Source: Oscillospiraceae bacterium (GTDB lineage Bacteria > Bacillota > Clostridia > Oscillospirales > Ruminococcaceae). From it: a stretch of DNA of 52,670 nucleotides. The stretch's first letter is position 1. Every line of letters begins with the position of its first letter. Positions 1 to 52,670 of this stretch are shown piece after piece. The position numbers and the translations under genes were made by a program. Location: the NCBI GenBank assembly GCA_014799365.1, contig JAAVIF010000073.1, positions 1 to 52,670 on the forward strand. Reading direction: 5' to 3'. The notes under the pieces are model-generated. The model did no database searches and was not told the origin of the DNA. It saw only the letters and a program-made list of their open reading frames with translations.

Positions 1-358
1 AGAGGGGGGTAAGGAAAGGATTCTTAAGAGTGAAAGCGAGCAAGCTCTGATGCCGCCGCATCCTTGCGGCGGTTTGGGCTTGCTCCCGACGGCATCCTGC
101 CGTCCCTAAGGGGGGAGAGTGGGGCAATGAGTTTCACCGATTTTTTCGTGTCCTTGCATGTAAACGCACTTTATTATAAAGCCTGCACTATGTTTTTAAT
201 GAATCCACATAAGGTGAAGCTTATTGCACCTTCTCCCCCCTTCCGAGACTTTTTGCTTGCAAAAGGTCTCTTAGTCACCCTTAAGCCCCGCGCGGGAGCG
301 CAAGCTGCACTTCGCTTCCGAGAAAAAGGAAAACACCGCATAAAGTGCAGTTTTAAGA
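1..358 (+). repeat. Dispersed long-stem element, copy A
   Basis: This is one of four related intergenic elements; the others are at 13803-14098, 21330-21600 and 28195-28507. It starts at the window edge and may be cut. Conserved parts are the AGAGGGGGGTAAGGAAAGG head, CTTAAG boxes, a G6/C6 stem (about 107-118 with 231-242), a GCCCCGCGCGGGAGCG block and a 3-prime hairpin ending in GTGCAGTTTT. The apical stem is 121-138 pairing with 213-230. Compared with the other copies, extra hairpins sit at the junction on both sides (about 29-103 and 245-272). A 100-codon reading frame crosses the element but is judged spurious. Confidence 0.8.
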
Positions 359-373
359 AAATCTAAAAATAAT

Positions 374-415
374 ACCCGTCAAAACCTTATTTTCATTTGG
401 TCCTTGGCGGGTATA
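374..415 (+). terminator. Intrinsic terminator-like hairpin before lon
   Basis: The arm ACCCGTCAAAACC at 374-386 pairs imperfectly with GGTCCTTGGCGGGT at 399-412 and is followed by a T-rich tail. A related hairpin with the same arm sequence lies downstream of the sigma factor gene at 25023-25060. It would insulate lon from transcription entering from the left. Confidence 0.55.
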
Positions 416-540
416 TCTTTATTGAGTTTTTTACAGTACCTTTTTATATTTTAATTATAATGTTTGTCGGCCGAAAAAAGTGAAAAATCAGGAAAAAAGC
501 TTATCTGTGTATATTTCACTTACTTTCCACCATTAACCAC

Positions 541-569
541 TTGCAATTATTATAAAATTAGAGTATAAT
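541..569 (+). promoter_or_regulatory. Sigma-A promoter of lon
   Basis: TTGCAA at 541-546 and TATAAT at 564-569 are separated by exactly 17 bases, about 70 bases before the lon start. No CtsR or CIRCE-type operator was recognised around it. Confidence 0.7.
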
Positions 570-636
570 AATAAAGCAATGAAAATTGCTTAAAAGAAAA
601 GCACACGCTTCCCCGTATCGAAAGGAATGATTATAT

Positions 637-3048
637 ATGAAGAACAAAGGAACAATGCCCGCGCTTGCCATGAGAGGCCTGGTGATTTTTCCGAAAATGA
701 TCCTGCACTTTGACGTAGGCAGGGATTATTCGGTCAACGCCATAAAAGAAGCGGCGGAGGGAGACCGCAGAATATTTCTTGTCGCGCAAAAGGACAGTCT
801 TGTGACCGATCCCGTAAACAGCGATGTTTATAAAGTAGGCGTAGTTGCCGAAGTAAGACAGACCCTTAAAACACCCGACGGCACCACAAGGGTGCTTGTT
901 GAGGGTATTTACCGCGCAAAGGCGGACGATTTCCACAAAGAAGGGGATTATTATGTAGCTACCCCCACGGTACTTAACGACCGCAAAAATACCTTTATTT
1001 CGCCCGAACAGGCTACCGCTTATATGCGCTCTTTAAAGGAAGCCTATTCCACCTATTGCAGCTTTGCTCCCAAAATGCCGAAGGAGCTGTATCAAAGCGC
1101 AATGGCGGAGCAGGATATTACAAAGCTTATAGATATTATTGTTTTCAATACATATCTGAAAACCGAGGACAGGCAAAAGCTGCTTGAGACCACCTCGGAA
1201 AAAAAGCGTGCGGAAATGCTGCTGAAATATCTTGACGTTGAGATCGAAATACTTATGCTGGAAATGGAGATCAACGAGGACGTCAGCGAAAGCATGGAGA
1301 AAAGTCAGCGGGATTATTATCTCCGCGAGCAGATGAGAGCCATTGCGCGCCAATTGGGCGATGAGGATTCCGTTGACGAGGCGTATGGCTATCAGGATAA
1401 AATTTACGCGCTTAAGCTCGACAAGGAGACGGAAGAAAAGCTGATAAAGGAAGCGGAAAAGCTGCTTAAAATGTCTCCGTCCTCGCAGGACTACAGCGTT
1501 ATCAGAAATTATCTGGACACGGTTTTAGACCTGCCCTGGAATAAAAAATCGGATAAGAAGATAGATATTGAAAAGGCCGAAAAGCAGCTTAACAAGGATC
1601 ACTACGGACTTAAAAAGGTTAAGGAGCGTATTCTGGAAACCATTGCGGTACGCGCCCTGAATCCGGATATAAAGGGACAGATCATTTGTCTTGTCGGCCC
1701 TCCCGGCGTAGGTAAAACCTCGGTGGGCAAGTCCATAGCGAAAGCCATTAACCGTTCCTACGCAAGAATTTCCCTTGGCGGTGTAGGCGACGAAGCGGAG
1801 ATAAGAGGTCACAGAAAAACCTACATAGGCGCAATGCCCGGAAGAATAGTCAAGGCCATGCAGCAGGCGAAAACCATGAATCCCGTTATCGTTCTTGACG
1901 AAATAGATAAGCTTCGCTCCGATTATAAGGGCGACCCCGCTTCCGCTTTGCTGGAGGTGCTTGACCCCGAGCAGAACGTTTCCTTTGCGGATCATTATCT
2001 TGAAATACCGCTGGATCTGAGCGAGGTAATGTTTATTACTACCGCAAACACTCTTGACACCATTCCCGCGCCGCTGCTTGACCGTATGGAGGTAATAGAG
2101 CTCCCCTCCTATACAAGAGAGGAAAAGTTCAATATTGCCAAAAAGCATCTTTTGCCCAAGCAGCTTAAAAAGCACGGCGAAAAGGCTTCACAGGTAAAGA
2201 TCGCCGACAGCGGCTTGTATGCTTTGATAGACAGCTATACCAAGGAGGCGGGTGTTCGCCGTCTTGAACAGAGAATAGCGTCTCTTTGCAGAAAAGCGGC
2301 AAAGAAGCTTGTTGAAGGCGAAGAAAAGGTAACAGTTAACGATAAGAATATAGGCGAGTTTTTGGGCGTAAAAAAGTATCTGCCCGAAGCGTTGCCGGAG
2401 CAGGACGAGGTGGGCTCGGTAACTGGTCTTGCGTGGACTGCGGTAGGCGGAGTTACCATGCCTCTTGAAGTGCTTGTTATGAACGGCACGGGCAAGCTTG
2501 AGCTTACGGGTTCTCTCGGCGAGGTCATGACCGAATCGGGCAAGATCGCGGTAAGCCTTGTGCGCAGCCTTGCGGATAAGTACAACATCGATCCCGAATT
2601 TTATAAAAACAAAGACTTGCATATTCACGCTCCCGAGGGGGCTGTGCCAAAGGACGGACCGTCGGCCGGCATTACCATGACCACGGCTCTTGTGTCCGCG
2701 CTGTCGGGTATACCCGTGAAAAGGGAAGTGGCTATGACGGGCGAAATAACCTTGCACGGAAAGGTGCTTCCAATAGGGGGACTGCGCGAAAAATCAATGG
2801 CGGCGTATAAGGCTAAGATAAAGACCGTTATTATTCCTTATGAGAATGAACCCGATCTGGAAGAGGTCGACGAGGTTGTTAAGCAAAACGTCAGGTTTAT
2901 TCCCGTTAAGAATATCGAGACAGTTTTGGATAACGCGCTTGTTAAGACCAATACAGCGGTAAAGGCTTTTGAAAAAGAGGAGATCGAAACGCCGAAAAAG
3001 CCGCCTGTTCCCAAGACGAGGGGGAGAAAAGGTTTAAGAGCAAAATAA
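637..3048 (+). CDS. lon: ATP-dependent protease Lon
   Basis: Lon is a cytoplasmic AAA+ serine protease that unfolds and degrades damaged or regulatory proteins. The 803-residue product has the full bacterial architecture: an N-terminal substrate-binding region, a coiled helical region, an ATPase with Walker A GPPGVGKT at about 354-361 and Walker B VIVLDEID near 417-424, and a C-terminal protease domain. The catalytic dyad is visible as Ser676 in KDGPSAG and Lys719 in LREKS; E. coli Lon uses S679 and K722. The ATG at 637 follows an AAAGGAA ribosome binding site. The gene has its own promoter (541-569) and terminator (3051-3092) and appears monocistronic. Length and motifs are all normal for the family. 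Confidence 0.97.
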   Translation: MKNKGTMPALAMRGLVIFPKMILHFDVGRDYSVNAIKEAAEGDRRIFLVAQKDSLVTDPVNSDVYKVGVVAEVRQTLKTPDGTTRVLVEGIYRAKADDFHKEGDYYVATPTVLNDRKNTFISPEQATAYMRSLKEAYSTYCSFAPKMPKELYQSAMAEQDITKLIDIIVFNTYLKTEDRQKLLETTSEKKRAEMLLKYLDVEIEILMLEMEINEDVSESMEKSQRDYYLREQMRAIARQLGDEDSVDEAYGYQDKIYALKLDKETEEKLIKEAEKLLKMSPSSQDYSVIRNYLDTVLDLPWNKKSDKKIDIEKAEKQLNKDHYGLKKVKERILETIAVRALNPDIKGQIICLVGPPGVGKTSVGKSIAKAINRSYARISLGGVGDEAEIRGHRKTYIGAMPGRIVKAMQQAKTMNPVIVLDEIDKLRSDYKGDPASALLEVLDPEQNVSFADHYLEIPLDLSEVMFITTANTLDTIPAPLLDRMEVIELPSYTREEKFNIAKKHLLPKQLKKHGEKASQVKIADSGLYALIDSYTKEAGVRRLEQRIASLCRKAAKKLVEGEEKVTVNDKNIGEFLGVKKYLPEALPEQDEVGSVTGLAWTAVGGVTMPLEVLVMNGTGKLELTGSLGEVMTESGKIAVSLVRSLADKYNIDPEFYKNKDLHIHAPEGAVPKDGPSAGITMTTALVSALSGIPVKREVAMTGEITLHGKVLPIGGLREKSMAAYKAKIKTVIIPYENEPDLEEVDEVVKQNVRFIPVKNIETVLDNALVKTNTAVKAFEKEEIETPKKPPVPKTRGRKGLRAK

Positions 3049-3050
3049 TT

Positions 3051-3093
3051 AACTGCACCGCAATCGGCATTTGTCGATTGCGGTGCAGTTTTG
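3051..3093 (+). terminator. Intrinsic terminator of lon
   Basis: A 16 bp perfect hairpin (3051-3066 with 3075-3090) with an 8-base loop starts 2 bases after the lon stop. Its short TTTT end overlaps the stem. The A-rich left end could also serve the opposing lipoprotein gene. Confidence 0.8.
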
Positions 3094-3155
3094 CTGCAAT
3101 GTTCAAATTGTTAAGCTTCCAAAAGCGACGGTGATAGAATCATACTGTTGACCGA

Positions 3156-3917
3156 TTAAAAATAATCGTAAAATTGATCGATTCTCCAACCGTTTTCGGT
3201 GTCAACAAATATACAGCAGTATTGTTCCATTAAATATTCGTCTTTTTTATCGGGATTGTACTCGCCGCCTTGTTTTTCGCGTGAAATCACATGATACTCG
3301 GTACAGCGGATCACCAACTCATCATCGCTTCGATTTATCACTTCAAATTCCTGATGAACCAAGGACATATCTCCGCCTTTGCTTAACGATTGAAAAAAGA
3401 GTTCTCCGTTGTAATCCGTAAACCATGGATAAGCGGCTAAATACCTATCTGCCGCCGAGTCGGTAAAAACATCGGTAATTGCTTTGTAAAAGCTGTCGTA
3501 TGTAAAACCGGATTCTATATATCTTGTACTGTAACCTGCGAGTGAATTGTCCGGATATTCAATTGCCGCACGTTCTCTTTCGTTAAACACTTCCCGCCAT
3601 ACGATATTTTCGGTGCTCGTGATCCGAATAAGTCCGCAGGCGTGAAGATACAGCTCCCATTCTTCGTCGCTTAAGCTGCCTTTAAGTTCTTTTTCGTTTT
3701 TGTCTAATTTTTCCTCATTGATTTCATATTCAAAATCCGCAAGCATATCCTCGGTCAGCGGACTGCCCGTTATCCTCATTACGGTTTCTTCATTAACATT
3801 TTTTTCTTCCGATTCGGAAGCGGTGGTTGTTGATTCGGGAGATTCGATCGAATTGTTCGCACAAGAGCAAAGAAGAAAGAACGCACAGATAAGAGGTATG
3901 AGTTTTATTGTTTTCAT
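3156..3917 (-). CDS. Putative secreted lipoprotein, unknown function
   Basis: The 253-residue product starts with a typical lipoprotein signal peptide: lysines, a hydrophobic stretch and the lipobox LLCSC. An acidic, Ser/Thr-rich linker follows, so it should be anchored outside the cell membrane. The rest is acidic with many aromatic residues; the C-terminal half (about residues 150-253) looks like a compact alpha/beta domain ending in GWRIDQFYDYF. The style resembles small clostridial extracellular lipoproteins, including IseA-like inhibitors, but no family was recognised with confidence. The ATG at 3917 is chosen because the signal peptide begins there and an AAAGG site precedes it. A longer in-frame start would run into the palindromic element at 3943-4113. 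The gene is single and minus-strand, convergent with lon. Confidence 0.75.
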   Translation of the reverse strand: MKTIKLIPLICAFFLLCSCANNSIESPESTTTASESEEKNVNEETVMRITGSPLTEDMLADFEYEINEEKLDKNEKELKGSLSDEEWELYLHACGLIRITSTENIVWREVFNERERAAIEYPDNSLAGYSTRYIESGFTYDSFYKAITDVFTDSAADRYLAAYPWFTDYNGELFFQSLSKGGDMSLVHQEFEVINRSDDELVIRCTEYHVISREKQGGEYNPDKKDEYLMEQYCCIFVDTENGWRIDQFYDYF

Positions 3918-3942
3918 GGTTCTGCCTTTCGTTATTTTAAAG

Positions 3943-4113
3943 TAATAGACCTGTTCGATAACCGGAGAAGTGCTGGATTGCGCAGGATTTTTGGCGAAAG
4001 GCAAAGTGTGCCGAACGCCGCTGTACTGTGTGTACCGCAAGTGAGGCACACAAAGCCTTTCGCAAAAAAGACAAGCAAGACGGTGCTTCGGAGGTTACCG
4101 AACAGGTCTAATA
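3943..4113. mobile_element. MITE-like palindromic element (171 bp)
   Basis: The two ends are near-perfect inverted repeats: TAATAGACCTGTTCG at 3943-3957 against CGAACAGGTCTAATA at 4099-4113. Pairing continues inward over about 70 bases per side with mismatches, including GCGAAAGGC facing GCCTTTCGC and GTGTGCC facing GGCACAC. No transposase is encoded. It lies just upstream of the lipoprotein gene and may carry or displace its promoter. Only one copy is in this window. Confidence 0.7.
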
Positions 4114-4382
4114 TAATTATAACAATTTATTTTAATAAAAGCAAGTATAAAATAGCTATATTTGTAATGTATATTAAAAGATATAGTAAAAAGATTGCTA
4201 CAACAATTTTATACCGCTATCTGTTTAATACAAACCTATATTTTGAATGTAGACTTTGTATATTGTCAAAACATAGGCTTGCATTATATCTTTATTGTTT
4301 TTTCTCCGATTTTTCATTTTAATTAAACCAAAAACAAATAAATTTTTTGTATAATAGTAAAAAATTACGCCGAGGTGATAAC
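4114..4382. other. AT-rich intergenic leader of the response regulator gene
   Basis: This stretch is very AT-rich with no credible gene. TATAAT at 4350-4355 is a possible -10 box, but no good -35 box lies 16-18 bases upstream. The ribosome binding site GAGGTGA at 4372-4378 sets the start of the next gene at 4383. Confidence 0.4.
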
Positions 4383-5054
4383 ATGCCCGAAAAAATACTT
4401 ATTTTTGAAGACGAGCCATCTATCCGTTCCGTTTTATGCGAGCTGCTTAAAGACGCGGGATATGAGGTCCGCGGAGTAAGCAACGGAGTGGAAGGTCTTG
4501 CGGAATACAGGCGCAGCCGTTTTGACCTTATATTGCTGGATATAATGATGCCTAAGCTGGACGGCTACGGAGTTTGCAGGGCGGTGAGAGAAGCTTCGGA
4601 TACGCCGATAATAGTACTTACCGCGCTTGACGATGAGGAAGCGCAGATAAAGGCGTTTGAATTGCAGGCGGACGATTATATTACAAAGCCTTTTTCTCTT
4701 AAATTGGTGCTGATGAGGATAGAAGCGGTGTTGAGAAGGACAACAAAAGGCGGTGAGCGGGACGGAGGAATCATTACATACGGAGAGATCAGGCTTGAGG
4801 CGGAAAACAGACAGGTATACAGGGGCAAAGAGGAGATCTTTCTGACAAGAACGGAATACGAGCTTTTAAAGCTGTTTATGGAAAACAAAAACCGCGTATT
4901 TACAAGGGACAACCTGTTGAACCGGGTATGGGGCTGCGATTTTTTCGGTGACGAAAAGACCGTCAATATACACATTATGAATCTGAGGCGCAAGCTCGGC
5001 GTTTCATGTATAGAGACTATAAGAGGGGTGGGGTACAGGCTTGCGAAGAATTAA
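4383..5054 (+). CDS. Two-component response regulator, OmpR/PhoB family
   Basis: This 223-residue regulator is the DNA-binding partner of the histidine kinase that follows. The receiver domain (about 1-118) has the full acidic set: Glu9/Asp10, the phospho-acceptor Asp53 in LLDIMMPKLDG, Thr80 and Lys102 in ITKPF. A C-terminal winged helix (about 127-223) contains TRTEYELLKLF and the NIHIMNLRRKL recognition region typical of OmpR-type regulators. The ATG at 4383 is preferred over an upstream in-frame ATG at 4347 because GAGGTGA lies just before it and the domain begins there. It overlaps the kinase gene by 14 bases, implying co-translation. The downstream FtsX-ABC genes are a plausible target, as in BceRS- or VanRS-like modules. 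Confidence 0.93.
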   Translation: MPEKILIFEDEPSIRSVLCELLKDAGYEVRGVSNGVEGLAEYRRSRFDLILLDIMMPKLDGYGVCRAVREASDTPIIVLTALDDEEAQIKAFELQADDYITKPFSLKLVLMRIEAVLRRTTKGGERDGGIITYGEIRLEAENRQVYRGKEEIFLTRTEYELLKLFMENKNRVFTRDNLLNRVWGCDFFGDEKTVNIHIMNLRRKLGVSCIETIRGVGYRLAKN

Positions 5055-6408
5055 AAACAGCCTTTCCGCAAAGGTTTTTTTGTGGGTTATGTCGGCTTTG
5101 ATATTGTGCAGCATGCTTATTTACGGCATTGTTATGATAGTCGTTCCTCACGGATTTACCGCTGTTTCAAACGGCAGAATAAACGGGGAGATTGAAAAAT
5201 TGACCTCGGAGCTTAATAATACCGATTTTAAGACGGCAAGCGAGATAATCAGCGATTTTTGCGCCAAAAATTTCGGCATGGCGGCAATGCTGGCTGTCGG
5301 TGCGGATTCGTTCAGCTTCGGTGACTTTGACAATATCCGCGGCGAGGACAAAGCCGTTTCAACATCTGTTGTTTTGGCATTTCCCGACTGCGAGGAAGCG
5401 GTTTTTTTAACTGTAATTTCAACAGGCTCTTCCGCAGACGAGCTGAACGGTGTTTTTATCGGAATGATACCCTTTGTGCTTGGGGCGATACTGCTTGTTT
5501 CCGCGGTAAGCGCGTGGCTGTGCAGCAGAGCCATAGTGACGCCTGTGCTTAAGATAAGCAGAGTGTCCAAAAGAATGGCAAAGCTTGATATGACCTGGCA
5601 TTGTGACGTTGACCGCGGAGATGAGCTGGGAGTGCTTGCCGACAGCTTGAATACTCTGTCCATTAAGCTTGGGGAGGCGATGGAGGAGCTGGAGGATACC
5701 AACAAAAGGCTGCGGGAGGAAATAAAAAAGGTCAACGCCGCCGAAAAACAGCGCAGAGACTTTTTCGCAGCGGCGTCCCATGAGCTTAAAACTCCCATAA
5801 CCGTTTTAAAGGGACAGATCGAAAGCATGATACTTGAAATCGGGAGATATAAGGATGTGAAAAGCGTTTTGCCCGAAACCCTGGTTGAGATCGAAAAAAC
5901 GGAACGGCTTGTAAAGGAGATCCTTTCGGTTTCAAAATTGGAAATAAACGGATTGGGCGAGAAAAACGAAAAAATTGACGTAAACGAATGTCTGCGCGAG
6001 GTGATAGAAGCACTTACTCCCTTGGCCTTTGAAAAGGATATTGAAATAGTCTTTGATACGGATCGTCCGACGGTTTATATAGAGGGAAATACCGCGCTGT
6101 TCCGTAAGGCACTGCACAATATTTTAAGCAACGCCGTATTCCATTCGCCAATGGGAAGTAATGTCAAGGCGGAGCTTATCGGGGAAAAGCTGACGGTTGT
6201 GAATACGGGCGTTACGCTGCCCGAGGAAGAAATTCACGATTTATTTACCCCCTTTTACCGCGTGGAGAAATCGCGCAGCAAGGACACGGGCGGAAGCGGG
6301 CTGGGGCTTTATCTGGTGGAAACTATCCTAAGACTTCACGGGCTTTCCTTTGATATTTCAAACGGGGATAACTGCGTTATTTTTACGGTATTGTTAAATC
6401 AAAATTAA
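5041..6408 (+). CDS. Membrane sensor histidine kinase
   Basis: The 455-residue product pairs with the overlapping response regulator. It has a first membrane helix at about 13-36, an extracellular sensor of roughly 100 residues, a second helix at about 140-163 and a HAMP linker. A HisKA domain follows with phospho-acceptor His247 in ASHELKTPITVL. The C-terminal ATPase has an N-box (HNILSNAV) and a G-box (GGSGLGLYLVE). The start is a TTG at 5041 inside the regulator gene, preceded by GGGGTGGGG; an ATG at 5089 would remove the start of the first helix. The ligand is unknown; the short sensor domain and the linked permease/ATPase suggest a cell-envelope or peptide stress signal, which is inference. 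Confidence 0.92.
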   Translation: MRRIKNSLSAKVFLWVMSALILCSMLIYGIVMIVVPHGFTAVSNGRINGEIEKLTSELNNTDFKTASEIISDFCAKNFGMAAMLAVGADSFSFGDFDNIRGEDKAVSTSVVLAFPDCEEAVFLTVISTGSSADELNGVFIGMIPFVLGAILLVSAVSAWLCSRAIVTPVLKISRVSKRMAKLDMTWHCDVDRGDELGVLADSLNTLSIKLGEAMEELEDTNKRLREEIKKVNAAEKQRRDFFAAASHELKTPITVLKGQIESMILEIGRYKDVKSVLPETLVEIEKTERLVKEILSVSKLEINGLGEKNEKIDVNECLREVIEALTPLAFEKDIEIVFDTDRPTVYIEGNTALFRKALHNILSNAVFHSPMGSNVKAELIGEKLTVVNTGVTLPEEEIHDLFTPFYRVEKSRSKDTGGSGLGLYLVETILRLHGLSFDISNGDNCVIFTVLLNQN

Positions 6409-6428
6409 ATAAAATCAAAATCCAAAAT

Positions 6429-6509
6429 AAACCGTCCTTTCTTATAATTGATTTTGAACCTATTCGCATAGGAATGGCTCTTATATCGAATTATAAGAAA
6501 GGACGGTTT
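6429..6509 (+). promoter_or_regulatory. 21 bp hairpin covering the permease ribosome binding site
   Basis: Bases 6429-6449 are the exact reverse complement of 6489-6509. The 39-base interior holds a small CCTAT-TCGC-ATAGG hairpin. The right arm contains AAGAAAGGACGG, the only ribosome binding site for the ATG at 6515. In RNA the stem would hide that site, or it may act as a partial terminator after the kinase gene because the right arm runs into TTTTT. Either way it can set permease expression relative to the kinase. Confidence 0.7.
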
Positions 6510-6514
6510 TTATC

Positions 6515-7987
6515 ATGTCATTTTTTTACCGCGCGTTCAGATACATAACGCGCAAGACAGGCAGATCGATACTGCTTTTTTTAACGCTTTCGGCAACGGC
6601 GACCTTGATATTATCGGGAATCGCCGTCAAGGACGCTACGCAGACGGCACAGCTTAACGTAAGGCAGGCACTTGGCGGAGTGTTCACAATGGAGCAGAAC
6701 ACAAGCGATCCGAGCAAGTGGGAGTCTAAGGCGGTGGGAGGCTTCGGTTACAGGTCGTGGTATACGGGCGAGCAGCTTACCGAGACGCTTGCCGATATTG
6801 TTTTGGAAAAGGTTGAGGGGATAAGGGGCTATAACGCCTCGGCGGTAGTCTATATTGTTGCTTCCGATTCAAAGGGAAAGACGCTTGAGCTGCTTCAATC
6901 CGATGACGACGGGTTCAGCGCGCTGTTAAGCAGCTACGGGGATTTTAATTCCACCGTTTCAACCTACGCAAGCACAAATACCGAATTTGACAGTTATTTT
7001 ACGGGCGGTCTGCTGGAGCTTGCTGAGGGCAGGCACATCAACTCAAAGAACGACGAAAGTGCCGTTATCATCAGCAAGGAATTGGCGAAGCTGAACGGGC
7101 TTAAGGTGGGCGATAAACTGATCCTGCATATGTCCGAGTTTAAGGCGTCCATGTCGGACATAGATTTTGAGAAGACAAAAAAAGAGGTGGAGATAGTGGG
7201 TCTGTTTCACGCCACCGCCAAAAGCTCCGCCGCTTTGTCAAACTGGTCTATGGACAACGCGATATACACCACCATGAACGTGGCGGCACATGTACGCCCC
7301 GATACGCTTGACGAGGGCTACGAAAAGATATGCTTTTACGTTTCCGATCCCGCCGAATTGGAAAGTATCACGGAGAAGGTCAAAAATCTGCCCGATATTG
7401 ATCCCACGGACTTTATAATAAAATGCGACAGCAGCAGTGTGGATTCCGTTTCAAAACCGCTTTCAAATATGAACGATCTTATTTCGGTGCTGATAGTTTC
7501 GGTGTTGGCGGTTGGGGCAATAATTTTGTATCTTATACTGTCGGGACGGGTCAAGGAGCGTGTACATGAAAGCGGTATATTGCTTTCTTTCGGCTTTTCC
7601 AAATGTAATATTGTGGGACAGTATCTTACGGAAGCCGTTGTTATTGCCGCCGCCGCGTTTTTGTTGGCGGTGTTTGCAAGCGGTGCCGTTGCCGAAGCGG
7701 CGGGGAACAGGCTTATCGATTACACGATGTCGGAAAGCGCAGACAACGCAGGCAGCTCCGATTCGTTGGGGACAAATGTAGACGGCGGCGTGATAGTAGG
7801 TTCCGATGATTTTGCGCCAAAATTCGATGGAAACGGAAAGCTGACGGAAATAGAGGTAAGCATTAAGCCCGCCGCGGTTGTGATCCTTTTTGCAGCGGGT
7901 CTCTCGGTGGTGGTCGTTTCCGTTATTGCGGCGGCTTTGCCGGTGCTTATGATGAAGCCTAAGGAAATACTTTCAAAAATGAGCTGA
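6515..7987 (+). CDS. FtsX/MacB-type ABC transporter permease
   Basis: The 490-residue membrane protein has the MacB/FtsX plan: one N-terminal membrane helix (about 18-37), a large extracellular MacB-like core (about 40-318), then three helices at about 320-343, 370-396 and 451-477. After the second helix comes the diagnostic segment RVKERVHESGILLSFGFS, which contacts the ATPase. An acidic Gly/Ser/Asp-rich extracellular loop lies at about 402-445. Partners are the ATPase at 8092 and probably the upstream two-component system. Such systems export or sense peptides, or act on cell-wall hydrolases, rather than import nutrients. The substrate is unknown. Translation start is controlled by the hairpin at 6429-6509. 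Confidence 0.9.
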   Translation: MSFFYRAFRYITRKTGRSILLFLTLSATATLILSGIAVKDATQTAQLNVRQALGGVFTMEQNTSDPSKWESKAVGGFGYRSWYTGEQLTETLADIVLEKVEGIRGYNASAVVYIVASDSKGKTLELLQSDDDGFSALLSSYGDFNSTVSTYASTNTEFDSYFTGGLLELAEGRHINSKNDESAVIISKELAKLNGLKVGDKLILHMSEFKASMSDIDFEKTKKEVEIVGLFHATAKSSAALSNWSMDNAIYTTMNVAAHVRPDTLDEGYEKICFYVSDPAELESITEKVKNLPDIDPTDFIIKCDSSSVDSVSKPLSNMNDLISVLIVSVLAVGAIILYLILSGRVKERVHESGILLSFGFSKCNIVGQYLTEAVVIAAAAFLLAVFASGAVAEAAGNRLIDYTMSESADNAGSSDSLGTNVDGGVIVGSDDFAPKFDGNGKLTEIEVSIKPAAVVILFAAGLSVVVVSVIAAALPVLMMKPKEILSKMS

Positions 7988-8038
7988 GTGAGATCGGCTT
8001 GAAAGAATTTGAAAAAACGGTTTTTTTCAAGCCCGTCA

Positions 8039-8060
8039 CGTTGCCGCAAAAGCGGCAACG
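8039..8060 (+). promoter_or_regulatory. GC-rich intercistronic hairpin
   Basis: CGTTGCCGC at 8039-8047 and GCGGCAACG at 8052-8060 form a 9 bp stem with an AAAA loop between the permease stop and the ATPase start. There is no T-run, so it is more likely to protect the mRNA or tune the permease:ATPase ratio than to terminate. Confidence 0.55.
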
Positions 8061-8091
8061 CCGATCAATAGGAAAGGTAGATTATAATAAA

Positions 8092-8712
8092 ATGGGTATT
8101 ATTGAAATGAAAAACGTAAGATATTCTTACGACGGCAGGCAAAATGTGCTGAAAAATGTAAACGCGGTTTTTGAGAGAGGAAAAATGTATGCGGTAGCGG
8201 GACCGTCGGGCTGCGGCAAAACTACGCTGCTGTCACTGTTGGGCGGCTTGGACAGTCCGACGGAGGGCGAGATTTTGTATAAAGGAGAGAATATTGAAAA
8301 AAAGGGGCTTGCTTTTCACAGAAAAAATAATGTAGCCTTTATTTTTCAAAACTGCAACCTGATAGATTATCTTACGCCAAAGGAGAATGTGGCTTTGACT
8401 TCAACTTTGCCGCCGCTTCCCGTATTGGAGCAGGTCGGGTTAAAGGAGGAAGAGTGCAAAAGAAGCGTGCTAAAGCTTTCGGGCGGACAGCAGCAAAGGG
8501 TGGCGATCGCACGCGCGTTGGCGTCCGACGCGGAGGTTATTCTCGCGGACGAGCCTACGGGAAGTCTTGACTTTGATACCGCCGCTGAAATAACCCGTAT
8601 TCTTAAGGACTGCGCCTGTCGTATGAGTAAGTGCGTGATCGCCGTTACACATTCGGCGGAGCTGGCAAAGCAGGCGGATACGGTGTTTAAGCTGAAAAAA
8701 GGAACTATTTGA
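8092..8712 (+). CDS. ABC transporter ATP-binding protein (MacB/LolD type)
   Basis: This cytoplasmic ATPase drives the preceding FtsX-type permease. With the ATG at 8092 it has 206 residues: Walker A GPSGCGKT (37-44), Q-loop Gln86 in IFQNCNL, signature LSGGQ (129-133), Walker B VILADEPT (149-156), D-loop Ser158-Leu159-Asp160 and switch His187. The start is chosen for its GGAAAGG site and for the family-typical opening MKNVRYSYDG. A TTG at 7999 would add 31 residues translated through the hairpin and is less likely. The product is shorter than the usual 220-235 residues because the helical segment between Q-loop and signature is about ten residues short. All catalytic motifs are intact. Confidence 0.92.
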   Translation: MGIIEMKNVRYSYDGRQNVLKNVNAVFERGKMYAVAGPSGCGKTTLLSLLGGLDSPTEGEILYKGENIEKKGLAFHRKNNVAFIFQNCNLIDYLTPKENVALTSTLPPLPVLEQVGLKEEECKRSVLKLSGGQQQRVAIARALASDAEVILADEPTGSLDFDTAAEITRILKDCACRMSKCVIAVTHSAELAKQADTVFKLKKGTI

Positions 8713-8716
8713 TATT

Positions 8717-8903
8717 AACACTATTCTTAAGCTAAAAAGATTCTAAAATTTAGAGCATTAGATTAATACTAATCTCTGTTTTGACGGTAGACAAAATATA
8801 ACAAAGTCTACCGTCAAAACAGAGTTACACCCTAAGCACTAATATCGGTTTAAAAAGCCATTTTGTCCACTTTTTAAACCGATATTAGTATAAGAATAGT
8901 GTT
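8717..8903. repeat. Nested triple inverted-repeat element
   Basis: Outer 13 bp arms (8717-8729 with 8891-8903) enclose two perfect 19 bp inverted repeats in series: 8774-8792 with 8806-8824, and 8839-8857 with 8870-8888. The ends carry TAATACTAATC- and GATATTAGTAT-like motifs shared with the small palindromes elsewhere in the window. It lies between convergent genes (ABC ATPase and queH) and may act as a bidirectional terminator, but it looks like small mobile palindromes inserted in one another. Confidence 0.75.
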
Positions 8904-8916
8904 TTTCAATTTTATT

Positions 8917-9546
8917 TCATGACGTGGTGTTGTGATACAGCCTTTTTTCCGCTTCTCTCCTGCTGTAAACACACCCGCAGTAATTCTGCCTGTACAGTCC
9001 GTAAATACGCGACAGCTCGATAGAACGCTTATATCCGTTTCTCTTTTTGAAATCGCCGTACAGATATTTGACCCCGTAATCCTTTTCAAGCTCTTCCCCG
9101 ATTTGGTTAAGCTTTTCCGCGTTTTTATGAGGACTTATGGAAAGAGTTGTGGTAAAATAATCAAAGCCGCCCTCTTTAGCTGTTTTCGCCACTTCTTCAA
9201 GCCTTTGACGGTAGCACTTAAAGCATCTTTCCCCGCCCTCGGGAAGTTCCTCCAAGCCCTTTGCCATTTTAAAAAATTCATCGGGGCAGTATCTCCCTTT
9301 CAAAAGCCTTACCTCCGATTTTAATGGCATTTCACGAAGCAGTCTTTCCACCTCGCCGATCCTTTTTTCGTACTCGCTTTCGGGAGAAATATTCGGGTTG
9401 AAATACAGCAGGGTAATATCAAAAAATTCCGACAGATACTCTATGACATAGCTGCTGCATGGCGCGCAGCAGGCGTGCAGCAGCAGCCTTTTTCCGCCGT
9501 CCGTTTCTTTTATCTGCTCTTCAAGCTTTCTTTGATAATTTAACAT
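8917..9546 (-). CDS. queH: Epoxyqueuosine reductase QueH
   Basis: QueH (formerly DUF208) reduces epoxyqueuosine in tRNA to queuosine, the last step of queuosine synthesis, and replaces QueG in many anaerobes. The 209-residue protein has the family cysteines for the metal and Fe-S centres: HACCAPC (Cys26, Cys27, Cys30), Cys87 in YCPDEFF, Cys108 and Cys111 in CFKC, and Cys190/Cys192 in YCGC. It also has the family segments FNPNISPESEY and TTTLSISPHKN. Length is normal. The ATG overlaps the end of the upstream YcxB-like gene by 26 bases, so the two are probably translated together. It is the last gene of a minus-strand run starting at 12863. Confidence 0.93.
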   Translation of the reverse strand: MLNYQRKLEEQIKETDGGKRLLLHACCAPCSSYVIEYLSEFFDITLLYFNPNISPESEYEKRIGEVERLLREMPLKSEVRLLKGRYCPDEFFKMAKGLEELPEGGERCFKCYRQRLEEVAKTAKEGGFDYFTTTLSISPHKNAEKLNQIGEELEKDYGVKYLYGDFKKRNGYKRSIELSRIYGLYRQNYCGCVYSRREAEKRLYHNTTS

Positions 9547-10048
9547 TTTTTATTGATAGCATCTCCCTTAATTTCTCTTCACTGCCTAAGGTTATGTTTT
9601 TGTACTCCAAAATCAGCACCGAGCCGCCCTCCGCAGAAAGGTATGCCGCCTTGTCTCTGTCGTTGAAGCTTATGTCAGTTATCTTTTCCCAGTCAAGCTC
9701 TCCGAAGGGCTCGTTTCCTTTGCAAAGCAGTATTGCGCTCTCGGTAATGACAACGTTGTCGGGATCGCTTTCGGTGCTGCTTGCCAAGGCGTTTTTAATA
9801 TTTCCTTTTACGGTAAAAACGAAAAACAGTACCGTTCCCACGGTAAAAACGGTAATTACACCGGCCAGTATCAGAAAAATCGGCATACCGATCATGCAGA
9901 ACATGACGATACATGTGACTAATACCGCCGGAATGCAGACGGCAAAGATTATCAAGGCAAGCTTTGCGAACTTGTTGCCGAAAAAAGAAGTAAACAGTAT
10001 GTATTTTTTCAGATTTTCCGCTGTCCAATCGGTTTTCAATCGTATCAT
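9521..10048 (-). CDS. YcxB-like two-helix membrane protein
   Basis: The 175-residue product has an N-terminal cytoplasmic segment, two membrane helices (about 29-50 and 53-80) and a C-terminal soluble domain. The C-terminal pattern, including ITDISFNDRDKAAYLSAEGGSVLIL, resembles the YcxB-like domain, which folds like a small PH-type beta domain on the inner face of the membrane. No biochemical function is established for that family. The gene starts 5 bases after the tex stop and overlaps queH, so it is in the same operon, but nothing links it to queuosine. Confidence 0.75.
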   Translation of the reverse strand: MIRLKTDWTAENLKKYILFTSFFGNKFAKLALIIFAVCIPAVLVTCIVMFCMIGMPIFLILAGVITVFTVGTVLFFVFTVKGNIKNALASSTESDPDNVVITESAILLCKGNEPFGELDWEKITDISFNDRDKAAYLSAEGGSVLILEYKNITLGSEEKLREMLSIKNVKLSKKA

Positions 10049-10052
10049 TTTA

Positions 10053-12200
10053 TCAATTCAGCCCTTTCATTGTAAGAGAAATCCTGTTTTTCTTGACGTC
10101 CACTCCAAGCACCTTTACATTGACAATATCTCCTACCTTTACAACGTCAAGCGGGTGCTTTACATAGCTGTCGGAAAGCTGCGAAATGTGAACAAGTCCG
10201 TCCTGATGCACTCCTATATCCACAAACACGCCGAAATCTATTACGTTTCTGACGGTCCCTTTTAGCTCCATTCCTTCCTTTAAGCTGTTTATATCCATAA
10301 CGTCGCTTCTGAGCAGGGGAGGGGGCAGCTCGTCTCTGGGGTCGCGTCCGGGTTTTTCCAATTCGCTTACAATATCTCCGAGGGTCATTTCGCCTACTCC
10401 AAGCTCCTCCGAAAGTGCTTTTAATCCCCTTGTCCTTACCGTTTCGGAGATCTTTCCCTTATCCGCGTTTTTGAGGTCTGCAAGCTTAAAGCCGCAAAGG
10501 TCGATAAGCCTGCTTGCGTATTCATAGCTTTCGGGGTGAACGGCAGTATTGTCCAGAGGATTTTTTCCGTCATGCACTCTCAAAAAGCCCGCGCACTGCT
10601 CAAAGGCCTTTTTGCCGAGCTTCGCAACCTTTAAAAGCTCTTTCCTCTCCTTAAACGCGCCGTTTTCCTCGCGGTAGGCGACTATATTTTTAGCCACCGT
10701 GCCGTTGATGCCCGCCACATATCCCAGCAAGGAGCAGGAAGCGGTGTTAACGTCTACGCCAACGCTGTTTACGCAGTTTTCAAGCACTCCGCCCAAGGCC
10801 TCGGAAAGCTGATTTTTGGGCATATCGTGCTGATACTGTCCCACGCCTATTGCTTTCGGATCGATCTTTACCAGCTCAGCCAATGGGTCCTGCAAGCGTC
10901 TTGCAATGGAAACCGCACTTCTTAAGGAAACGTCGAACTGAGGAAACTCCTCCGCCGCGAGCTTGCTTGCGGAATAAACGCTGGCTCCCGCCTCTGATAC
11001 CACCATGTAGCTTACGGGAGTGTCCAGCTCCTTTATAAGATCGGCTATAAAGCACTCGCTTTCATGGCTTGCGGTGCCGTTTCCTATTGCGATAGTGGTT
11101 ACATTGTGCTTCTTTATAAGCTGTTTAAGCTTTGCTTTAGCCTCCTCGACCTTGTTTTGGGGCGGAGTGGGGTAAACCACCGTTGTGTCCAGCACCTTTC
11201 CCGTTTCGTCCACCACCGCGGTTTTGCAGCCTGTGCGGTAGGCGGGGTCAAAGCCGAGAGTGACCGTGTTTTTTACGGGAGGCTGCATAAGGAGCTGATA
11301 GAGGTTATCCTGAAATACCTTAATGGCGGATTTGCAGCTTTTTTCGGTAAGGTCGTTTCTTACTCTTCTTTCGAGAGAGGGGTGGATAAGCCTTGTATAA
11401 GCGTCCTCGGCCGCCGCCCTGACTAAATTGCCGCACTCGTTTTTTGCTTTGACGTACGCGCGGTTTATTATCTTCAAAACGTCCTCTTCCTGCACTTCAA
11501 CGGAAATTTTTAATATTTCCTCACGTTCGCCTCTGTCCATCGCAAGCACTCTGTGAGAGGGTATCTTTGCCGCCGCTTCGCTGTAATCGTAATAATTGGC
11601 GTACACCGAATCCTTTTCGGGATCGGCTGCTTTTGATACTATCAAGCCCCTGTCCGCATAAAACTCGGACAGGGTTTTTCTTAAATTGGGGTCGTCGGAG
11701 ATCGTTTCCGCGATTATGTCGGACGCTCCCTGTAAGGCTTCCTCGGCGGAGTTTACTCCCTTTTCTTCGTCAATGTAATTTTCCGCTTCCTTTTGAGGGC
11801 TGGCAAGAGTCTGCTCCAAAATAAAGTCGGCAAGGGGCTGCAAGCCTTTTTCCTTTGCAACGCTCGCCCTTGTTTTTCTCTTGGGCTTAAAGGGGCGGTA
11901 AATATCTTCCACCTCCGCTAAGGTAAGGGCTTTTATCAGCGACTGTTCTATTTCCTCGGTCAGATTTCCGCTGCTTTCAATGCTTTCCCTTACCTCGGAT
12001 TTGCGCTGCTCCAGATTGCGCAGATAAGAAAGCCTTTCGTCAAGCTCTCTGAGCAGTTGGTCGTCCAGCGCGCCCGTTACTTCTTTTCTGTACCTTGCGA
12101 TAAAGGGGATAGTGTTTCCGTCGTCTATCAGTTTAACGGTGTTGTCCACCTGCTCCCGCTTTATTTTAAATTCCTCCGCAAGCTGCTGATTGATGTCCAT
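10053..12200 (-). CDS. tex: Tex family RNA-binding transcription accessory protein
   Basis: Tex proteins are cytoplasmic nucleic-acid-binding proteins related to eukaryotic Spt6 and act in transcription or RNA turnover. The 715-residue product has the N-terminal Tex helical domain (IPFIARYRKEVTGALDDQLL), a YqgF/RNase H-like domain beginning near LGFDPAYRTGCKTAVVDE, helix-hairpin-helix motifs, and a C-terminal S1 RNA-binding domain from about 640 (GTVRNVIDFGVFVDIG). Start ATG 12200 follows AGAAAGGAAA and fits the family start MDINQQLAEEF; a further in-frame start 13 residues upstream is less likely. It lies 54 bases downstream of the phosphatase gene and 4 bases upstream of the YcxB-like gene. 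Confidence 0.95.
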   Translation of the reverse strand: MDINQQLAEEFKIKREQVDNTVKLIDDGNTIPFIARYRKEVTGALDDQLLRELDERLSYLRNLEQRKSEVRESIESSGNLTEEIEQSLIKALTLAEVEDIYRPFKPKRKTRASVAKEKGLQPLADFILEQTLASPQKEAENYIDEEKGVNSAEEALQGASDIIAETISDDPNLRKTLSEFYADRGLIVSKAADPEKDSVYANYYDYSEAAAKIPSHRVLAMDRGEREEILKISVEVQEEDVLKIINRAYVKAKNECGNLVRAAAEDAYTRLIHPSLERRVRNDLTEKSCKSAIKVFQDNLYQLLMQPPVKNTVTLGFDPAYRTGCKTAVVDETGKVLDTTVVYPTPPQNKVEEAKAKLKQLIKKHNVTTIAIGNGTASHESECFIADLIKELDTPVSYMVVSEAGASVYSASKLAAEEFPQFDVSLRSAVSIARRLQDPLAELVKIDPKAIGVGQYQHDMPKNQLSEALGGVLENCVNSVGVDVNTASCSLLGYVAGINGTVAKNIVAYREENGAFKERKELLKVAKLGKKAFEQCAGFLRVHDGKNPLDNTAVHPESYEYASRLIDLCGFKLADLKNADKGKISETVRTRGLKALSEELGVGEMTLGDIVSELEKPGRDPRDELPPPLLRSDVMDINSLKEGMELKGTVRNVIDFGVFVDIGVHQDGLVHISQLSDSYVKHPLDVVKVGDIVNVKVLGVDVKKNRISLTMKGLN

Positions 12201-12254
12201 TGCATTTATTTTCCTTTCTTTTTTCCTTAATACAAACAAAGGTTTGTTTATTTA

Positions 12255-12863
12255 TCAGAATATTTTTCCTATAATTTCAAACACAGGCCCTTTTTGCCAC
12301 AAAAAGGTGGAAAGGTTAATGGCGTACCCCTCTCCCTGATTCAGCGCAAAGTCGGCGGGTCTGCCCTTTGGAAGCCCGTATCCCGCAAGCAGATTCATTA
12401 TCACTCCCGCGTGGGTTATGACCGCCGCCTTTGAAATATGCTCCTTCATCATATCCTTGAAGACCTCCTCCAAGCCGTCTATACACCTTAGAGTAAATTC
12501 TCCGAAGCTTTCACCTCCCGGTGCACAGGCATCGTAGCCGCCTTTGAGCCATTCCGTGTATTCGGGAACGTCCTGAAGCTCATCGGGAGTTTTTCCCTCA
12601 AATTCCCCAAAATCGCATTCGCAAAGATTTTCCACCTCTTTGACATATCGATTCGGATAAATTATTTCCGCCGTTTCAAGACAACGTTTCAGTGGGCTTG
12701 AATATACCTTTTGCACATCAGGGTAAATATCGTCCTGCTTCATACGGCTGATAGCGGAATATCCCTCGTCGCACAGGGGCAGGTCGGTAAAGCCGATGTA
12801 TTTTCCCTCTAAATTTCCCTCGGTTATGCCGTGACGAATCAAAAATACCGTGTAATTCTGCAT
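12255..12863 (-). CDS. Histidine phosphatase family protein (GpmB/CobC-like)
   Basis: The 202-residue cytoplasmic enzyme belongs to the phosphoglycerate mutase-like phosphatases. The catalytic LIRHG motif gives Arg10 and phospho-acceptor His11. Supporting residues appear in SSPLKRCLETAE, in the acid-base segment CDFGEFEG, and at His151 in VITHAGV. The family includes alpha-ribazole phosphatases and broad sugar-phosphate phosphatases. No cobalamin synthesis genes are nearby, so the substrate cannot be assigned. AAAGGAG lies just before the ATG at 12863. First gene of the run to queH; divergent from the XRE gene at 13048. Confidence 0.87.
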   Translation of the reverse strand: MQNYTVFLIRHGITEGNLEGKYIGFTDLPLCDEGYSAISRMKQDDIYPDVQKVYSSPLKRCLETAEIIYPNRYVKEVENLCECDFGEFEGKTPDELQDVPEYTEWLKGGYDACAPGGESFGEFTLRCIDGLEEVFKDMMKEHISKAAVITHAGVIMNLLAGYGLPKGRPADFALNQGEGYAINLSTFLWQKGPVFEIIGKIF

Positions 12864-12957
12864 TTGCGGCAGTTCTCCTTTCCAATTAAAAAGATTTTTA
12901 TAAAATACGTTGTAGTTCTCACCAATAAAAAATTATTTTTTTGTATTGTTTGCCAAT

Positions 12958-12985
12958 TTACAAAGAGAAATATATATCCTATAAT
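12958..12985 (+). promoter_or_regulatory. Promoter of the XRE gene at 13048
   Basis: TTACAA at 12958-12963 and TATAAT at 12980-12985 have a 16-base spacer in an AT-rich divergent intergenic region. Confidence 0.5.
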
Positions 12986-13047
12986 ATACTCTGCGGATTA
13001 TAAACGACAATATTTTACAAATAATTATAATAAAGGTTGATTGAATT

Positions 13048-13716
13048 ATGTCAAACGATTTCCCACGAATTTTAACTTTATTGAGAAAAGAAAAAGGTAT
13101 AAGCCAGAAGCAGGCGGCCGAGGAGCTTGGCGTGGCGCAGGCTCTTTTATCGCATTACGAAAAGGGCAAAAGAGAATGCGGTCTTGAATTTCTGCTGAAG
13201 GCGGCTGAATATTACAATGTTTCCACCGACTATTTATTGGGGCGTTCTCCCGTTGCCAACGGCGCGCTTATAACTCATTCCACTATTGAAGAAGCGGAGT
13301 CTCCCGACAAGGCAAAAAACCTTTCGGCGGACGAGCTGGCGGCAGTATTTGCCAAAAAGCTGGTCAACAACAGCGTTGACGTTATTTATTCTTTGCTGGG
13401 AAAGACGAAAAACCCTCAGCTTACCGATAAAATTTATGATATTTTTTCCTGCGCCGTTTACCGTGCATTCAGGCTTATTTATAAGGGCAATCCCGCCAAC
13501 GATGTGAATATGTTCAAAACTCCCGAGGAGGGGGTGGGACAGCTTATTTCCGCGGCGGAGGCTATCGCTACCGCGAAGGCGGAGCTGTCGGTAGCCGCGC
13601 CGGAAGCGGTCGGACCTGTTATCAAGCGTTCGGAATTGGAGGCCGAGTATGGGAAAAGCGCGTCGGTGCTGCTTAATATGGTGATGCATTGTGAGAAGCA
13701 GATAGAGAAGTTGTGA
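13048..13716 (+). CDS. XRE-family transcriptional regulator
   Basis: The 222-residue protein has an N-terminal Cro/C1-type helix-turn-helix (about 6-62) with the usual pattern: RKEKGISQKQAAEELGV, then QALLSHYEKGKR, then LLKAAEYYNVSTDYLLG. A helical region of about 150 residues follows and matches no known ligand-binding domain; it is alanine-rich and may dimerise. The gene stands alone between the phosphatase promoter region and a terminator at 13768. No target can be proposed. Confidence 0.85.
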   Translation: MSNDFPRILTLLRKEKGISQKQAAEELGVAQALLSHYEKGKRECGLEFLLKAAEYYNVSTDYLLGRSPVANGALITHSTIEEAESPDKAKNLSADELAAVFAKKLVNNSVDVIYSLLGKTKNPQLTDKIYDIFSCAVYRAFRLIYKGNPANDVNMFKTPEEGVGQLISAAEAIATAKAELSVAAPEAVGPVIKRSELEAEYGKSASVLLNMVMHCEKQIEKL

Positions 13717-13767
13717 TTTTTGTTTTTCCTCAAACGGCGGAATGCCTTTTTAAAACTGCGTTTTTGG

Positions 13768-13802
13768 CGGCGGTTGCTTTTCGGAGCGGCTGCCGTTTTT
13801 TA
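13768..13802 (+). terminator. Intrinsic terminator after the XRE gene
   Basis: CGGCGGTTGC at 13768-13777 pairs, with wobbles, to GCGGCTGCCG at 13786-13795 and is followed by six T residues. Confidence 0.75.
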
Positions 13803-14098
13803 ATGCTGCGCTTTATGTGGTGTTTTCGTTTCTCGGAAGCGAGTGCAGTTTGCGCTCCCGCGCGGGGCTTAAGGTGACACCAAAGGGGGGCGAAGTCGAA
13901 ACAAGCTCCGAAAAAGTGATGAATAATAGTTGCAATTTTAAAATAAAGAAAGTCTAAGTGTTTGCGGAGCTTGTTCCGACACTCTCCCCCCTTAGGTTTC
14001 ACCTTAAGAATCCCTTCCTTACCCCCCTCTATTGCGTAGTGCTTACGGTTCGTTTTTTTGCTCCATAAAATTATTGCGTGAAATATCACTTATATAAC
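13803..14098 (-). repeat. Dispersed long-stem element, copy B
   Basis: Minus-orientation copy of the element at 1-358. The stem arms lie at about 13868-13914 and 13961-14008. The base carries CTTAAGGTG and the G6/C6 run. The apical stem here is AACAAGCTCCG facing CGGAGCTTGTT, unrelated to the apical stems of the other copies yet still paired. The flank TAAGTGATATTTCACGCA, itself partly palindromic, is shared with copy D. A 119-codon reading frame runs through it and is judged spurious. Confidence 0.8.
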
Positions 14099-14189
14099 TT
14101 GGTTGAATTGTTCAATGTTGGGAATTTACAGAAGTGCTTTATTTATGTTCGTGTCATAGGTGCTGCGTTATTGATTATGTGTTTTCATT

Positions 14190-14410
14190 GGTGATGTTGG
14201 CTGCTCCCATTTGTTAGTGCAATGTATGATTATGCTTGCGCTCCCAATTGGCTTGTACCGCCCTATCCGTTAGAATTGCTCCTTTTTTTATAACTGCCTC
14301 ACAGCGGGGGGCGGAGCCAAATTTTCGCCGTAGGCGAAAATTTTGAAATGCTTCGCATTTCAGCGGGCTGTCGCCCGCGGCTCCGCCGCCGCTCGTCGCT
14401 CTCAACATTT
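14190..14410 (-). repeat. Cloverleaf-like structured element, copy 1
   Basis: In plus coordinates, closing arms GCGGAGCC (14311-14318) and GGCTCCGC (14379-14386) enclose three consecutive hairpins: 14319-14343 (11 bp stem, loop GTA), 14345-14361 (7 bp, loop TTC) and 14363-14378 (6 bp). The outer flank at 14218-14300 is homologous, in reverse orientation, to 23048-23136. The shared text includes GTGAGGCAGTT and TAACGGATAGGGCGG. It follows the HD-hydrolase gene by about 40 bases and may end that operon. Open reading frames in it are not genes. Confidence 0.75.
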
Positions 14411-14448
14411 GGTTATGCTTTACTTTTGTCACGAAAATAAAAACATTT

Positions 14449-15132
14449 CTAACTGCTTTCTATACACGACCTTAAATTCTCTATCCCGTTTTCATACGAA
14501 CTCTTAACCTCATCAAGCAAACTGCTGTAAAAATTCACCGCGTTCTGTCTGCGTTTTTCGGCTATTTCTCTTCCTCTTTCCGTCATAAATCCCGAATATA
14601 TCTTTTCAAGCTTGTACTTGTATTCCCTAAAAAAAGACGGCTGACTGTCATTTTCTCCGTCGGACACCGTGCCGTCGGGGTTTAAGCTGTATAAAGGCTC
14701 TCCTACCGTTCCTCTGTAAACAAGCGTACGTGCTATACCTATTGCTCCCGCAACGTCTATTTTATCTGCGTCAAACAGAATTTTGGCCTCTGTGCTTTGG
14801 GGCGGTGCTTCTCTGCGAAAGCGGTGAGTTTTTATACAGTCCCTTACCCTATCCGAAAATTCCTCCGAAAAGCCGTGGGCGGTAAGAAAAGCGTAGGCTT
14901 TATCCCCGCCGACCTGCGCGTGACATAATTTCGGATTTTCAAACTGCTCCTTGCGTCCTATGTCGTGCAGCAGACAGGCGCAGATCAGTATGTCCAAATC
15001 AACGTTTTTTTCGCTCCCCGCAATTTCCAGTGCGTTATACAGCACTCGGTAAACGTGTTCTTTGTCATGCGCACTGTCTCCCATGCAGGAAAGCATATAC
15101 TTTTCAAGCAGGTCGTATGTGTCCTTAGTCAC
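14449..15132 (-). CDS. HD-domain metal-dependent phosphohydrolase
   Basis: The 227-residue protein is of the YedJ-like HD superfamily. The metal-binding set is visible: His26 in HDKEHVYRV, His56-Asp57 in LLHDIGR and Asp123 in LFDADKID. Members hydrolyse phosphate mono- or diesters, often nucleotides; the substrate here is unknown. The start is a GTG at 15132 whose first base is shared with the end of the NUDIX gene (overlap GTGA), so translation is coupled. It is the last gene of the operon that begins with tadA. Its pairing with a NUDIX hydrolase suggests a nucleotide-cleaning role, which is inference. Confidence 0.87.
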   Translation of the reverse strand: MTKDTYDLLEKYMLSCMGDSAHDKEHVYRVLYNALEIAGSEKNVDLDILICACLLHDIGRKEQFENPKLCHAQVGGDKAYAFLTAHGFSEEFSDRVRDCIKTHRFRREAPPQSTEAKILFDADKIDVAGAIGIARTLVYRGTVGEPLYSLNPDGTVSDGENDSQPSFFREYKYKLEKIYSGFMTERGREIAEKRRQNAVNFYSSLLDEVKSSYENGIENLRSCIESS

Positions 15133-15551
15133 ACCCGAAGCCCCCTTTTCTCAATTGTCTTTTCGATAAGCTTCGGCTGTATCAAAGGGTATGTCCACTC
15201 TGAGGGCAATTTCTCAAACAAATGCACGCTTTCTATCTCAAAGTGCAGCTCGTCTTCAAGCTCCGTTATTTCCGCGTAGTATAACATTCCGAAGCTTTCG
15301 GGTTCGTTTTCTTTTTGCACCGAGTAAACGCATACGGGAAAAATATTGAACTCCTTCGCTCCCGTTTCCTCCGTAAGCTCCCTTATTGCGGCGGCGGTCA
15401 CCGTTTCGCCCTCTTCCCTGTGTCCTCCCGGGATTTCATAGGTGCTTCTTTCCTTATGCTTGCAGAATACCCATTTGTCTTTGTACCGTGAAGCGATAAC
15501 GGCATATTTAATCAGGGCGTCCGATATTTCATTGTAAAATCTCACTTCCAT
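15129..15551 (-). CDS. NUDIX hydrolase
   Basis: The 140-residue protein carries an exact Nudix box from Gly43 to Gly64: Gly43, Glu49, then Arg57-Glu58-Leu59 and Glu61-Glu62. These bind the metal used to split nucleoside diphosphates linked to another group. The length and the segment YEIPGGHREEGE are usual for small MutT-like enzymes. Substrate not determined. ATG at 15551 with AAAGGTAG before it, 9 bases after the flippase gene; overlaps the HD gene by 4 bases. Confidence 0.9.
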   Translation of the reverse strand: MEVRFYNEISDALIKYAVIASRYKDKWVFCKHKERSTYEIPGGHREEGETVTAAAIRELTEETGAKEFNIFPVCVYSVQKENEPESFGMLYYAEITELEDELHFEIESVHLFEKLPSEWTYPLIQPKLIEKTIEKRGLRV

Positions 15552-15560
15552 AACGGTTTT

Positions 15561-16991
15561 CTACCTTTTCTTTCCCAAAATCTGCTTGACCATTTTTATA
15601 CAAGCTCTGAAATTTACCAAAACCATAAACATGAATATAACAGCCAAGCTTACATAAAACACAATATCATTTTTCACAAAAATAATTATCATACCCATGC
15701 CGAGCAGGCAGACCGTGTTGGTGAAAAGCTTGTGCAGCCTTAAGTTCATATATACGATCTGCCTTGTATCAAAGGCTCTTATCAGAAAGACTATGAAAAA
15801 GCTTGCAAAGGTGGCTATCGCCGCGCCGTGATTGCCCAGATAAGGTATGAAAGAGGCGTTGAAAAGAATGTTTATCACCGCTCCCACCGCGGTTGTTATC
15901 ATTGAACGCTTGGACTGCTTGGAAGCAACGTATATGCTGCCCATAAAGGTCGCAAAGCAGCTGTATACCACCGCAAGCACCAAAAACGGCGTATAAAGAT
16001 ACGCGGTATGAAACTGCTCCGCGCAGATCACGTGAATGATCGGGCGTATCAAAAGCAGCATACCCGAGCCCACTACGAAAACAAAGGATTGAAAGGCACT
16101 GAAAACGTCGGAATAAAACTTTGCGATAGTGCGGGAATTTTTTTCGCTGATAGCTGACATATTCCAGGCTTGTGAAAATATTCCCGAAAGCAGAGCTATC
16201 ATATTTGGCAGCCTGTAAGCCGCCTTGTATTGACCGCTTTGGGCAAAGCCTAACATCTCTGAGACAAAAAACGTGTCCGAAGCGTTTATTATCCACCACA
16301 TGACCGTGGTGGGTATCATCGGAATGGCAAATTTGAGCATTGCCTTGCGTATTTTCCGATCGGTGCCTATTAAAACAAAGTATTTTTTTAATCTGCCCAA
16401 ATATGTAAGAAACAGTATCGAGCATACATCAGCGCAGATAACCGACAGCAGATAACCCATATTCCCCCACTTGAACACCAAAAGGAAAAGCAGGTTGAAC
16501 AAAACGTTCATTATCGTGGTGAAAATGCCGTCCACCGCGTACAGCCGAACATTTCCGTTTGAACGGACAAACAGCGCGCAGGCACTTTTTAAGCCTCCGG
16601 TAAATACATAAACCGCCGTTATCCATGAATATTCGTTAAGCAGTGCTATAACGCTGTTTTCGGGAAGCCAGCCCGCAAGCAAGTCTATGGCGGGTACTAT
16701 CAGAAAACAGGCGCAGGTACCCATTAAGGTTATCTTTACGCCTATGGAAAAAACCTGTGAATTATTGTACGCCTTGTCAAGACCGAAGCGTATTATGGAT
16801 TCGCCTATGGAAAGGGTGGCGAAAGCCATTAAAAGGGTGGCGGTGTCGATTATTGTGCCAATCTCGCCGTAGCCCTCTTCGCCGAGCATATTCTGATAAA
16901 AGCGCATCAAAAGCACTACCAGCAGCTTTGAGCCGAATTGCCCCAAAGCCAGAACGACGGTGTTTGACGCAAGCTTTTTATATCTGTTCAA
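15561..16991 (-). CDS. Polysaccharide/oligosaccharide flippase (Wzx/MATE-like)
   Basis: The 476-residue integral membrane protein has about 12-14 hydrophobic helices and the pattern of the MOP superfamily, polysaccharide biosynthesis branch. It opens with YKKLASNTVVLALGQFGSKLLVVLLMRFY and ends with a lysine/arginine-rich tail. Members flip lipid-linked oligosaccharides for capsule, teichoic acid or exopolysaccharide. No glycosyltransferases lie nearby, so this is an orphan flippase in a mixed operon. The start is a TTG at 16991; a nearby ATG is followed at once by a stop, so TTG is the best available start. Confidence 0.88.
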   Translation of the reverse strand: MNRYKKLASNTVVLALGQFGSKLLVVLLMRFYQNMLGEEGYGEIGTIIDTATLLMAFATLSIGESIIRFGLDKAYNNSQVFSIGVKITLMGTCACFLIVPAIDLLAGWLPENSVIALLNEYSWITAVYVFTGGLKSACALFVRSNGNVRLYAVDGIFTTIMNVLFNLLFLLVFKWGNMGYLLSVICADVCSILFLTYLGRLKKYFVLIGTDRKIRKAMLKFAIPMIPTTVMWWIINASDTFFVSEMLGFAQSGQYKAAYRLPNMIALLSGIFSQAWNMSAISEKNSRTIAKFYSDVFSAFQSFVFVVGSGMLLLIRPIIHVICAEQFHTAYLYTPFLVLAVVYSCFATFMGSIYVASKQSKRSMITTAVGAVINILFNASFIPYLGNHGAAIATFASFFIVFLIRAFDTRQIVYMNLRLHKLFTNTVCLLGMGMIIIFVKNDIVFYVSLAVIFMFMVLVNFRACIKMVKQILGKKR

Positions 16992-17032
16992 TTTTTTACA
17001 TCACCGCCTTTCCTTTTGTGGTGAAATAACAA

Positions 17033-17518
17033 TTATATCAGTTTGTATACGGCTACCGTTTCATTTCCGCAAAATTCGCCGTTTTCTTCAAATCCGAAAC
17101 GGGAATATATCTCTTTGGCATGCGTGTTTTCTTTTTCATAGGACAGCCACACGTACTCTGCTTTTCCTGCGGGAAAGGTTTTTATGTACTGTAAGGTCTT
17201 ATCCAATACGGGCTTGGCGTAGCCCTTGCCCTGAAACCTTTTATCAAGCATAAGCCGCCACAACAGATAGTTTCCTTTGGCGATCTCGGGTTCTTCCGGG
17301 TCGTCTAAGGCATCATACCCTATCATGATAAAGCCTATAAGAGTATCACTGTCGTATATTCCGAAGGGTGCCGCAAATATATTTTCGTTCCTTGAAGCGT
17401 AAGCCTCGGCCAAGCTTATGGAATTGGGTGCGACAAAATGCGATTGATTTTCAAAAACGCTTAATTGACAAATTTCTATAACATTATCGTTGGTTATCTC
17501 TTTAAATTCAATATTCAT
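17033..17518 (-). CDS. GNAT N-acetyltransferase, diamine/spermidine type
   Basis: The 161-residue cytoplasmic enzyme should transfer acetyl from acetyl-CoA to an amine. The GNAT core is clear: LLWRLMLDKRFQGKGYAKPVLDKTLQYI holds the acetyl-CoA pyrophosphate loop (RFQGKGYA), and the C-terminal AKEIYSRFGFEENGEF is typical. The N-terminal pattern NVIEICQLSVFENQSHFVAPNSISLAEAY resembles Bacillus BltD/PaiA polyamine acetyltransferases. Polyamine acetylation is therefore the best guess, not proven. ATG at 17518 follows GGGGAGGA. It sits between the bile salt hydrolase and flippase genes with short gaps. Confidence 0.87.
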   Translation of the reverse strand: MNIEFKEITNDNVIEICQLSVFENQSHFVAPNSISLAEAYASRNENIFAAPFGIYDSDTLIGFIMIGYDALDDPEEPEIAKGNYLLWRLMLDKRFQGKGYAKPVLDKTLQYIKTFPAGKAEYVWLSYEKENTHAKEIYSRFGFEENGEFCGNETVAVYKLI

Positions 17519-17556
17519 TTTTGTAATCCTCCCCTTTGTTATTATAATTCAGTGCC

Positions 17557-18531
17557 TTAATTCTGTATTCTGATCTGCTCCTCCGCAATAGGCTTGTACC
17601 TCACAAGCTCCGTCCCGTCCAGATTCTCTTTATTCATATCCACCGCCGTGATCTGATGATTATCATACGAGGTATAATAATAAATACCCTTGTCGGCGTT
17701 GCAGCAGCAGGTGTAAATGGTGATCTCGCACTTATCGCCCTCAAGAACACAGCAGCCTCTCTGCTGATCCACCGAGTTTAAAATATGGAAAAACTGGCTT
17801 ACGCTCTCCTTTTCCTCGCTTCCCGATGTGGAATTCATTTTTACAAATGCTGCTCTCACAAAACGCGACTGTGAGGAAAGGTCGCCCGGAAGTCCCAGCG
17901 CGCCCATGCCGCGGCTGTATCTGTTAAGCTCCAGCCCTTTTGCAAAGGTGTTTTCGGGAGACTTGGCGGTAAGACCCATGTAATTGTTAAGATTAAACAT
18001 CTGCTTGTCAAAGGGCGGGTTATTGGTAAGCACTCCCACAGGGTTGTCATAAATTCTGATACCCTCTTCAACAGATTCCACGGTGATCGCTTCCTCTCTG
18101 TCCGCGATTATCCAGTGAAGCTGCGCCACGGGAAGCTTTGGGCTGAAAGGGGTATTTAAAAGGTTGATGTTTTCGGTTAATTTTCTTGCTTCCTTTACAT
18201 TGGCGCATTGGCTTAAGATCCACGGGATAAATTCAAACTGAGCAACATTGTCCTTGCCCTGCGCACAGTCAAAATAAACGGCGTTGCCCACAAAATTAAG
18301 CCCCGCCATTCCGAGTCCCTTTTCGTTTACGGCCTCGTAATACAAAGGGGTATTATCGGCAACATGCGCCATACCTATCATTGCGTAGTGCGAATTGACC
18401 GTTCCTTTTTCCCTGAAGATAAAGGGAAAATTCCGAGGTGTGACCGTTATCTCGTCACCGTAGGAAAATTCGTAATCCAAGGTGCGACCGAAATAAAAAT
18501 CATTTGTTTTATAAGTAGCTGCCGTACACAT
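17557..18531 (-). CDS. bsh: Bile salt hydrolase (choloylglycine hydrolase family)
   Basis: This Ntn-hydrolase removes glycine or taurine from conjugated bile acids. After loss of Met1 the N-terminal Cys2 is the nucleophile. The 324-residue sequence shows the family residues Cys2, Arg16, Asp19 (GRTLDYE), Asn79 (GLNF), Asn170 (LTNNPPF) and Arg223 (SRFVRAAF). They match C2, R18, D21, N82, N175 and R228 of characterised enzymes. The end segment IYYYTSYDNHQITAVDMNKENLDG is very like the clostridial enzymes and favours bile salts over penicillin V as substrate. No signal peptide, so it is cytoplasmic. AAAGGGAAA precedes the ATG, 23 bases after the tadA stop. The location within a housekeeping-type operon is unusual. 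Confidence 0.94.
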   Translation of the reverse strand: MCTAATYKTNDFYFGRTLDYEFSYGDEITVTPRNFPFIFREKGTVNSHYAMIGMAHVADNTPLYYEAVNEKGLGMAGLNFVGNAVYFDCAQGKDNVAQFEFIPWILSQCANVKEARKLTENINLLNTPFSPKLPVAQLHWIIADREEAITVESVEEGIRIYDNPVGVLTNNPPFDKQMFNLNNYMGLTAKSPENTFAKGLELNRYSRGMGALGLPGDLSSQSRFVRAAFVKMNSTSGSEEKESVSQFFHILNSVDQQRGCCVLEGDKCEITIYTCCCNADKGIYYYTSYDNHQITAVDMNKENLDGTELVRYKPIAEEQIRIQN

Positions 18532-18554
18532 AAGCTTTTCCCTTTCTTTTGCAT

Positions 18555-19007
18555 TTATTTCCTGAGCTTTTCAAAAAAATCCGTCAATATCTCTCCGCAT
18601 TCCTTTTGAAGCACCCGACTCCTTACAAGAGGAGTATGATTAAAGGGCAGCTCGAACAGGTTTATCACCGAGGAGCATGCGCCGCCTTTTTCGTCAAAAG
18701 CACCGTACACCACGCGTTTGAGCCTTGAATTTATTATCGCTCCCGCGCACATGGGACATGGCTCTAAGGTCACATATAGGGTACATTCGGACAGCCGCCA
18801 GCTTTTTAAAGCCCTTGCAGCCTCCTCTATCGCTATAATTTCCGCGTGAGCGGTGGGAGAATTGTCGGTTTCGCGGCGGTTATAGCCTTGTCCGATCACT
18901 TCGCCGTCTTTATTTACAACTATCGCCCCTACGGGACATTCGCCCATATCGTAAGCCTTTTTAGCCAGCTCAAGGGCTTTCAGCATCATTTCTTCGTCAT
19001 AAAGCAT
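18555..19007 (-). CDS. tadA: tRNA-specific adenosine deaminase TadA
   Basis: TadA deaminates the wobble adenosine of tRNA-Arg(ACG) to inosine. The 150-residue protein has the zinc deaminase motifs His54-Ala55-Glu56 (PTAHAEII) and Pro83-Cys84-x2-Cys87 (EPCPMCAGAI). Start ATG 19007 is chosen for the AGGTGG site directly before it and the family start MLYDEEMMLKAL; an upstream in-frame start at 19058 would lie inside the promoter. It is the first gene of a six-gene minus-strand operon and has its own promoter at 19030-19058. Confidence 0.95.
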   Translation of the reverse strand: MLYDEEMMLKALELAKKAYDMGECPVGAIVVNKDGEVIGQGYNRRETDNSPTAHAEIIAIEEAARALKSWRLSECTLYVTLEPCPMCAGAIINSRLKRVVYGAFDEKGGACSSVINLFELPFNHTPLVRSRVLQKECGEILTDFFEKLRK

Positions 19008-19029
19008 AATAATTCCACCTAACCTATTG

Positions 19030-19058
19030 ATTATACTATATAAAGGAAAAAAATTCAA
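19030..19058 (-). promoter_or_regulatory. Promoter of the tadA-bsh operon
   Basis: On the minus strand TTGAAT (plus 19053-19058) and TATAAT (plus 19030-19035) are separated by 17 bases and lie just upstream of tadA. Confidence 0.65.
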
Positions 19059-19137
19059 GGGTTTATTGTCGGTTAATTTCTGCTGCGGTATACAATTTTA
19101 ATAAAACTGTAAATAAAAAAATGTATCATTCGCATAA

Positions 19138-19166
19138 TTGACCGAGAAAAAAATCTAATGTATAAT
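19138..19166 (+). promoter_or_regulatory. Promoter of the GH53 gene
   Basis: TTGACC at 19138-19143 and TATAAT at 19161-19166 with a 17-base spacer, about 50 bases before the start codon. Confidence 0.7.
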
Positions 19167-19215
19167 AAAATAAGTTTATTTGAAAAATTCGTTTGCCAAA
19201 AGGAGCTATGATTCA

Positions 19216-21222
19216 ATGAAAAAAGCTTTTCAAAAAATAGTATCTTTCTTGATTTTATCGGCAAGCCTGCTTCTGACAGGCTGCAACAGCGGGACGGAGG
19301 CCTATACCTTTGAGGGCAGCGATCCCGAGGCTTCGTCAATTTACGTAAAACCCGTTGAGGGTATAAAAGACGATTTTATCCGCGGCGTTGACATTTCGTC
19401 TTACCTGTCGGAGACAGAAAGCGGAGTAAAGTTCAAGGATTTTAACGGCAAGGAGCTTGACGATGCGGGATTTTTCAGGCTGCTGGCCGAGTGCGGTGTA
19501 AACGCGGTAAGACTGCGTATCTGGAACGATCCCTTTGATAAGGACGGAAACAGCTACGGCGGCGGACACAACGACTTAGAGACCGCCATAGCTATCGGAA
19601 AGCCGGCAACGGAAGCGGGCTTGCAGGTTATGGCTGATTTCCACTGCTCCGACTTCTGGGCAGACCCCTCCAAACAAAAAGCACCGAAGGAGTGGGCGCA
19701 CCTTACCTTTGACGACAAGACGGCTGCCTTGTCCGAATATCTGAAAACAAGCATGGAACGTCTGTACAAAGAGGGCGTCAACGTAACTATGGTTCAGGTG
19801 GGCAATGAGACAAACAGCGGCTTTGCGGGGGAAACCGTCAGGGAAAGAATATACGCCCTTATGGGCGCGGGTACCGCGGCGGTAAAGGAAGCGGCAAAGG
19901 CAAACAATAAAGAGGTACTGGTGGCGGTGCATTACACCAACCCCCAAAACTCGGATTTCCTTGACTACGCCAAGGAGCTTGACGAATATGGCGTGGATTA
20001 CGATGTTTTCGCCTCCTCTTACTATCCTTTCTGGCACGGAACAGAGGAAAATCTCACCGAAAAGCTTAAAACAATAGCGGACACCTACGGAAAAAAGGTA
20101 ATGGTGGCGGAAACCTCCTATCTTTACACCGACGGGGACGGCGACGGCAGCGGTAATTCCGTATCCAGCGGCAGCTCGGGAGTGGTTCTTGGCTACGAAA
20201 TTTCGGTTCAGGGACAGGCGAACGAGGTCAGAGCGGTTATAGACGCCGTGCAGAATGTGGGCGATGCGGCGGTTGGAGTATTTTACTGGGAACCCGCGTG
20301 GATCCCAGTTCAGGTATACGATCCCGACAGTGCCAATGCCGAAACTGTGCTTAATCAAAACAGAGAGCTGTGGGAAAGCAAGGGCAGCGGCTGGGCTTCA
20401 AGCTATGCAAAAGCCTACGATCCCAACGACGCGGGCGTTTATTACGGCGGCTCATCATGGGACAATCAGGCGATGTTTGATTTTGAGGGCAATCCTCTGG
20501 AATCCCTTAAGATATTCAAATATATTTTCGGCGGCACAACAAAGGAGCTTGAAATAGTCAGGGTAGACAATATTTATTTTGAATCGGGAATAGGCGCGTC
20601 GGTAAACATGCCCGAAACGGTACCCGCGCTTTTGAACAGCGGAGAAACAAAGGATATTCCCGTAACGTGGAACGCCGAGCAGGTCGCAAACGCGGAGGCT
20701 TCGGGAGCGGGAGTCTATGAGATAAAGGGTACTGCCGACGATAACGGCACAAGCTACGAGCTTGTCTGCACCTTGGAGATCAAGAAAATAAACTACATTA
20801 AAAACAGCGGCTTCGAGGACGCCGATATGTCCATGTGGGATATTCAAGGCAAGGGCGTTGGAAAGGAAGCGGACAACAACAAGAGGAGCGGCGAATACAG
20901 CCTTAAATTCTGGGACGATTCACCCGTTTCCTTTACCGCGGAGCAAAAAATCGAAAATCTTGCCGCGGGTAAGTACGATCTGGGCGGATATTTGCAGGGA
21001 GGAAGCGCGGGCAGCAATCCTGTGTTTGAGCTGTATATTGAAGTGAACGGGGAGCGGTTCACGGCGCAGAGCGGGGTAACGTCGTGGCAGAATTGGGATA
21101 ATCCCGTTGTGGCGGGAGTTGAAGTACCCGAGAACGCGGAGGTCAAGATCGGCGTAAAGGTGGAAGCCGCGGCTAATGCTTGGGGTGCTTGGGACGATTT
21201 CTATTTGTATGAGTCTGAGTGA
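19216..21222 (+). CDS. GH53 endo-beta-1,4-galactanase lipoprotein
   Basis: This surface enzyme should cut the beta-1,4-galactan side chains of pectin. The 668-residue product has a lipoprotein signal (LLLTGC, Cys23), then a GH53 domain (about 50-440) opening with FIRGVDISSYLSETESG and containing NAVRLRIWNDPFD and DFHCSDFWADPSKQ. Catalytic residues are Glu198 (acid/base, VGNETN) and Glu299 (nucleophile, MVAETSY). Next comes a bacterial Ig-like Big_4-type module (about 450-530), then a C-terminal beta-sandwich (about 535-668) of the CBM61 galactan-binding style (NSGFEDADMSMW to WGAWDDFYLYE). ATG 19216 follows AAAGGAG; an upstream TTG would extend the signal peptide unnaturally. The gene has its own promoter and terminator. 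Confidence 0.92.
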   Translation: MKKAFQKIVSFLILSASLLLTGCNSGTEAYTFEGSDPEASSIYVKPVEGIKDDFIRGVDISSYLSETESGVKFKDFNGKELDDAGFFRLLAECGVNAVRLRIWNDPFDKDGNSYGGGHNDLETAIAIGKPATEAGLQVMADFHCSDFWADPSKQKAPKEWAHLTFDDKTAALSEYLKTSMERLYKEGVNVTMVQVGNETNSGFAGETVRERIYALMGAGTAAVKEAAKANNKEVLVAVHYTNPQNSDFLDYAKELDEYGVDYDVFASSYYPFWHGTEENLTEKLKTIADTYGKKVMVAETSYLYTDGDGDGSGNSVSSGSSGVVLGYEISVQGQANEVRAVIDAVQNVGDAAVGVFYWEPAWIPVQVYDPDSANAETVLNQNRELWESKGSGWASSYAKAYDPNDAGVYYGGSSWDNQAMFDFEGNPLESLKIFKYIFGGTTKELEIVRVDNIYFESGIGASVNMPETVPALLNSGETKDIPVTWNAEQVANAEASGAGVYEIKGTADDNGTSYELVCTLEIKKINYIKNSGFEDADMSMWDIQGKGVGKEADNNKRSGEYSLKFWDDSPVSFTAEQKIENLAAGKYDLGGYLQGGSAGSNPVFELYIEVNGERFTAQSGVTSWQNWDNPVVAGVEVPENAEVKIGVKVEAAANAWGAWDDFYLYESE

Positions 21223-21248
21223 TATTAAATAATAGAAGCATAATATAA

Positions 21249-21279
21249 AAAGGGGCTGTAAAAAAAATACAGTCCCTTT
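21249..21279 (+). terminator. Hairpin terminator of the GH53 gene
   Basis: AAAGGGGCTGTA at 21249-21260 pairs with TACAGTCCCTTT at 21268-21279 (one G-T wobble) around an all-A loop. The T-run is weak. Confidence 0.55.
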
Positions 21280-21329
21280 CAAATTAAACAAAAACCGACT
21301 ACTTTACAAAGAGAAACCAACAAATAAAT

Positions 21330-21600
21330 CAGCACTAATATCAGAGGGGGGATAAGGAAGGGATTCTTAAGGTGAAACCTAAAGGGGGGAGAGTGGGTCT
21401 GTGAAAAAGCACAAAGAAAAAACTTTTTCTTGAAAAAAGCCTAATGTAACAGAAAAACGTTGTTTCTGCACATACAATTGAGTGCTTTTTTACAGAACCA
21501 TCTCCCCCCTTTTGGTGTCACCTTAAGCCCCCCGCGGGAGCGGTGCCGCCTGCTTCAGGCAAAAAAAGCATTATATAAAGCGCAATTCTAAGCATTAGCA
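21330..21600 (+). repeat. Dispersed long-stem element, copy C
   Basis: The stem arms are 21366-21412 and 21482-21527. The base is the shared CTTAAGGTG, ACC and G6 stem. The apical stem is TCTGTGAAAAAGCAC facing GTGCTTTTTTACAGA, different from copies A, B and D but paired. The left flank CAGCACTAATATCAGAGGGG is shared in part with copy D. No gene lies between 21223 and 21825. Confidence 0.8.
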
Positions 21601-21703
21601 CAACATAAAAGCCCGTGTGGCATCAAACACAATATTTTTACAGCCCCATTGGTATAATATCTTATTTTTTTACATAAATTGACACAAATTTGAAATTAAA
21701 CAC

Positions 21704-21732
21704 TTGACAACCCTTTCCAACTTTGATATAAT
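21704..21732 (+). promoter_or_regulatory. Consensus promoter of rpsF-ssb-rpsR
   Basis: A perfect TTGACA (21704-21709), a 17-base spacer and a perfect TATAAT (21727-21732), as expected for a strong ribosomal protein operon. Confidence 0.9.
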
Positions 21733-21739
21733 ATTAAAG

Positions 21740-21825
21740 CTTGATTGTGTTCACTCACGATCAAAGATCCTTGCTCACACACCCTATAAAGTGTGGGCCA
21801 CAAGTCTAAAAGGAGGTATTTATCT
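21740..21825 (+). promoter_or_regulatory. rpsF leader, possible S6:S18 autoregulatory region
   Basis: The 85-base leader contains an outer CTTG/CAAG pair and an inner CACAC/GTGTG hairpin (about 21775-21803) close to the ribosome binding site AAGGAGG (21810-21816). Many bacteria regulate rpsF-ssb-rpsR by S6:S18 binding to such a leader. I could not place the conserved CCG motif with certainty, so this is tentative. Confidence 0.35.
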
Positions 21826-22119
21826 ATGGCAAAGCTCGGCGAAAAGTACGAGGCAATGGTTGTTTTCTCCCTTAAAAACGGTGAGGAACAGGTTCAGAAC
21901 CTTGTTGCCAAGTTCACCGACCTTATCAAGGCAAACGGTGAGCTTGTAAACACTGACGACTGGGGCAAAAGAAAGCTTGCTTACCCTATCAACTATGAGA
22001 ATGACGGATACTATGTAGTATACACATTCAGCAGCAAGACCGATTTTCCCGCAGAGTTTGAACGTATTGTAAGCATTACAGACGGCGTTCTCCGTTCCAT
22101 GGTAGTTATCGCTAAGTAA
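21826..22119 (+). CDS. rpsF: 30S ribosomal protein S6
   Basis: The 97-residue protein binds 16S rRNA with S18 on the platform of the small subunit. It has the ferredoxin-like S6 pattern: YEAMVVFSLKNGEEQVQNLV, then WGKRKLAYPINYENDGYYVVYTF, then the ERIVSITDGVLRSMVV helix. The glutamate-rich tail of enterobacterial S6 is absent, as is usual. Start ATG 21826 follows a strong AAGGAGG; an in-frame start at 21793 would lie in the structured leader. First gene of rpsF-ssb-rpsR. Confidence 0.97.
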   Translation: MAKLGEKYEAMVVFSLKNGEEQVQNLVAKFTDLIKANGELVNTDDWGKRKLAYPINYENDGYYVVYTFSSKTDFPAEFERIVSITDGVLRSMVVIAK

Positions 22120-22139
22120 AAAAACAGGAGGCTTGCGAG

Positions 22140-22601
22140 ATGTATAACAAGGCAATTTTAATGGGTCGCATTTGCAACGATTTAGAGTTGAAAACTATCC
22201 CAAACGGCGCAAGTGTTCTGTCATTCCGCTTGGCTGTTGATCGTTCTTATCAGATCAAGGGCGAGGAAAGAAAAGCGGATTTCTTTAACATTGTCGCTTG
22301 GAGAAGCACTGCGGAGTTTATTTCACGTTACTTTGCAAAGGGCAGAATGATCCTTGTAGAGGGCGAGCTGCAAACCCGTCAGTATATTGACAAAAACGGT
22401 TCTACACAGAATGTTGTTGAGCTGGTTGTCAATACCGCACATTTCACAGGTGAAAAAGCTACCAATTCAAACTCCAACAGCTACGGCGGATATAACCCCC
22501 CGCCTCCTGCCAACACGACAGCAAACGCTGCTCCCGCTATTTCATCGGGAAGCACCAACGATTTCGTGGAAACAGGTTCTGATGACGACTACCCGTTCTA
22601 A
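22140..22601 (+). CDS. ssb: Single-stranded DNA-binding protein
   Basis: SSB coats single-stranded DNA in replication and repair. The 153-residue product has an N-terminal OB fold (about 1-108; NKAILMGRICNDLELK, FFNIVAWRSTAEF, MILVEGELQTRQY), a disordered Asn/Pro/Ala-rich linker, and an acidic tip ending DDDYPF that recruits partner proteins. AGGAGG precedes the ATG. The position between rpsF and rpsR is the standard Firmicutes order. Confidence 0.97.
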   Translation: MYNKAILMGRICNDLELKTIPNGASVLSFRLAVDRSYQIKGEERKADFFNIVAWRSTAEFISRYFAKGRMILVEGELQTRQYIDKNGSTQNVVELVVNTAHFTGEKATNSNSNSYGGYNPPPPANTTANAAPAISSGSTNDFVETGSDDDYPF

Positions 22602-22622
22602 ATTTAAAAGGAGGAAATAACA

Positions 22623-22883
22623 ATGGCTGAAAAGCATGAAGTTAACAACGAAAAAGGCGCACGTCCCGTTAAGCGTGCAAGAAAAAAGGTTTGCCAGTTC
22701 TGTGTTGACAGAGCGGAATTTATTGATTACAAGGACGTGGCTAAGCTTAAGAAGTGCATGACAGAGCGTTCAAAGATTCTGCCCCGCCGTGTAACAGGCT
22801 GCTGCGCTTACCACCAGAGAGAGCTTACCGTTGCTATCAAGAGAGCAAGACAGGTTGCTTTGATCCCTTATGTAAGCGATTAA
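22623..22883 (+). CDS. rpsR: 30S ribosomal protein S18
   Basis: The 86-residue basic protein pairs with S6 on the small subunit. The family core is visible: [23 protein letters not shown], then [33 protein letters not shown]. It retains four cysteines (two in CQFC, two in GCC), typical of zinc-binding S18 variants. AAAGGAGG lies before the ATG. A terminator follows at 22900. Confidence 0.97.
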
Positions 22884-22899
22884 GCTTAAACAAACATTT

Positions 22900-22928
22900 A
22901 AAGCTGTTTCTTTGGAAGCAGCTTTTTT
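22900..22928 (+). terminator. Intrinsic terminator of rpsF-ssb-rpsR
   Basis: AAAGCTGTTTC at 22900-22910 pairs with GAAGCAGCTTT at 22915-22925 (one wobble) and continues into a T-run. Confidence 0.85.
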
Positions 22929-22930
22929 AT

Positions 22931-23165
22931 TTGTTGGAGCGTTTACGGAATGGAGAAGCGGCGGAGCCGCCAAAGCTTCGGAGAAGCTTCGGCACCGTCG
23001 GCGTCAGCCGACGGGCAAATTCCCGTCAGGGAATTTGCGGCTCCGCCCCTGCGGTGAGGCAGTTTTTGTGTAGGAGCGATTTTAACGGATAGGGCGGCAG
23101 GAGTTGAATGGGGGATTTTGGTCATCATACATTGCAGGGGGCGGTTGGGAGCGATCGCACTCACG
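22931..23165 (+). repeat. Cloverleaf-like structured element, copy 2
   Basis: Closing arms GGCGGAGCC (22960-22968) and GGCTCCGCC (23039-23047) enclose three hairpins: 22974-22988 (6 bp), 22995-23014 (8 bp, loop GTCA) and 23015-23038 (10 bp, loop GTCA). The hairpins are unrelated in sequence to those of copy 1 (14319-14378). The flank 23048-23136 closely matches copy 1 in reverse orientation. No coding gene is seen. Confidence 0.75.
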
Positions 23166-23228
23166 GCGGCAAAATTAAATTTTTTTAATCGACCCGTCAA
23201 ACCTTTTCGATTTACAAGCGACTTATAA

Positions 23229-23323
23229 GTAATACTATCCCTTTTTAAAAAAGGGATTAGTGTCCCGGGTGCAATCCCATTTTAACCTGTGGGTATTACG
23301 TCAGGTTAAAATGGGATTGGTAT
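23229..23323 (+). repeat. Two adjacent small palindromes before the sigma factor gene
   Basis: The first (23229-23263) pairs ATCCCTTTTT with AAAAAGGGAT. The second pairs AATCCCATTTTAACCTG (23273-23289) with CAGGTTAAAATGGGATT (23302-23318) around TGGGTATTACGT. The second belongs to the 60 bp family seen at 35801, 50835 and 51371. It may act as promoter or operator DNA for the sigma factor gene, which starts 26 bases later. Confidence 0.75.
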
Positions 23324-23348
23324 GAAAGCTTTCAAACGAGGTGTTCAG

Positions 23349-24989
23349 ATGAACAATGAAATTTTAACGGAATATGCCGATTATCTGCTGCATATCGCCT
23401 TGTACAAAACGGGCAATATCAACGATGCCGAGGACTTGGTGCAGGACACGCTTTTAGCCGCTTTGTCTTATATAAGCAAAGGGAAAACCGTTGAAAATCC
23501 CAAAAGCTGGCTTTCAAGCGTGCTTAGCCGCAGGTTTTACGACAATCTGCGCAGAAAATACCGCAGGCCCACCGTTTGCATAGACGTTGTCCGCGAGCAG
23601 GCGGCGGAGGATAGTATTTTTGAGAATATCGAAAAAACCGAGGACGCGGAAAAAATCCGCCGCTGCGTGGCAATGCTGACAAAAAATTACCGCGAGGTAA
23701 TTATAAGGCATTACATGAACGGTGAAAGCGTAAAGGATATTGCCAAGGCTTTGGATATACCCGTAAACACCGTAAAATCAAGGCTTTATACAGGCAGGGA
23801 GCATATCGGAAAGGAATTTGACATGGAAAATTACACAAAGCAGAGCTATCAGCCCGAGACTCTATGGGTAGGCATGACGGGGCAGTCGGGCCTCAATGAC
23901 GAGCCTTTCTCTCTTGTGGGCGACGACAAAATAAAAATGAACCTGCTTATATTGGCTTACGAAAAGCCCGTAACTATCCCCGAGCTGGCGGGTGCTATCG
24001 GTATCTCCACCGCTTATGTAGAACCAATTGTTGAAAGGCTGATACAGGGAGAGCTTATGGGGCGCACAGGTGATAAGGTCTATACGGATTTCATCATTTA
24101 TACCGAAAAGGATAATCTGGAAACCTTGGACGATCAGCTTAAAATTGCCGACGAAAATTACAGAGAGATATGGGAGATAGTGGACAGGGGCTTAAGGGAA
24201 CTGAAGGAGCAGGATTATTATAAGGCTCAGAGAAAATCTGCGCAGCAAAAATTGGAGAGCCATTTTGTAATAAGAACTGTTCAGAGATCGGTGGATAAAA
24301 TAAGAGACGAGGTCTGCGGCGGTCTTGAACCCTTTTCCGAATACCGTCAACGTCCCAACGGCGGAAAATGGTACGCTATCGGCAATCGTTATCCCGACGG
24401 CTACGATCAATCAAAGTCCCGCTTTTTACCTTACGGTATTAACGGAGAATGGAGCGGCGGCGTTTTAGATTTCCTTGACACAAAGTATCTGTCATTGACA
24501 GACTATGATACTGTGCTGTGCAACGCCCATGAGCTTTACAAAAACGGGAGCGGCGCAAAGGGCAAGGAAAGCGCGCTTAAAATGCTTTACTCGATCTATG
24601 CCGACAACAAAGACGCCTTTTCCGCCTCGGATAAGTGCTGTATCGACAGTATCGATAAGTTTATCGAAACAGGATTTTTGTCAAAGGATTCCGGCGGAAA
24701 GCTGGTCTGCGAAGTACCCGTTATTTCATCAAAGGAAAGGGACAGACACTATGATTTAACGGAAAAATATTGTTCCAAAATATCCGAAAAATTTCACGAT
24801 GCCTTTATAACTGTTATGAAGCCCATGAAGATACCCTCTCATGTTAAATCTTATCTTAAATGGCAAAGATATGACAGATGCTGCAACTATCTGCCTATGG
24901 CGATCATATTGATGGCTAAGGAAGACGGATTGTATCTGAACGGGGTTGAAAAGCCCGAAGCCGCGGTCTATATGTCGTACGATAAATAA
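23349..24989 (+). CDS. ECF-like sigma-70 factor with long C-terminal extension
   Basis: The 546-residue protein begins with an ECF-type sigma factor. Region 2 (about 1-75) contains INDAEDLVQDTLLAAL and NPKSWLSSVLSRRFYDNLRR. Region 4 (about 108-165) contains LTKNYREVIIRHYMNGESVKDIAKAL and NTVKSRLYTGREHI. About 380 residues follow that are not part of a normal sigma factor of around 180 residues. They include a probable winged helix near 195-255 (VTIPELAGAIGISTAYVEPIVERLI), a coiled region near 265-310 and an unrecognised C-terminal domain. No membrane segment or anti-sigma gene is present, so the extension may itself sense a signal. ATG 23349 is preferred for its GAGGTG; the ATG at 23322 lacks a site. 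Monocistronic. Confidence 0.85.
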   Translation: MNNEILTEYADYLLHIALYKTGNINDAEDLVQDTLLAALSYISKGKTVENPKSWLSSVLSRRFYDNLRRKYRRPTVCIDVVREQAAEDSIFENIEKTEDAEKIRRCVAMLTKNYREVIIRHYMNGESVKDIAKALDIPVNTVKSRLYTGREHIGKEFDMENYTKQSYQPETLWVGMTGQSGLNDEPFSLVGDDKIKMNLLILAYEKPVTIPELAGAIGISTAYVEPIVERLIQGELMGRTGDKVYTDFIIYTEKDNLETLDDQLKIADENYREIWEIVDRGLRELKEQDYYKAQRKSAQQKLESHFVIRTVQRSVDKIRDEVCGGLEPFSEYRQRPNGGKWYAIGNRYPDGYDQSKSRFLPYGINGEWSGGVLDFLDTKYLSLTDYDTVLCNAHELYKNGSGAKGKESALKMLYSIYADNKDAFSASDKCCIDSIDKFIETGFLSKDSGGKLVCEVPVISSKERDRHYDLTEKYCSKISEKFHDAFITVMKPMKIPSHVKSYLKWQRYDRCCNYLPMAIILMAKEDGLYLNGVEKPEAAVYMSYDK

Positions 24990-25022
24990 AATTTAGGCTG
25001 TAAAAAGCTCAATCAAAATGTA

Positions 25023-25066
25023 ACCCGTCAAAACCAAGGTAAAATGAGGTTTTGACGGGTATATTT
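25023..25066 (+). terminator. Intrinsic terminator after the sigma factor gene
   Basis: A 13 bp perfect stem: ACCCGTCAAAACC at 25023-25035 with GGTTTTGACGGGT at 25048-25060, followed by a weak T-rich tail. Confidence 0.75.
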
Positions 25067-25080
25067 GTTATCGGTAAGAT

Positions 25081-25310
25081 GTAAACGCCCGAAGCGGCGG
25101 CTTTGCATGGATGCAAACTGCCGTCCGTCCAAAGCGTTGACAGGAGGTCAACGCCCGAAGCGGCGGCTTCGCCTGCTTCTGTGGTGCAATAATTACTCAC
25201 TTTAGGGGGCTTTGCCCCCTCGCGGAGCCGAAGCTCCGCTTCACCCCCACTTCCTTTTTGCAGTGCAAAAAGGAAGCGAAAAAAACATTTGCGGCTTTGC
25301 CGCTTATTTT
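25081..25310. repeat. Direct repeats and a chain of short hairpins
   Basis: AACGCCCGAAGCGGCGGCTT occurs twice, near 25083 and 25150. Four hairpins follow in series: AGGGGGC/GCCCCCT, GCGGAGC/GCTCCGC, CTTCCTTTTTGC/GCAAAAAGGAAG and GCGGC/GCCGC. No gene is seen. The chain may end minus-strand transcription of the GH43-GH5 operon or be repeat debris. Confidence 0.55.
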
Positions 25311-25313
25311 ATT

Positions 25314-26444
25314 TTAATTTTTTGCGGACATTAACTGCTCCAGCAGCAAATCGTCCTTAAATTTACACTGCCCTCTGTCATAAAACACATCGGTAATATC
25401 CCATAAAACGGGGCACATTTCTCTTTTATACGCTTCCTTAGCCACCGATGACAGGAAAAGTCTTATCACCCCGGCCTCCTTATTTTTTGTGGAAACGCCG
25501 TACTCGCCTATAATAACAGGAACGCCTTTATCAACAAAGTTTTCTTTAAGCATATCCATATAGTGGGTAAGCAGCTCAACATCTTCATCGCTGCCCCACT
25601 CTGTCTGAGCCTTGCCCCAGCTTGCGTCGGCTTCCAGAATACAGAAGGTTGATGGTGTATAATAATGAACCGATACCGCGCAGCGGTTTGCTTCGTCCTT
25701 GGGCATAACAAACAGCTCGTCGCAGGTCAGGTCAACGTCGGTATTGTAACCCGCGATAAGCAGGTGACGAAGCGGATTGTTTCCGCCCGAGCCGCGCACA
25801 ATGTCAACAAATTTCTGATTTATTTCATTGAGCAGGCCGAAGGAATCCGCCTTGCCGTCGGTGCTGCCGCTGTATCTGTTCCAAAGAGAGTCCCAGCCGC
25901 CCTCCTCGTTAAGAGATTCAAACATCAGCTTATCGGAATAATCCTGAAAAGCCTCCGTAATCTGTTCCCAGATGCGGGTGTATTTTCTCATGCACTCTTC
26001 CTTATCGGAGGGGAATTGCGTCCACCAGCCGCCGTCATAGTGTATATTGACAATAGCGTACATTCCGCTGTTTATCGTCCAGTCGGTGATCTCTTTTACT
26101 CTTGCCAAGTAGTCGGGATTTATTGTGTAGTCCTCTCCCATAAGATTAGACCACGCTACGGGTATTCTGAGCACTCCGAAGCCGCAGCTTGCGTAGCCCT
26201 TTATCATATCCTCGGTAATAACGGGGCTTCCCCATGCGGTCTCATAGCCCGTCACGCCGTTCATGCTGTTTATCCAGCTTCCGCATGACTCCAATGTGTT
26301 GCCAAGGTTTATACCGAGTCCCATATCCCTTACTATTTCCGCGGTAGTCATATCACGCATCGGTTCTTCCGCGGGAGTGCATGAGGTGAACGAAAAAAGC
26401 ATAAAAACAGTTAAAGCCGCCGCCAAAATTCTTGTTTTCTTCAT
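25314..26444 (-). CDS. GH5 endoglucanase-type lipoprotein
   Basis: The 376-residue secreted enzyme has a lipoprotein signal (FSFTSC, Cys22) and a GH5 domain typical of beta-1,4-glucanases, mannanases or related enzymes. Seen are GLGINLGNTLE, FGVLRIPVAW (Arg93), NIHYDGGWW, the acid/base Glu180 in FESLNEEGG, HYYTPSTF and the nucleophile Glu314 in VIIGEYG. The exact substrate cannot be set; the subfamily looks like clostridial cellulases. No dockerin or carbohydrate-binding module is attached, so it probably works on soluble oligomers at the cell surface. It lies 46 bases after the GH43 gene on the same strand, an operon for plant-glycan use. Confidence 0.9.
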   Translation of the reverse strand: MKKTRILAAALTVFMLFSFTSCTPAEEPMRDMTTAEIVRDMGLGINLGNTLESCGSWINSMNGVTGYETAWGSPVITEDMIKGYASCGFGVLRIPVAWSNLMGEDYTINPDYLARVKEITDWTINSGMYAIVNIHYDGGWWTQFPSDKEECMRKYTRIWEQITEAFQDYSDKLMFESLNEEGGWDSLWNRYSGSTDGKADSFGLLNEINQKFVDIVRGSGGNNPLRHLLIAGYNTDVDLTCDELFVMPKDEANRCAVSVHYYTPSTFCILEADASWGKAQTEWGSDEDVELLTHYMDMLKENFVDKGVPVIIGEYGVSTKNKEAGVIRLFLSSVAKEAYKREMCPVLWDITDVFYDRGQCKFKDDLLLEQLMSAKN

Positions 26445-26490
26445 TTGTGTTTTTCCTTTCAGCTTAAAGCTTGATAAGCTTTTAAAAAAT

Positions 26491-27807
26491 TTATTTTTTA
26501 AACAAGATCGAGATCAGATCAAAAAGATTTCTGTCGTCAAACACATTTGAAAACCAATCTTTATACGGGTGATTTACCTTCAAAAATACGCTGTGCCTGC
26601 CGCATACGTTTTCAACCACCGCTTTATATTCTCCGTCATGAGTAGAAGTTTTACACACTCCGATTTCCTTGCCGTCCTCGCCGTCGATCATAATATGTAT
26701 TTCGGAGGGACAGCCGGAGCAAGTTACCAAAACGGAAAACTCCATGGTTTTGCTTGAATAGTCCTCGCCGAAATCAAAGTACTTAAAGCCTATTACACTG
26801 CCTGTTTTAACATTGGTAACCACGCGTGTGAAGCTGTCCTTTTCCGTTACAAGACAGCCGCCCTTAAGCACGCAGGCAATCTCTGCGGGAGTTATCTTGT
26901 ACGGGTTCAATGAATCCTCAAAGCCGAGCGAGGTCATTTCAACCTGAGGAATAGTGCCGTCGGGAAGAATTTCGATTTTTTCCGCACAGGCGCGGCGTGA
27001 CATTATGCTGCCGTTGGTCATGCGATGATAAAAAACATACCACTGTCCGTTTATGCAGCATACGGAGCCGTGATCGTTTCCTCCGGGGTAATCTATGCTG
27101 TTATCGACTATTGTCCCCATATGCTTAAACGGTCCCTGCGGCTTATCCGCAATGGCGTAATCCAGTCTGCTGCCCATTCTCGGAGAGTATATAAGATAGT
27201 ATCTTCCGTTTATTTTTCTCGGCGAGCTTGCCTCAAAGAAATCGGCAGGCCCTTTTCCGCAGGGTATCATATCTTCGATATAGGAGCCTTTGATTATCTC
27301 GCACATATTTTCGGCGTTTATTTCGTTAAAGTGTGATTTTTCAAAGCCGTAATAAATATAGACACGTCCGTCGTCGTCCACAAGCACTCCCGCGTCGTTA
27401 AAAATGCCGTCGTCCCCCGCGTCCGCTTCGTCATAGCGGTATCTGTCGAGGAGCTTAAAGGGTCCCTCGGGCTTATCGCTTACTCCGACGCAGCCCTTTG
27501 AGCCGAGGATATAGGCATAAAGATAGTATTTTCCGTTATTGCACACAACGTCGGGGGCGTACAGCTCCTTTTCCGTCCACGGTGTGTCGGATTGGTGGTC
27601 GCGGTCGGGCAGGGTGTGGAAGCTGTCGCCGTGGCACTGCCAGTTATTAAGATCGTTTACGGGAGCCGACCACACCTTCAGCTTGAAATCGCAGAAGTTT
27701 TCGCAGCTTACGCGGTCATGAGAGCCGTAAAGATATACGCGGTCTCCGAATACGCGCGGCTCACCGTCGGGAATGTACTCCCAGAGGGGCAGGATAGGAT
27801 TTGGCAT
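26491..27807 (-). CDS. GH43 family beta-xylosidase/arabinofuranosidase-like enzyme
   Basis: The 438-residue protein has a five-bladed beta-propeller GH43 domain (about 1-320) opening NPILPLWEYIPDGEPRVFGDRVYLYGSHD. It contains ELYAPDVVCNNGKYYLY, DAGVLVDDDGRVYIYYGF and FEASSPRKINGRYYLIYSP; the last carries the likely acid Glu. A C-terminal beta-sandwich (about 325-438) resembles a CBM6-like module. There is no signal peptide, so it should act inside the cell on imported oligosaccharides, upstream of and co-transcribed with a secreted GH5. Whether it removes xylose, arabinose or galactose cannot be decided from sequence alone. Its promoter is at 27843-27871. Confidence 0.9.
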   Translation of the reverse strand: MPNPILPLWEYIPDGEPRVFGDRVYLYGSHDRVSCENFCDFKLKVWSAPVNDLNNWQCHGDSFHTLPDRDHQSDTPWTEKELYAPDVVCNNGKYYLYAYILGSKGCVGVSDKPEGPFKLLDRYRYDEADAGDDGIFNDAGVLVDDDGRVYIYYGFEKSHFNEINAENMCEIIKGSYIEDMIPCGKGPADFFEASSPRKINGRYYLIYSPRMGSRLDYAIADKPQGPFKHMGTIVDNSIDYPGGNDHGSVCCINGQWYVFYHRMTNGSIMSRRACAEKIEILPDGTIPQVEMTSLGFEDSLNPYKITPAEIACVLKGGCLVTEKDSFTRVVTNVKTGSVIGFKYFDFGEDYSSKTMEFSVLVTCSGCPSEIHIMIDGEDGKEIGVCKTSTHDGEYKAVVENVCGRHSVFLKVNHPYKDWFSNVFDDRNLFDLISILFKK

Positions 27808-27842
27808 GTTGTTCTCCTTTTCAAAATCAGTTTATTGATTTT

Positions 27843-27871
27843 ATTTTATCATATTTATGAGCGAAGTTCAA
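27843..27871 (-). promoter_or_regulatory. Promoter of the GH43-GH5 operon
   Basis: On the minus strand TTGAAC (plus 27866-27871) and TAAAAT (plus 27843-27848) have a 17-base spacer, about 35 bases before the GH43 start. Confidence 0.6.
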
Positions 27872-27917
27872 TAACTTTATTGCCATGATAGCGGAGAATA
27901 AAGACAACATTGTGCTT

Positions 27918-28036
27918 AGTATTTCTTGCCGCGCGGAACGCGCGCGGCTCGAAATACGTCCGACACTCCTTGCCGACGCTGTCGGCATTTTTTGCTTCGC
28001 AAAAAAGCGGAGTGTCGGACACGTTAGTGCATTACG
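27918..28036 (+). repeat. Multi-hairpin repeat, copy 1
   Basis: Begins AGTATTTCTTGCC. It holds three structural parts: a GCCGCGCG/CGCGCGGC hairpin; an outer stem GTCCGACACTCC/GGAGTGTCGGAC; and, inside that stem, two hairpins (GCCGAC-GCT-GTCGGC followed by T6, and TTTTTTGC-TTC-GCAAAAAA). It ends GTTAGTGCATTACG. The same unit recurs after the tRNA gene at 28697 and again at 28829. Confidence 0.8.
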
Positions 28037-28194
28037 TAAAGTTGATTTTAAAATTTGTTTAAGTTTTCCCAAAATTTAATGAAAAAATAGAAAAAGAGAC
28101 ATGAACAAAAGAAGCAAGCAACTTGAAGGAAAAACAAACAAACAAATCACCACATAAATGCAAACTACCGACATTTGTCAATTAACAAACTTAC

Positions 28195-28507
28195 TTAAGT
28201 GATATTTCACGCACATATTTTTTGAAGCAAACAACAAAAAAATCAGCACTACGCATAGAGGGGGGTAAGGAAAGGATTCTTAAGGTGAAACCTAAGGGGG
28301 GAGAGTGGGGCAGTAAATTTCGCCGAATTTTCCGCACTAAATATATGATGTTACTTGTCTTAACATTTGTATCAGCAGATGAAGGTGCATTTTAGGCGGA
28401 GTTTACTGCACCTTCTCCCCCCTTTGGTGTCACCTTAAGCCCCGCGCGGGAGCGCAAACTGCACCTTCTTCAAGGTCAAAAAGAACACCACATAAAACGC
28501 AGTTTTA
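28195..28507 (+). repeat. Dispersed long-stem element, copy D
   Basis: The cleanest copy. It has the flank TAAGTGATATTTCACGCA, the head AGAGGGGGGTAAGGAAAGG, stem arms 28279-28325 and 28395-28439, then GCCCCGCGCGGGAGCGC and a 3-prime hairpin AAACTGC/GCAGTTT. The stem base reads CTTAAGGTG-AA-ACC-T-AAGGGGGGAG against CTCCCCCCTT-T-GGT-GT-CACCTTAAG. The apical stem GCAGTAAATTTCGCC pairs with GGCGGAGTTTACTGC. No gene is seen between 28037 and 28561. Confidence 0.85.
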
Positions 28508-28561
28508 AAAAGGCATTTTGCTGACTGAAAAATTTTGTGAAAACTTAAGTAAAATTTGTGC

Positions 28562-28590
28562 TTGCAATTGGGTTCTTTTTGTGGTAAAAT
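28562..28590 (+). promoter_or_regulatory. Promoter of tRNA-Arg
   Basis: TTGCAA at 28562-28567 and TAAAAT at 28585-28590 with a 17-base spacer, about 30 bases before the tRNA. Confidence 0.6.
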
Positions 28591-28621
28591 ATAAACGTTG
28601 ATTTAATAACTTATTTTTACT

Positions 28622-28697
28622 CTGCCCGTAGCACAATGGATAATGCGTTGGACTCCGACTCCAAAGACTGCCGGTTCGACCCCGGCCGGGCAGGCCA
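28622..28697 (+). tRNA. tRNA-Arg (anticodon CCG)
   Basis: Folded by hand. The acceptor stem CTGCCCG (28622-28628) pairs with CGGGCAG (28687-28693); the discriminator is G, followed by an encoded CCA (28695-28697). The D arm is GCAC...ATGC with loop AATGGATA. The anticodon arm TTGGA/TCCAA has loop CTCCGAC, giving anticodon CCG, which reads the CGG arginine codon. The T arm GCCGG/CCGGC has loop TTCGACC. A structured repeat begins on the terminal A of CCA and supplies the likely terminator. Confidence 0.95.
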
Positions 28698-28982
28698 GTA
28701 TTTCTTGCCGCGCGGAACGCGCGCGGCTCGAAATACGTCCGACACTCCTTGCCGACGCTGTCGGCATTTTTTGCTTCGCAAAAAAACGGAATGTCGGACA
28801 CGTTAGTGCATTACGGTATGTGGGCTTTGACGTGCAGAACGCGCGCAGCTCGAAATACGTCCGACAAACCTTGCCGACGCTGTCGGCATTTTTTGCTTCG
28901 CAAAAAAACGGAATGTCGGACACGTTAGTGCATTACGGTATGCGGGCTTTGACGTGTTGAACGCGCACTTTGTATTACGAAA
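28697..28982 (+). repeat. Tandem multi-hairpin repeats downstream of tRNA-Arg (copies 2, 3 and a partial 4)
   Basis: Copy 2 spans 28697-28815 and starts with the A of the tRNA CCA end. Copy 3 spans about 28816-28938. A partial copy (28939-28982) repeats GGGCTTTGACGTG-GAACGCGC and then decays. Each full copy keeps GCCGACGCTGTCGGC followed by T6, which is a good intrinsic terminator, so the first copy should end the tRNA transcript. The outer stems are less perfect than in copy 1. The reading frames crossing the repeats are not genes. Confidence 0.8.
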
Positions 28983-29006
28983 GTCAAAATGTTTCATAAT
29001 AAAAAA

Positions 29007-29054
29007 CCCGATAAATTTTGCCGATTATGTCAGCAAAATTTATCGGGATTTTTT
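29007..29054. terminator. Bidirectional intrinsic terminator
   Basis: A 15 bp perfect stem (29007-29021 with 29033-29047), preceded by six A and followed by six T, lies between the plus-strand tRNA region and the minus-strand gene ending at 29092. It can stop transcription from both sides. Confidence 0.85.
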
Positions 29055-29091
29055 AACGTCCTGAAGGATACGACTTCCGACTAACGGATAT

Positions 29092-29592
29092 TCAGTGCTG
29101 CACTTCGTTCGCAGCCGACAAAAATTCCTCGGGAACATGATACCCAAGCTCTGCAAGCTGTCTTGCGTAATCGGGATTGCGAAGCCTTTCAATGGACTGA
29201 AAGCGCAAAACCTCCAGCTCCTTTGCCTTTGCGCCCGATTTTACCTTTATAACATCGACAATTGAGCTTATCACCACAATAATGCCTAAAATTGCCAGTA
29301 TGGGCGGGTATATATGTATTTTGGTACTGAAAAAAAGCTCCAAAACAAATATGAGCGCGCAGCCAAGGAATATCGCGCCGCCTATTAAAGCCGATTTTAC
29401 TCCTCTTTTCATTGAAAGCTCATCGGGAGGAAAGCCGTCTACCGCAACCTCGTGGTAGCTTGCGTCAAGATACGCTCCGTTACATTTTTTGCAAATTCTT
29501 ATAGGACTTCCGTACTTGTATTTGTCCGCGGCGTAGTCGGAAATCTTTTTGTTGCAGTGCGGACAAGCTCCGTTTGTCTGTGGGATATTCAT
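29092..29592 (-). CDS. Zinc-ribbon membrane protein, unknown function
   Basis: The 166-residue product starts with a treble-clef-like zinc ribbon: Cys10-x2-Cys13 (CPHC) and Cys34-x2-Cys37 (CKKC). Two membrane helices follow (about 64-88 and 95-116) and a charged C-terminal tail of about 50 residues. Both ends should be cytoplasmic. No family function is known to me. ATG 29592 is chosen because AAAGGTGA lies just before it and the ribbon starts there; an in-frame start 9 residues upstream is weaker. It lies 19 bases after hisS on the same strand, so it is probably co-transcribed. Confidence 0.75.
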   Translation of the reverse strand: MNIPQTNGACPHCNKKISDYAADKYKYGSPIRICKKCNGAYLDASYHEVAVDGFPPDELSMKRGVKSALIGGAIFLGCALIFVLELFFSTKIHIYPPILAILGIIVVISSIVDVIKVKSGAKAKELEVLRFQSIERLRNPDYARQLAELGYHVPEEFLSAANEVQH

Positions 29593-29611
29593 TTTTATGA
29601 TCACCTTTCTA

Positions 29612-30892
29612 TTATTCAACGGCCATTAAAACGGAGTTAACATTCTCGGCGAATTTATCACCGATATTTACGGTCATTTTCTCGCCTGTTTTCATGTTCT
29701 TCAATTCCGCTTTACCCGCTTGTATTTCGTTTTCGCCTATTACCATACTGAAAGCGGCTCCGATCTTATCCGCGTACTTCATCTGCGCCTTTAAGCCTCT
29801 TCCGACTATATCGCATTCTGCCCAGAAGCCGTATTCCCGAAGCTGTCTAACAAGGGATAAGGCGTAAGAGGAAGCGTTTTCGTCGGTACCCGCAATAAAC
29901 AGATCGCACCGCTTTGCCGGCTCATAGTCGGCGTTCTGCGCGTCCATTACCATTAAAATACGCTCCAAGCCCATTGCAAAGCCCAGTGCGGCGACGGGCT
30001 TTCCGCCTATTTCCTCCACAAGCCCGTTATAACGTCCGCCACCGCAGACCGTACCCTGTGCACCGCAGCTGTCGCTGATAAATTCAAAAACGGTATTGGT
30101 GTAGTAATCGAGACCTCTTACTATACGCGGATTTACAGTGTACTTCACGTTCATTTCATCAAGAGCTTTTTTTACTCTTTCAAAATGATCGCTGCAGCTG
30201 TCGCAAAGGTAATCAAGAATAACGGGGGCGTCCTTTGCGAAGCCGTGGCATATCTCGCTTTTGCAGTCCAGAAGGCGCATGGGATTTTTTTCCAGTCTTT
30301 CCTTGCAGGTATCGCAAAGCTGCGCTTCATACTGCTTGTAATATTCCCTTAAGGCCTGCTGATATTTGGCTCTGCATTCGGGACAGCCTATGCTGTTTAT
30401 TTCGAGAGCAACGTTTTTTAAATTCAAAAACTTGAATATATCGTCAACCATGCAGATGATCTCCGCATCGCTGACAGGTGAGTTTGCGCCTAAGATCTCA
30501 ACGCCGAACTGATTAAATTCGCGGAGTCTGCCGCTTTGAGGGGCTTCGTAGCGGAAGCACCTTGTGAAGTAATAAAGCTTTAAGGGCAGTGCCTCGTTTA
30601 AAAGACCGTTTTCAAGAGCGGCTCTTACCGCACCAGCGGTTCCTTCCGGCTTTAAGGTTATGCTTCTTCCTTTTTTGTCGTTAAAGGTGTACATTTCCTT
30701 TTGCACAACGTCGGTAGTGCCGCCGACACCCCTTTGAAACAGCTCCGTATGCTCGAAGGTAGGCGTTCTTATTTCCTTGCAGCCGTATGCTTCGGCAACC
30801 TGTGCCGCAATTTTTTCAACGGTGTGCCACTTGTTCATTTGAGACGGCAGCTTATCTTCTGTGCCTCTTGGGGCTTTTGTAACAATATCCAT
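29612..30892 (-). CDS. hisS: Histidine-tRNA ligase
   Basis: This class II synthetase charges tRNA-His. The 426-residue product has the opening PRGTEDKLPSQ and motif 1 region TPTFEHTELFQRGVG. Motif 2 is FTRCFRYEAPQSGRLREFNQFGVE. The HisA signature is RGLDYYTNTVFEF and motif 3 is LGFAMGLERI. The C-terminal anticodon-binding domain spans about 330-426. It is preceded by mgsA with a 189-base gap and followed by the zinc-ribbon gene. The gap was checked for a T-box leader (AGGGTGGNACCGCG motif); none was found, so control by uncharged tRNA-His is not supported here. Unlike in many Firmicutes, aspS is not next to it. Confidence 0.97.
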   Translation of the reverse strand: MDIVTKAPRGTEDKLPSQMNKWHTVEKIAAQVAEAYGCKEIRTPTFEHTELFQRGVGGTTDVVQKEMYTFNDKKGRSITLKPEGTAGAVRAALENGLLNEALPLKLYYFTRCFRYEAPQSGRLREFNQFGVEILGANSPVSDAEIICMVDDIFKFLNLKNVALEINSIGCPECRAKYQQALREYYKQYEAQLCDTCKERLEKNPMRLLDCKSEICHGFAKDAPVILDYLCDSCSDHFERVKKALDEMNVKYTVNPRIVRGLDYYTNTVFEFISDSCGAQGTVCGGGRYNGLVEEIGGKPVAALGFAMGLERILMVMDAQNADYEPAKRCDLFIAGTDENASSYALSLVRQLREYGFWAECDIVGRGLKAQMKYADKIGAAFSMVIGENEIQAGKAELKNMKTGEKMTVNIGDKFAENVNSVLMAVE

Positions 30893-30937
30893 TGGTTATT
30901 CCTTTCTTTTTTGTTCCTTTTAAAAGGGTTCACTGCA

Positions 30938-30975
30938 AAAATCTGCCCCGTAACCGTAAGGCAACGGGGGCACAA
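30938..30975 (-). terminator. Hairpin between mgsA and hisS
   Basis: GCCCCGT and ACGGGGGC arms (plus about 30944-30972) with an inner CC/GG pair are followed on the minus strand by AGATTTTT. It may be an mgsA terminator or a hisS leader hairpin. Confidence 0.45.
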
Positions 30976-31081
30976 AAACACAAAAATCATTAGGAGATTT
31001 AAAATGAAAAAAACTGTAAAGCGTTAATACATAACGTGTCGAAAAGCCAAGAGATCAAAACGGTTACCGATTTGACGGTCA

Positions 31082-31480
31082 CTAATCTCTGGCAATTTCA
31101 CGCCAATCCAGATCGCCCCGTTCAAGAGCGTGTATGAGTGCTTCCGCTGTGGCAATGTTGGTTGCGACAGGTATATTATGAACATCGCAAAGTCTGAGCA
31201 AATGTGATTCGTTAGGCTCGCGGTGGTTAATGTTAATCGGGTCTCTGAAGAATATCAGAATATCTATTTCGTTGCAGGAAATACGTGCGGAAATCTGCTG
31301 ATCGCCGCCTTGGGAGCCGCTCAGGAATCTTTGAATATGAAGTCCAGTTGCTTCCGCGACAAGCTTTCCCGTTGTTCCCGTGGCGCACAGATCGTGCCGG
31401 CTCAAAATACCGCAATAAGCTATGCAAAATTGTACTATAAGTTCTTTTTTTGAATCATGCGCTATTAAAGCAATGTTCAT
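31082..31480 (-). CDS. mgsA: Methylglyoxal synthase
   Basis: This cytoplasmic enzyme turns dihydroxyacetone phosphate into methylglyoxal and phosphate, a bypass of lower glycolysis when sugar phosphates build up. The 132-residue product has the family blocks [18 protein letters not shown] (phosphate binding), [11 protein letters not shown] with catalytic Asp60, and [14 protein letters not shown]. Length and motifs are normal. AAAGGAGGG precedes the ATG, and a promoter is at 31563-31591. Its place next to mreBCD-PBP2 is common in Clostridia. Confidence 0.96.
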
Positions 31481-31562
31481 TTGAAGCCCTCCTTTATACT
31501 GTATCGTTTACACTGATCTTAGGGGGGTTAGTATAATTCTTAACCGCCTTTGTGTAAAAAAT

Positions 31563-31591
31563 ATTATAGCACAATTTTTGACAAATGAAAA
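31563..31591 (-). promoter_or_regulatory. Promoter of mgsA
   Basis: On the minus strand TTTTCA (plus 31586-31591) and TATAAT (plus 31563-31568) with a 17-base spacer. The rest of 31592-31858 is AT-rich with no gene seen. Confidence 0.5.
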
Positions 31592-31858
31592 GACTTTTAA
31601 TTCGTTTGACGCAAAGTTTGGTATATTTATTGTTTAAAAGGGGGTTCGTTTGGTAAATTTGCACAAAAAAGTTACTTTTTTAGGGCGATTTGATAAATGT
31701 TTCACGAATTTTTACGCTTAAGATATAAAGATAAATAAAAATACGGGGTAAAAAATTGAAAAAAAGACGGAATTTTATTATTTTACGTTTTTTTCATACA
31801 AGTTTTTATATACAATAATGTAATCTGTTTTTTTATAAAAGTATAAGAACTTTCACTG

Positions 31859-33952
31859 TTACGGTCTTACGGGCGTTTTATCGGTCTGCGTCCACCGCTT
31901 CCAGGGAGAAACGACATTTCCTTCATCGTCCAGATCGGGTTCATAGCAATCGTAAAAATATGCGTCAATAATATTTCTTATCATGTATCTTGAATATTCG
32001 CCCTTGCTTAATACTATGCCGAAAGCTATCTGAGGGTCCTCGGCGGGGTAGTAGCCCATTACCGTTGAGGTGTAGTATTTGCCTATGCTGTCCATTTCCG
32101 CCGTACCTGTTTTTATCGCTACGCTGTAAGGCAGGTAGTCGAAGGTCCAGTTAGAGGAGCTTGTGGGCCATGTACACCACTTGCTGACCTTTATCATGCC
32201 CTCCCGCACGGTTTCAAAGGCGTCGGTGCCTTTGTCGTCGATAACCGTCACTACCTTTGGCTCGGTTTTGGAAACAAGCTCGGTGTAATCGTAATTCCAT
32301 ACGGAATCCACCAAGTAGGGCTGAAGTCTTGTTCCGTTGTTGGCGAGAGTCAGTGCCTGTACCGCCAAATTCAAGGGCGTTACCTGCGTTGCGCTTTGTC
32401 CGATGCCCGCCTGAAGCACCTGTCCTACGTCCCAAGGCTGTTCGGTAGACCTTTCGTAGTTTTCCGGGGTGGTCATCTGTCCCTTTTGCGAGGTGATCTC
32501 AAGCCCAAGGTCGGTTCCGTAGCCGAATTTTTCCGCATAGGAGGACAAGGTATCTATACCCATTCTTCTTGCCAGATCATAGAAAAAAATGTTACAGGAA
32601 ACGTATAGGGAATCAACCACGTTATAGCCGTAATGAGAGCCCGTACATGTGGGCTGATAGTCGCTGTAATATTCATATTTTCCCGTGCATATTCCGGGGC
32701 TGTCATGATTTATATATCCTTCGATAAGCCCTGCTGTGGCGTTTATGGTTTTAAAAGCGGAGCCGGGGCGGAAAAGTCCGTCCACCGCCGCGTTAAACAT
32801 AGACGCACCGTCTACTCCGTTTAAAACCGAAAGGGGATCGTTTGAGTAATCTATTAGATTGTAGGTCGGGTAGCTTGCCATTCCGAGGACCGCGCCTGTT
32901 TTGGCGTTCAGCACCACTACCGCTCCGCCGTCGCACTCGTTTCCTCTTTTGGGATCGTTGTACCAATGGAGCCAATTTATCTGATTTTCAAGAATAGTCT
33001 GCAAATCCTCCTGAAAATCCCTGTCTATCGTAAGCTTCAGGCTGCTGCCCGGCTGTACGGGAACGCTTATCTTATCGGATATTACCTCTCCCGTGCTGCT
33101 GCGGACGATTGTCCTTGTGCCGTCGGTGCCTTTCAGGGTGCTTTCCATTCCGTATTCAATGCCCGTTTTTCCGATAAGATCGTTAATGGTATAATCTGTG
33201 ATCCCGTTTTCGTCCTTGCTGGCACTGTATTCATTGGAGGTAATGGGACCGATAGTGCCGATAACGTGCGGGGCAATGTCACCTCTTACATAGATTCTTT
33301 TGGGTTCTTCGGAAATATCGACGCCCGTTAAAATAAAGCCCTTTTCCTTTAATCTCAATACGGTGTCAAGGGCAATATCCTCCGCTAAAATGTATCTGTT
33401 GCTGTCGGAAAAGTCCTTTTGCTCCATTTCGTAACGCACTCCGGCGATAAGCCTTACCGTTCTCAGATCATATTTTTCGGTATCGATCCTGTATTTATCC
33501 GCCAACGCCTTAAGACAGTTTTCCACGGTGGCGTCAACATTGACCTTGATATTTGTTTTGAATCTGTCCAGCTCGTCTTCCGCAGCGTCGGTAAAGCTGT
33601 ATGGAGCTTCCTTTGTAATAGGTATATTATCTATCCATTCCTCGCCGCAGCTTTCCAGTATTCCTATGGTTGAGGCAATTACTTCGTTTTCGCTGCCCGA
33701 GGTCAAAAACGCTCTTTGAAGGATAACCTTAAAAACGCTTTGGTTGCTTACAATAATGTTTCCGTCAGCGTCGGAGATCTGACCTCTTGCGGCTGAAATA
33801 GACTGATTGGCTTCTCGGAAGCTTTCGTTTTGCGAAGCGTAGTAATCGCCGTTTACTATTTGTATCTTCATAAGCTGTACGGCCGCAAGAAACACCAGTA
33901 CAAAAGAAATTATCACCCAAAAAAGACTTCTTATTATATATCCTACCTTCAT
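31859..33952 (-). CDS. mrdA: Penicillin-binding protein 2 (rod-shape transpeptidase)
   Basis: This membrane-anchored transpeptidase cross-links peptidoglycan during elongation, working with MreBCD. The 697-residue product has one N-terminal membrane helix (about 9-28), a dimerisation/pedestal region (about 50-320), and a transpeptidase domain with Ser398-x2-Lys401 (RPGSAFK), SCN in YVSCNIFFYD, and KTG in AIKTGTAE. The order mreB-mreC-mreD-PBP2 supports the PBP2 role rather than the division PBP. Its ATG overlaps the mreD stop (ATGA). The sporulation-specific SpoVD is the main alternative, but no PASTA domain is present. Confidence 0.94.
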   Translation of the reverse strand: MKVGYIIRSLFWVIISFVLVFLAAVQLMKIQIVNGDYYASQNESFREANQSISAARGQISDADGNIIVSNQSVFKVILQRAFLTSGSENEVIASTIGILESCGEEWIDNIPITKEAPYSFTDAAEDELDRFKTNIKVNVDATVENCLKALADKYRIDTEKYDLRTVRLIAGVRYEMEQKDFSDSNRYILAEDIALDTVLRLKEKGFILTGVDISEEPKRIYVRGDIAPHVIGTIGPITSNEYSASKDENGITDYTINDLIGKTGIEYGMESTLKGTDGTRTIVRSSTGEVISDKISVPVQPGSSLKLTIDRDFQEDLQTILENQINWLHWYNDPKRGNECDGGAVVVLNAKTGAVLGMASYPTYNLIDYSNDPLSVLNGVDGASMFNAAVDGLFRPGSAFKTINATAGLIEGYINHDSPGICTGKYEYYSDYQPTCTGSHYGYNVVDSLYVSCNIFFYDLARRMGIDTLSSYAEKFGYGTDLGLEITSQKGQMTTPENYERSTEQPWDVGQVLQAGIGQSATQVTPLNLAVQALTLANNGTRLQPYLVDSVWNYDYTELVSKTEPKVVTVIDDKGTDAFETVREGMIKVSKWCTWPTSSSNWTFDYLPYSVAIKTGTAEMDSIGKYYTSTVMGYYPAEDPQIAFGIVLSKGEYSRYMIRNIIDAYFYDCYEPDLDDEGNVVSPWKRWTQTDKTPVRP

Positions 33953-34650
33953 TTGATATTCCTTTCCTCAGGTAAACTGCGCTTTCGTGAATTTTCCTTT
34001 TCCAGATCTTTTATATATTTGTTCTTTTTATCAACATTGATAATACGCTTGCTTTTGCGTTTTTCTTCCGCCTTGTCCACAGCCTCCTCAACCGCTTCGT
34101 CCAGATTTTCGTTTTGCTCCAGACCGAATTTGGACGCAATGAATTTTGTTATCCAATATATTAAAGGTGCGGTGATCAAGGTGGCGATAAAGGAGGGAAG
34201 CAGTATCTTCGTTACGATAAGCCACCTGCCGTCGGCACTCCAGATAACATAGTTGAAAAGGTAGTACAAGGAAAAGGAAAACAGCGTTGTTCCGCTCGTA
34301 AACAAAAGGTGATTCAATATATTTACCTTTATAAGATTTCTGGAAAACAAAGAGGTTATAAAGCAGCAGGGCATGACGCATACCGCGAAAAATCCGAATA
34401 ACGTACCCGATGAAATATCCAGCATAAATCCGCAGAAAATTCCGAAGATCGAAGAGGAAAACTCCTGTTCTTTCATGGAAACGCCGATGGCAAGAGCAAA
34501 GATCATATAGGGCTGCCATAGCTTAAACGCGCCGCAGCTCATTATCGAATACAGGAGCACCAACGCCAAAGAGTAAAAAAGCCAACGCAAAAACACCTTG
34601 ACTTTCATTTTTCTTGTATATGCAACCGCCGAATTTATTTTGTAACGCAT
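33949..34650 (-). CDS. mreD: Rod shape-determining protein MreD
   Basis: MreD is an integral membrane partner of MreC in the elongation complex. The 233-residue product has five or six hydrophobic helices between about 20 and 175, with the typical SIFGIFCGFMLDISSGTLFGFFAV segment. A long charged C-terminal tail (about 180-233, rich in Lys, Glu and Arg) exceeds most family members of about 165-180 residues and should lie in the cytoplasm. Four-base overlap with PBP2 downstream; 41 bases after mreC. Confidence 0.9.
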   Translation of the reverse strand: MRYKINSAVAYTRKMKVKVFLRWLFYSLALVLLYSIMSCGAFKLWQPYMIFALAIGVSMKEQEFSSSIFGIFCGFMLDISSGTLFGFFAVCVMPCCFITSLFSRNLIKVNILNHLLFTSGTTLFSFSLYYLFNYVIWSADGRWLIVTKILLPSFIATLITAPLIYWITKFIASKFGLEQNENLDEAVEEAVDKAEEKRKSKRIINVDKKNKYIKDLEKENSRKRSLPEERNIK

Positions 34651-34691
34651 TGGTTTTTCCTAACTCTGTACATTTGTTGTATTTTTTTGCT

Positions 34692-35552
34692 CTATGAATT
34701 GCCGGAGACGTCTTCTCCCTTGCCGTCAAAATCGATCAGGACAAAAACGTCGGAAACGGTAAATACGTCCACAAACGGCTTTATCTGCACATGTACCGAC
34801 AGTCCGTTGCTGTCGTTGATTATATCCGTTACCGTTCCCAGCAGTACGTCCTTCGGAAAAAAGGAGCTTCCCGAGGTTACTATTATCTCGTCCTTTTCGA
34901 TTCCGCTGTTCCTGCCTGTGTAATTCATTACGCAGTGTCCCGTATAGGCACTGTCAAGATCGTTTTCGATTATGCCCAAGGCGTGGCTGTCCGCGCCTCT
35001 GACGCCTATGTTTATATCGTCGGAAAGAACGGTGGAAACGATAGCGTAGTTTCCCGAAACCTCGCTTATTATTCCCACAAGTCCCGTTTTGGTAAACACG
35101 GGATCGTAGAGTGAAATACCGTCGTTTGTACCTCTGTTGATGGTGAAGCCGCCCGAAATATCCGCGGAATTTCTTGCCGTTACCGAGCATGGAGGACTCC
35201 ATTTGAAATCCTTGTTGTTTTCGGAAATTTCAAGCATGTCCTTTAGCTGGCTGTTTTCCTTTTCAAGCTCCTCTTTTTCAAGCACGCTGCCGTAAAATTC
35301 CGCAAGCTGTTCTTTTAAAAGCTCGTTTTCCTGCTTATACTTGTCGGCGTTTACAAATTTATCGATAGTGCTTTCCATCCAGTCGGAAACGGTGGTGGAA
35401 AGGGAAACGAACGGAGAGGAAACCGTTTCGAGAAAAGCCTTCGGCAATGAGGAAGCTCCCGCGGCGATTGCCACATATATTAAAAAGCCAAGTAAAAGGG
35501 CAAAAATACAAACAAGGATTTTAAATTTAATTGTGTGAAAAAATTCTCTCAT
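34692..35552 (-). CDS. mreC: Rod shape-determining protein MreC
   Basis: MreC is a bitopic scaffold that activates PBP2. The 286-residue product has an N-terminal membrane helix (about 11-33), a coiled coil (about 65-112; ENELLKEQLAEFYGSVLEKEELEKENSQLK) and a double beta-barrel domain (about 125-275) with ISLYDPVFTKTGLVGIISEV and DEIIVTSGSSFFPKDVLLGTV. ATG 35552 has only a weak GGGG site. A 308-base gap separates it from mreB, unusual for this operon and filled by palindromes. Confidence 0.93.
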   Translation of the reverse strand: MREFFHTIKFKILVCIFALLLGFLIYVAIAAGASSLPKAFLETVSSPFVSLSTTVSDWMESTIDKFVNADKYKQENELLKEQLAEFYGSVLEKEELEKENSQLKDMLEISENNKDFKWSPPCSVTARNSADISGGFTINRGTNDGISLYDPVFTKTGLVGIISEVSGNYAIVSTVLSDDINIGVRGADSHALGIIENDLDSAYTGHCVMNYTGRNSGIEKDEIIVTSGSSFFPKDVLLGTVTDIINDSNGLSVHVQIKPFVDVFTVSDVFVLIDFDGKGEDVSGNS

Positions 35553-35800
35553 ACAAACCCCGTTTTATAATTAAAAATTGTTAATTGAAAATTGCGAAGC
35601 GGCTTCGCCGCGGGTTATAAGGTCCGTGCAATTTTAGAACAGCGTGCTCCATACATTAAATAAGTAAAGCTTACAGCATGCTCTTCAGTATAAAATAAGA
35701 GTCGGCGCATTCTGACCCGTTCAGTGTCGGAAATCCCTTGTCGGGCGTTAAGACAATCCGATCGGGTGCTTATTAACACCGACTTTTAATTATTTTAAAT
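35553..35800. other. mreB-mreC gap with small inverted repeats
   Basis: No gene seen. AAAATTGC near 35587 faces GCAATTTT near 35628 and encloses a GCGAAGC/GCTTCGC-type hairpin. A longer imperfect repeat (AGTCGG ... CCGACT) spans about 35699-35786. The gap may hold a secondary promoter or processing site for mreCD-PBP2, but none stands out. Confidence 0.4.
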
Positions 35801-35853
35801 ACTGCTCCCTTTTAAACTATGGGTATTACGTCAGTTTAAAAAGGGAGTGGTAA
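35801..35853. repeat. Small palindromic element after mreB
   Basis: CTCCCTTTTAAACT and AGTTTAAAAAGGGAG arms around TATGGGTATTACGTC. A member of the same family as 51371-51430. Here both arms carry C/G where other members have A/T next to CCC/GGG. It starts 8 bases past the mreB stop and could act as a terminator or attenuator. Confidence 0.75.
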
Positions 35854-35860
35854 AATTTGT

Positions 35861-36883
35861 TTAATAGTAGGTCTTTTCGTCGTCGTCAAGCACGTCAACA
35901 AGCTTGTCGATATTTTCGAGTACCGCGCCCGTACCGTCCGCCACACAGTCCAAGGGACGCTCCGCGATCTTAACGGGCATTCCCGTTTCGTGATTTATAA
36001 GAAGATCCAAGCCCTTTAAAAGCGCGCCGCCGCCCGCAAGCATAATGCCCTGGTCTATAATGTCCGCAGCCAGCTCGGGAGGAGTTTTTTCAAGTGTTAT
36101 CTTTATTGCTTCGGTTACATTGCTGAGGGGTTCGGAAAGTGCGTCGCGTATTTCCTCGCTTGTAACTGTGATGTTTTCGGGCAGACCGTTCATCAGGTTT
36201 CTGCCCTTGATGTCCATTACAGGCTCGTTGTCGGCGTAGGGGTAAGCCGAACCAATGCCCATTTTAATGTTTTCGGCCGTTCTTTCGCCGATGAGAAGAT
36301 TGTATTTTTTCTTGATATAGTTGATTATGGAAGCGTCAAATTCGTCTCCCGCCACTCTTACGGAGCGCGAGGTAACGATACCGCCGAGAGAAATAACGGC
36401 AACCTCGCTTGTACCGCCGCCGATGTCCACTATCATGCTTCCGGTTGGCTCCGCAACGGGAAGTCCCGCGCCGATAGCCGCCGCCATAGGCTCCTCTATG
36501 ATAGAAACACGCTTTGCGCCGGCGTTCTGTGTGGCCTCCTTTACCGCGCGGCGTTCAACCGCGGTAACGCCCGAGGGAATACAGATAATAACTCTCGCTT
36601 TAGTGAAAGCCCTGCCCTTTAACGCCTTTTTGATAAACTCCTGGAGCATGCTGGTGGTTATATCGAAATCGGCTATAACTCCGTCCTTAAGAGGTCTTAC
36701 CGCCTTGATGGAGCCGGGAGTTCTGCCGATAACGTCTTTTGCTTCCTGTCCGACATAACGTACTCTGTCGTACTTCACGTCCACTGCAACAACGCTGGGT
36801 TCTCTGATGATGATACCTTTTCCTCTCATGTAAACCAGTGTGTTGGCGGTGCCCAAATCTATGCCTATATCCTTTGTAAACAT
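35861..36883 (-). CDS. mreB: Rod shape-determining protein MreB
   Basis: MreB is an actin-like ATPase that forms membrane-associated filaments and guides side-wall synthesis. The 340-residue product has the actin-fold ATP motifs: [13 protein letters not shown] (phosphate 1), [21 protein letters not shown] (phosphate 2), and [15 protein letters not shown] (adenosine). AGGAGG precedes the ATG at 36883. A 140-base 5-prime leader separates it from the promoter at 37030-37058. First gene of mreB-C-D-PBP2. Confidence 0.97.
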
Positions 36884-37029
36884 CTTCTCCTCCTAAGTTA
36901 TCCTTTAATTTAATTAAAAATTCCTTCTTTATGGCAAAAATGACGCGGTTGGAAATATATTGAATTTTATGATATACAAAATTTAACGTCATATAATTGC
37001 TTAAATGTTAAAATTTTCACTCGGTAAAT

Positions 37030-37058
37030 ATTATAACACGAAAACCACCCTTATACAA
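37030..37058 (-). promoter_or_regulatory. Promoter of mreBCD-PBP2
   Basis: On the minus strand TTGTAT (plus 37053-37058) and TATAAT (plus 37030-37035) have a 17-base spacer. The AT-rich leader to 36884 holds no clear structure. Confidence 0.65.
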
Positions 37059-37195
37059 CATGTATTTTCAGAAAAATTTTGCGTTTTTTAAAGTTTTTTT
37101 TGGAAGATATTACCAAGAGAGCTTGCACGAGCTTATTCGATACCCTGATTTTACCTTTGACACCGCGGAATACGGGAGCTGCGGGAGGCTTCGGG

Positions 37196-37447
37196 TCACC
37201 CTTTTAGACCGCGTTCCTGCCTGTCCATATCCTCGATTACAATATCATAGATTTCGCCCAATTGTGAACAGTACTTAAGCACGTCCCACGGCTCGTTTGT
37301 GTGAAAATGAATTTTCATTACCTCCTCGTCTCCCACGGCCAGCAAACAGTCGCCTTTGAAATTGGACGTAAAGTGTTCGATAATTGCGTCTTCATCCAAG
37401 TTTTTTCCTTCTATCAGCAATTGAGTGTCGTATTTGAATTCCAGCAT
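37196..37447 (-). CDS. Orphan FakA/DAK2-like C-terminal domain protein
   Basis: The 83-residue product reads like a middle or C-terminal segment of the fatty acid kinase FakA (YloV), the DhaK/DAK2-related family. The pattern YDTQLLIEGKNLDEDAIIEHF, then GDCLLAVGDEEVMKIHFHTNEPWDVLKYC, then GEIYDIVIEDMDRQ parallels FakA text around its HVHTN motif. The DAK2 kinase domain is absent, so it cannot phosphorylate on its own. It may bind a partner such as FakB/DegV, or be a degraded remnant. Its own promoter, AAAGGAG site and intact frame argue for a functional gene. Nothing nearby encodes FakA or FakB. Confidence 0.75.
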   Translation of the reverse strand: MLEFKYDTQLLIEGKNLDEDAIIEHFTSNFKGDCLLAVGDEEVMKIHFHTNEPWDVLKYCSQLGEIYDIVIEDMDRQERGLKG

Positions 37448-37480
37448 ATGCCAAATCTCCTTTAAATTATGATACTGCCA

Positions 37481-37509
37481 ATTATATCATAATCCGCGGC
37501 AAATGTCCA
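37481..37509 (-). promoter_or_regulatory. Promoter of the FakA-like gene
   Basis: On the minus strand TGGACA (plus 37504-37509) and TATAAT (plus 37481-37486) have a 17-base spacer. Confidence 0.5.
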
Positions 37510-37543
37510 TAAAAAAATAGGGCTTTGTTTGACTTGCCTTATT

Positions 37544-37710
37544 TTAAGGGAACCTCTAAAAACCCCCTGTGAGTAAAAACGAACATGGCACGCCGCCTAC
37601 TTCGTCAATCCTCCTCGACAGGCGTCAAGCCTGCCTTCGTCGGATTTCCTCGTATCCGGCGCACCCTGTCCGTTTTTACTGTTCACAAGGGTTTTTAGAG
37701 GCTCCCTTAA
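37544..37710. mobile_element. MITE-like element (167 bp)
   Basis: Terminal inverted repeats begin TTAAGGGAACCTCTAAAAACC (left) and, read inward from the right, TTAAGGGAGCCTCTAAAAACC. Pairing continues through TGTGA and GTAAAAACG, about 40 bases per side. The interior is GC-rich with small hairpins. There is no coding capacity. One copy in this window, between the FakA-like gene and the candidate small RNA. Confidence 0.75.
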
Positions 37711-37727
37711 AAAAATTTCGCAGACTA

Positions 37728-37756
37728 TTGACATTTTTATCCGCATGATGTATAAT
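37728..37756 (+). promoter_or_regulatory. Consensus promoter of a candidate small RNA
   Basis: A perfect TTGACA (37728-37733), a 17-base spacer and a perfect TATAAT (37751-37756). No ribosome binding site or gene follows before a terminator at 37824-37857. Confidence 0.75.
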
Positions 37757-37762
37757 AAAACC

Positions 37763-37857
37763 AATATAAATGTTATTTTCCCTTATTAAGAAACAGATTT
37801 CAGTATCGGTCAAACAAACCGATAAATCCGAAACACAGCGGTGCTTCGGATTTTTTT
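37763..37857 (+). ncRNA. Candidate ~95 nt small RNA
   Basis: The start is predicted about 7 bases after the -10 box. The transcript would fold into TATCGGT-CAAACAA-ACCGATA (37804-37824), then a terminator hairpin AAATCCGAA/TTCGGATTT (37824-37853) running into seven T. The two hairpins share one base. The only reading frame (ATG 37769, 31 codons) has no ribosome binding site and runs past the terminator. It could also be an attenuated leader of the hybrid kinase gene at 38063, which has a second promoter after the terminator. It matches no RNA family I recognise. Confidence 0.55.
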
Positions 37858-37874
37858 GGATTTAACCGAAAGCA

Positions 37875-37904
37875 TTGACTATGGACTGTTTGGTGTTATA
37901 TAAA
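37875..37904 (+). promoter_or_regulatory. Promoter of the hybrid histidine kinase gene
   Basis: TTGACT at 37875-37880 and TATAAA at 37899-37904 with an 18-base spacer. The leader that follows contains three tandem 9-mers, TGCTGATAG, TGCTGATAG, TGCTGAGAG (about 37925-37951). No known riboswitch was recognised. Confidence 0.5.
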
Positions 37905-38062
37905 TTGAATAATTTTTTTATTTTGCTGATAGTGCTGATAGTGCTGAGAGTATGATCACCGTTTGACACTGAATCATATTCGGCGTCAAAATGAGGATTG
38001 AACGAAAACAGCGATAGTGATAATGCGTATAGTACTTCTGTGAGTAATTCGGAGGAATTGTT

Positions 38063-41000
38063 ATGTATCAATGTAACGTCAATTTCTATTTAATAGGCTG
38101 CAAGGGCGACAGTGAATATGTGACCGGCATAATAAAGGAAATGCCGCCGCTTGAGCATTTTTCACATAATTTTGTTGAAAGCGACGATCTCGATAAGACC
38201 TTGGAAGTAAAGGCGGACGTTATTTTTGTCGACATAAACGGCACCGATGCGGAAGAAACGCTTAAAGGACTTGAACCCTGCAAAAAGCCGGATACCGAGG
38301 TCATACTGCTTACGGACAGCGGAAGCTCATTCCTTTTTGATGAATATACGGAATATCTCCGGGACGTGTGGACGCTGCCCATGACCGAAAGCGAGGTCAG
38401 ATTCCGCTTTTTAAAGTGGCAGAACAGCTATAAGGCAAGCAAGGATTATTGGGAAAACAGGCAGTTTTTGGAAGCTACGATAAACAATATCCCCAATCTT
38501 ATTTGGTTTAAGAATAAAACGGGCATTCATGAAAAAGTAAACGACAGCTTTTGCAGAACCGTAAACAAGACCAAAGAACAGGTCGAGGGCAGAGGTCACG
38601 CTTATATATGGGACGTTGAACATGACGATCCGGCTTGTATAGAATCCGAGCTGGAAGTAATGAGATCGGAAAAAACCTGTATATCCGAGGAAACGATCAC
38701 CACAGGCGAGGGCATAAAGCTGCTTACAACATATAAATCTCCGCTGTACGATATTGACGGGAGCGTAATGGGTACGGTGGGAGTCGGCATAGATGTAACG
38801 CAGGAGCGCGCTTACGAGCGTGCGATCGTAGACAAGAACAATGCCCTGGAGGCCTTGTTTATGTCGCTGGACTGCGGTATAATTTGCCATTCGCTGGACG
38901 GTATGCGTATTCTCAGCATAAATTCGGCGGCTCTTAAGATATTGGGCTACGAAAGCGGCGAGGAGCTTATTGAAAGCGGCTTCAAAACGATCGCGCCGTC
39001 CGTTATGGAAGAGGATAAGCAAAGATTGACAGAAAGCATCCAAACGCTGAAAAAAGAGGGAGACAGCGTCAGCATCGAATACCGAGTACAGCACAGGGAC
39101 GGCGAGGTGATTCATGTGCTGGGCAATGTCAAGCTTATCAGTGACAACGGTGAGCTGTATTATCAGCGGTTTATGTTTGACAACACCGCTCAGAAGCTTC
39201 ATGAAAAGAAAATGCGCGAGGAAAGCGAAAAGCGGCAGTCGGAGCTTGTTCAGGCACTCAGCATAGATTTTAATCTTGTTTGCTTTTTTTATCTCGATAC
39301 GGGAGAGGGATCGGTGCTTCGCGTGGCCGACGAGAATAATCATGATCTTGAAAAAATTTTCTGCGGCGATATATCATTGCAGAAAAGTATGGATATATAT
39401 ATAGAAAAATTTGTTTATGAAGAAGACAAGGAAATGCTGAGACAGGCAACGGCCTTGGAGAAGATCAGCAGGGATCTCGATGAAAAGAAGTGGTTTTCCG
39501 TTAACTACCGCACATATATCAATAACGGCGAGGTTATATATTATCAGGTTAAGGCGGTGCGCACAGGCTCCTGGGAAAAGGATAAGGGCAGGGGCTTTGT
39601 AATAGGCTTCCGAAGCGTGGACGAGGAAGTCCGCAGCGAAATGGAGCAGAAAAAACTTTTGGAAAACGCGCTTTTGCAGGCCAACAGGGCAAATAAAGCA
39701 AAAAGCGTATTCCTGTCCAATATGTCCCACGATATACGTACTCCGATGAACGCGATAGTGGGCTTTACTTCCTTGGCGATAACGCATATCGAGCATAAGG
39801 ATCAGGTCAAGGAATACTTAAAGAAAATAATGACATCGGGAAATCACCTGCTCAGTCTTATAAACGACGTTTTGGATATGAGCCGTATCGAAAGCGGAAA
39901 AATGCACTTGGATGAAAAGCCCGCCAGTCTTCCCGAGATCCTGCACGGACTCAGAAATATTTTACAGGCGGATATACACGCAAAGCAGCTTGAGCTGTAT
40001 ATCGATGCCGTTGATATTTTACACGAGGAAATATACTGCGACAAGCTCAGAGTAAATCAGGTGCTGTTAAACCTCCTGAGCAATGCCGTTAAATATACTC
40101 CCGCGGGCGGTATCGTAAGCATGAGGATAATCGAAAAAGCGGGTGCGGCTCAGGGAAGCGGAAACTACGAGTTTCGCATCAAGGATAACGGTATAGGTAT
40201 GAGCGAGGAATTTGTCGCTCACATCTTTGAGCCCTTTGAAAGAGAAAGGAATACTACATTAAGCGGTATTCAGGGCACGGGTCTCGGAATGGCGATCACA
40301 AAAAATATCGTTGATATGATGGACGGCACCATTGAGGTAACCAGCAAGGTGGGAGAAGGCACGGAGGTCGTTGTTGGCTTTACCTTCCGTCTTAATTCCG
40401 ATGTAAAACCCGTTGCCGCCATAGAGGAGCTTAAAAATTGCAGAGCGTTGGTGGTGGACGATGATTTCAACACCTGCGACAGCGTTTCGAGCATGCTGTG
40501 TCAAATCGGTATGCGCGCCGATTGGACCTTATCGGGAAAAGAAGCGGTGCTGCGTACCAAACAGGCGGTGGCAAGGGGAGACAACTACTGCGTTTACATA
40601 ATAGACTGGCTGCTTCCCGATATGAACGGCATCGAGGTGACCCGCAGGATAAGAAAGGAAACGGGCAGCGATGTGCCGGTCATTGTTTTGACCGCTTACG
40701 ATTGGCTGGATATAGAGGACGAGGCAAAAGAAGCTGGAGTCACTGCTTTCTGCGCAAAGCCCTTGTTTATGTCGGAATTAAACAGCTGTCTGCGTTCCGT
40801 TGTAAGCGTCGGCGGAGAGAACGAGGACGACATAAAAAATATGGATAAGCCCATTCGCACCGGACGTATTTTGCTTACCGAGGATAACGAGCTTAACCAG
40901 GAAATCGCTGTGGCAATACTTACCGAAGCCGGCTTTGTGGTTGATGTGGCGAATAACGGTCAGATCGCTTTGGATATATTGAAAGAATCCGAGGCAGGAT

Positions 41001-41236
41001 ATTATCAGCTTGTGCTTATGGATATACAAATGCCGGTTATGAACGGTTATGAAGCGGCAACGCGCATAAGACAGCTTGAAAATAAGGAAATTTCTTCCAT
41101 ACCCATTATTGCGATGACCGCAAACGCCTTCGAGGAGGATAAGCAGGAGGCGTTAAGATGCGGTATGAACGGGCATATCGCAAAGCCTATCGATGTGGAA
41201 AATCTGTTTAGTGTGCTGGACGAAGCTTTGATGTAA
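38063..41236 (+). CDS. Soluble PAS-containing hybrid histidine kinase with two receivers
   Basis: The 1057-residue protein has no membrane helix, so it senses in the cytoplasm. In order: an N-terminal receiver-like domain lacking a clear phosphorylation set (1-125), PAS domains (about 130-255 and 260-385), a third PAS-like region (about 400-530), HisKA with His556 (MSHDIRTPMNAI), an ATPase (about 660-780; NLLSNAVKYTP, DNGIGM, GTGLGMAI), receiver 1 with Asp848 (IIDWLLPDMNG) and receiver 2 with Asp987 (LMDIQMPVMNG, then AKPID). There is no DNA-binding output; an HD-GYP-like protein and a chemoreceptor follow on the same strand, hinting at signalling through c-di-GMP or taxis. GGAGGA precedes the ATG. 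Confidence 0.92.
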   Translation: MYQCNVNFYLIGCKGDSEYVTGIIKEMPPLEHFSHNFVESDDLDKTLEVKADVIFVDINGTDAEETLKGLEPCKKPDTEVILLTDSGSSFLFDEYTEYLRDVWTLPMTESEVRFRFLKWQNSYKASKDYWENRQFLEATINNIPNLIWFKNKTGIHEKVNDSFCRTVNKTKEQVEGRGHAYIWDVEHDDPACIESELEVMRSEKTCISEETITTGEGIKLLTTYKSPLYDIDGSVMGTVGVGIDVTQERAYERAIVDKNNALEALFMSLDCGIICHSLDGMRILSINSAALKILGYESGEELIESGFKTIAPSVMEEDKQRLTESIQTLKKEGDSVSIEYRVQHRDGEVIHVLGNVKLISDNGELYYQRFMFDNTAQKLHEKKMREESEKRQSELVQALSIDFNLVCFFYLDTGEGSVLRVADENNHDLEKIFCGDISLQKSMDIYIEKFVYEEDKEMLRQATALEKISRDLDEKKWFSVNYRTYINNGEVIYYQVKAVRTGSWEKDKGRGFVIGFRSVDEEVRSEMEQKKLLENALLQANRANKAKSVFLSNMSHDIRTPMNAIVGFTSLAITHIEHKDQVKEYLKKIMTSGNHLLSLINDVLDMSRIESGKMHLDEKPASLPEILHGLRNILQADIHAKQLELYIDAVDILHEEIYCDKLRVNQVLLNLLSNAVKYTPAGGIVSMRIIEKAGAAQGSGNYEFRIKDNGIGMSEEFVAHIFEPFERERNTTLSGIQGTGLGMAITKNIVDMMDGTIEVTSKVGEGTEVVVGFTFRLNSDVKPVAAIEELKNCRALVVDDDFNTCDSVSSMLCQIGMRADWTLSGKEAVLRTKQAVARGDNYCVYIIDWLLPDMNGIEVTRRIRKETGSDVPVIVLTAYDWLDIEDEAKEAGVTAFCAKPLFMSELNSCLRSVVSVGGENEDDIKNMDKPIRTGRILLTEDNELNQEIAVAILTEAGFVVDVANNGQIALDILKESEAGYYQLVLMDIQMPVMNGYEAATRIRQLENKEISSIPIIAMTANAFEEDKQEALRCGMNGHIAKPIDVENLFSVLDEALM

Positions 41237-41296
41237 CTTTTAGACAATATCTTGTTAGGACAGATAATGAATGTCCTGAGCTTGACAGGCAGTCAC

Positions 41297-41325
41297 TTGA
41301 CTATGATAATTTAATGTGATATAAT
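41297..41325 (+). promoter_or_regulatory. Promoter of the HD-GYP-like gene
   Basis: TTGACT at 41297-41302 and TATAAT at 41320-41325 with a 17-base spacer. The transcript would carry a half-copy of the small palindrome family (41353-41383) in its leader. Confidence 0.65.
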
Positions 41326-41352
41326 ATATAAAGGTACTGTAAATACGCTTTA

Positions 41353-41383
41353 TACCCACGGTTTAAAAACGGATTGGTATTAA
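41353..41383 (+). repeat. Truncated small palindromic element
   Basis: TACCCACGGTTTAAAAACGG followed by ATTGGTATTAA matches the right half of the 60 bp palindrome family (compare 51371-51430 reversed). The left half is missing. It lies in the leader of the HD-GYP-like gene. Confidence 0.55.
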
Positions 41384-41459
41384 ATGGGACGCACAGCTCA
41401 TTGAGAGTCCCTATGCTGCCCCGATACGGATAAATAAATCAACGGAGATGAGCGAAATA

Positions 41460-43289
41460 ATGGACTATAAGGAATACAGGGAGCTTTTATTACAATACAG
41501 AGAGCTGGACAAAACGCCATTTGATCCCAAGGAGACCATGGAAGATGTGATCGGTAAGCTGATACACATTTCCTCCGAGAAAAAGCGGATAAAGACCGCC
41601 TGCAATGAGATCATAGAGGAGTATATCAAAAAATACGAAAAATCTCCCGAGCTTTTGGACAGCGACTCCGAAAAGATGCTTAAGGATTTCCTGAGTACCT
41701 TGGTCGGAGAGGTGGGCGACACTCCTATTGCTTTTCTTATTTCAAAGCTTTTTCTTAAGTACTATCGGGACACGGGAGATAAAGAGAGAACCATAATAAT
41801 GCTGGAGTACTGCTCCGTGTTTGATATTATTATAAAGGAACACCTGGACGATTACGCGGGCAGCGAGTATCCGCGCATGGCGGAAAAATACATGGAGGAC
41901 TTTGACAGTCTTTCCGAGCAGGCTAAGCGTTCGCTTTTCAACAGTCTGATGCTCGGCGTTGTAAACCGCAAGGATATGACATACGGGCTGCGTAAATACA
42001 AGGAGATAAAGTCATGGGTGAAATCGATAAACTGGCCCGAGGGAAAAGAGTTTATCGACATACAGTTCGCCAGATGCAGAGAAAATGCTTTGGGATTTAC
42101 TTTAGAGGCACTGCGCCGTGAGGAGTACGCCAAAAAGAAAGGCGAAAAGGTCTCCGAGAGCGAATACTTCATAGATATTGAAAAGGAGGCTCCGTTTATA
42201 GAGGAGCTTATGCGGTTTACCGAGGAGACTCTGGAATCGGAAAATTCTCAGAAAACGATCACCGACAGAGTGGTTGCGGGGCTGTATTGCGTTCAAGCCG
42301 CTTATCATTTGGGAAAAATCACCATGGAGGAGCTGCTGAAAAAAATCGACGAATATTCGGAGCAGCGGGAGGATTACAGTGCCGCGGAAAAATGCTCCGC
42401 CCTGTTTACCGCAAACGCCTACTATATCGATTACCTTTGCAAGTGCAGCGACTACGACCAAAAATACGTATTGGACAAAAGCTCCGAAATAGTGGATAAG
42501 GTGTTGGCGGGAGCGAAGAATATGGAGGAGTATTTAGGCAACTATCAGACGAATTATTGTGTGCTTATGCTTGTCAACTCCGCGTCCGCGGTAATAAACT
42601 TTGACGCCTTCAAAACCACTGTGCTGAAATCCACCGTTTACGCCAACAAGGCACTTTATGTTCATACCATGATGGTGAAAGAGCTTTGCTTTGTACTGCT
42701 TGATTACATATTGGAGCACGATCCCAAGTATTTTGACAATGTGGCGGGGCATACCTGGGAAGAATTTCGCGACAATCATGACGAGGCAAAGGAGCTTATG
42801 GAAAAATGCGCTCTTTTCCACGATATAGGAAAATATTTTTGCCTTGATTATGTGTCCAATTCTTCACGTAACCTGACAGACGACGAGTTTGAGGTCATCA
42901 AGGATCACCCCGCGAACTTTCTGAAAATATATCAAGGGAAAATGAGCCGCGAGGTGGAGTGCGTCCATGACTGCGCCTTGCTTCACCACCTTTGGTATAA
43001 TGAAACGCGCGGCTATCCGAACGGGGGCAGGCATACCTATAACAAGCCCTATGTGAATATCATCAGTGTTGCGGACAGTATAGACGCCGCCACCGACAAC
43101 ATAGGCAGACCCTATGGGCAGGGTAAGAACCTTGATGATATGATAGAGGAATTTGACAGCATGAAGGACACCCGTTACAGCGGATATATATGCGATATAC
43201 TGAGTGAGGGCGAGGTCAGGGAAAAGTTTGAGTATATACTTAATACTCGGAGAAAAGAGATATATTTTGACATTTATACGTCATATTGA
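41460..43289 (+). CDS. HD-GYP-like domain protein
   Basis: The 609-residue soluble protein has a long helical N-terminal region (about 1-440) of no recognised family and a C-terminal HD domain. Metal ligands are His454-Asp455 in LFHDIGK, a DHP motif, His509-His510 and Gly518-Tyr519-Pro520. This follows the HD-GYP order of c-di-GMP phosphodiesterases, but the HH-to-GYP spacing is one residue longer than usual and the conserved Glu after HH is Leu, so activity is uncertain. ATG 41460 is preferred; the ATG at 41448 lies directly on the GGAG site. It lies between the hybrid kinase and the chemoreceptor, all on the plus strand. Confidence 0.82.
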   Translation: MDYKEYRELLLQYRELDKTPFDPKETMEDVIGKLIHISSEKKRIKTACNEIIEEYIKKYEKSPELLDSDSEKMLKDFLSTLVGEVGDTPIAFLISKLFLKYYRDTGDKERTIIMLEYCSVFDIIIKEHLDDYAGSEYPRMAEKYMEDFDSLSEQAKRSLFNSLMLGVVNRKDMTYGLRKYKEIKSWVKSINWPEGKEFIDIQFARCRENALGFTLEALRREEYAKKKGEKVSESEYFIDIEKEAPFIEELMRFTEETLESENSQKTITDRVVAGLYCVQAAYHLGKITMEELLKKIDEYSEQREDYSAAEKCSALFTANAYYIDYLCKCSDYDQKYVLDKSSEIVDKVLAGAKNMEEYLGNYQTNYCVLMLVNSASAVINFDAFKTTVLKSTVYANKALYVHTMMVKELCFVLLDYILEHDPKYFDNVAGHTWEEFRDNHDEAKELMEKCALFHDIGKYFCLDYVSNSSRNLTDDEFEVIKDHPANFLKIYQGKMSREVECVHDCALLHHLWYNETRGYPNGGRHTYNKPYVNIISVADSIDAATDNIGRPYGQGKNLDDMIEEFDSMKDTRYSGYICDILSEGEVREKFEYILNTRRKEIYFDIYTSY

Positions 43290-43349
43290 CAGCAAACAGG
43301 TGCTATGACAAACGTTAAAATAAGATAATAACGGAAAGGCAGTAAGTCA

Positions 43350-44999
43350 ATGAAAAAAAGTATCAAAAAAATCGTTTCCATAAGAATAGCTTTTGCGCTT
43401 GCGTCAATATTGCTGTTCAGCTTTTTGACCACCTACAATATTCTTCGTATAGAGCGTACGCAGGAAGAAGCCGTGGCAGTGCATGAGACACAGATGAAAG
43501 CGCAGAAGGCGGAAGCCGCGCATTACCGCTGGACTATAAATCTCAGCGAGGCCTTGTTTTCAAACGCGGAGTTTACGGGCAGCACCGACCATACCTCCTG
43601 CGTTCTCGGACAGTGGATTTACGGCGACTCGGGAACGGACAACAGCGAGATTTTAGAGCTGCGTTCCCAAATGGAGCCTTTGCATAAGGAGCTTCACCAA
43701 TCGGCTGTCACAGCTTTGGATATGCTGGAGAACAACCCTGATGAAGTTTATACCTATTATAACGAAACCATTCAAAGCAACCTGACGACCTTGGTGGGAT
43801 TGCTGAACCGCGTAATAGAGCTTTCCAACGAGATCAACACCGATACGGAGGAAACGCTGAGCAGTACTATCACGCTCATGCACGGAACCACGGTGGTTTG
43901 TCTGGCATTTGCATTGGTTTGTTTGATCACTCTTATTGTTTACATAATTAAAAAGATAGTTAAGCCTATTGTCAGGATCACCGAAAATACAAAGCCGCTC
44001 AAGGAATGCAGACTGGATATAGACCTGTCGTATAATGTGGACGATGAATTGGGTCAGCTTACGGACGCTCTCAGAACATCCCTGACCGTTATAAACAAGT
44101 ATGTTTCCGATATTAACAACATCATGGATCAGCTTTCGGACGGCAATTTCAACGTAAGGACCTTTACGAACTATATAGGCGATTTCCAATCGATTCAGGA
44201 GTCGATGGAGAGCTTTACGTCTACCATTTCGGGAGTTATGGGAGAGATCAGCCAGGCGGGGCAGCGTATTTCGGGTCACGCGGGTCAGCTTTCCGAAAAT
44301 TCCCAGTCCGTGGCGCAGGGCGCGACCGAACAGGCAAGCTCGGTAGAGGAGCTGTACGCTACTCTGGACAGCTTATCCAAGAGCGCGGATCAAAATGTTG
44401 AGGTTGCAGCAAAGGCAAAGGAACACGCCGATCTTACCGAGGAGCAGGTAAATATCTGCTCGGGTCAGTCGCAGGAAATGGTTTCCGCCATGGCGGATGT
44501 AAGCAAGACCTCCGAGCAGATCGGACAGATCATTGCCACCATCGAAAATATTGCGTTCCAGACCAATATACTTGCGCTTAACGCCGCGGTAGAAGCGGCA
44601 AGAGCGGGTGAAGCGGGCAGGGGCTTTGCGGTGGTTGCGGAAGAGGTAAGAAACCTTGCCACACAGTCGGATCAGGCTGCAAAGGCTACCAAGCAGCTTA
44701 TAGATAACTGCGTAAGCGCGGCGGCAAAAGGACTTCAGATCGTTGACTCGGTTTCCGAGTCACTGGAAAAGACTATGGAGCTTGTATCACAGTCCAACAG
44801 TGATATAGCCACCATTACCAGCGTGGTTGACGACGAAGCGGAATCCATTAAGCAGGTAACGATAGGTATAGAGCAGATTTCTACCGTAACTCAGACCAAC
44901 TCCGCGAACAGCGAGGAGGCGGCTGCGGTAAGCTCGGAGCTTTTCTCGGAATCGCGCTTATTGCAGGAGCAGCTTGATAAATTCCAATTAAAGGCTTAA
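43350..44999 (+). CDS. Methyl-accepting chemotaxis protein with extracellular CZB-type motif
   Basis: The 549-residue receptor has membrane helices at about 11-30 and 178-200, a HAMP region (about 200-255) and a signalling domain with the conserved tip region [32 protein letters not shown]. The extracellular part (31-177) contains the ligand pattern of the chemoreceptor zinc-binding (CZB) family: His58 (AAHYRW), Cys84 ([12 protein letters not shown]), and His112 and His116 (PLHKELHQ). CZB domains usually sit in the cytoplasm and bind zinc, sensing zinc or oxidants such as hypochlorous acid. No C-terminal CheR pentapeptide is seen. GGAAAGG precedes the ATG; a hairpin at 45019-45042 follows. 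Confidence 0.92.
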
Positions 45000-45018
45000 T
45001 AAATTATAAATTAAAATG

Positions 45019-45050
45019 CCGCCGCGGTTTGTTCTGCGGCGGTATCTTTT
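45019..45050 (+). terminator. Hairpin after the chemoreceptor gene
   Basis: CCGCCGC at 45019-45025 pairs with GCGGCGG at 45036-45042, followed by ATCTTTT. Confidence 0.55.
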
Positions 45051-45070
45051 AAATCGGAGGTGACACTGAT

Positions 45071-45580
45071 ATGTACCGCACAAAAGGAGAAAAATTTAAT
45101 GAACCGGAAAAGAAAATCAAAAAACAGTGTGTTGAGGCTGTTGCTTTAGCGGTATTTATCGGTCTTATTTTCAAATTTGCGGGATACTTGATGCTTAGGT
45201 CTTCCGATATACGTGTTGGGGCGTGGGGCTTGGTTCTGTATTTTTTCGCAAATTCGGCCGTAAGCGGTACGGCTGTATATATTGTTGTAAAAAAGCTTTC
45301 CCGTTCGGCTGTTTGCTTGATTATCGCAACGGTGATAGGCAGTCTGATTTTCGGATTATGCGGGGTAGAGCTTTCCTATGTCCTTTCCGCTTTGCTTACG
45401 GGAATTTTGACTTTTCCCGTCAGCTTTGCGTACAGCTTAGCCGCAAAAGCGGTGATCAACAGACCCGATATACAAAAGCGCGTAGGGGCAGGTTTTATTT
45501 TTGTTTTGTTTACTGTTGTTATAGCTGCTTTTGCGTGTCTGTTTTTCTGCTTTCTTTTAGGTCTTCTGCATGGCGATTGA
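45071..45580 (+). CDS. Four-helix membrane protein, unknown function
   Basis: The 169-residue product has a basic N-terminus (KKIKKQ) and four membrane helices at about 22-42, 52-75, 80-126 (one or two) and 140-165. It is small, hydrophobic and glycine/serine-rich; I recognise no family. CGGAGGTGA lies just before the ATG. The next promoter's -35 box overlaps its stop codon, so the methionine synthase genes start a new transcript. Confidence 0.65.
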   Translation: MYRTKGEKFNEPEKKIKKQCVEAVALAVFIGLIFKFAGYLMLRSSDIRVGAWGLVLYFFANSAVSGTAVYIVVKKLSRSAVCLIIATVIGSLIFGLCGVELSYVLSALLTGILTFPVSFAYSLAAKAVINRPDIQKRVGAGFIFVLFTVVIAAFACLFFCFLLGLLHGD

Positions 45581-45605
45581 CAGCCGCGGGATTTTTGTAT
45601 ATAAT
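45577..45605 (+). promoter_or_regulatory. Consensus promoter of the methionine synthase operon
   Basis: A perfect TTGACA (45577-45582), a 17-base spacer and a perfect TATAAT (45600-45605). The short leader holds a 9 bp hairpin TTATACAAG/CTTGTATAA (45626-45648). No cobalamin or SAM riboswitch is present. Confidence 0.8.
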
Positions 45606-45681
45606 AGTAGACGTAAAAACAGATGTTATACAAGCATGTCTTGTATAAACGGATTGCCGTCGGGAAAGGGATAAAACAAAA

Positions 45682-46353
45682 ATGCAGCTCGAAAAGCTAA
45701 ACCGCGCCGAAGCCCTCAGATATATGGGCTACAAGGGCGGCGAAATAAACGAAAATATTCTTAAAATAACCGAGGAATGTGAGGAAGCCCTGCTGAAAGC
45801 GGTTAAACCGAGGCTTGTGTACAAGGTTTTCGGGATAGAACCCGCCGAGGAGGGAATACGGGTTTTAAATACCTCCCTTGTATTTAAGGGAAAGGACATT
45901 TCCGCTCACCTTAAGGATTGTACCCGCTGTGTAATGCTGTGCGTTACTCTTTCCGCCGAAGCGGATAAGCTGATACGCTTTTACGAAGCCGAGGGAATGG
46001 AAAAGGCTCTGATAGCCGACAGCCTTGCTTCCGCGGCGGTGGAGCAGGTCTGCGAAATTGCGGAAACGGAAATACAAAAACAAGTGGGGGAGTATCATTA
46101 CACATGGCGTTTTTCCCCGGGCTACGGCGACTTTCCTTTGGATATTCAGGGAGAATTTCTGAAGGTGTTGGACGCTCCCGCGAGAATAGGCGTTAATGTG
46201 ACCGACAGTCTTATACTTATACCCAGAAAGTCGGTAACGGCGGTAATGGGCGTGTCGGAAACGGAAATACCCAAGGGCAGACGGGGCTGTATAAGCTGCA
46301 ATATGAAAGACAGATGCCAATACAGACAAAAGGGTTTGTACTGCTACTGGTAA
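45682..46353 (+). CDS. Stand-alone methionine synthase activation-domain protein
   Basis: The 223-residue protein corresponds to the C-terminal S-adenosylmethionine-binding activation domain of MetH, which reductively remethylates inactive cob(II)alamin. Family text is clear: HLKDCTRCVMLCVTLSAEADK, then WRFSPGYGDFPLDIQ, then LILIPRKSVTAVMGVSE. It lies 25 bases upstream of a MetH lacking this domain, so the two products should work as a split enzyme. The tail adds a cysteine cluster not part of E. coli MetH: Cys-x2-Cys-x5-Cys-x8-Cys near the C-terminus (GCISCN to LYCYW), which could hold an Fe-S or zinc site. Fe-S would fit ferredoxin-type reduction; that is inference. Confidence 0.9.
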   Translation: MQLEKLNRAEALRYMGYKGGEINENILKITEECEEALLKAVKPRLVYKVFGIEPAEEGIRVLNTSLVFKGKDISAHLKDCTRCVMLCVTLSAEADKLIRFYEAEGMEKALIADSLASAAVEQVCEIAETEIQKQVGEYHYTWRFSPGYGDFPLDIQGEFLKVLDAPARIGVNVTDSLILIPRKSVTAVMGVSETEIPKGRRGCISCNMKDRCQYRQKGLYCYW

Positions 46354-46378
46354 GATAAAAAGAAAGGAAAAGCAGAAA

Positions 46379-48760
46379 ATGGATCTTAAACAGCTTTTGG
46401 AAAAGGAATTTGTGATACTTGACGGCGCAATGGGTACTATGTTACAGGCGAGAGGTCTTAAAATGGGGGAAACTCCCGAGGTGTTAAACATAGAAAAGCC
46501 CGAAATGCTTACCGAGATACACAGAGAGTACATTGAAGCGGGTTCGGATATAGTTTACGCCAACACCTTCGGAGCGAACAGATACAAGCTTAAGAAAAGC
46601 GGCTATTCCGTGGGAGAGATAATAAAGACCGGCATAAAGAACGCAAGAAGGGCGTGCGAGGGAACAAACGCCCTTGTGGCTTTGGATATAGGACCTATCG
46701 GGCAGCTTTTGGAGCCTACGGGAACGCTTACCTTTGAGGAAGCTTACGATATATATAAGGAACAGGTGCTGGCAGGTCTTGACAGCGACCTTATCGTTTT
46801 TGAAACAATGACCGATCTGTATGAGCTTAAGGCGGCGGTTTTAGCGGCAAAGGAGAACTCGGACAAGCCCATAGTCTGCACCATGACCTTTGAGGAAAAC
46901 AGGCGTACCTTTACGGGCTGTTCGGTAAGCTCAATGGCTTTGACCTTGGAGGGGCTTGGAGTGGACGCGATAGGGGTGAACTGCTCATTAGGCCCCGCGG
47001 AGCTTTATCCCGTTATAGAGGAGCTGTGCAACCGGACAAATCTGCCCGTTGCGGTAAAGCCAAACGCGGGACTTCCCGACCCCGTTACAAATACCTATAA
47101 CGTAACGCCAAAGGAATTTGCTGGCTTGATTGAAAAGCTTATTCCTTTGGGAGTAAAATTTTTCGGCGGCTGCTGCGGAACAAATCCCGAGTTTATATCG
47201 GAGGTGAAAAAGGTTCTGGAGGGCAAAAAGTATGTTAAGATAACACATGATATTCCCGCCGCCTGCTGTACTCCCTCCAATACGGTAATAATAGACCGTC
47301 CGCGAATTATCGGCGAACGCATTAACCCTACCGGCAAAAAGCTGTTTAAGGAGGCCCTGCTTGCGGGCGACATGGATTATATCTTGGGGCAGGCTATCGA
47401 ACAGGTCAAGGGCGGCGCGGATATTCTTGACGTAAACGTGGGACTTCCCGGAATTGACGAAAAGGATATGATGCGCAGAGCGGTAAAGGCGATACAGGGC
47501 GTTGCGGACGTGCCGTTACAGCTTGATTCCACCATTCCCGAGGTGCTTGAGGAAGCATTGAGAGTGTACAACGGAAAGCCGATAGTAAACTCGGTGAACG
47601 GTGAGGAAAAGTCATTGGAAACGGTCTTGCCGCTGGTGAAAAAATACGGCGCGGCGGTGGTCGGCTTGTGTCTTGACGAAAACGGTATCCCCAAAACGGC
47701 GGAGGGACGGTTCAAGATTGCAAAAAAAATTTTGGACAGGGCACTTTCTTTGGGGATAAGGCGCGAGGACGTTTATATAGACTGTCTTACTCTTACGGTA
47801 TCGGCCGAGCAGGAAGCGGCAATGGAGACACTGAACGCGGTGGAGAGGGTCAAAAAGGAGCTTGGTTTAAGAACGGTATTGGGTGTTTCCAATATCAGCT
47901 TCGGGCTTCCCGACAGAGTAAAGGTGAGCAGCAATTTCCTTACAATGGCACTTACAAAGGGTCTCGACCTGCCTATAATCAATCCCAATATTGAGAGCAT
48001 GACGGCGGCGGTAAAGGCCTACAACGTGCTTGCGGGATACGACAAAAACTCGGTGGAGTATATAAGCCGCTACGGGCAGCAAAGCGTTGCGGGCGAAGAG
48101 TCAAAAACTCCAAAAGGAGATATTGATCTGAACTACGCTCTGGAAAACGGGCTCAAAAACGAGGGCGCGCGGCTTACCGAGGAGCTTTTGAAAAATACCG
48201 ACCCCATGGAGATAATTAACGATATTTTAATTCCCGCTCTTGATAAAACCGGAAGCGAATTTGAAAAAGGGAAGATATTTTTGCCGCAGCTTATTCTGAC
48301 CGCGGGAGTGGCTCAAAGCTGCTTTGAAGTGATAAAGAATCATTTTGCCAAGACGGGCGAAAAGTCGGTATCAAAGGGAAAGATCATTTTGGCAACCGTA
48401 AAGGGCGATATTCACGATATAGGAAAAAATATCGTAAAGGTGCTGCTGGAAAATTACGGCTACGAGGTTATAGATTTAGGAAAAGACGTTGATTATCAGG
48501 CGGTTTTGGACTGCGCCGTAAAGGAAAACGTTCACCTTGTGGGTCTGTCCGCTTTGATGACCACCACCTTGGTAAGCATGGAAAACACCATTAAGCTTCT
48601 GCATGACAATAACGTTGACTGTAAAATAATGGTGGGCGGCGCGGTGCTTACTCCCGAATACGCGGAGCAGATAGGGGCGGATTATTACGCTAAGGACGCT
48701 AAGGAGTCCTGCGATATTGCGAAGAGGGTATTTGAGGAATTTTATCCGCAGGGGTTATGA
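46379..48760 (+). CDS. metH: Cobalamin-dependent methionine synthase lacking the activation domain
   Basis: MetH moves methyl from methyltetrahydrofolate to homocysteine through cobalamin. The 793-residue product has a homocysteine-binding barrel (about 1-290) with zinc ligands Cys202, Cys265 and Cys266. A pterin-binding barrel spans about 310-560 (ERINPTGKKLFKEALL, DVNVGLPG). A cobalamin cap and binding domain spans about 590-793, with the lower-axial ligand His679 in GDIHDIGKNI. The protein stops where the activation domain would begin; that function is on the gene just upstream. E. coli MetH is about 1227 residues. RBS AGAAAGGAAA. It appears to be the last gene of the operon. Confidence 0.95.
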   Translation: MDLKQLLEKEFVILDGAMGTMLQARGLKMGETPEVLNIEKPEMLTEIHREYIEAGSDIVYANTFGANRYKLKKSGYSVGEIIKTGIKNARRACEGTNALVALDIGPIGQLLEPTGTLTFEEAYDIYKEQVLAGLDSDLIVFETMTDLYELKAAVLAAKENSDKPIVCTMTFEENRRTFTGCSVSSMALTLEGLGVDAIGVNCSLGPAELYPVIEELCNRTNLPVAVKPNAGLPDPVTNTYNVTPKEFAGLIEKLIPLGVKFFGGCCGTNPEFISEVKKVLEGKKYVKITHDIPAACCTPSNTVIIDRPRIIGERINPTGKKLFKEALLAGDMDYILGQAIEQVKGGADILDVNVGLPGIDEKDMMRRAVKAIQGVADVPLQLDSTIPEVLEEALRVYNGKPIVNSVNGEEKSLETVLPLVKKYGAAVVGLCLDENGIPKTAEGRFKIAKKILDRALSLGIRREDVYIDCLTLTVSAEQEAAMETLNAVERVKKELGLRTVLGVSNISFGLPDRVKVSSNFLTMALTKGLDLPIINPNIESMTAAVKAYNVLAGYDKNSVEYISRYGQQSVAGEESKTPKGDIDLNYALENGLKNEGARLTEELLKNTDPMEIINDILIPALDKTGSEFEKGKIFLPQLILTAGVAQSCFEVIKNHFAKTGEKSVSKGKIILATVKGDIHDIGKNIVKVLLENYGYEVIDLGKDVDYQAVLDCAVKENVHLVGLSALMTTTLVSMENTIKLLHDNNVDCKIMVGGAVLTPEYAEQIGADYYAKDAKESCDIAKRVFEEFYPQGL

Positions 48761-48811
48761 TAGTTTTATTTCTCCTTTTTGATTATTTTTTGGTAAATTT
48801 GCGCAAAACTA

Positions 48812-48840
48812 TTGTAATTGTTGAAAAATTATGCTATAAT
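48812..48840 (+). promoter_or_regulatory. Promoter of hpf
   Basis: TTGTAA at 48812-48817 and TATAAT at 48835-48840 with a 17-base spacer. A half-palindrome follows in the leader at 48875-48911. Confidence 0.6.
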
Positions 48841-48874
48841 ATGTACAAGAGAACAGGACGTGTTGTCTTGTTTG

Positions 48875-48911
48875 TACCAATCCCACAGTTCTAAAAGGGA
48901 TTAGTATTATA
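48875..48911 (+). repeat. Shortened small palindromic element in the hpf leader
   Basis: ACCAATCCC is followed directly by CACAGTTCTAAAAGGGATTAGTATTAT. Relative to the full 60 bp family (51371-51430 reversed), most of the left arm and the loop are deleted, but both ends remain and can still pair (AATCCC/GGGATT). Confidence 0.6.
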
Positions 48912-48965
48912 CATAGACAGACATGCCGTTCTCAAAACGCAGATATCTGCAAAGGAGGAAAGACT

Positions 48966-49490
48966 ATGAAATTACAAATTACAGCTAAGAAAATGCAGGT
49001 TCCTCAGGCTTTCAACGAGTACGCCGAAAAGAAGCTGAAAAAGCTTGACCGTTTTTTCGGCGACGAGGCTGACGCAAAGCTCACGGTTTCCACCATCAAA
49101 GATGATATTATCGTTGAGCTTACCGTTAAATATGAAAATTTGATTTTCCGTTCGGAGCAGAGAGCGGCGGACAAGAACGACGCGCTCGACGCTTGTATCG
49201 ATAAAATAATCCGTCAGATCAGAAAGAACAAGACCAAGGTCGAAAAACGGCTGAGAGCCAATGCTTTTGAGGAGCAGTACTCCGAAGAGATTGAGGATCA
49301 AAGCAGATATGAGATCATTAAGCGCAAGCAATTCCGGCTTCGCCCCATGAGCGCGGAGGAAGCGATCTTGCAGATGAACATGCTGGATCATAATTTCTTT
49401 ATGTTCAAGAACGGCGATACGGGCGAGGTCAACGTGGTTTATAAGCGCGACGACGGCAATTACGCTATACTTGAGCCCAGCAAGGATTGA
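48966..49490 (+). CDS. hpf: Ribosome hibernation-promoting factor, long form
   Basis: Long HPF binds resting 70S ribosomes and joins two of them into inactive 100S dimers. The 174-residue product has the N-terminal S30AE domain (about 1-100; MKLQITAKKMQVPQAFNEYAEKKLKKLDRFF, DALDACIDKIIRQIRKNK) and the C-terminal dimerisation domain (about 118-172; RLRPMSAEEAILQMNMLDHNFFMFKN, VVYKRDDGNYAILEP), the usual Firmicutes arrangement. AAAGGAGG precedes the ATG. Monocistronic with its own promoter and a shared terminator at 49530. Confidence 0.97.
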   Translation: MKLQITAKKMQVPQAFNEYAEKKLKKLDRFFGDEADAKLTVSTIKDDIIVELTVKYENLIFRSEQRAADKNDALDACIDKIIRQIRKNKTKVEKRLRANAFEEQYSEEIEDQSRYEIIKRKQFRLRPMSAEEAILQMNMLDHNFFMFKNGDTGEVNVVYKRDDGNYAILEPSKD

Positions 49491-49529
49491 TCTGCGCGGC
49501 GTTAGACGATAATTCAAAATAATTATTCC

Positions 49530-49567
49530 ACCCTCGGAAAGCATTGGGTTTTCCGAGGGTAGAATTT
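49530..49567. terminator. Terminator between hpf and the convergent XRE gene
   Basis: An 11 bp stem (49530-49540 with 49550-49560; ACCCTCGGAAA arm) with AT-rich tails on both sides, plausibly used in both directions. Confidence 0.75.
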
Positions 49568-49589
49568 TATTCGGATAAGATTTTTACAA

Positions 49590-50651
49590 TCACTGACGGG
49601 CATAATTCTCTGTCAACGCTTTTATATCGTCACGCTCCCTTAGTTTGTCGTACAAGGGTTTTTTCAGGAATTCCAGCATTTCCTCAATATCGGTCCTTGT
49701 TCCGGTTTTGCATATTTCGTCAACATTCCATTGGAGCTTGTCAAAAAAGGGCTCTGATTTAGGCGAGGTATTTCCTTTCATGGACCTGTCATATTCCGTG
49801 GCATGATAAAAAGCCTGCTTTATCATTTCCGCTGCCTTATCGCAATCGCCCTCTTTCATTCTGAAATCGGCGCGTCTGCGGTATATTTGTCCGAGAATAC
49901 AGTGGCAGTACAAGTAATTTCCGTCGGGCATCATTGTTTTAAGTATTTGCTCCTGTGCGTCGCAGGCTGTGTCGGATCCTTCGCCGATAAGATTAATCAA
50001 ATCAAACATCGCGTTTTCAAGCATTTTTTGATGGTGTACAGCCTTTTTGTCACCCTCAAGACATTGAAGCAGCACATATTCTTTTCTGTATGGAAGGTTC
50101 TCGGGATAAAGCTCCGCATATCTTTCGGCTTCGTCCCTTCTTCCTCTGAAGCCCAGATATTGGACAATACCAAAAATAGCACTTGCCTTGATCCTTTCAT
50201 CGGAAGCGTTTTCAATAACAAGAGCGAAACGTCTGATAGCCTCCTCCTGCTCCTGTACGTATTGGGTATCGTCCTTATATTCAAAAGAGTTCATAGCCTG
50301 CGTCCATGCCAACCGCTCATGCCATTCCATATCGTCGGGAAATTCCTTTACCGCCTGTTTCGATACCTCAAATCTTTTGTGCAGGTCTCCGCTTTTCCAT
50401 GTTTCCCAATATTCCGAATCCAATTCCTTTTTTCTCAGCATATCCGCGTCTTCGTCAAAACCGAACAACTCGTCCGTGGTGACCTTAAAGAGCCTTGCCA
50501 GCGGAACGATCAGGGATAAGTCGGGGCTTGTGACGCCCGTTTCCCATTTTGAAACGGTTTGGTAGGACACACCGAGCTGATCCGCCAACTTTTCCTGCGT
50601 AAGATCGTTTTTTCTCCTTAGCTTTTTGATTTTTTCTCCGATATAATACAT
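49590..50651 (-). CDS. XRE-family regulator with helical-repeat C-terminal domain
   Basis: The 353-residue protein has an N-terminal Cro/C1 helix-turn-helix (about 1-62; IGEKIKKLRRKNDLTQEKLADQLGVSYQTVSKWETG). About 290 residues of helical pairs follow (DLHKRFEVSKQAVKEFPDDMEWHERLAW, EEAIRRFALVIENAS) that look TPR-like. Such proteins may sense peptides or metabolites through the repeats; no ligand can be named. ATG 50651 is chosen because GGAATGG precedes it and the family start MYYIGEKIKKLR follows. Its promoter lies inside a 60 bp palindrome (50697-50756), suggesting self-regulation. Confidence 0.85.
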   Translation of the reverse strand: MYYIGEKIKKLRRKNDLTQEKLADQLGVSYQTVSKWETGVTSPDLSLIVPLARLFKVTTDELFGFDEDADMLRKKELDSEYWETWKSGDLHKRFEVSKQAVKEFPDDMEWHERLAWTQAMNSFEYKDDTQYVQEQEEAIRRFALVIENASDERIKASAIFGIVQYLGFRGRRDEAERYAELYPENLPYRKEYVLLQCLEGDKKAVHHQKMLENAMFDLINLIGEGSDTACDAQEQILKTMMPDGNYLYCHCILGQIYRRRADFRMKEGDCDKAAEMIKQAFYHATEYDRSMKGNTSPKSEPFFDKLQWNVDEICKTGTRTDIEEMLEFLKKPLYDKLRERDDIKALTENYARQ

Positions 50652-50696
50652 TTTTATGACCATTCCTTTCTTGGAACATATTCCTATAATTGAAGC

Positions 50697-50756
50697 AATA
50701 CCGATAAAATATTTATTGGAAACGGATCCTGTTTCTGTTAATATTATATCGGTATT
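50697..50756 (-). promoter_or_regulatory. 60 bp palindrome over the XRE promoter
   Basis: AATACCGATAAAATATT at 50697-50713 faces AATATTATATCGGTATT at 50740-50756 (16 of 17 bases paired) and encloses GGAAAC/GTTTC. On the minus strand the outer arm supplies a TATAAT -10 box (TTGTTT upstream, 18-base spacer). Likely an operator and/or mRNA hairpin for the XRE gene starting at 50651. Confidence 0.6.
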
Positions 50757-50834
50757 AAAGGAATAAAACAATAACGGGGTTTTTGAGAAAAAGTCGCTTG
50801 ATAAGGGAGAAAGAAATACAGAGAAGATCGTATC

Positions 50835-50893
50835 ATACCAATCCTTTTATAAACCTATGCAATACCCGCAGTATTAAAAGGGATCAGCATTAA
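50835..50893 (-). repeat. Small palindromic element, diverged copy
   Basis: ATACCAATCCTTTTATAAAC, then the loop region CAATACCCGCAG, then TATTAAAAGGGATCAGCATTA. It aligns along its full length with the 60 bp family in the orientation opposite to 51371-51430, with several unpaired changes. It lies after the acetyltransferase gene. Confidence 0.65.
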
Positions 50894-50912
50894 GCATATT
50901 TTAGACTTGTCA

Positions 50913-51353
50913 CTATAGCTTTACCTTATAGATTCTTTTGCGTTCCATTCCTTTGCGCCACGCAAAGTATTTTTTCGGTACTTTCGCAATTTCAATAAGC
51001 TCCGCACCGAGACGTTCAATTGTTTTATATGAGGCAGCGTTGCTTTCATCACAGGTTATAATCAGTTCTTTCATTTTGTGGGCAGAAGCCGCTTCCAGTA
51101 TTATTTTGCAGGCTTTGTACGCATAATGATTTCCTCTGTATTCCGAAAAAACCTCATATCCGATATTGCCGTTATAATATGAATGAAAATTACTGCCTAT
51201 CCGCAGGCTTATTTTGCCAACATTTATATTGTTCACATAAATATCCCAATAGTAGAAAGGCAGCATTACATCATCGCCGTTATTTTTTTCCGTAATTTTC
51301 AGCGACATACCGTCTTTTTGGATATAATCGAATTCTTTTTTAAATTCAAACAC
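50913..51353 (-). CDS. GNAT family N-acetyltransferase
   Basis: The 146-residue protein has the GNAT core: strands around GKISLRIG, the acetyl-CoA loop in FSEYRGNHYAYKACKIIL, and the C-terminal SNAASYKTIERLGAELI segment typical of RimJ/RimL-like enzymes. The substrate is unknown. The start is a GTG at 51353 with GAGAGGT upstream. It is on the same strand as pyrB, separated by the palindrome at 51371-51430, so co-transcription is uncertain. Confidence 0.82.
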   Translation of the reverse strand: MFEFKKEFDYIQKDGMSLKITEKNNGDDVMLPFYYWDIYVNNINVGKISLRIGSNFHSYYNGNIGYEVFSEYRGNHYAYKACKIILEAASAHKMKELIITCDESNAASYKTIERLGAELIEIAKVPKKYFAWRKGMERKRIYKVKL

Positions 51354-51370
51354 AGCTTTTTATACCTCTC

Positions 51371-51430
51371 TAATACCAATCCCTTTTTAAACTGTGGGTA
51401 TTTCGTCAGTTTAAAAAGGGATTGGTATAA
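51371..51430. repeat. Small palindromic element, best copy (60 bp)
   Basis: TAATACCAATCCCTTTTT and AAACTG (51371-51394) mirror CAGTTTAAAAAGGG and ATTGGTATA (51407-51429) around TGGGTATTTCGT. It defines the family found at 23273, 35801, 41353 (half), 48875 (deleted) and 50835. It lies between pyrB and the acetyltransferase gene and may end the pyrB transcript. Confidence 0.8.
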
Positions 51431-51452
51431 GCCGTTCAATAAAACTTCTTTA

Positions 51453-52538
51453 TTATTCCAACAGCAGTCTTTCGTCGCAGTACTCGCATTCAAGCACGCC
51501 TCCGTGATTATGGAAGCTGTGGGGAAGCGACTGTTCAAAATTTGTTATACATTTGGGATTGTGGCAGCACACCTTTGGCATTACGGCACCGGTAAGCAGG
51601 GGCTTTGTTTTTATATTCTCGTTAAGCACCGACAGCACCAAAGACATTCTTACATACATTCCGTAATTTGCCTGTTTGAAGTACAACGCTCTCGGATCGT
51701 CGTCGACCTCCACCGCTATTTCATCAACACGCGGCAGCGGGTGCAAAACGATCATATCTTTTCTTGCCGCATTCATCTTCTTTTTGTCAAGGCAGAAGAT
51801 ATGCTTCTGACTGTTGTACTCTTCCTCCGAGCCGAAGCGTTCGCGCTGTATTCTTGTCATATACAGCACATCAAGAGAGGGGATAGCCTCCTCTAAAGAG
51901 CGTACCTCCGTATATTCCTTTCCGCTGGCGGAAATTCGATTTTTTATATATGTAGGAACCTTTAATTCGTCGGTTGAGATAAGCACAAATTTGTTGTTCT
52001 CGTAGCAGCACAGTGCTTTTAAAAGAGAGTGTACCGTGCGACCGTTTTTTAAGTCTCCGCAAAAGCCCACCGTAAGACCGCTTAAAGTTCCTTTTTCCGC
52101 CTTGAGCGTAAGCAGATCGGTCAGGGTTTGCGTAGGGTGCAGGTGTCCTCCGTCTCCCGCGTTTATAACGGGACAGTCGGCAGTCAGGGCGGCCGCCTTT
52201 ACCGAGCCCTCGAGAGGGTGTCGCATTACAAGTATATCCGAATAACTGCTGGCGATCTTAGTGGTGTCCATTATGGATTCACCCTTGGCGACTGAGGAAT
52301 TTGCGGGGTTGTCAAATCCGATTATGCCGCCGCCGAGCCGCAGCATCGCGCTTTGAAAGCTCATTTGAGTGCGAGTGGAGGGTTCATAGAAAAGTGTTCC
52401 CATTATTTTGCCGTTGCAGGCACCCACATATATGTGAGGATTACGCTTGATGTCGATCGCAAGGTTCGTGATGCTGTCCCAGCTTGAAACCGGATAGTTG
52501 TCCAGGTCTATCAGGTGCGGAAAATTGTTTTTTGTCAT
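51453..52538 (-). CDS. pyrB: Aspartate carbamoyltransferase with PyrI-like zinc tail
   Basis: PyrB joins carbamoyl phosphate and aspartate in the first committed step of pyrimidine synthesis. The 361-residue product has the carbamoyl phosphate loop EPSTRTQMSF, the 80s loop SSVAKGES, INAGDGGHLHPTQTLTDLLT and HPLPRVDEI. About 50 residues follow that ordinary PyrB (about 310 residues) lacks. They hold Cys325-x4-Cys330 (CHNPKC) and Cys351-x2-Cys354 (CEYC), matching the zinc domain of the PyrI regulatory chain (C-x4-C ... C-x2-C). The PyrI nucleotide-binding domain is absent, so classical CTP/ATP control is not expected. AGGAGG precedes the ATG at 52538. Upstream pyr genes are outside the window. 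Confidence 0.94.
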   Translation of the reverse strand: MTKNNFPHLIDLDNYPVSSWDSITNLAIDIKRNPHIYVGACNGKIMGTLFYEPSTRTQMSFQSAMLRLGGGIIGFDNPANSSVAKGESIMDTTKIASSYSDILVMRHPLEGSVKAAALTADCPVINAGDGGHLHPTQTLTDLLTLKAEKGTLSGLTVGFCGDLKNGRTVHSLLKALCCYENNKFVLISTDELKVPTYIKNRISASGKEYTEVRSLEEAIPSLDVLYMTRIQRERFGSEEEYNSQKHIFCLDKKKMNAARKDMIVLHPLPRVDEIAVEVDDDPRALYFKQANYGMYVRMSLVLSVLNENIKTKPLLTGAVMPKVCCHNPKCITNFEQSLPHSFHNHGGVLECEYCDERLLLE

Positions 52539-52554
52539 ATGTGTGCCTCCTTTT

Positions 52555-52640
52555 GTTATACTAATATCCGTTTGGACAGTAGATAAAATCTACTGTCCAA
52601 ATCCTTCGGCTTTGCCGAAGGACCGCCAAGGGCGGCGGAT
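52555..52640. repeat. Inverted repeats upstream of pyrB
   Basis: TTTGGACAGTAGAT and ATCTACTGTCCAAA form a 14 bp perfect stem with an AAA loop (about 52570-52600), preceded by TATACTAATATCCG. CCTTCGGC/GCCGAAGG and a CCGCC/GGCGG hairpin follow. Similar to the palindromes at 8717-8903. It may include a pyrB leader, but no PyrR-type or reiterative-start signal was recognised. The window ends nearby. Confidence 0.55.
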
Positions 52641-52670
52641 ATGTACGTTCAATACAATATCTGAGGGAGC

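Follow-up and report, generated by a model that had tools for sequence, protein, structure and literature searches.

The stretch of DNA analysed here (the window, 52,670 nucleotides) corresponds to the entire contig C73, which belongs to a 2.69-Mb assembly of 100 contigs, 86.5% complete. A sequence-only reading had described in it a dispersed element present in four copies, here labelled A to D, whose long stem would keep pairing while its sequence changes. The locus raises the question whether a structure, rather than a sequence, is kept in these repeats, and by which means they have been dispersed. The four copies, with all of their described blocks, were found at the reported positions, and the letters of the arms were rechecked. 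The reported coordinates fit approximately the core of the element and fall short of its whole length, which extends over 28058-28549 for copy D, about 21252-21647 for copy C and about 13729-14390 for copy B.

The number of copies proved far larger than four. A repeat search of the same genome, using copy D as a query, returned at least 88 matching stretches (40 of 115 candidates scored). The pattern of the lower-stem arm, with up to 3 mismatches allowed, was found 58+63 = 121 times in the 2.69 Mb, a figure which does not count elements because the pattern fits both arms of each; the reversed control pattern was never found. The tail pattern gave 55 matches, against 0 for its control. Overall, 60 distinct cores with both ends recognisable could be extracted from this genome, one of them of merely 66 nt. 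Contigs often start or stop inside a copy, and the true copy number is thus probably higher than 60.

The core is built of constant blocks, namely a head (AGAGGGGGGTAAGGAAGGGATT), a lower stem that includes a G6/C6 run (CTTAAGGTG...CACCTTAAG) and a hairpin (GCCCCGCGCGGGAGC). Its centre, between the arms, is an apical stem of variable sequence, which encloses an A+T-rich loop. In copy D, on the forward strand, the G-rich head (AGAGGGGGGTAAGGAA..., 28257-28278) is largely conserved in the related genomes G015 and G032, and partly in G007. It is followed by the constant lower stem of the left arm (CTTAAGGTGAAACCTAAGGGGGGAGAGTGGG, 28279-28309), the left side of the apical stem (GCAGTAAATTTCGCC, type II, 28310-28324), its right side (GGCGGAGTTTACTGC, 28395-28409), the constant lower stem of the right arm (28410-28439), the GC-rich hairpin GCCCCGCGCGGGAGC (28439-28453) and a 3-prime part (28454-28507) in which a small hairpin was recognised by eye. 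The stem of the latter, again by eye, varies according to the kind of copy (ACCTT..AAGGT, CTCG..CGAG, GCCTG..CAGGC, TGCACGG..CCGTGCA).

Centres fall into types I, II, III, IV and V within the genome under study, plus a sixth type in G032, so that the earlier statement that the apical stem differs in each copy was too strong: copies group into about six sequence types. Most cores (43 of 60) have plain arms, and the remaining 17 carry at least one extra hairpin; a right-arm insert shows, by eye, matched changes between species (GAGCAAGC/GCTTGCTC versus GGGCAAGC/GCTTGCCC). Copy A (1-358, forward strand) starts at the contig end and has a type I core, with an extra hairpin in both arms and apical arms at 124-138 and 213-227. 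Copy B (13729-14390, reverse strand) has a type III core at 13854-14030, and copy C (21252-21647, forward strand) is a type IV element, with apical arms at 21398-21412 and 21482-21496. The short type V centre (GGGGGAAAATCCCC...) is found inside the same constant blocks in L112, L111 (C5:110064, C5:66054) and copies of G007; in the latter the tail module is repeated in tandem.

The apical arms of copies A, B, C and D pair as previously written, and the matched A-T/G-C changes between copies A and D are confirmed. In order to evaluate pairing on a larger sample, 102 cores were collected, 60 from the same genome and 42 from relatives. Apical arms could be cut by fixed anchors from 66 of them (37 from the same genome); the other 36 lacked an anchor, and type III is absent from the 66. 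Within each type, left arms were then matched with right arms taken from other copies, the score being the number of Watson-Crick plus G-U pairs out of 15. Type II copies (n=17) scored 14.71 with their own partners and 14.16 after permutation, 1 of 10,000 permutations being as good, and copies of the G032 type (n=21) scored 13.81 and 13.02, with 0 of 10,000. By using Watson-Crick pairs alone, 0 of 10,000 permutations were as good for either type. When only distinct arm pairs were retained (12 for type II, 19 for G032), 8 and 0 of 20,000 permutations, respectively, were as good. Examples of G032 pairs are GGCTACGC/GCGTAGCC, GGCTTCGC/GCGAAGCC, GGATTCGC/GCGAATCC and GACTACGC/GCGTAGTC. No covariation signal was obtained for type I (24 copies, one left arm) or type IV (4 copies). 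In these two types of centre, II and G032, what the apical stem conserves is its structure rather than its letters. The more general claim that structure and not sequence is kept thus stands for them and finds no signal in types I and IV. Identical apical sequences had been named as a caveat, and this applies to type I, because its left arm is GCAATGAGTTTCACC in 24 of the 24 copies examined.

Arms of different types were also compared, by using one representative each. Arms of type I or II pair with those of G032 or type IV at 6-9 of 15 positions, and G032 arms with type IV arms at 5, against 14-15 for each with its own partner; types I and II are related, and their arms cross-pair at 13-14 of 15. 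Covariation was further analysed on alignments of 67 of the 102 cores, after exclusion of 14 cores carrying inserts, 6 containing more than three N, 6 belonging to type IV and 9 classified as 'other'. In set A (types I and II, 33 rows) 7 of 55 predicted pairs show at least two kinds of Watson-Crick pair, six of them apical; in set B (G032, 22 rows) 6 of 57 do, three of them apical. Set C (type III, 12 rows) contains no covarying pairs out of 50, and 43 are invariant. In sets A and B RNAalifold also pairs the G-rich head with the tail, a pairing which was not relied on.

The mismatches left in the apical stems are informative as to the molecule which folds. When every different arm pair of type II and G032 is counted once, the top strand shows 41 G.T and 3 A.C mismatches, the 41 being cells and not independent events because related copies share them; 23 others are found in the same arm pairs, 17 of which are C.T. 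Such an excess of G.T over A.C on one strand favours a single folded strand and disfavours a cruciform, which needs both strands. The kept form therefore seems to be one folded strand, either RNA or single-stranded DNA, and the cruciform site put forward in the sequence-only reading loses ground.

Pairing might also be kept by the copying process itself, if the polymerase switched template inside the imperfect palindrome and rewrote one arm from the other (quasi-palindrome correction), with gene conversion spreading whole centres. A survey of the lower arms was performed on the 102 cores, 24 of which lack a simple arm, leaving 78 to be scored. In 2 of these (L128 and L175, both from G032) the right arm is shifted towards the exact complement of the left one, for L175 at two sites, as copying would predict, and a left-arm insert resembles, by eye, the reverse complement of a right-arm insert. 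However, the central mismatch of the lower stem is kept in 76 of the 78 simple arms, and an apical G.T pair is kept in 24 of 24 type I copies, while copying would tend to erase both. Nor would copying favour G.T over A.C to the extent described above. Copying is held to be a live rival, albeit an unlikely one.

The ability of the core to fold was analysed by comparison with 200 dinucleotide shuffles of the copy D core. The predicted RNA fold has an energy of -102.9 kcal/mol, corresponding to a z of -7.3, with 0 shuffles as good; folded as DNA, the same core reaches a z of -7.8. A free-standing structured non-coding RNA, or a leader RNA, with genes that happened to be scattered, would account for the strong fold and the covariation, as well as for constant blocks near-identical across species, the optional extra hairpins and the several alpha copies (a kind of element described below) which, by eye, stop just before a start codon. 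Against this, only tRNA was found in the window by Rfam at gathering score, with no match over the core, and no family was detected between 27850 and 28620 at E up to 10, the best core match reaching 20.3 bits versus a cut-off of 75. The 200 nt preceding the core, in 40 copies, gave a mean promoter score of 6.7, versus 7.7 for shuffles. The core also lies outside the leader of the gene wherever a promoter follows a beta end (see below), and in 12 of the 29 copies to which the script assigned neither a beta nor a type IV right end, the closest ORF downstream is directed at the element. The structured RNA envisaged earlier is compatible with the fold and unproven by Rfam or by the upstream region, and we regard a free-standing or leader RNA as quite improbable.

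Evidence on how the core is dispersed comes from the ends of the elements. Copy D is a complete element of 492 bp (28058-28549, forward strand), of the miniature inverted-repeat transposable element (MITE) kind, here called beta; its inverted ends were located, its length computed and its letters rechecked. It is bounded by 19-bp terminal inverted repeats, TTTAAGTTTTCCCAAAATT on the left (28058-28076) and AATTTTGTGAAAACTTAAG on the right (28531-28549), and flanked on each side by the 9-bp target site duplication TAAAATTTG (28049-28057 and 28550-28558, matching at 9 of 9 positions). A predicted promoter, TTGCAA-17-TAAAAT (28562-28590, forward strand), begins 12 nt past the end of the element and faces a tRNA-Arg (CCG) gene at 28622-28697 on the same strand, identified by ARAGORN and Rfam. 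A second repeat, of about 130 nt, occurs in the window at 27918-28049, 28697-28828 and 28819-28950, flanking copy D and its tRNA gene; it consists of nested hairpins, AGTATTTC../..GAAATAC and TCCGACACTCC../..GGAGTGTCGGA.

Beta elements, defined by TTTAAGTTTCCCC ends, were searched for among the 60 cores. Both 19-bp inverted ends, TTTAAGTTTCCCCAAAATT and AATTTTGGGGAAACTTAAA, with up to 4 mismatches, are present in 12 of them, and the complete copies span 484-600 bp. Direct repeats of 7-11 bp flank 9 of these 12 (6 exact, 3 with one mismatch) and are absent from the other 3, while 0 of 132 swapped-flank controls reach the score. No transposase gene is contained in the complete elements, and the copies in the window are overlapped merely by short mechanical ORFs. 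The suggestion of a non-autonomous mobile element is therefore borne out for the kind to which D belongs by inverted ends and target duplications: elements of this kind are mobile. An empty orthologous site was sought among the sampled loci, and none was established.

The position of the promoter next to copy D is a recurrent one. The best -35/-10 pair was scored beyond 56 distinct end junctions, at either end of the elements. The score is above 11 at 28 junctions, 25 of which have the promoter beginning 10-13 nt from the element end, and the spacer is of 17 nt in 24 of the 28; only 0.46% of shuffled flanks reach a strong promoter at 10-13 nt. No promoter-like score above 8 was found at 20 of the 56 junctions, some of which are the far end of an element. 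Among the 25 copies that have a beta right end, 20 are followed by an ORF directed away from the element and 4 by one directed towards it, the nearest downstream ORF being considered in each case; in 1 copy none was called. At least three copies (L006, L029, L052) have, by eye, a terminator-like hairpin next to their other end, and promoters occur beside left and right ends alike (L138, L140), which fits the near symmetry of the ends.

Such a placement resembles that of the Mutator-like transposases of TnGBS, ISLre2 and some ISKra4 elements, which insert 15-17 bp before the -35 box, in both orientations when their ends are near-perfect complements, according to excerpts of PMC3942029. The likeness with the systems described in that source resides in the fixed distance upstream of sigmaA -35 boxes and in near-symmetrical ends used in both orientations; the differences are a distance of 10-13 rather than 15-17, a structured core and the lack of a transposase gene in the elements, a matching transposase not having been found. 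No ISLre2 transposase was detected in 60 genomes of the genus, nor a UPF0236 transposase in 1 genome, results of little weight since all 14 controls were silent in both searches; an ISKra4 transposase was found in 0 of 9 genomes, with 2 of 14 controls detected and none over the cut-off. Two Transposase_mut frames of the genome under study (420 and 207 aa) were rejected as partners, as no beta end was detected in the surrounding 3.3-4.1 kb, even when 5 mismatches were allowed. An arrangement of ends spanning 2.5 kb, seen in G066 and G082, was also discarded: it encloses a chemoreceptor-like frame (named by eye) and no transposase. In all, ten regions were scanned for ends and two read for ORFs in the search for an autonomous partner with beta ends, and no transposase was found.

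The same core is carried within at least three kinds of ends: beta, alpha and type IV. Among the 60 cores, 12 have both ends beta, 17 both alpha and 4 both type IV; the remaining 27 are interrupted by the end of a contig or locus, carry mixed ends or lie outside the assigned kinds. Alpha copies share the core and its inner flanks, start with a multi-hairpin module and finish with ...CCGCCGATTGAGGA; their ends often adjoin a start or stop codon, and their boundaries show by eye no convincing target duplication or inverted match. Copy B is such an element, its left end being the multi-hairpin module and its right end lying 13 nt past the stop codon of the ORF at 13048-13716; no target duplication was seen. 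On the right side of copy A, a beta inverted end was sought and not found. Type IV elements, as copy C, have the ends GGGGCTGTAAAAA/TTTTTACAGCCCC and, by eye, no clear target duplication. Centres of types I, II and III are each found both with alpha and with beta right ends.

The left end of alpha copies (e.g. 14299-14390 of the window, reverse strand) is a clover-like module, in which an outer stem, GGCGGAGCC/GGCTCCGCC, encloses three hairpins varying among copies; it is perhaps another repeat whose structure is kept. A third repeat family, CCCTTTTAAACTATGGGTATTACGTCAGTTTAAAAAGGG, is found in the window at 23277-23346, 35807-35876 and 51382-51451, and a similar sequence occurs inside the alpha copy L019 and near beta ends.

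Another mechanism would be transposition by a Y1 enzyme acting on the folded single strand, as for REPIN/RAYT or IS200/IS605. It would agree with a hairpin of constant base and compensating variable stem, as described for REPINs in excerpts of PMC3116915, and with the alpha and type IV copies lacking clear target duplications. Nevertheless, beta copies carry inverted ends and target duplications, and the Y1/RAYT domain PF01797 was not found in the one genome searched, that of the window (86.5% complete), while 5 of 14 controls were detected. Transposition through single-stranded hairpins is therefore considered very unlikely.

The distribution of the family was analysed by using copy D as a query on 60 genomes. 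Matches were found in 4, including that of the window, all belonging to one genus, of which 35 other genomes were searched; none of 24 genomes from other families matched. An exact 19-base scan of a genome collection, from which the genome of the window may be left out, returned 48 stretches, all in three assemblies corresponding to G015, G032 and G007. No match to the copy D core was found in phage and plasmid collections, and no stretch of viral contigs contains the exact 19-base core pattern. The repeat family has so far been found in one genus only. Between species, the constant blocks are near-identical; in the copies read, a short centre sits within beta ends in G007, and a centre particular to G032 lies there between type IV-like ends.

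The beta end pattern is found, among the matches listed, in 12 of 60 genomes of the genus, most strongly in G000 (50), G007 (136) and G066 (24). In G066, another species, beta ends bound MITEs of 81 and 153 bp which do not contain the core, with 8-bp duplications in L227 and L230. A chemoreceptor-like gene lies between two 153-bp MITEs with beta ends, at equal spacing in two species, G066 (L225:857-3377) and G082 (L226:1019-3405); in the latter, three of the four MITE ends were detected. The unit of L225 is flanked on its two outer sides by an identical 8-mer, AGAATTAT, suggesting that the MITE pair moved the gene as a composite transposon.

The 42 cores from relatives were also compared with the 60 cores of the reference genome, where the flanks were sufficient. 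Eight pairs share a neighbouring stretch and are putatively orthologous, and in 7 of the 8 the type of centre differs. The L153/L080 pair matches on both sides, the centre having changed between the constant blocks, and L161/L008 is aligned on one side; for the remaining site-matched insertions common descent is likely. Differing centres at orthologous-looking sites would also agree with the copying process discussed above.

The reading which we consider probable is that of a mosaic family of non-autonomous MITEs, in which a structured core, under selection as a folded strand, is carried within at least three kinds of ends, exchanges its centres and is moved in trans by a promoter-seeking DDE transposase. 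Such a transposase would aim at promoters and move the elements, as in TnGBS, ISLre2 and some ISKra4. Selection would act on the top strand folded alone, as RNA when a neighbouring gene is read through, or as single-stranded DNA. Recombination at the constant blocks between copies would swap whole centres, so that a new apical stem would be acquired with its two arms at once. More tentatively, the core could be a unit that folds, as RNA or single-stranded DNA, to serve a function, and that three or more unrelated sets of transposon ends have taken up. It would exchange whole pairing centres among copies, its constant blocks staying almost the same from one species to another, and, as a cargo conserved in shape on promoter-seeking mini-transposons, would insulate or tune neighbouring transcription units; we regard this possibility as doubtful.

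As to known repeats, the closest precedents appear to be REPIN for the hairpin, this being the clearest, BOX for the exchangeable ends, and ERIC and NEMIS for effects on mRNA. REPINs are about 100 bp long; the present elements differ from the REPIN/RAYT system by their 484-600 bp, inverted ends and target duplications, and by the failure to find a Y1 transposase. The likeness resides in constant outer blocks, a variable and compensating inner hairpin (here in two types) and many extragenic copies (PMC3116915, in excerpts); families whose stem has a constant base and a changing apex, of which none had come to mind in the first reading, are thus on record, as REPINs are described much in that way. 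The BOX repeats of streptococci, in excerpts of PMC3049150, similarly have an inner module between different sets of ends, optional modules and a stable predicted fold; unlike BOX, one set of ends is here associated with promoters and target duplications, and variation is located at the tip of a single long hairpin. ERIC and Correia/NEMIS are likewise MITE-like, with long stems, NEMIS existing with and without an internal segment, and are reported to affect mRNA processing or stability when co-transcribed (PMC2229807, in excerpts); they belong to other hosts, and are likened here by description and not by sequence. A limited search of open-licence PMC articles returned no promoter-targeted MITE and no account of this repeat. 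The elements are read as a new mosaic MITE family with a structure-constrained cargo, REPIN and BOX repeats being the nearest to it.

Two things which are usually separate are joined in this family: MITE ends placed at a set distance before promoters, and a hairpin cargo constrained to pair. With at least 60 copies in one genome, and with differing centres at orthologous-looking sites, it provides a natural experiment to distinguish selection from copying errors as the cause by which palindromes persist in mobile repeats. The family also bears on how promoter-targeting transposases recognise their sites.
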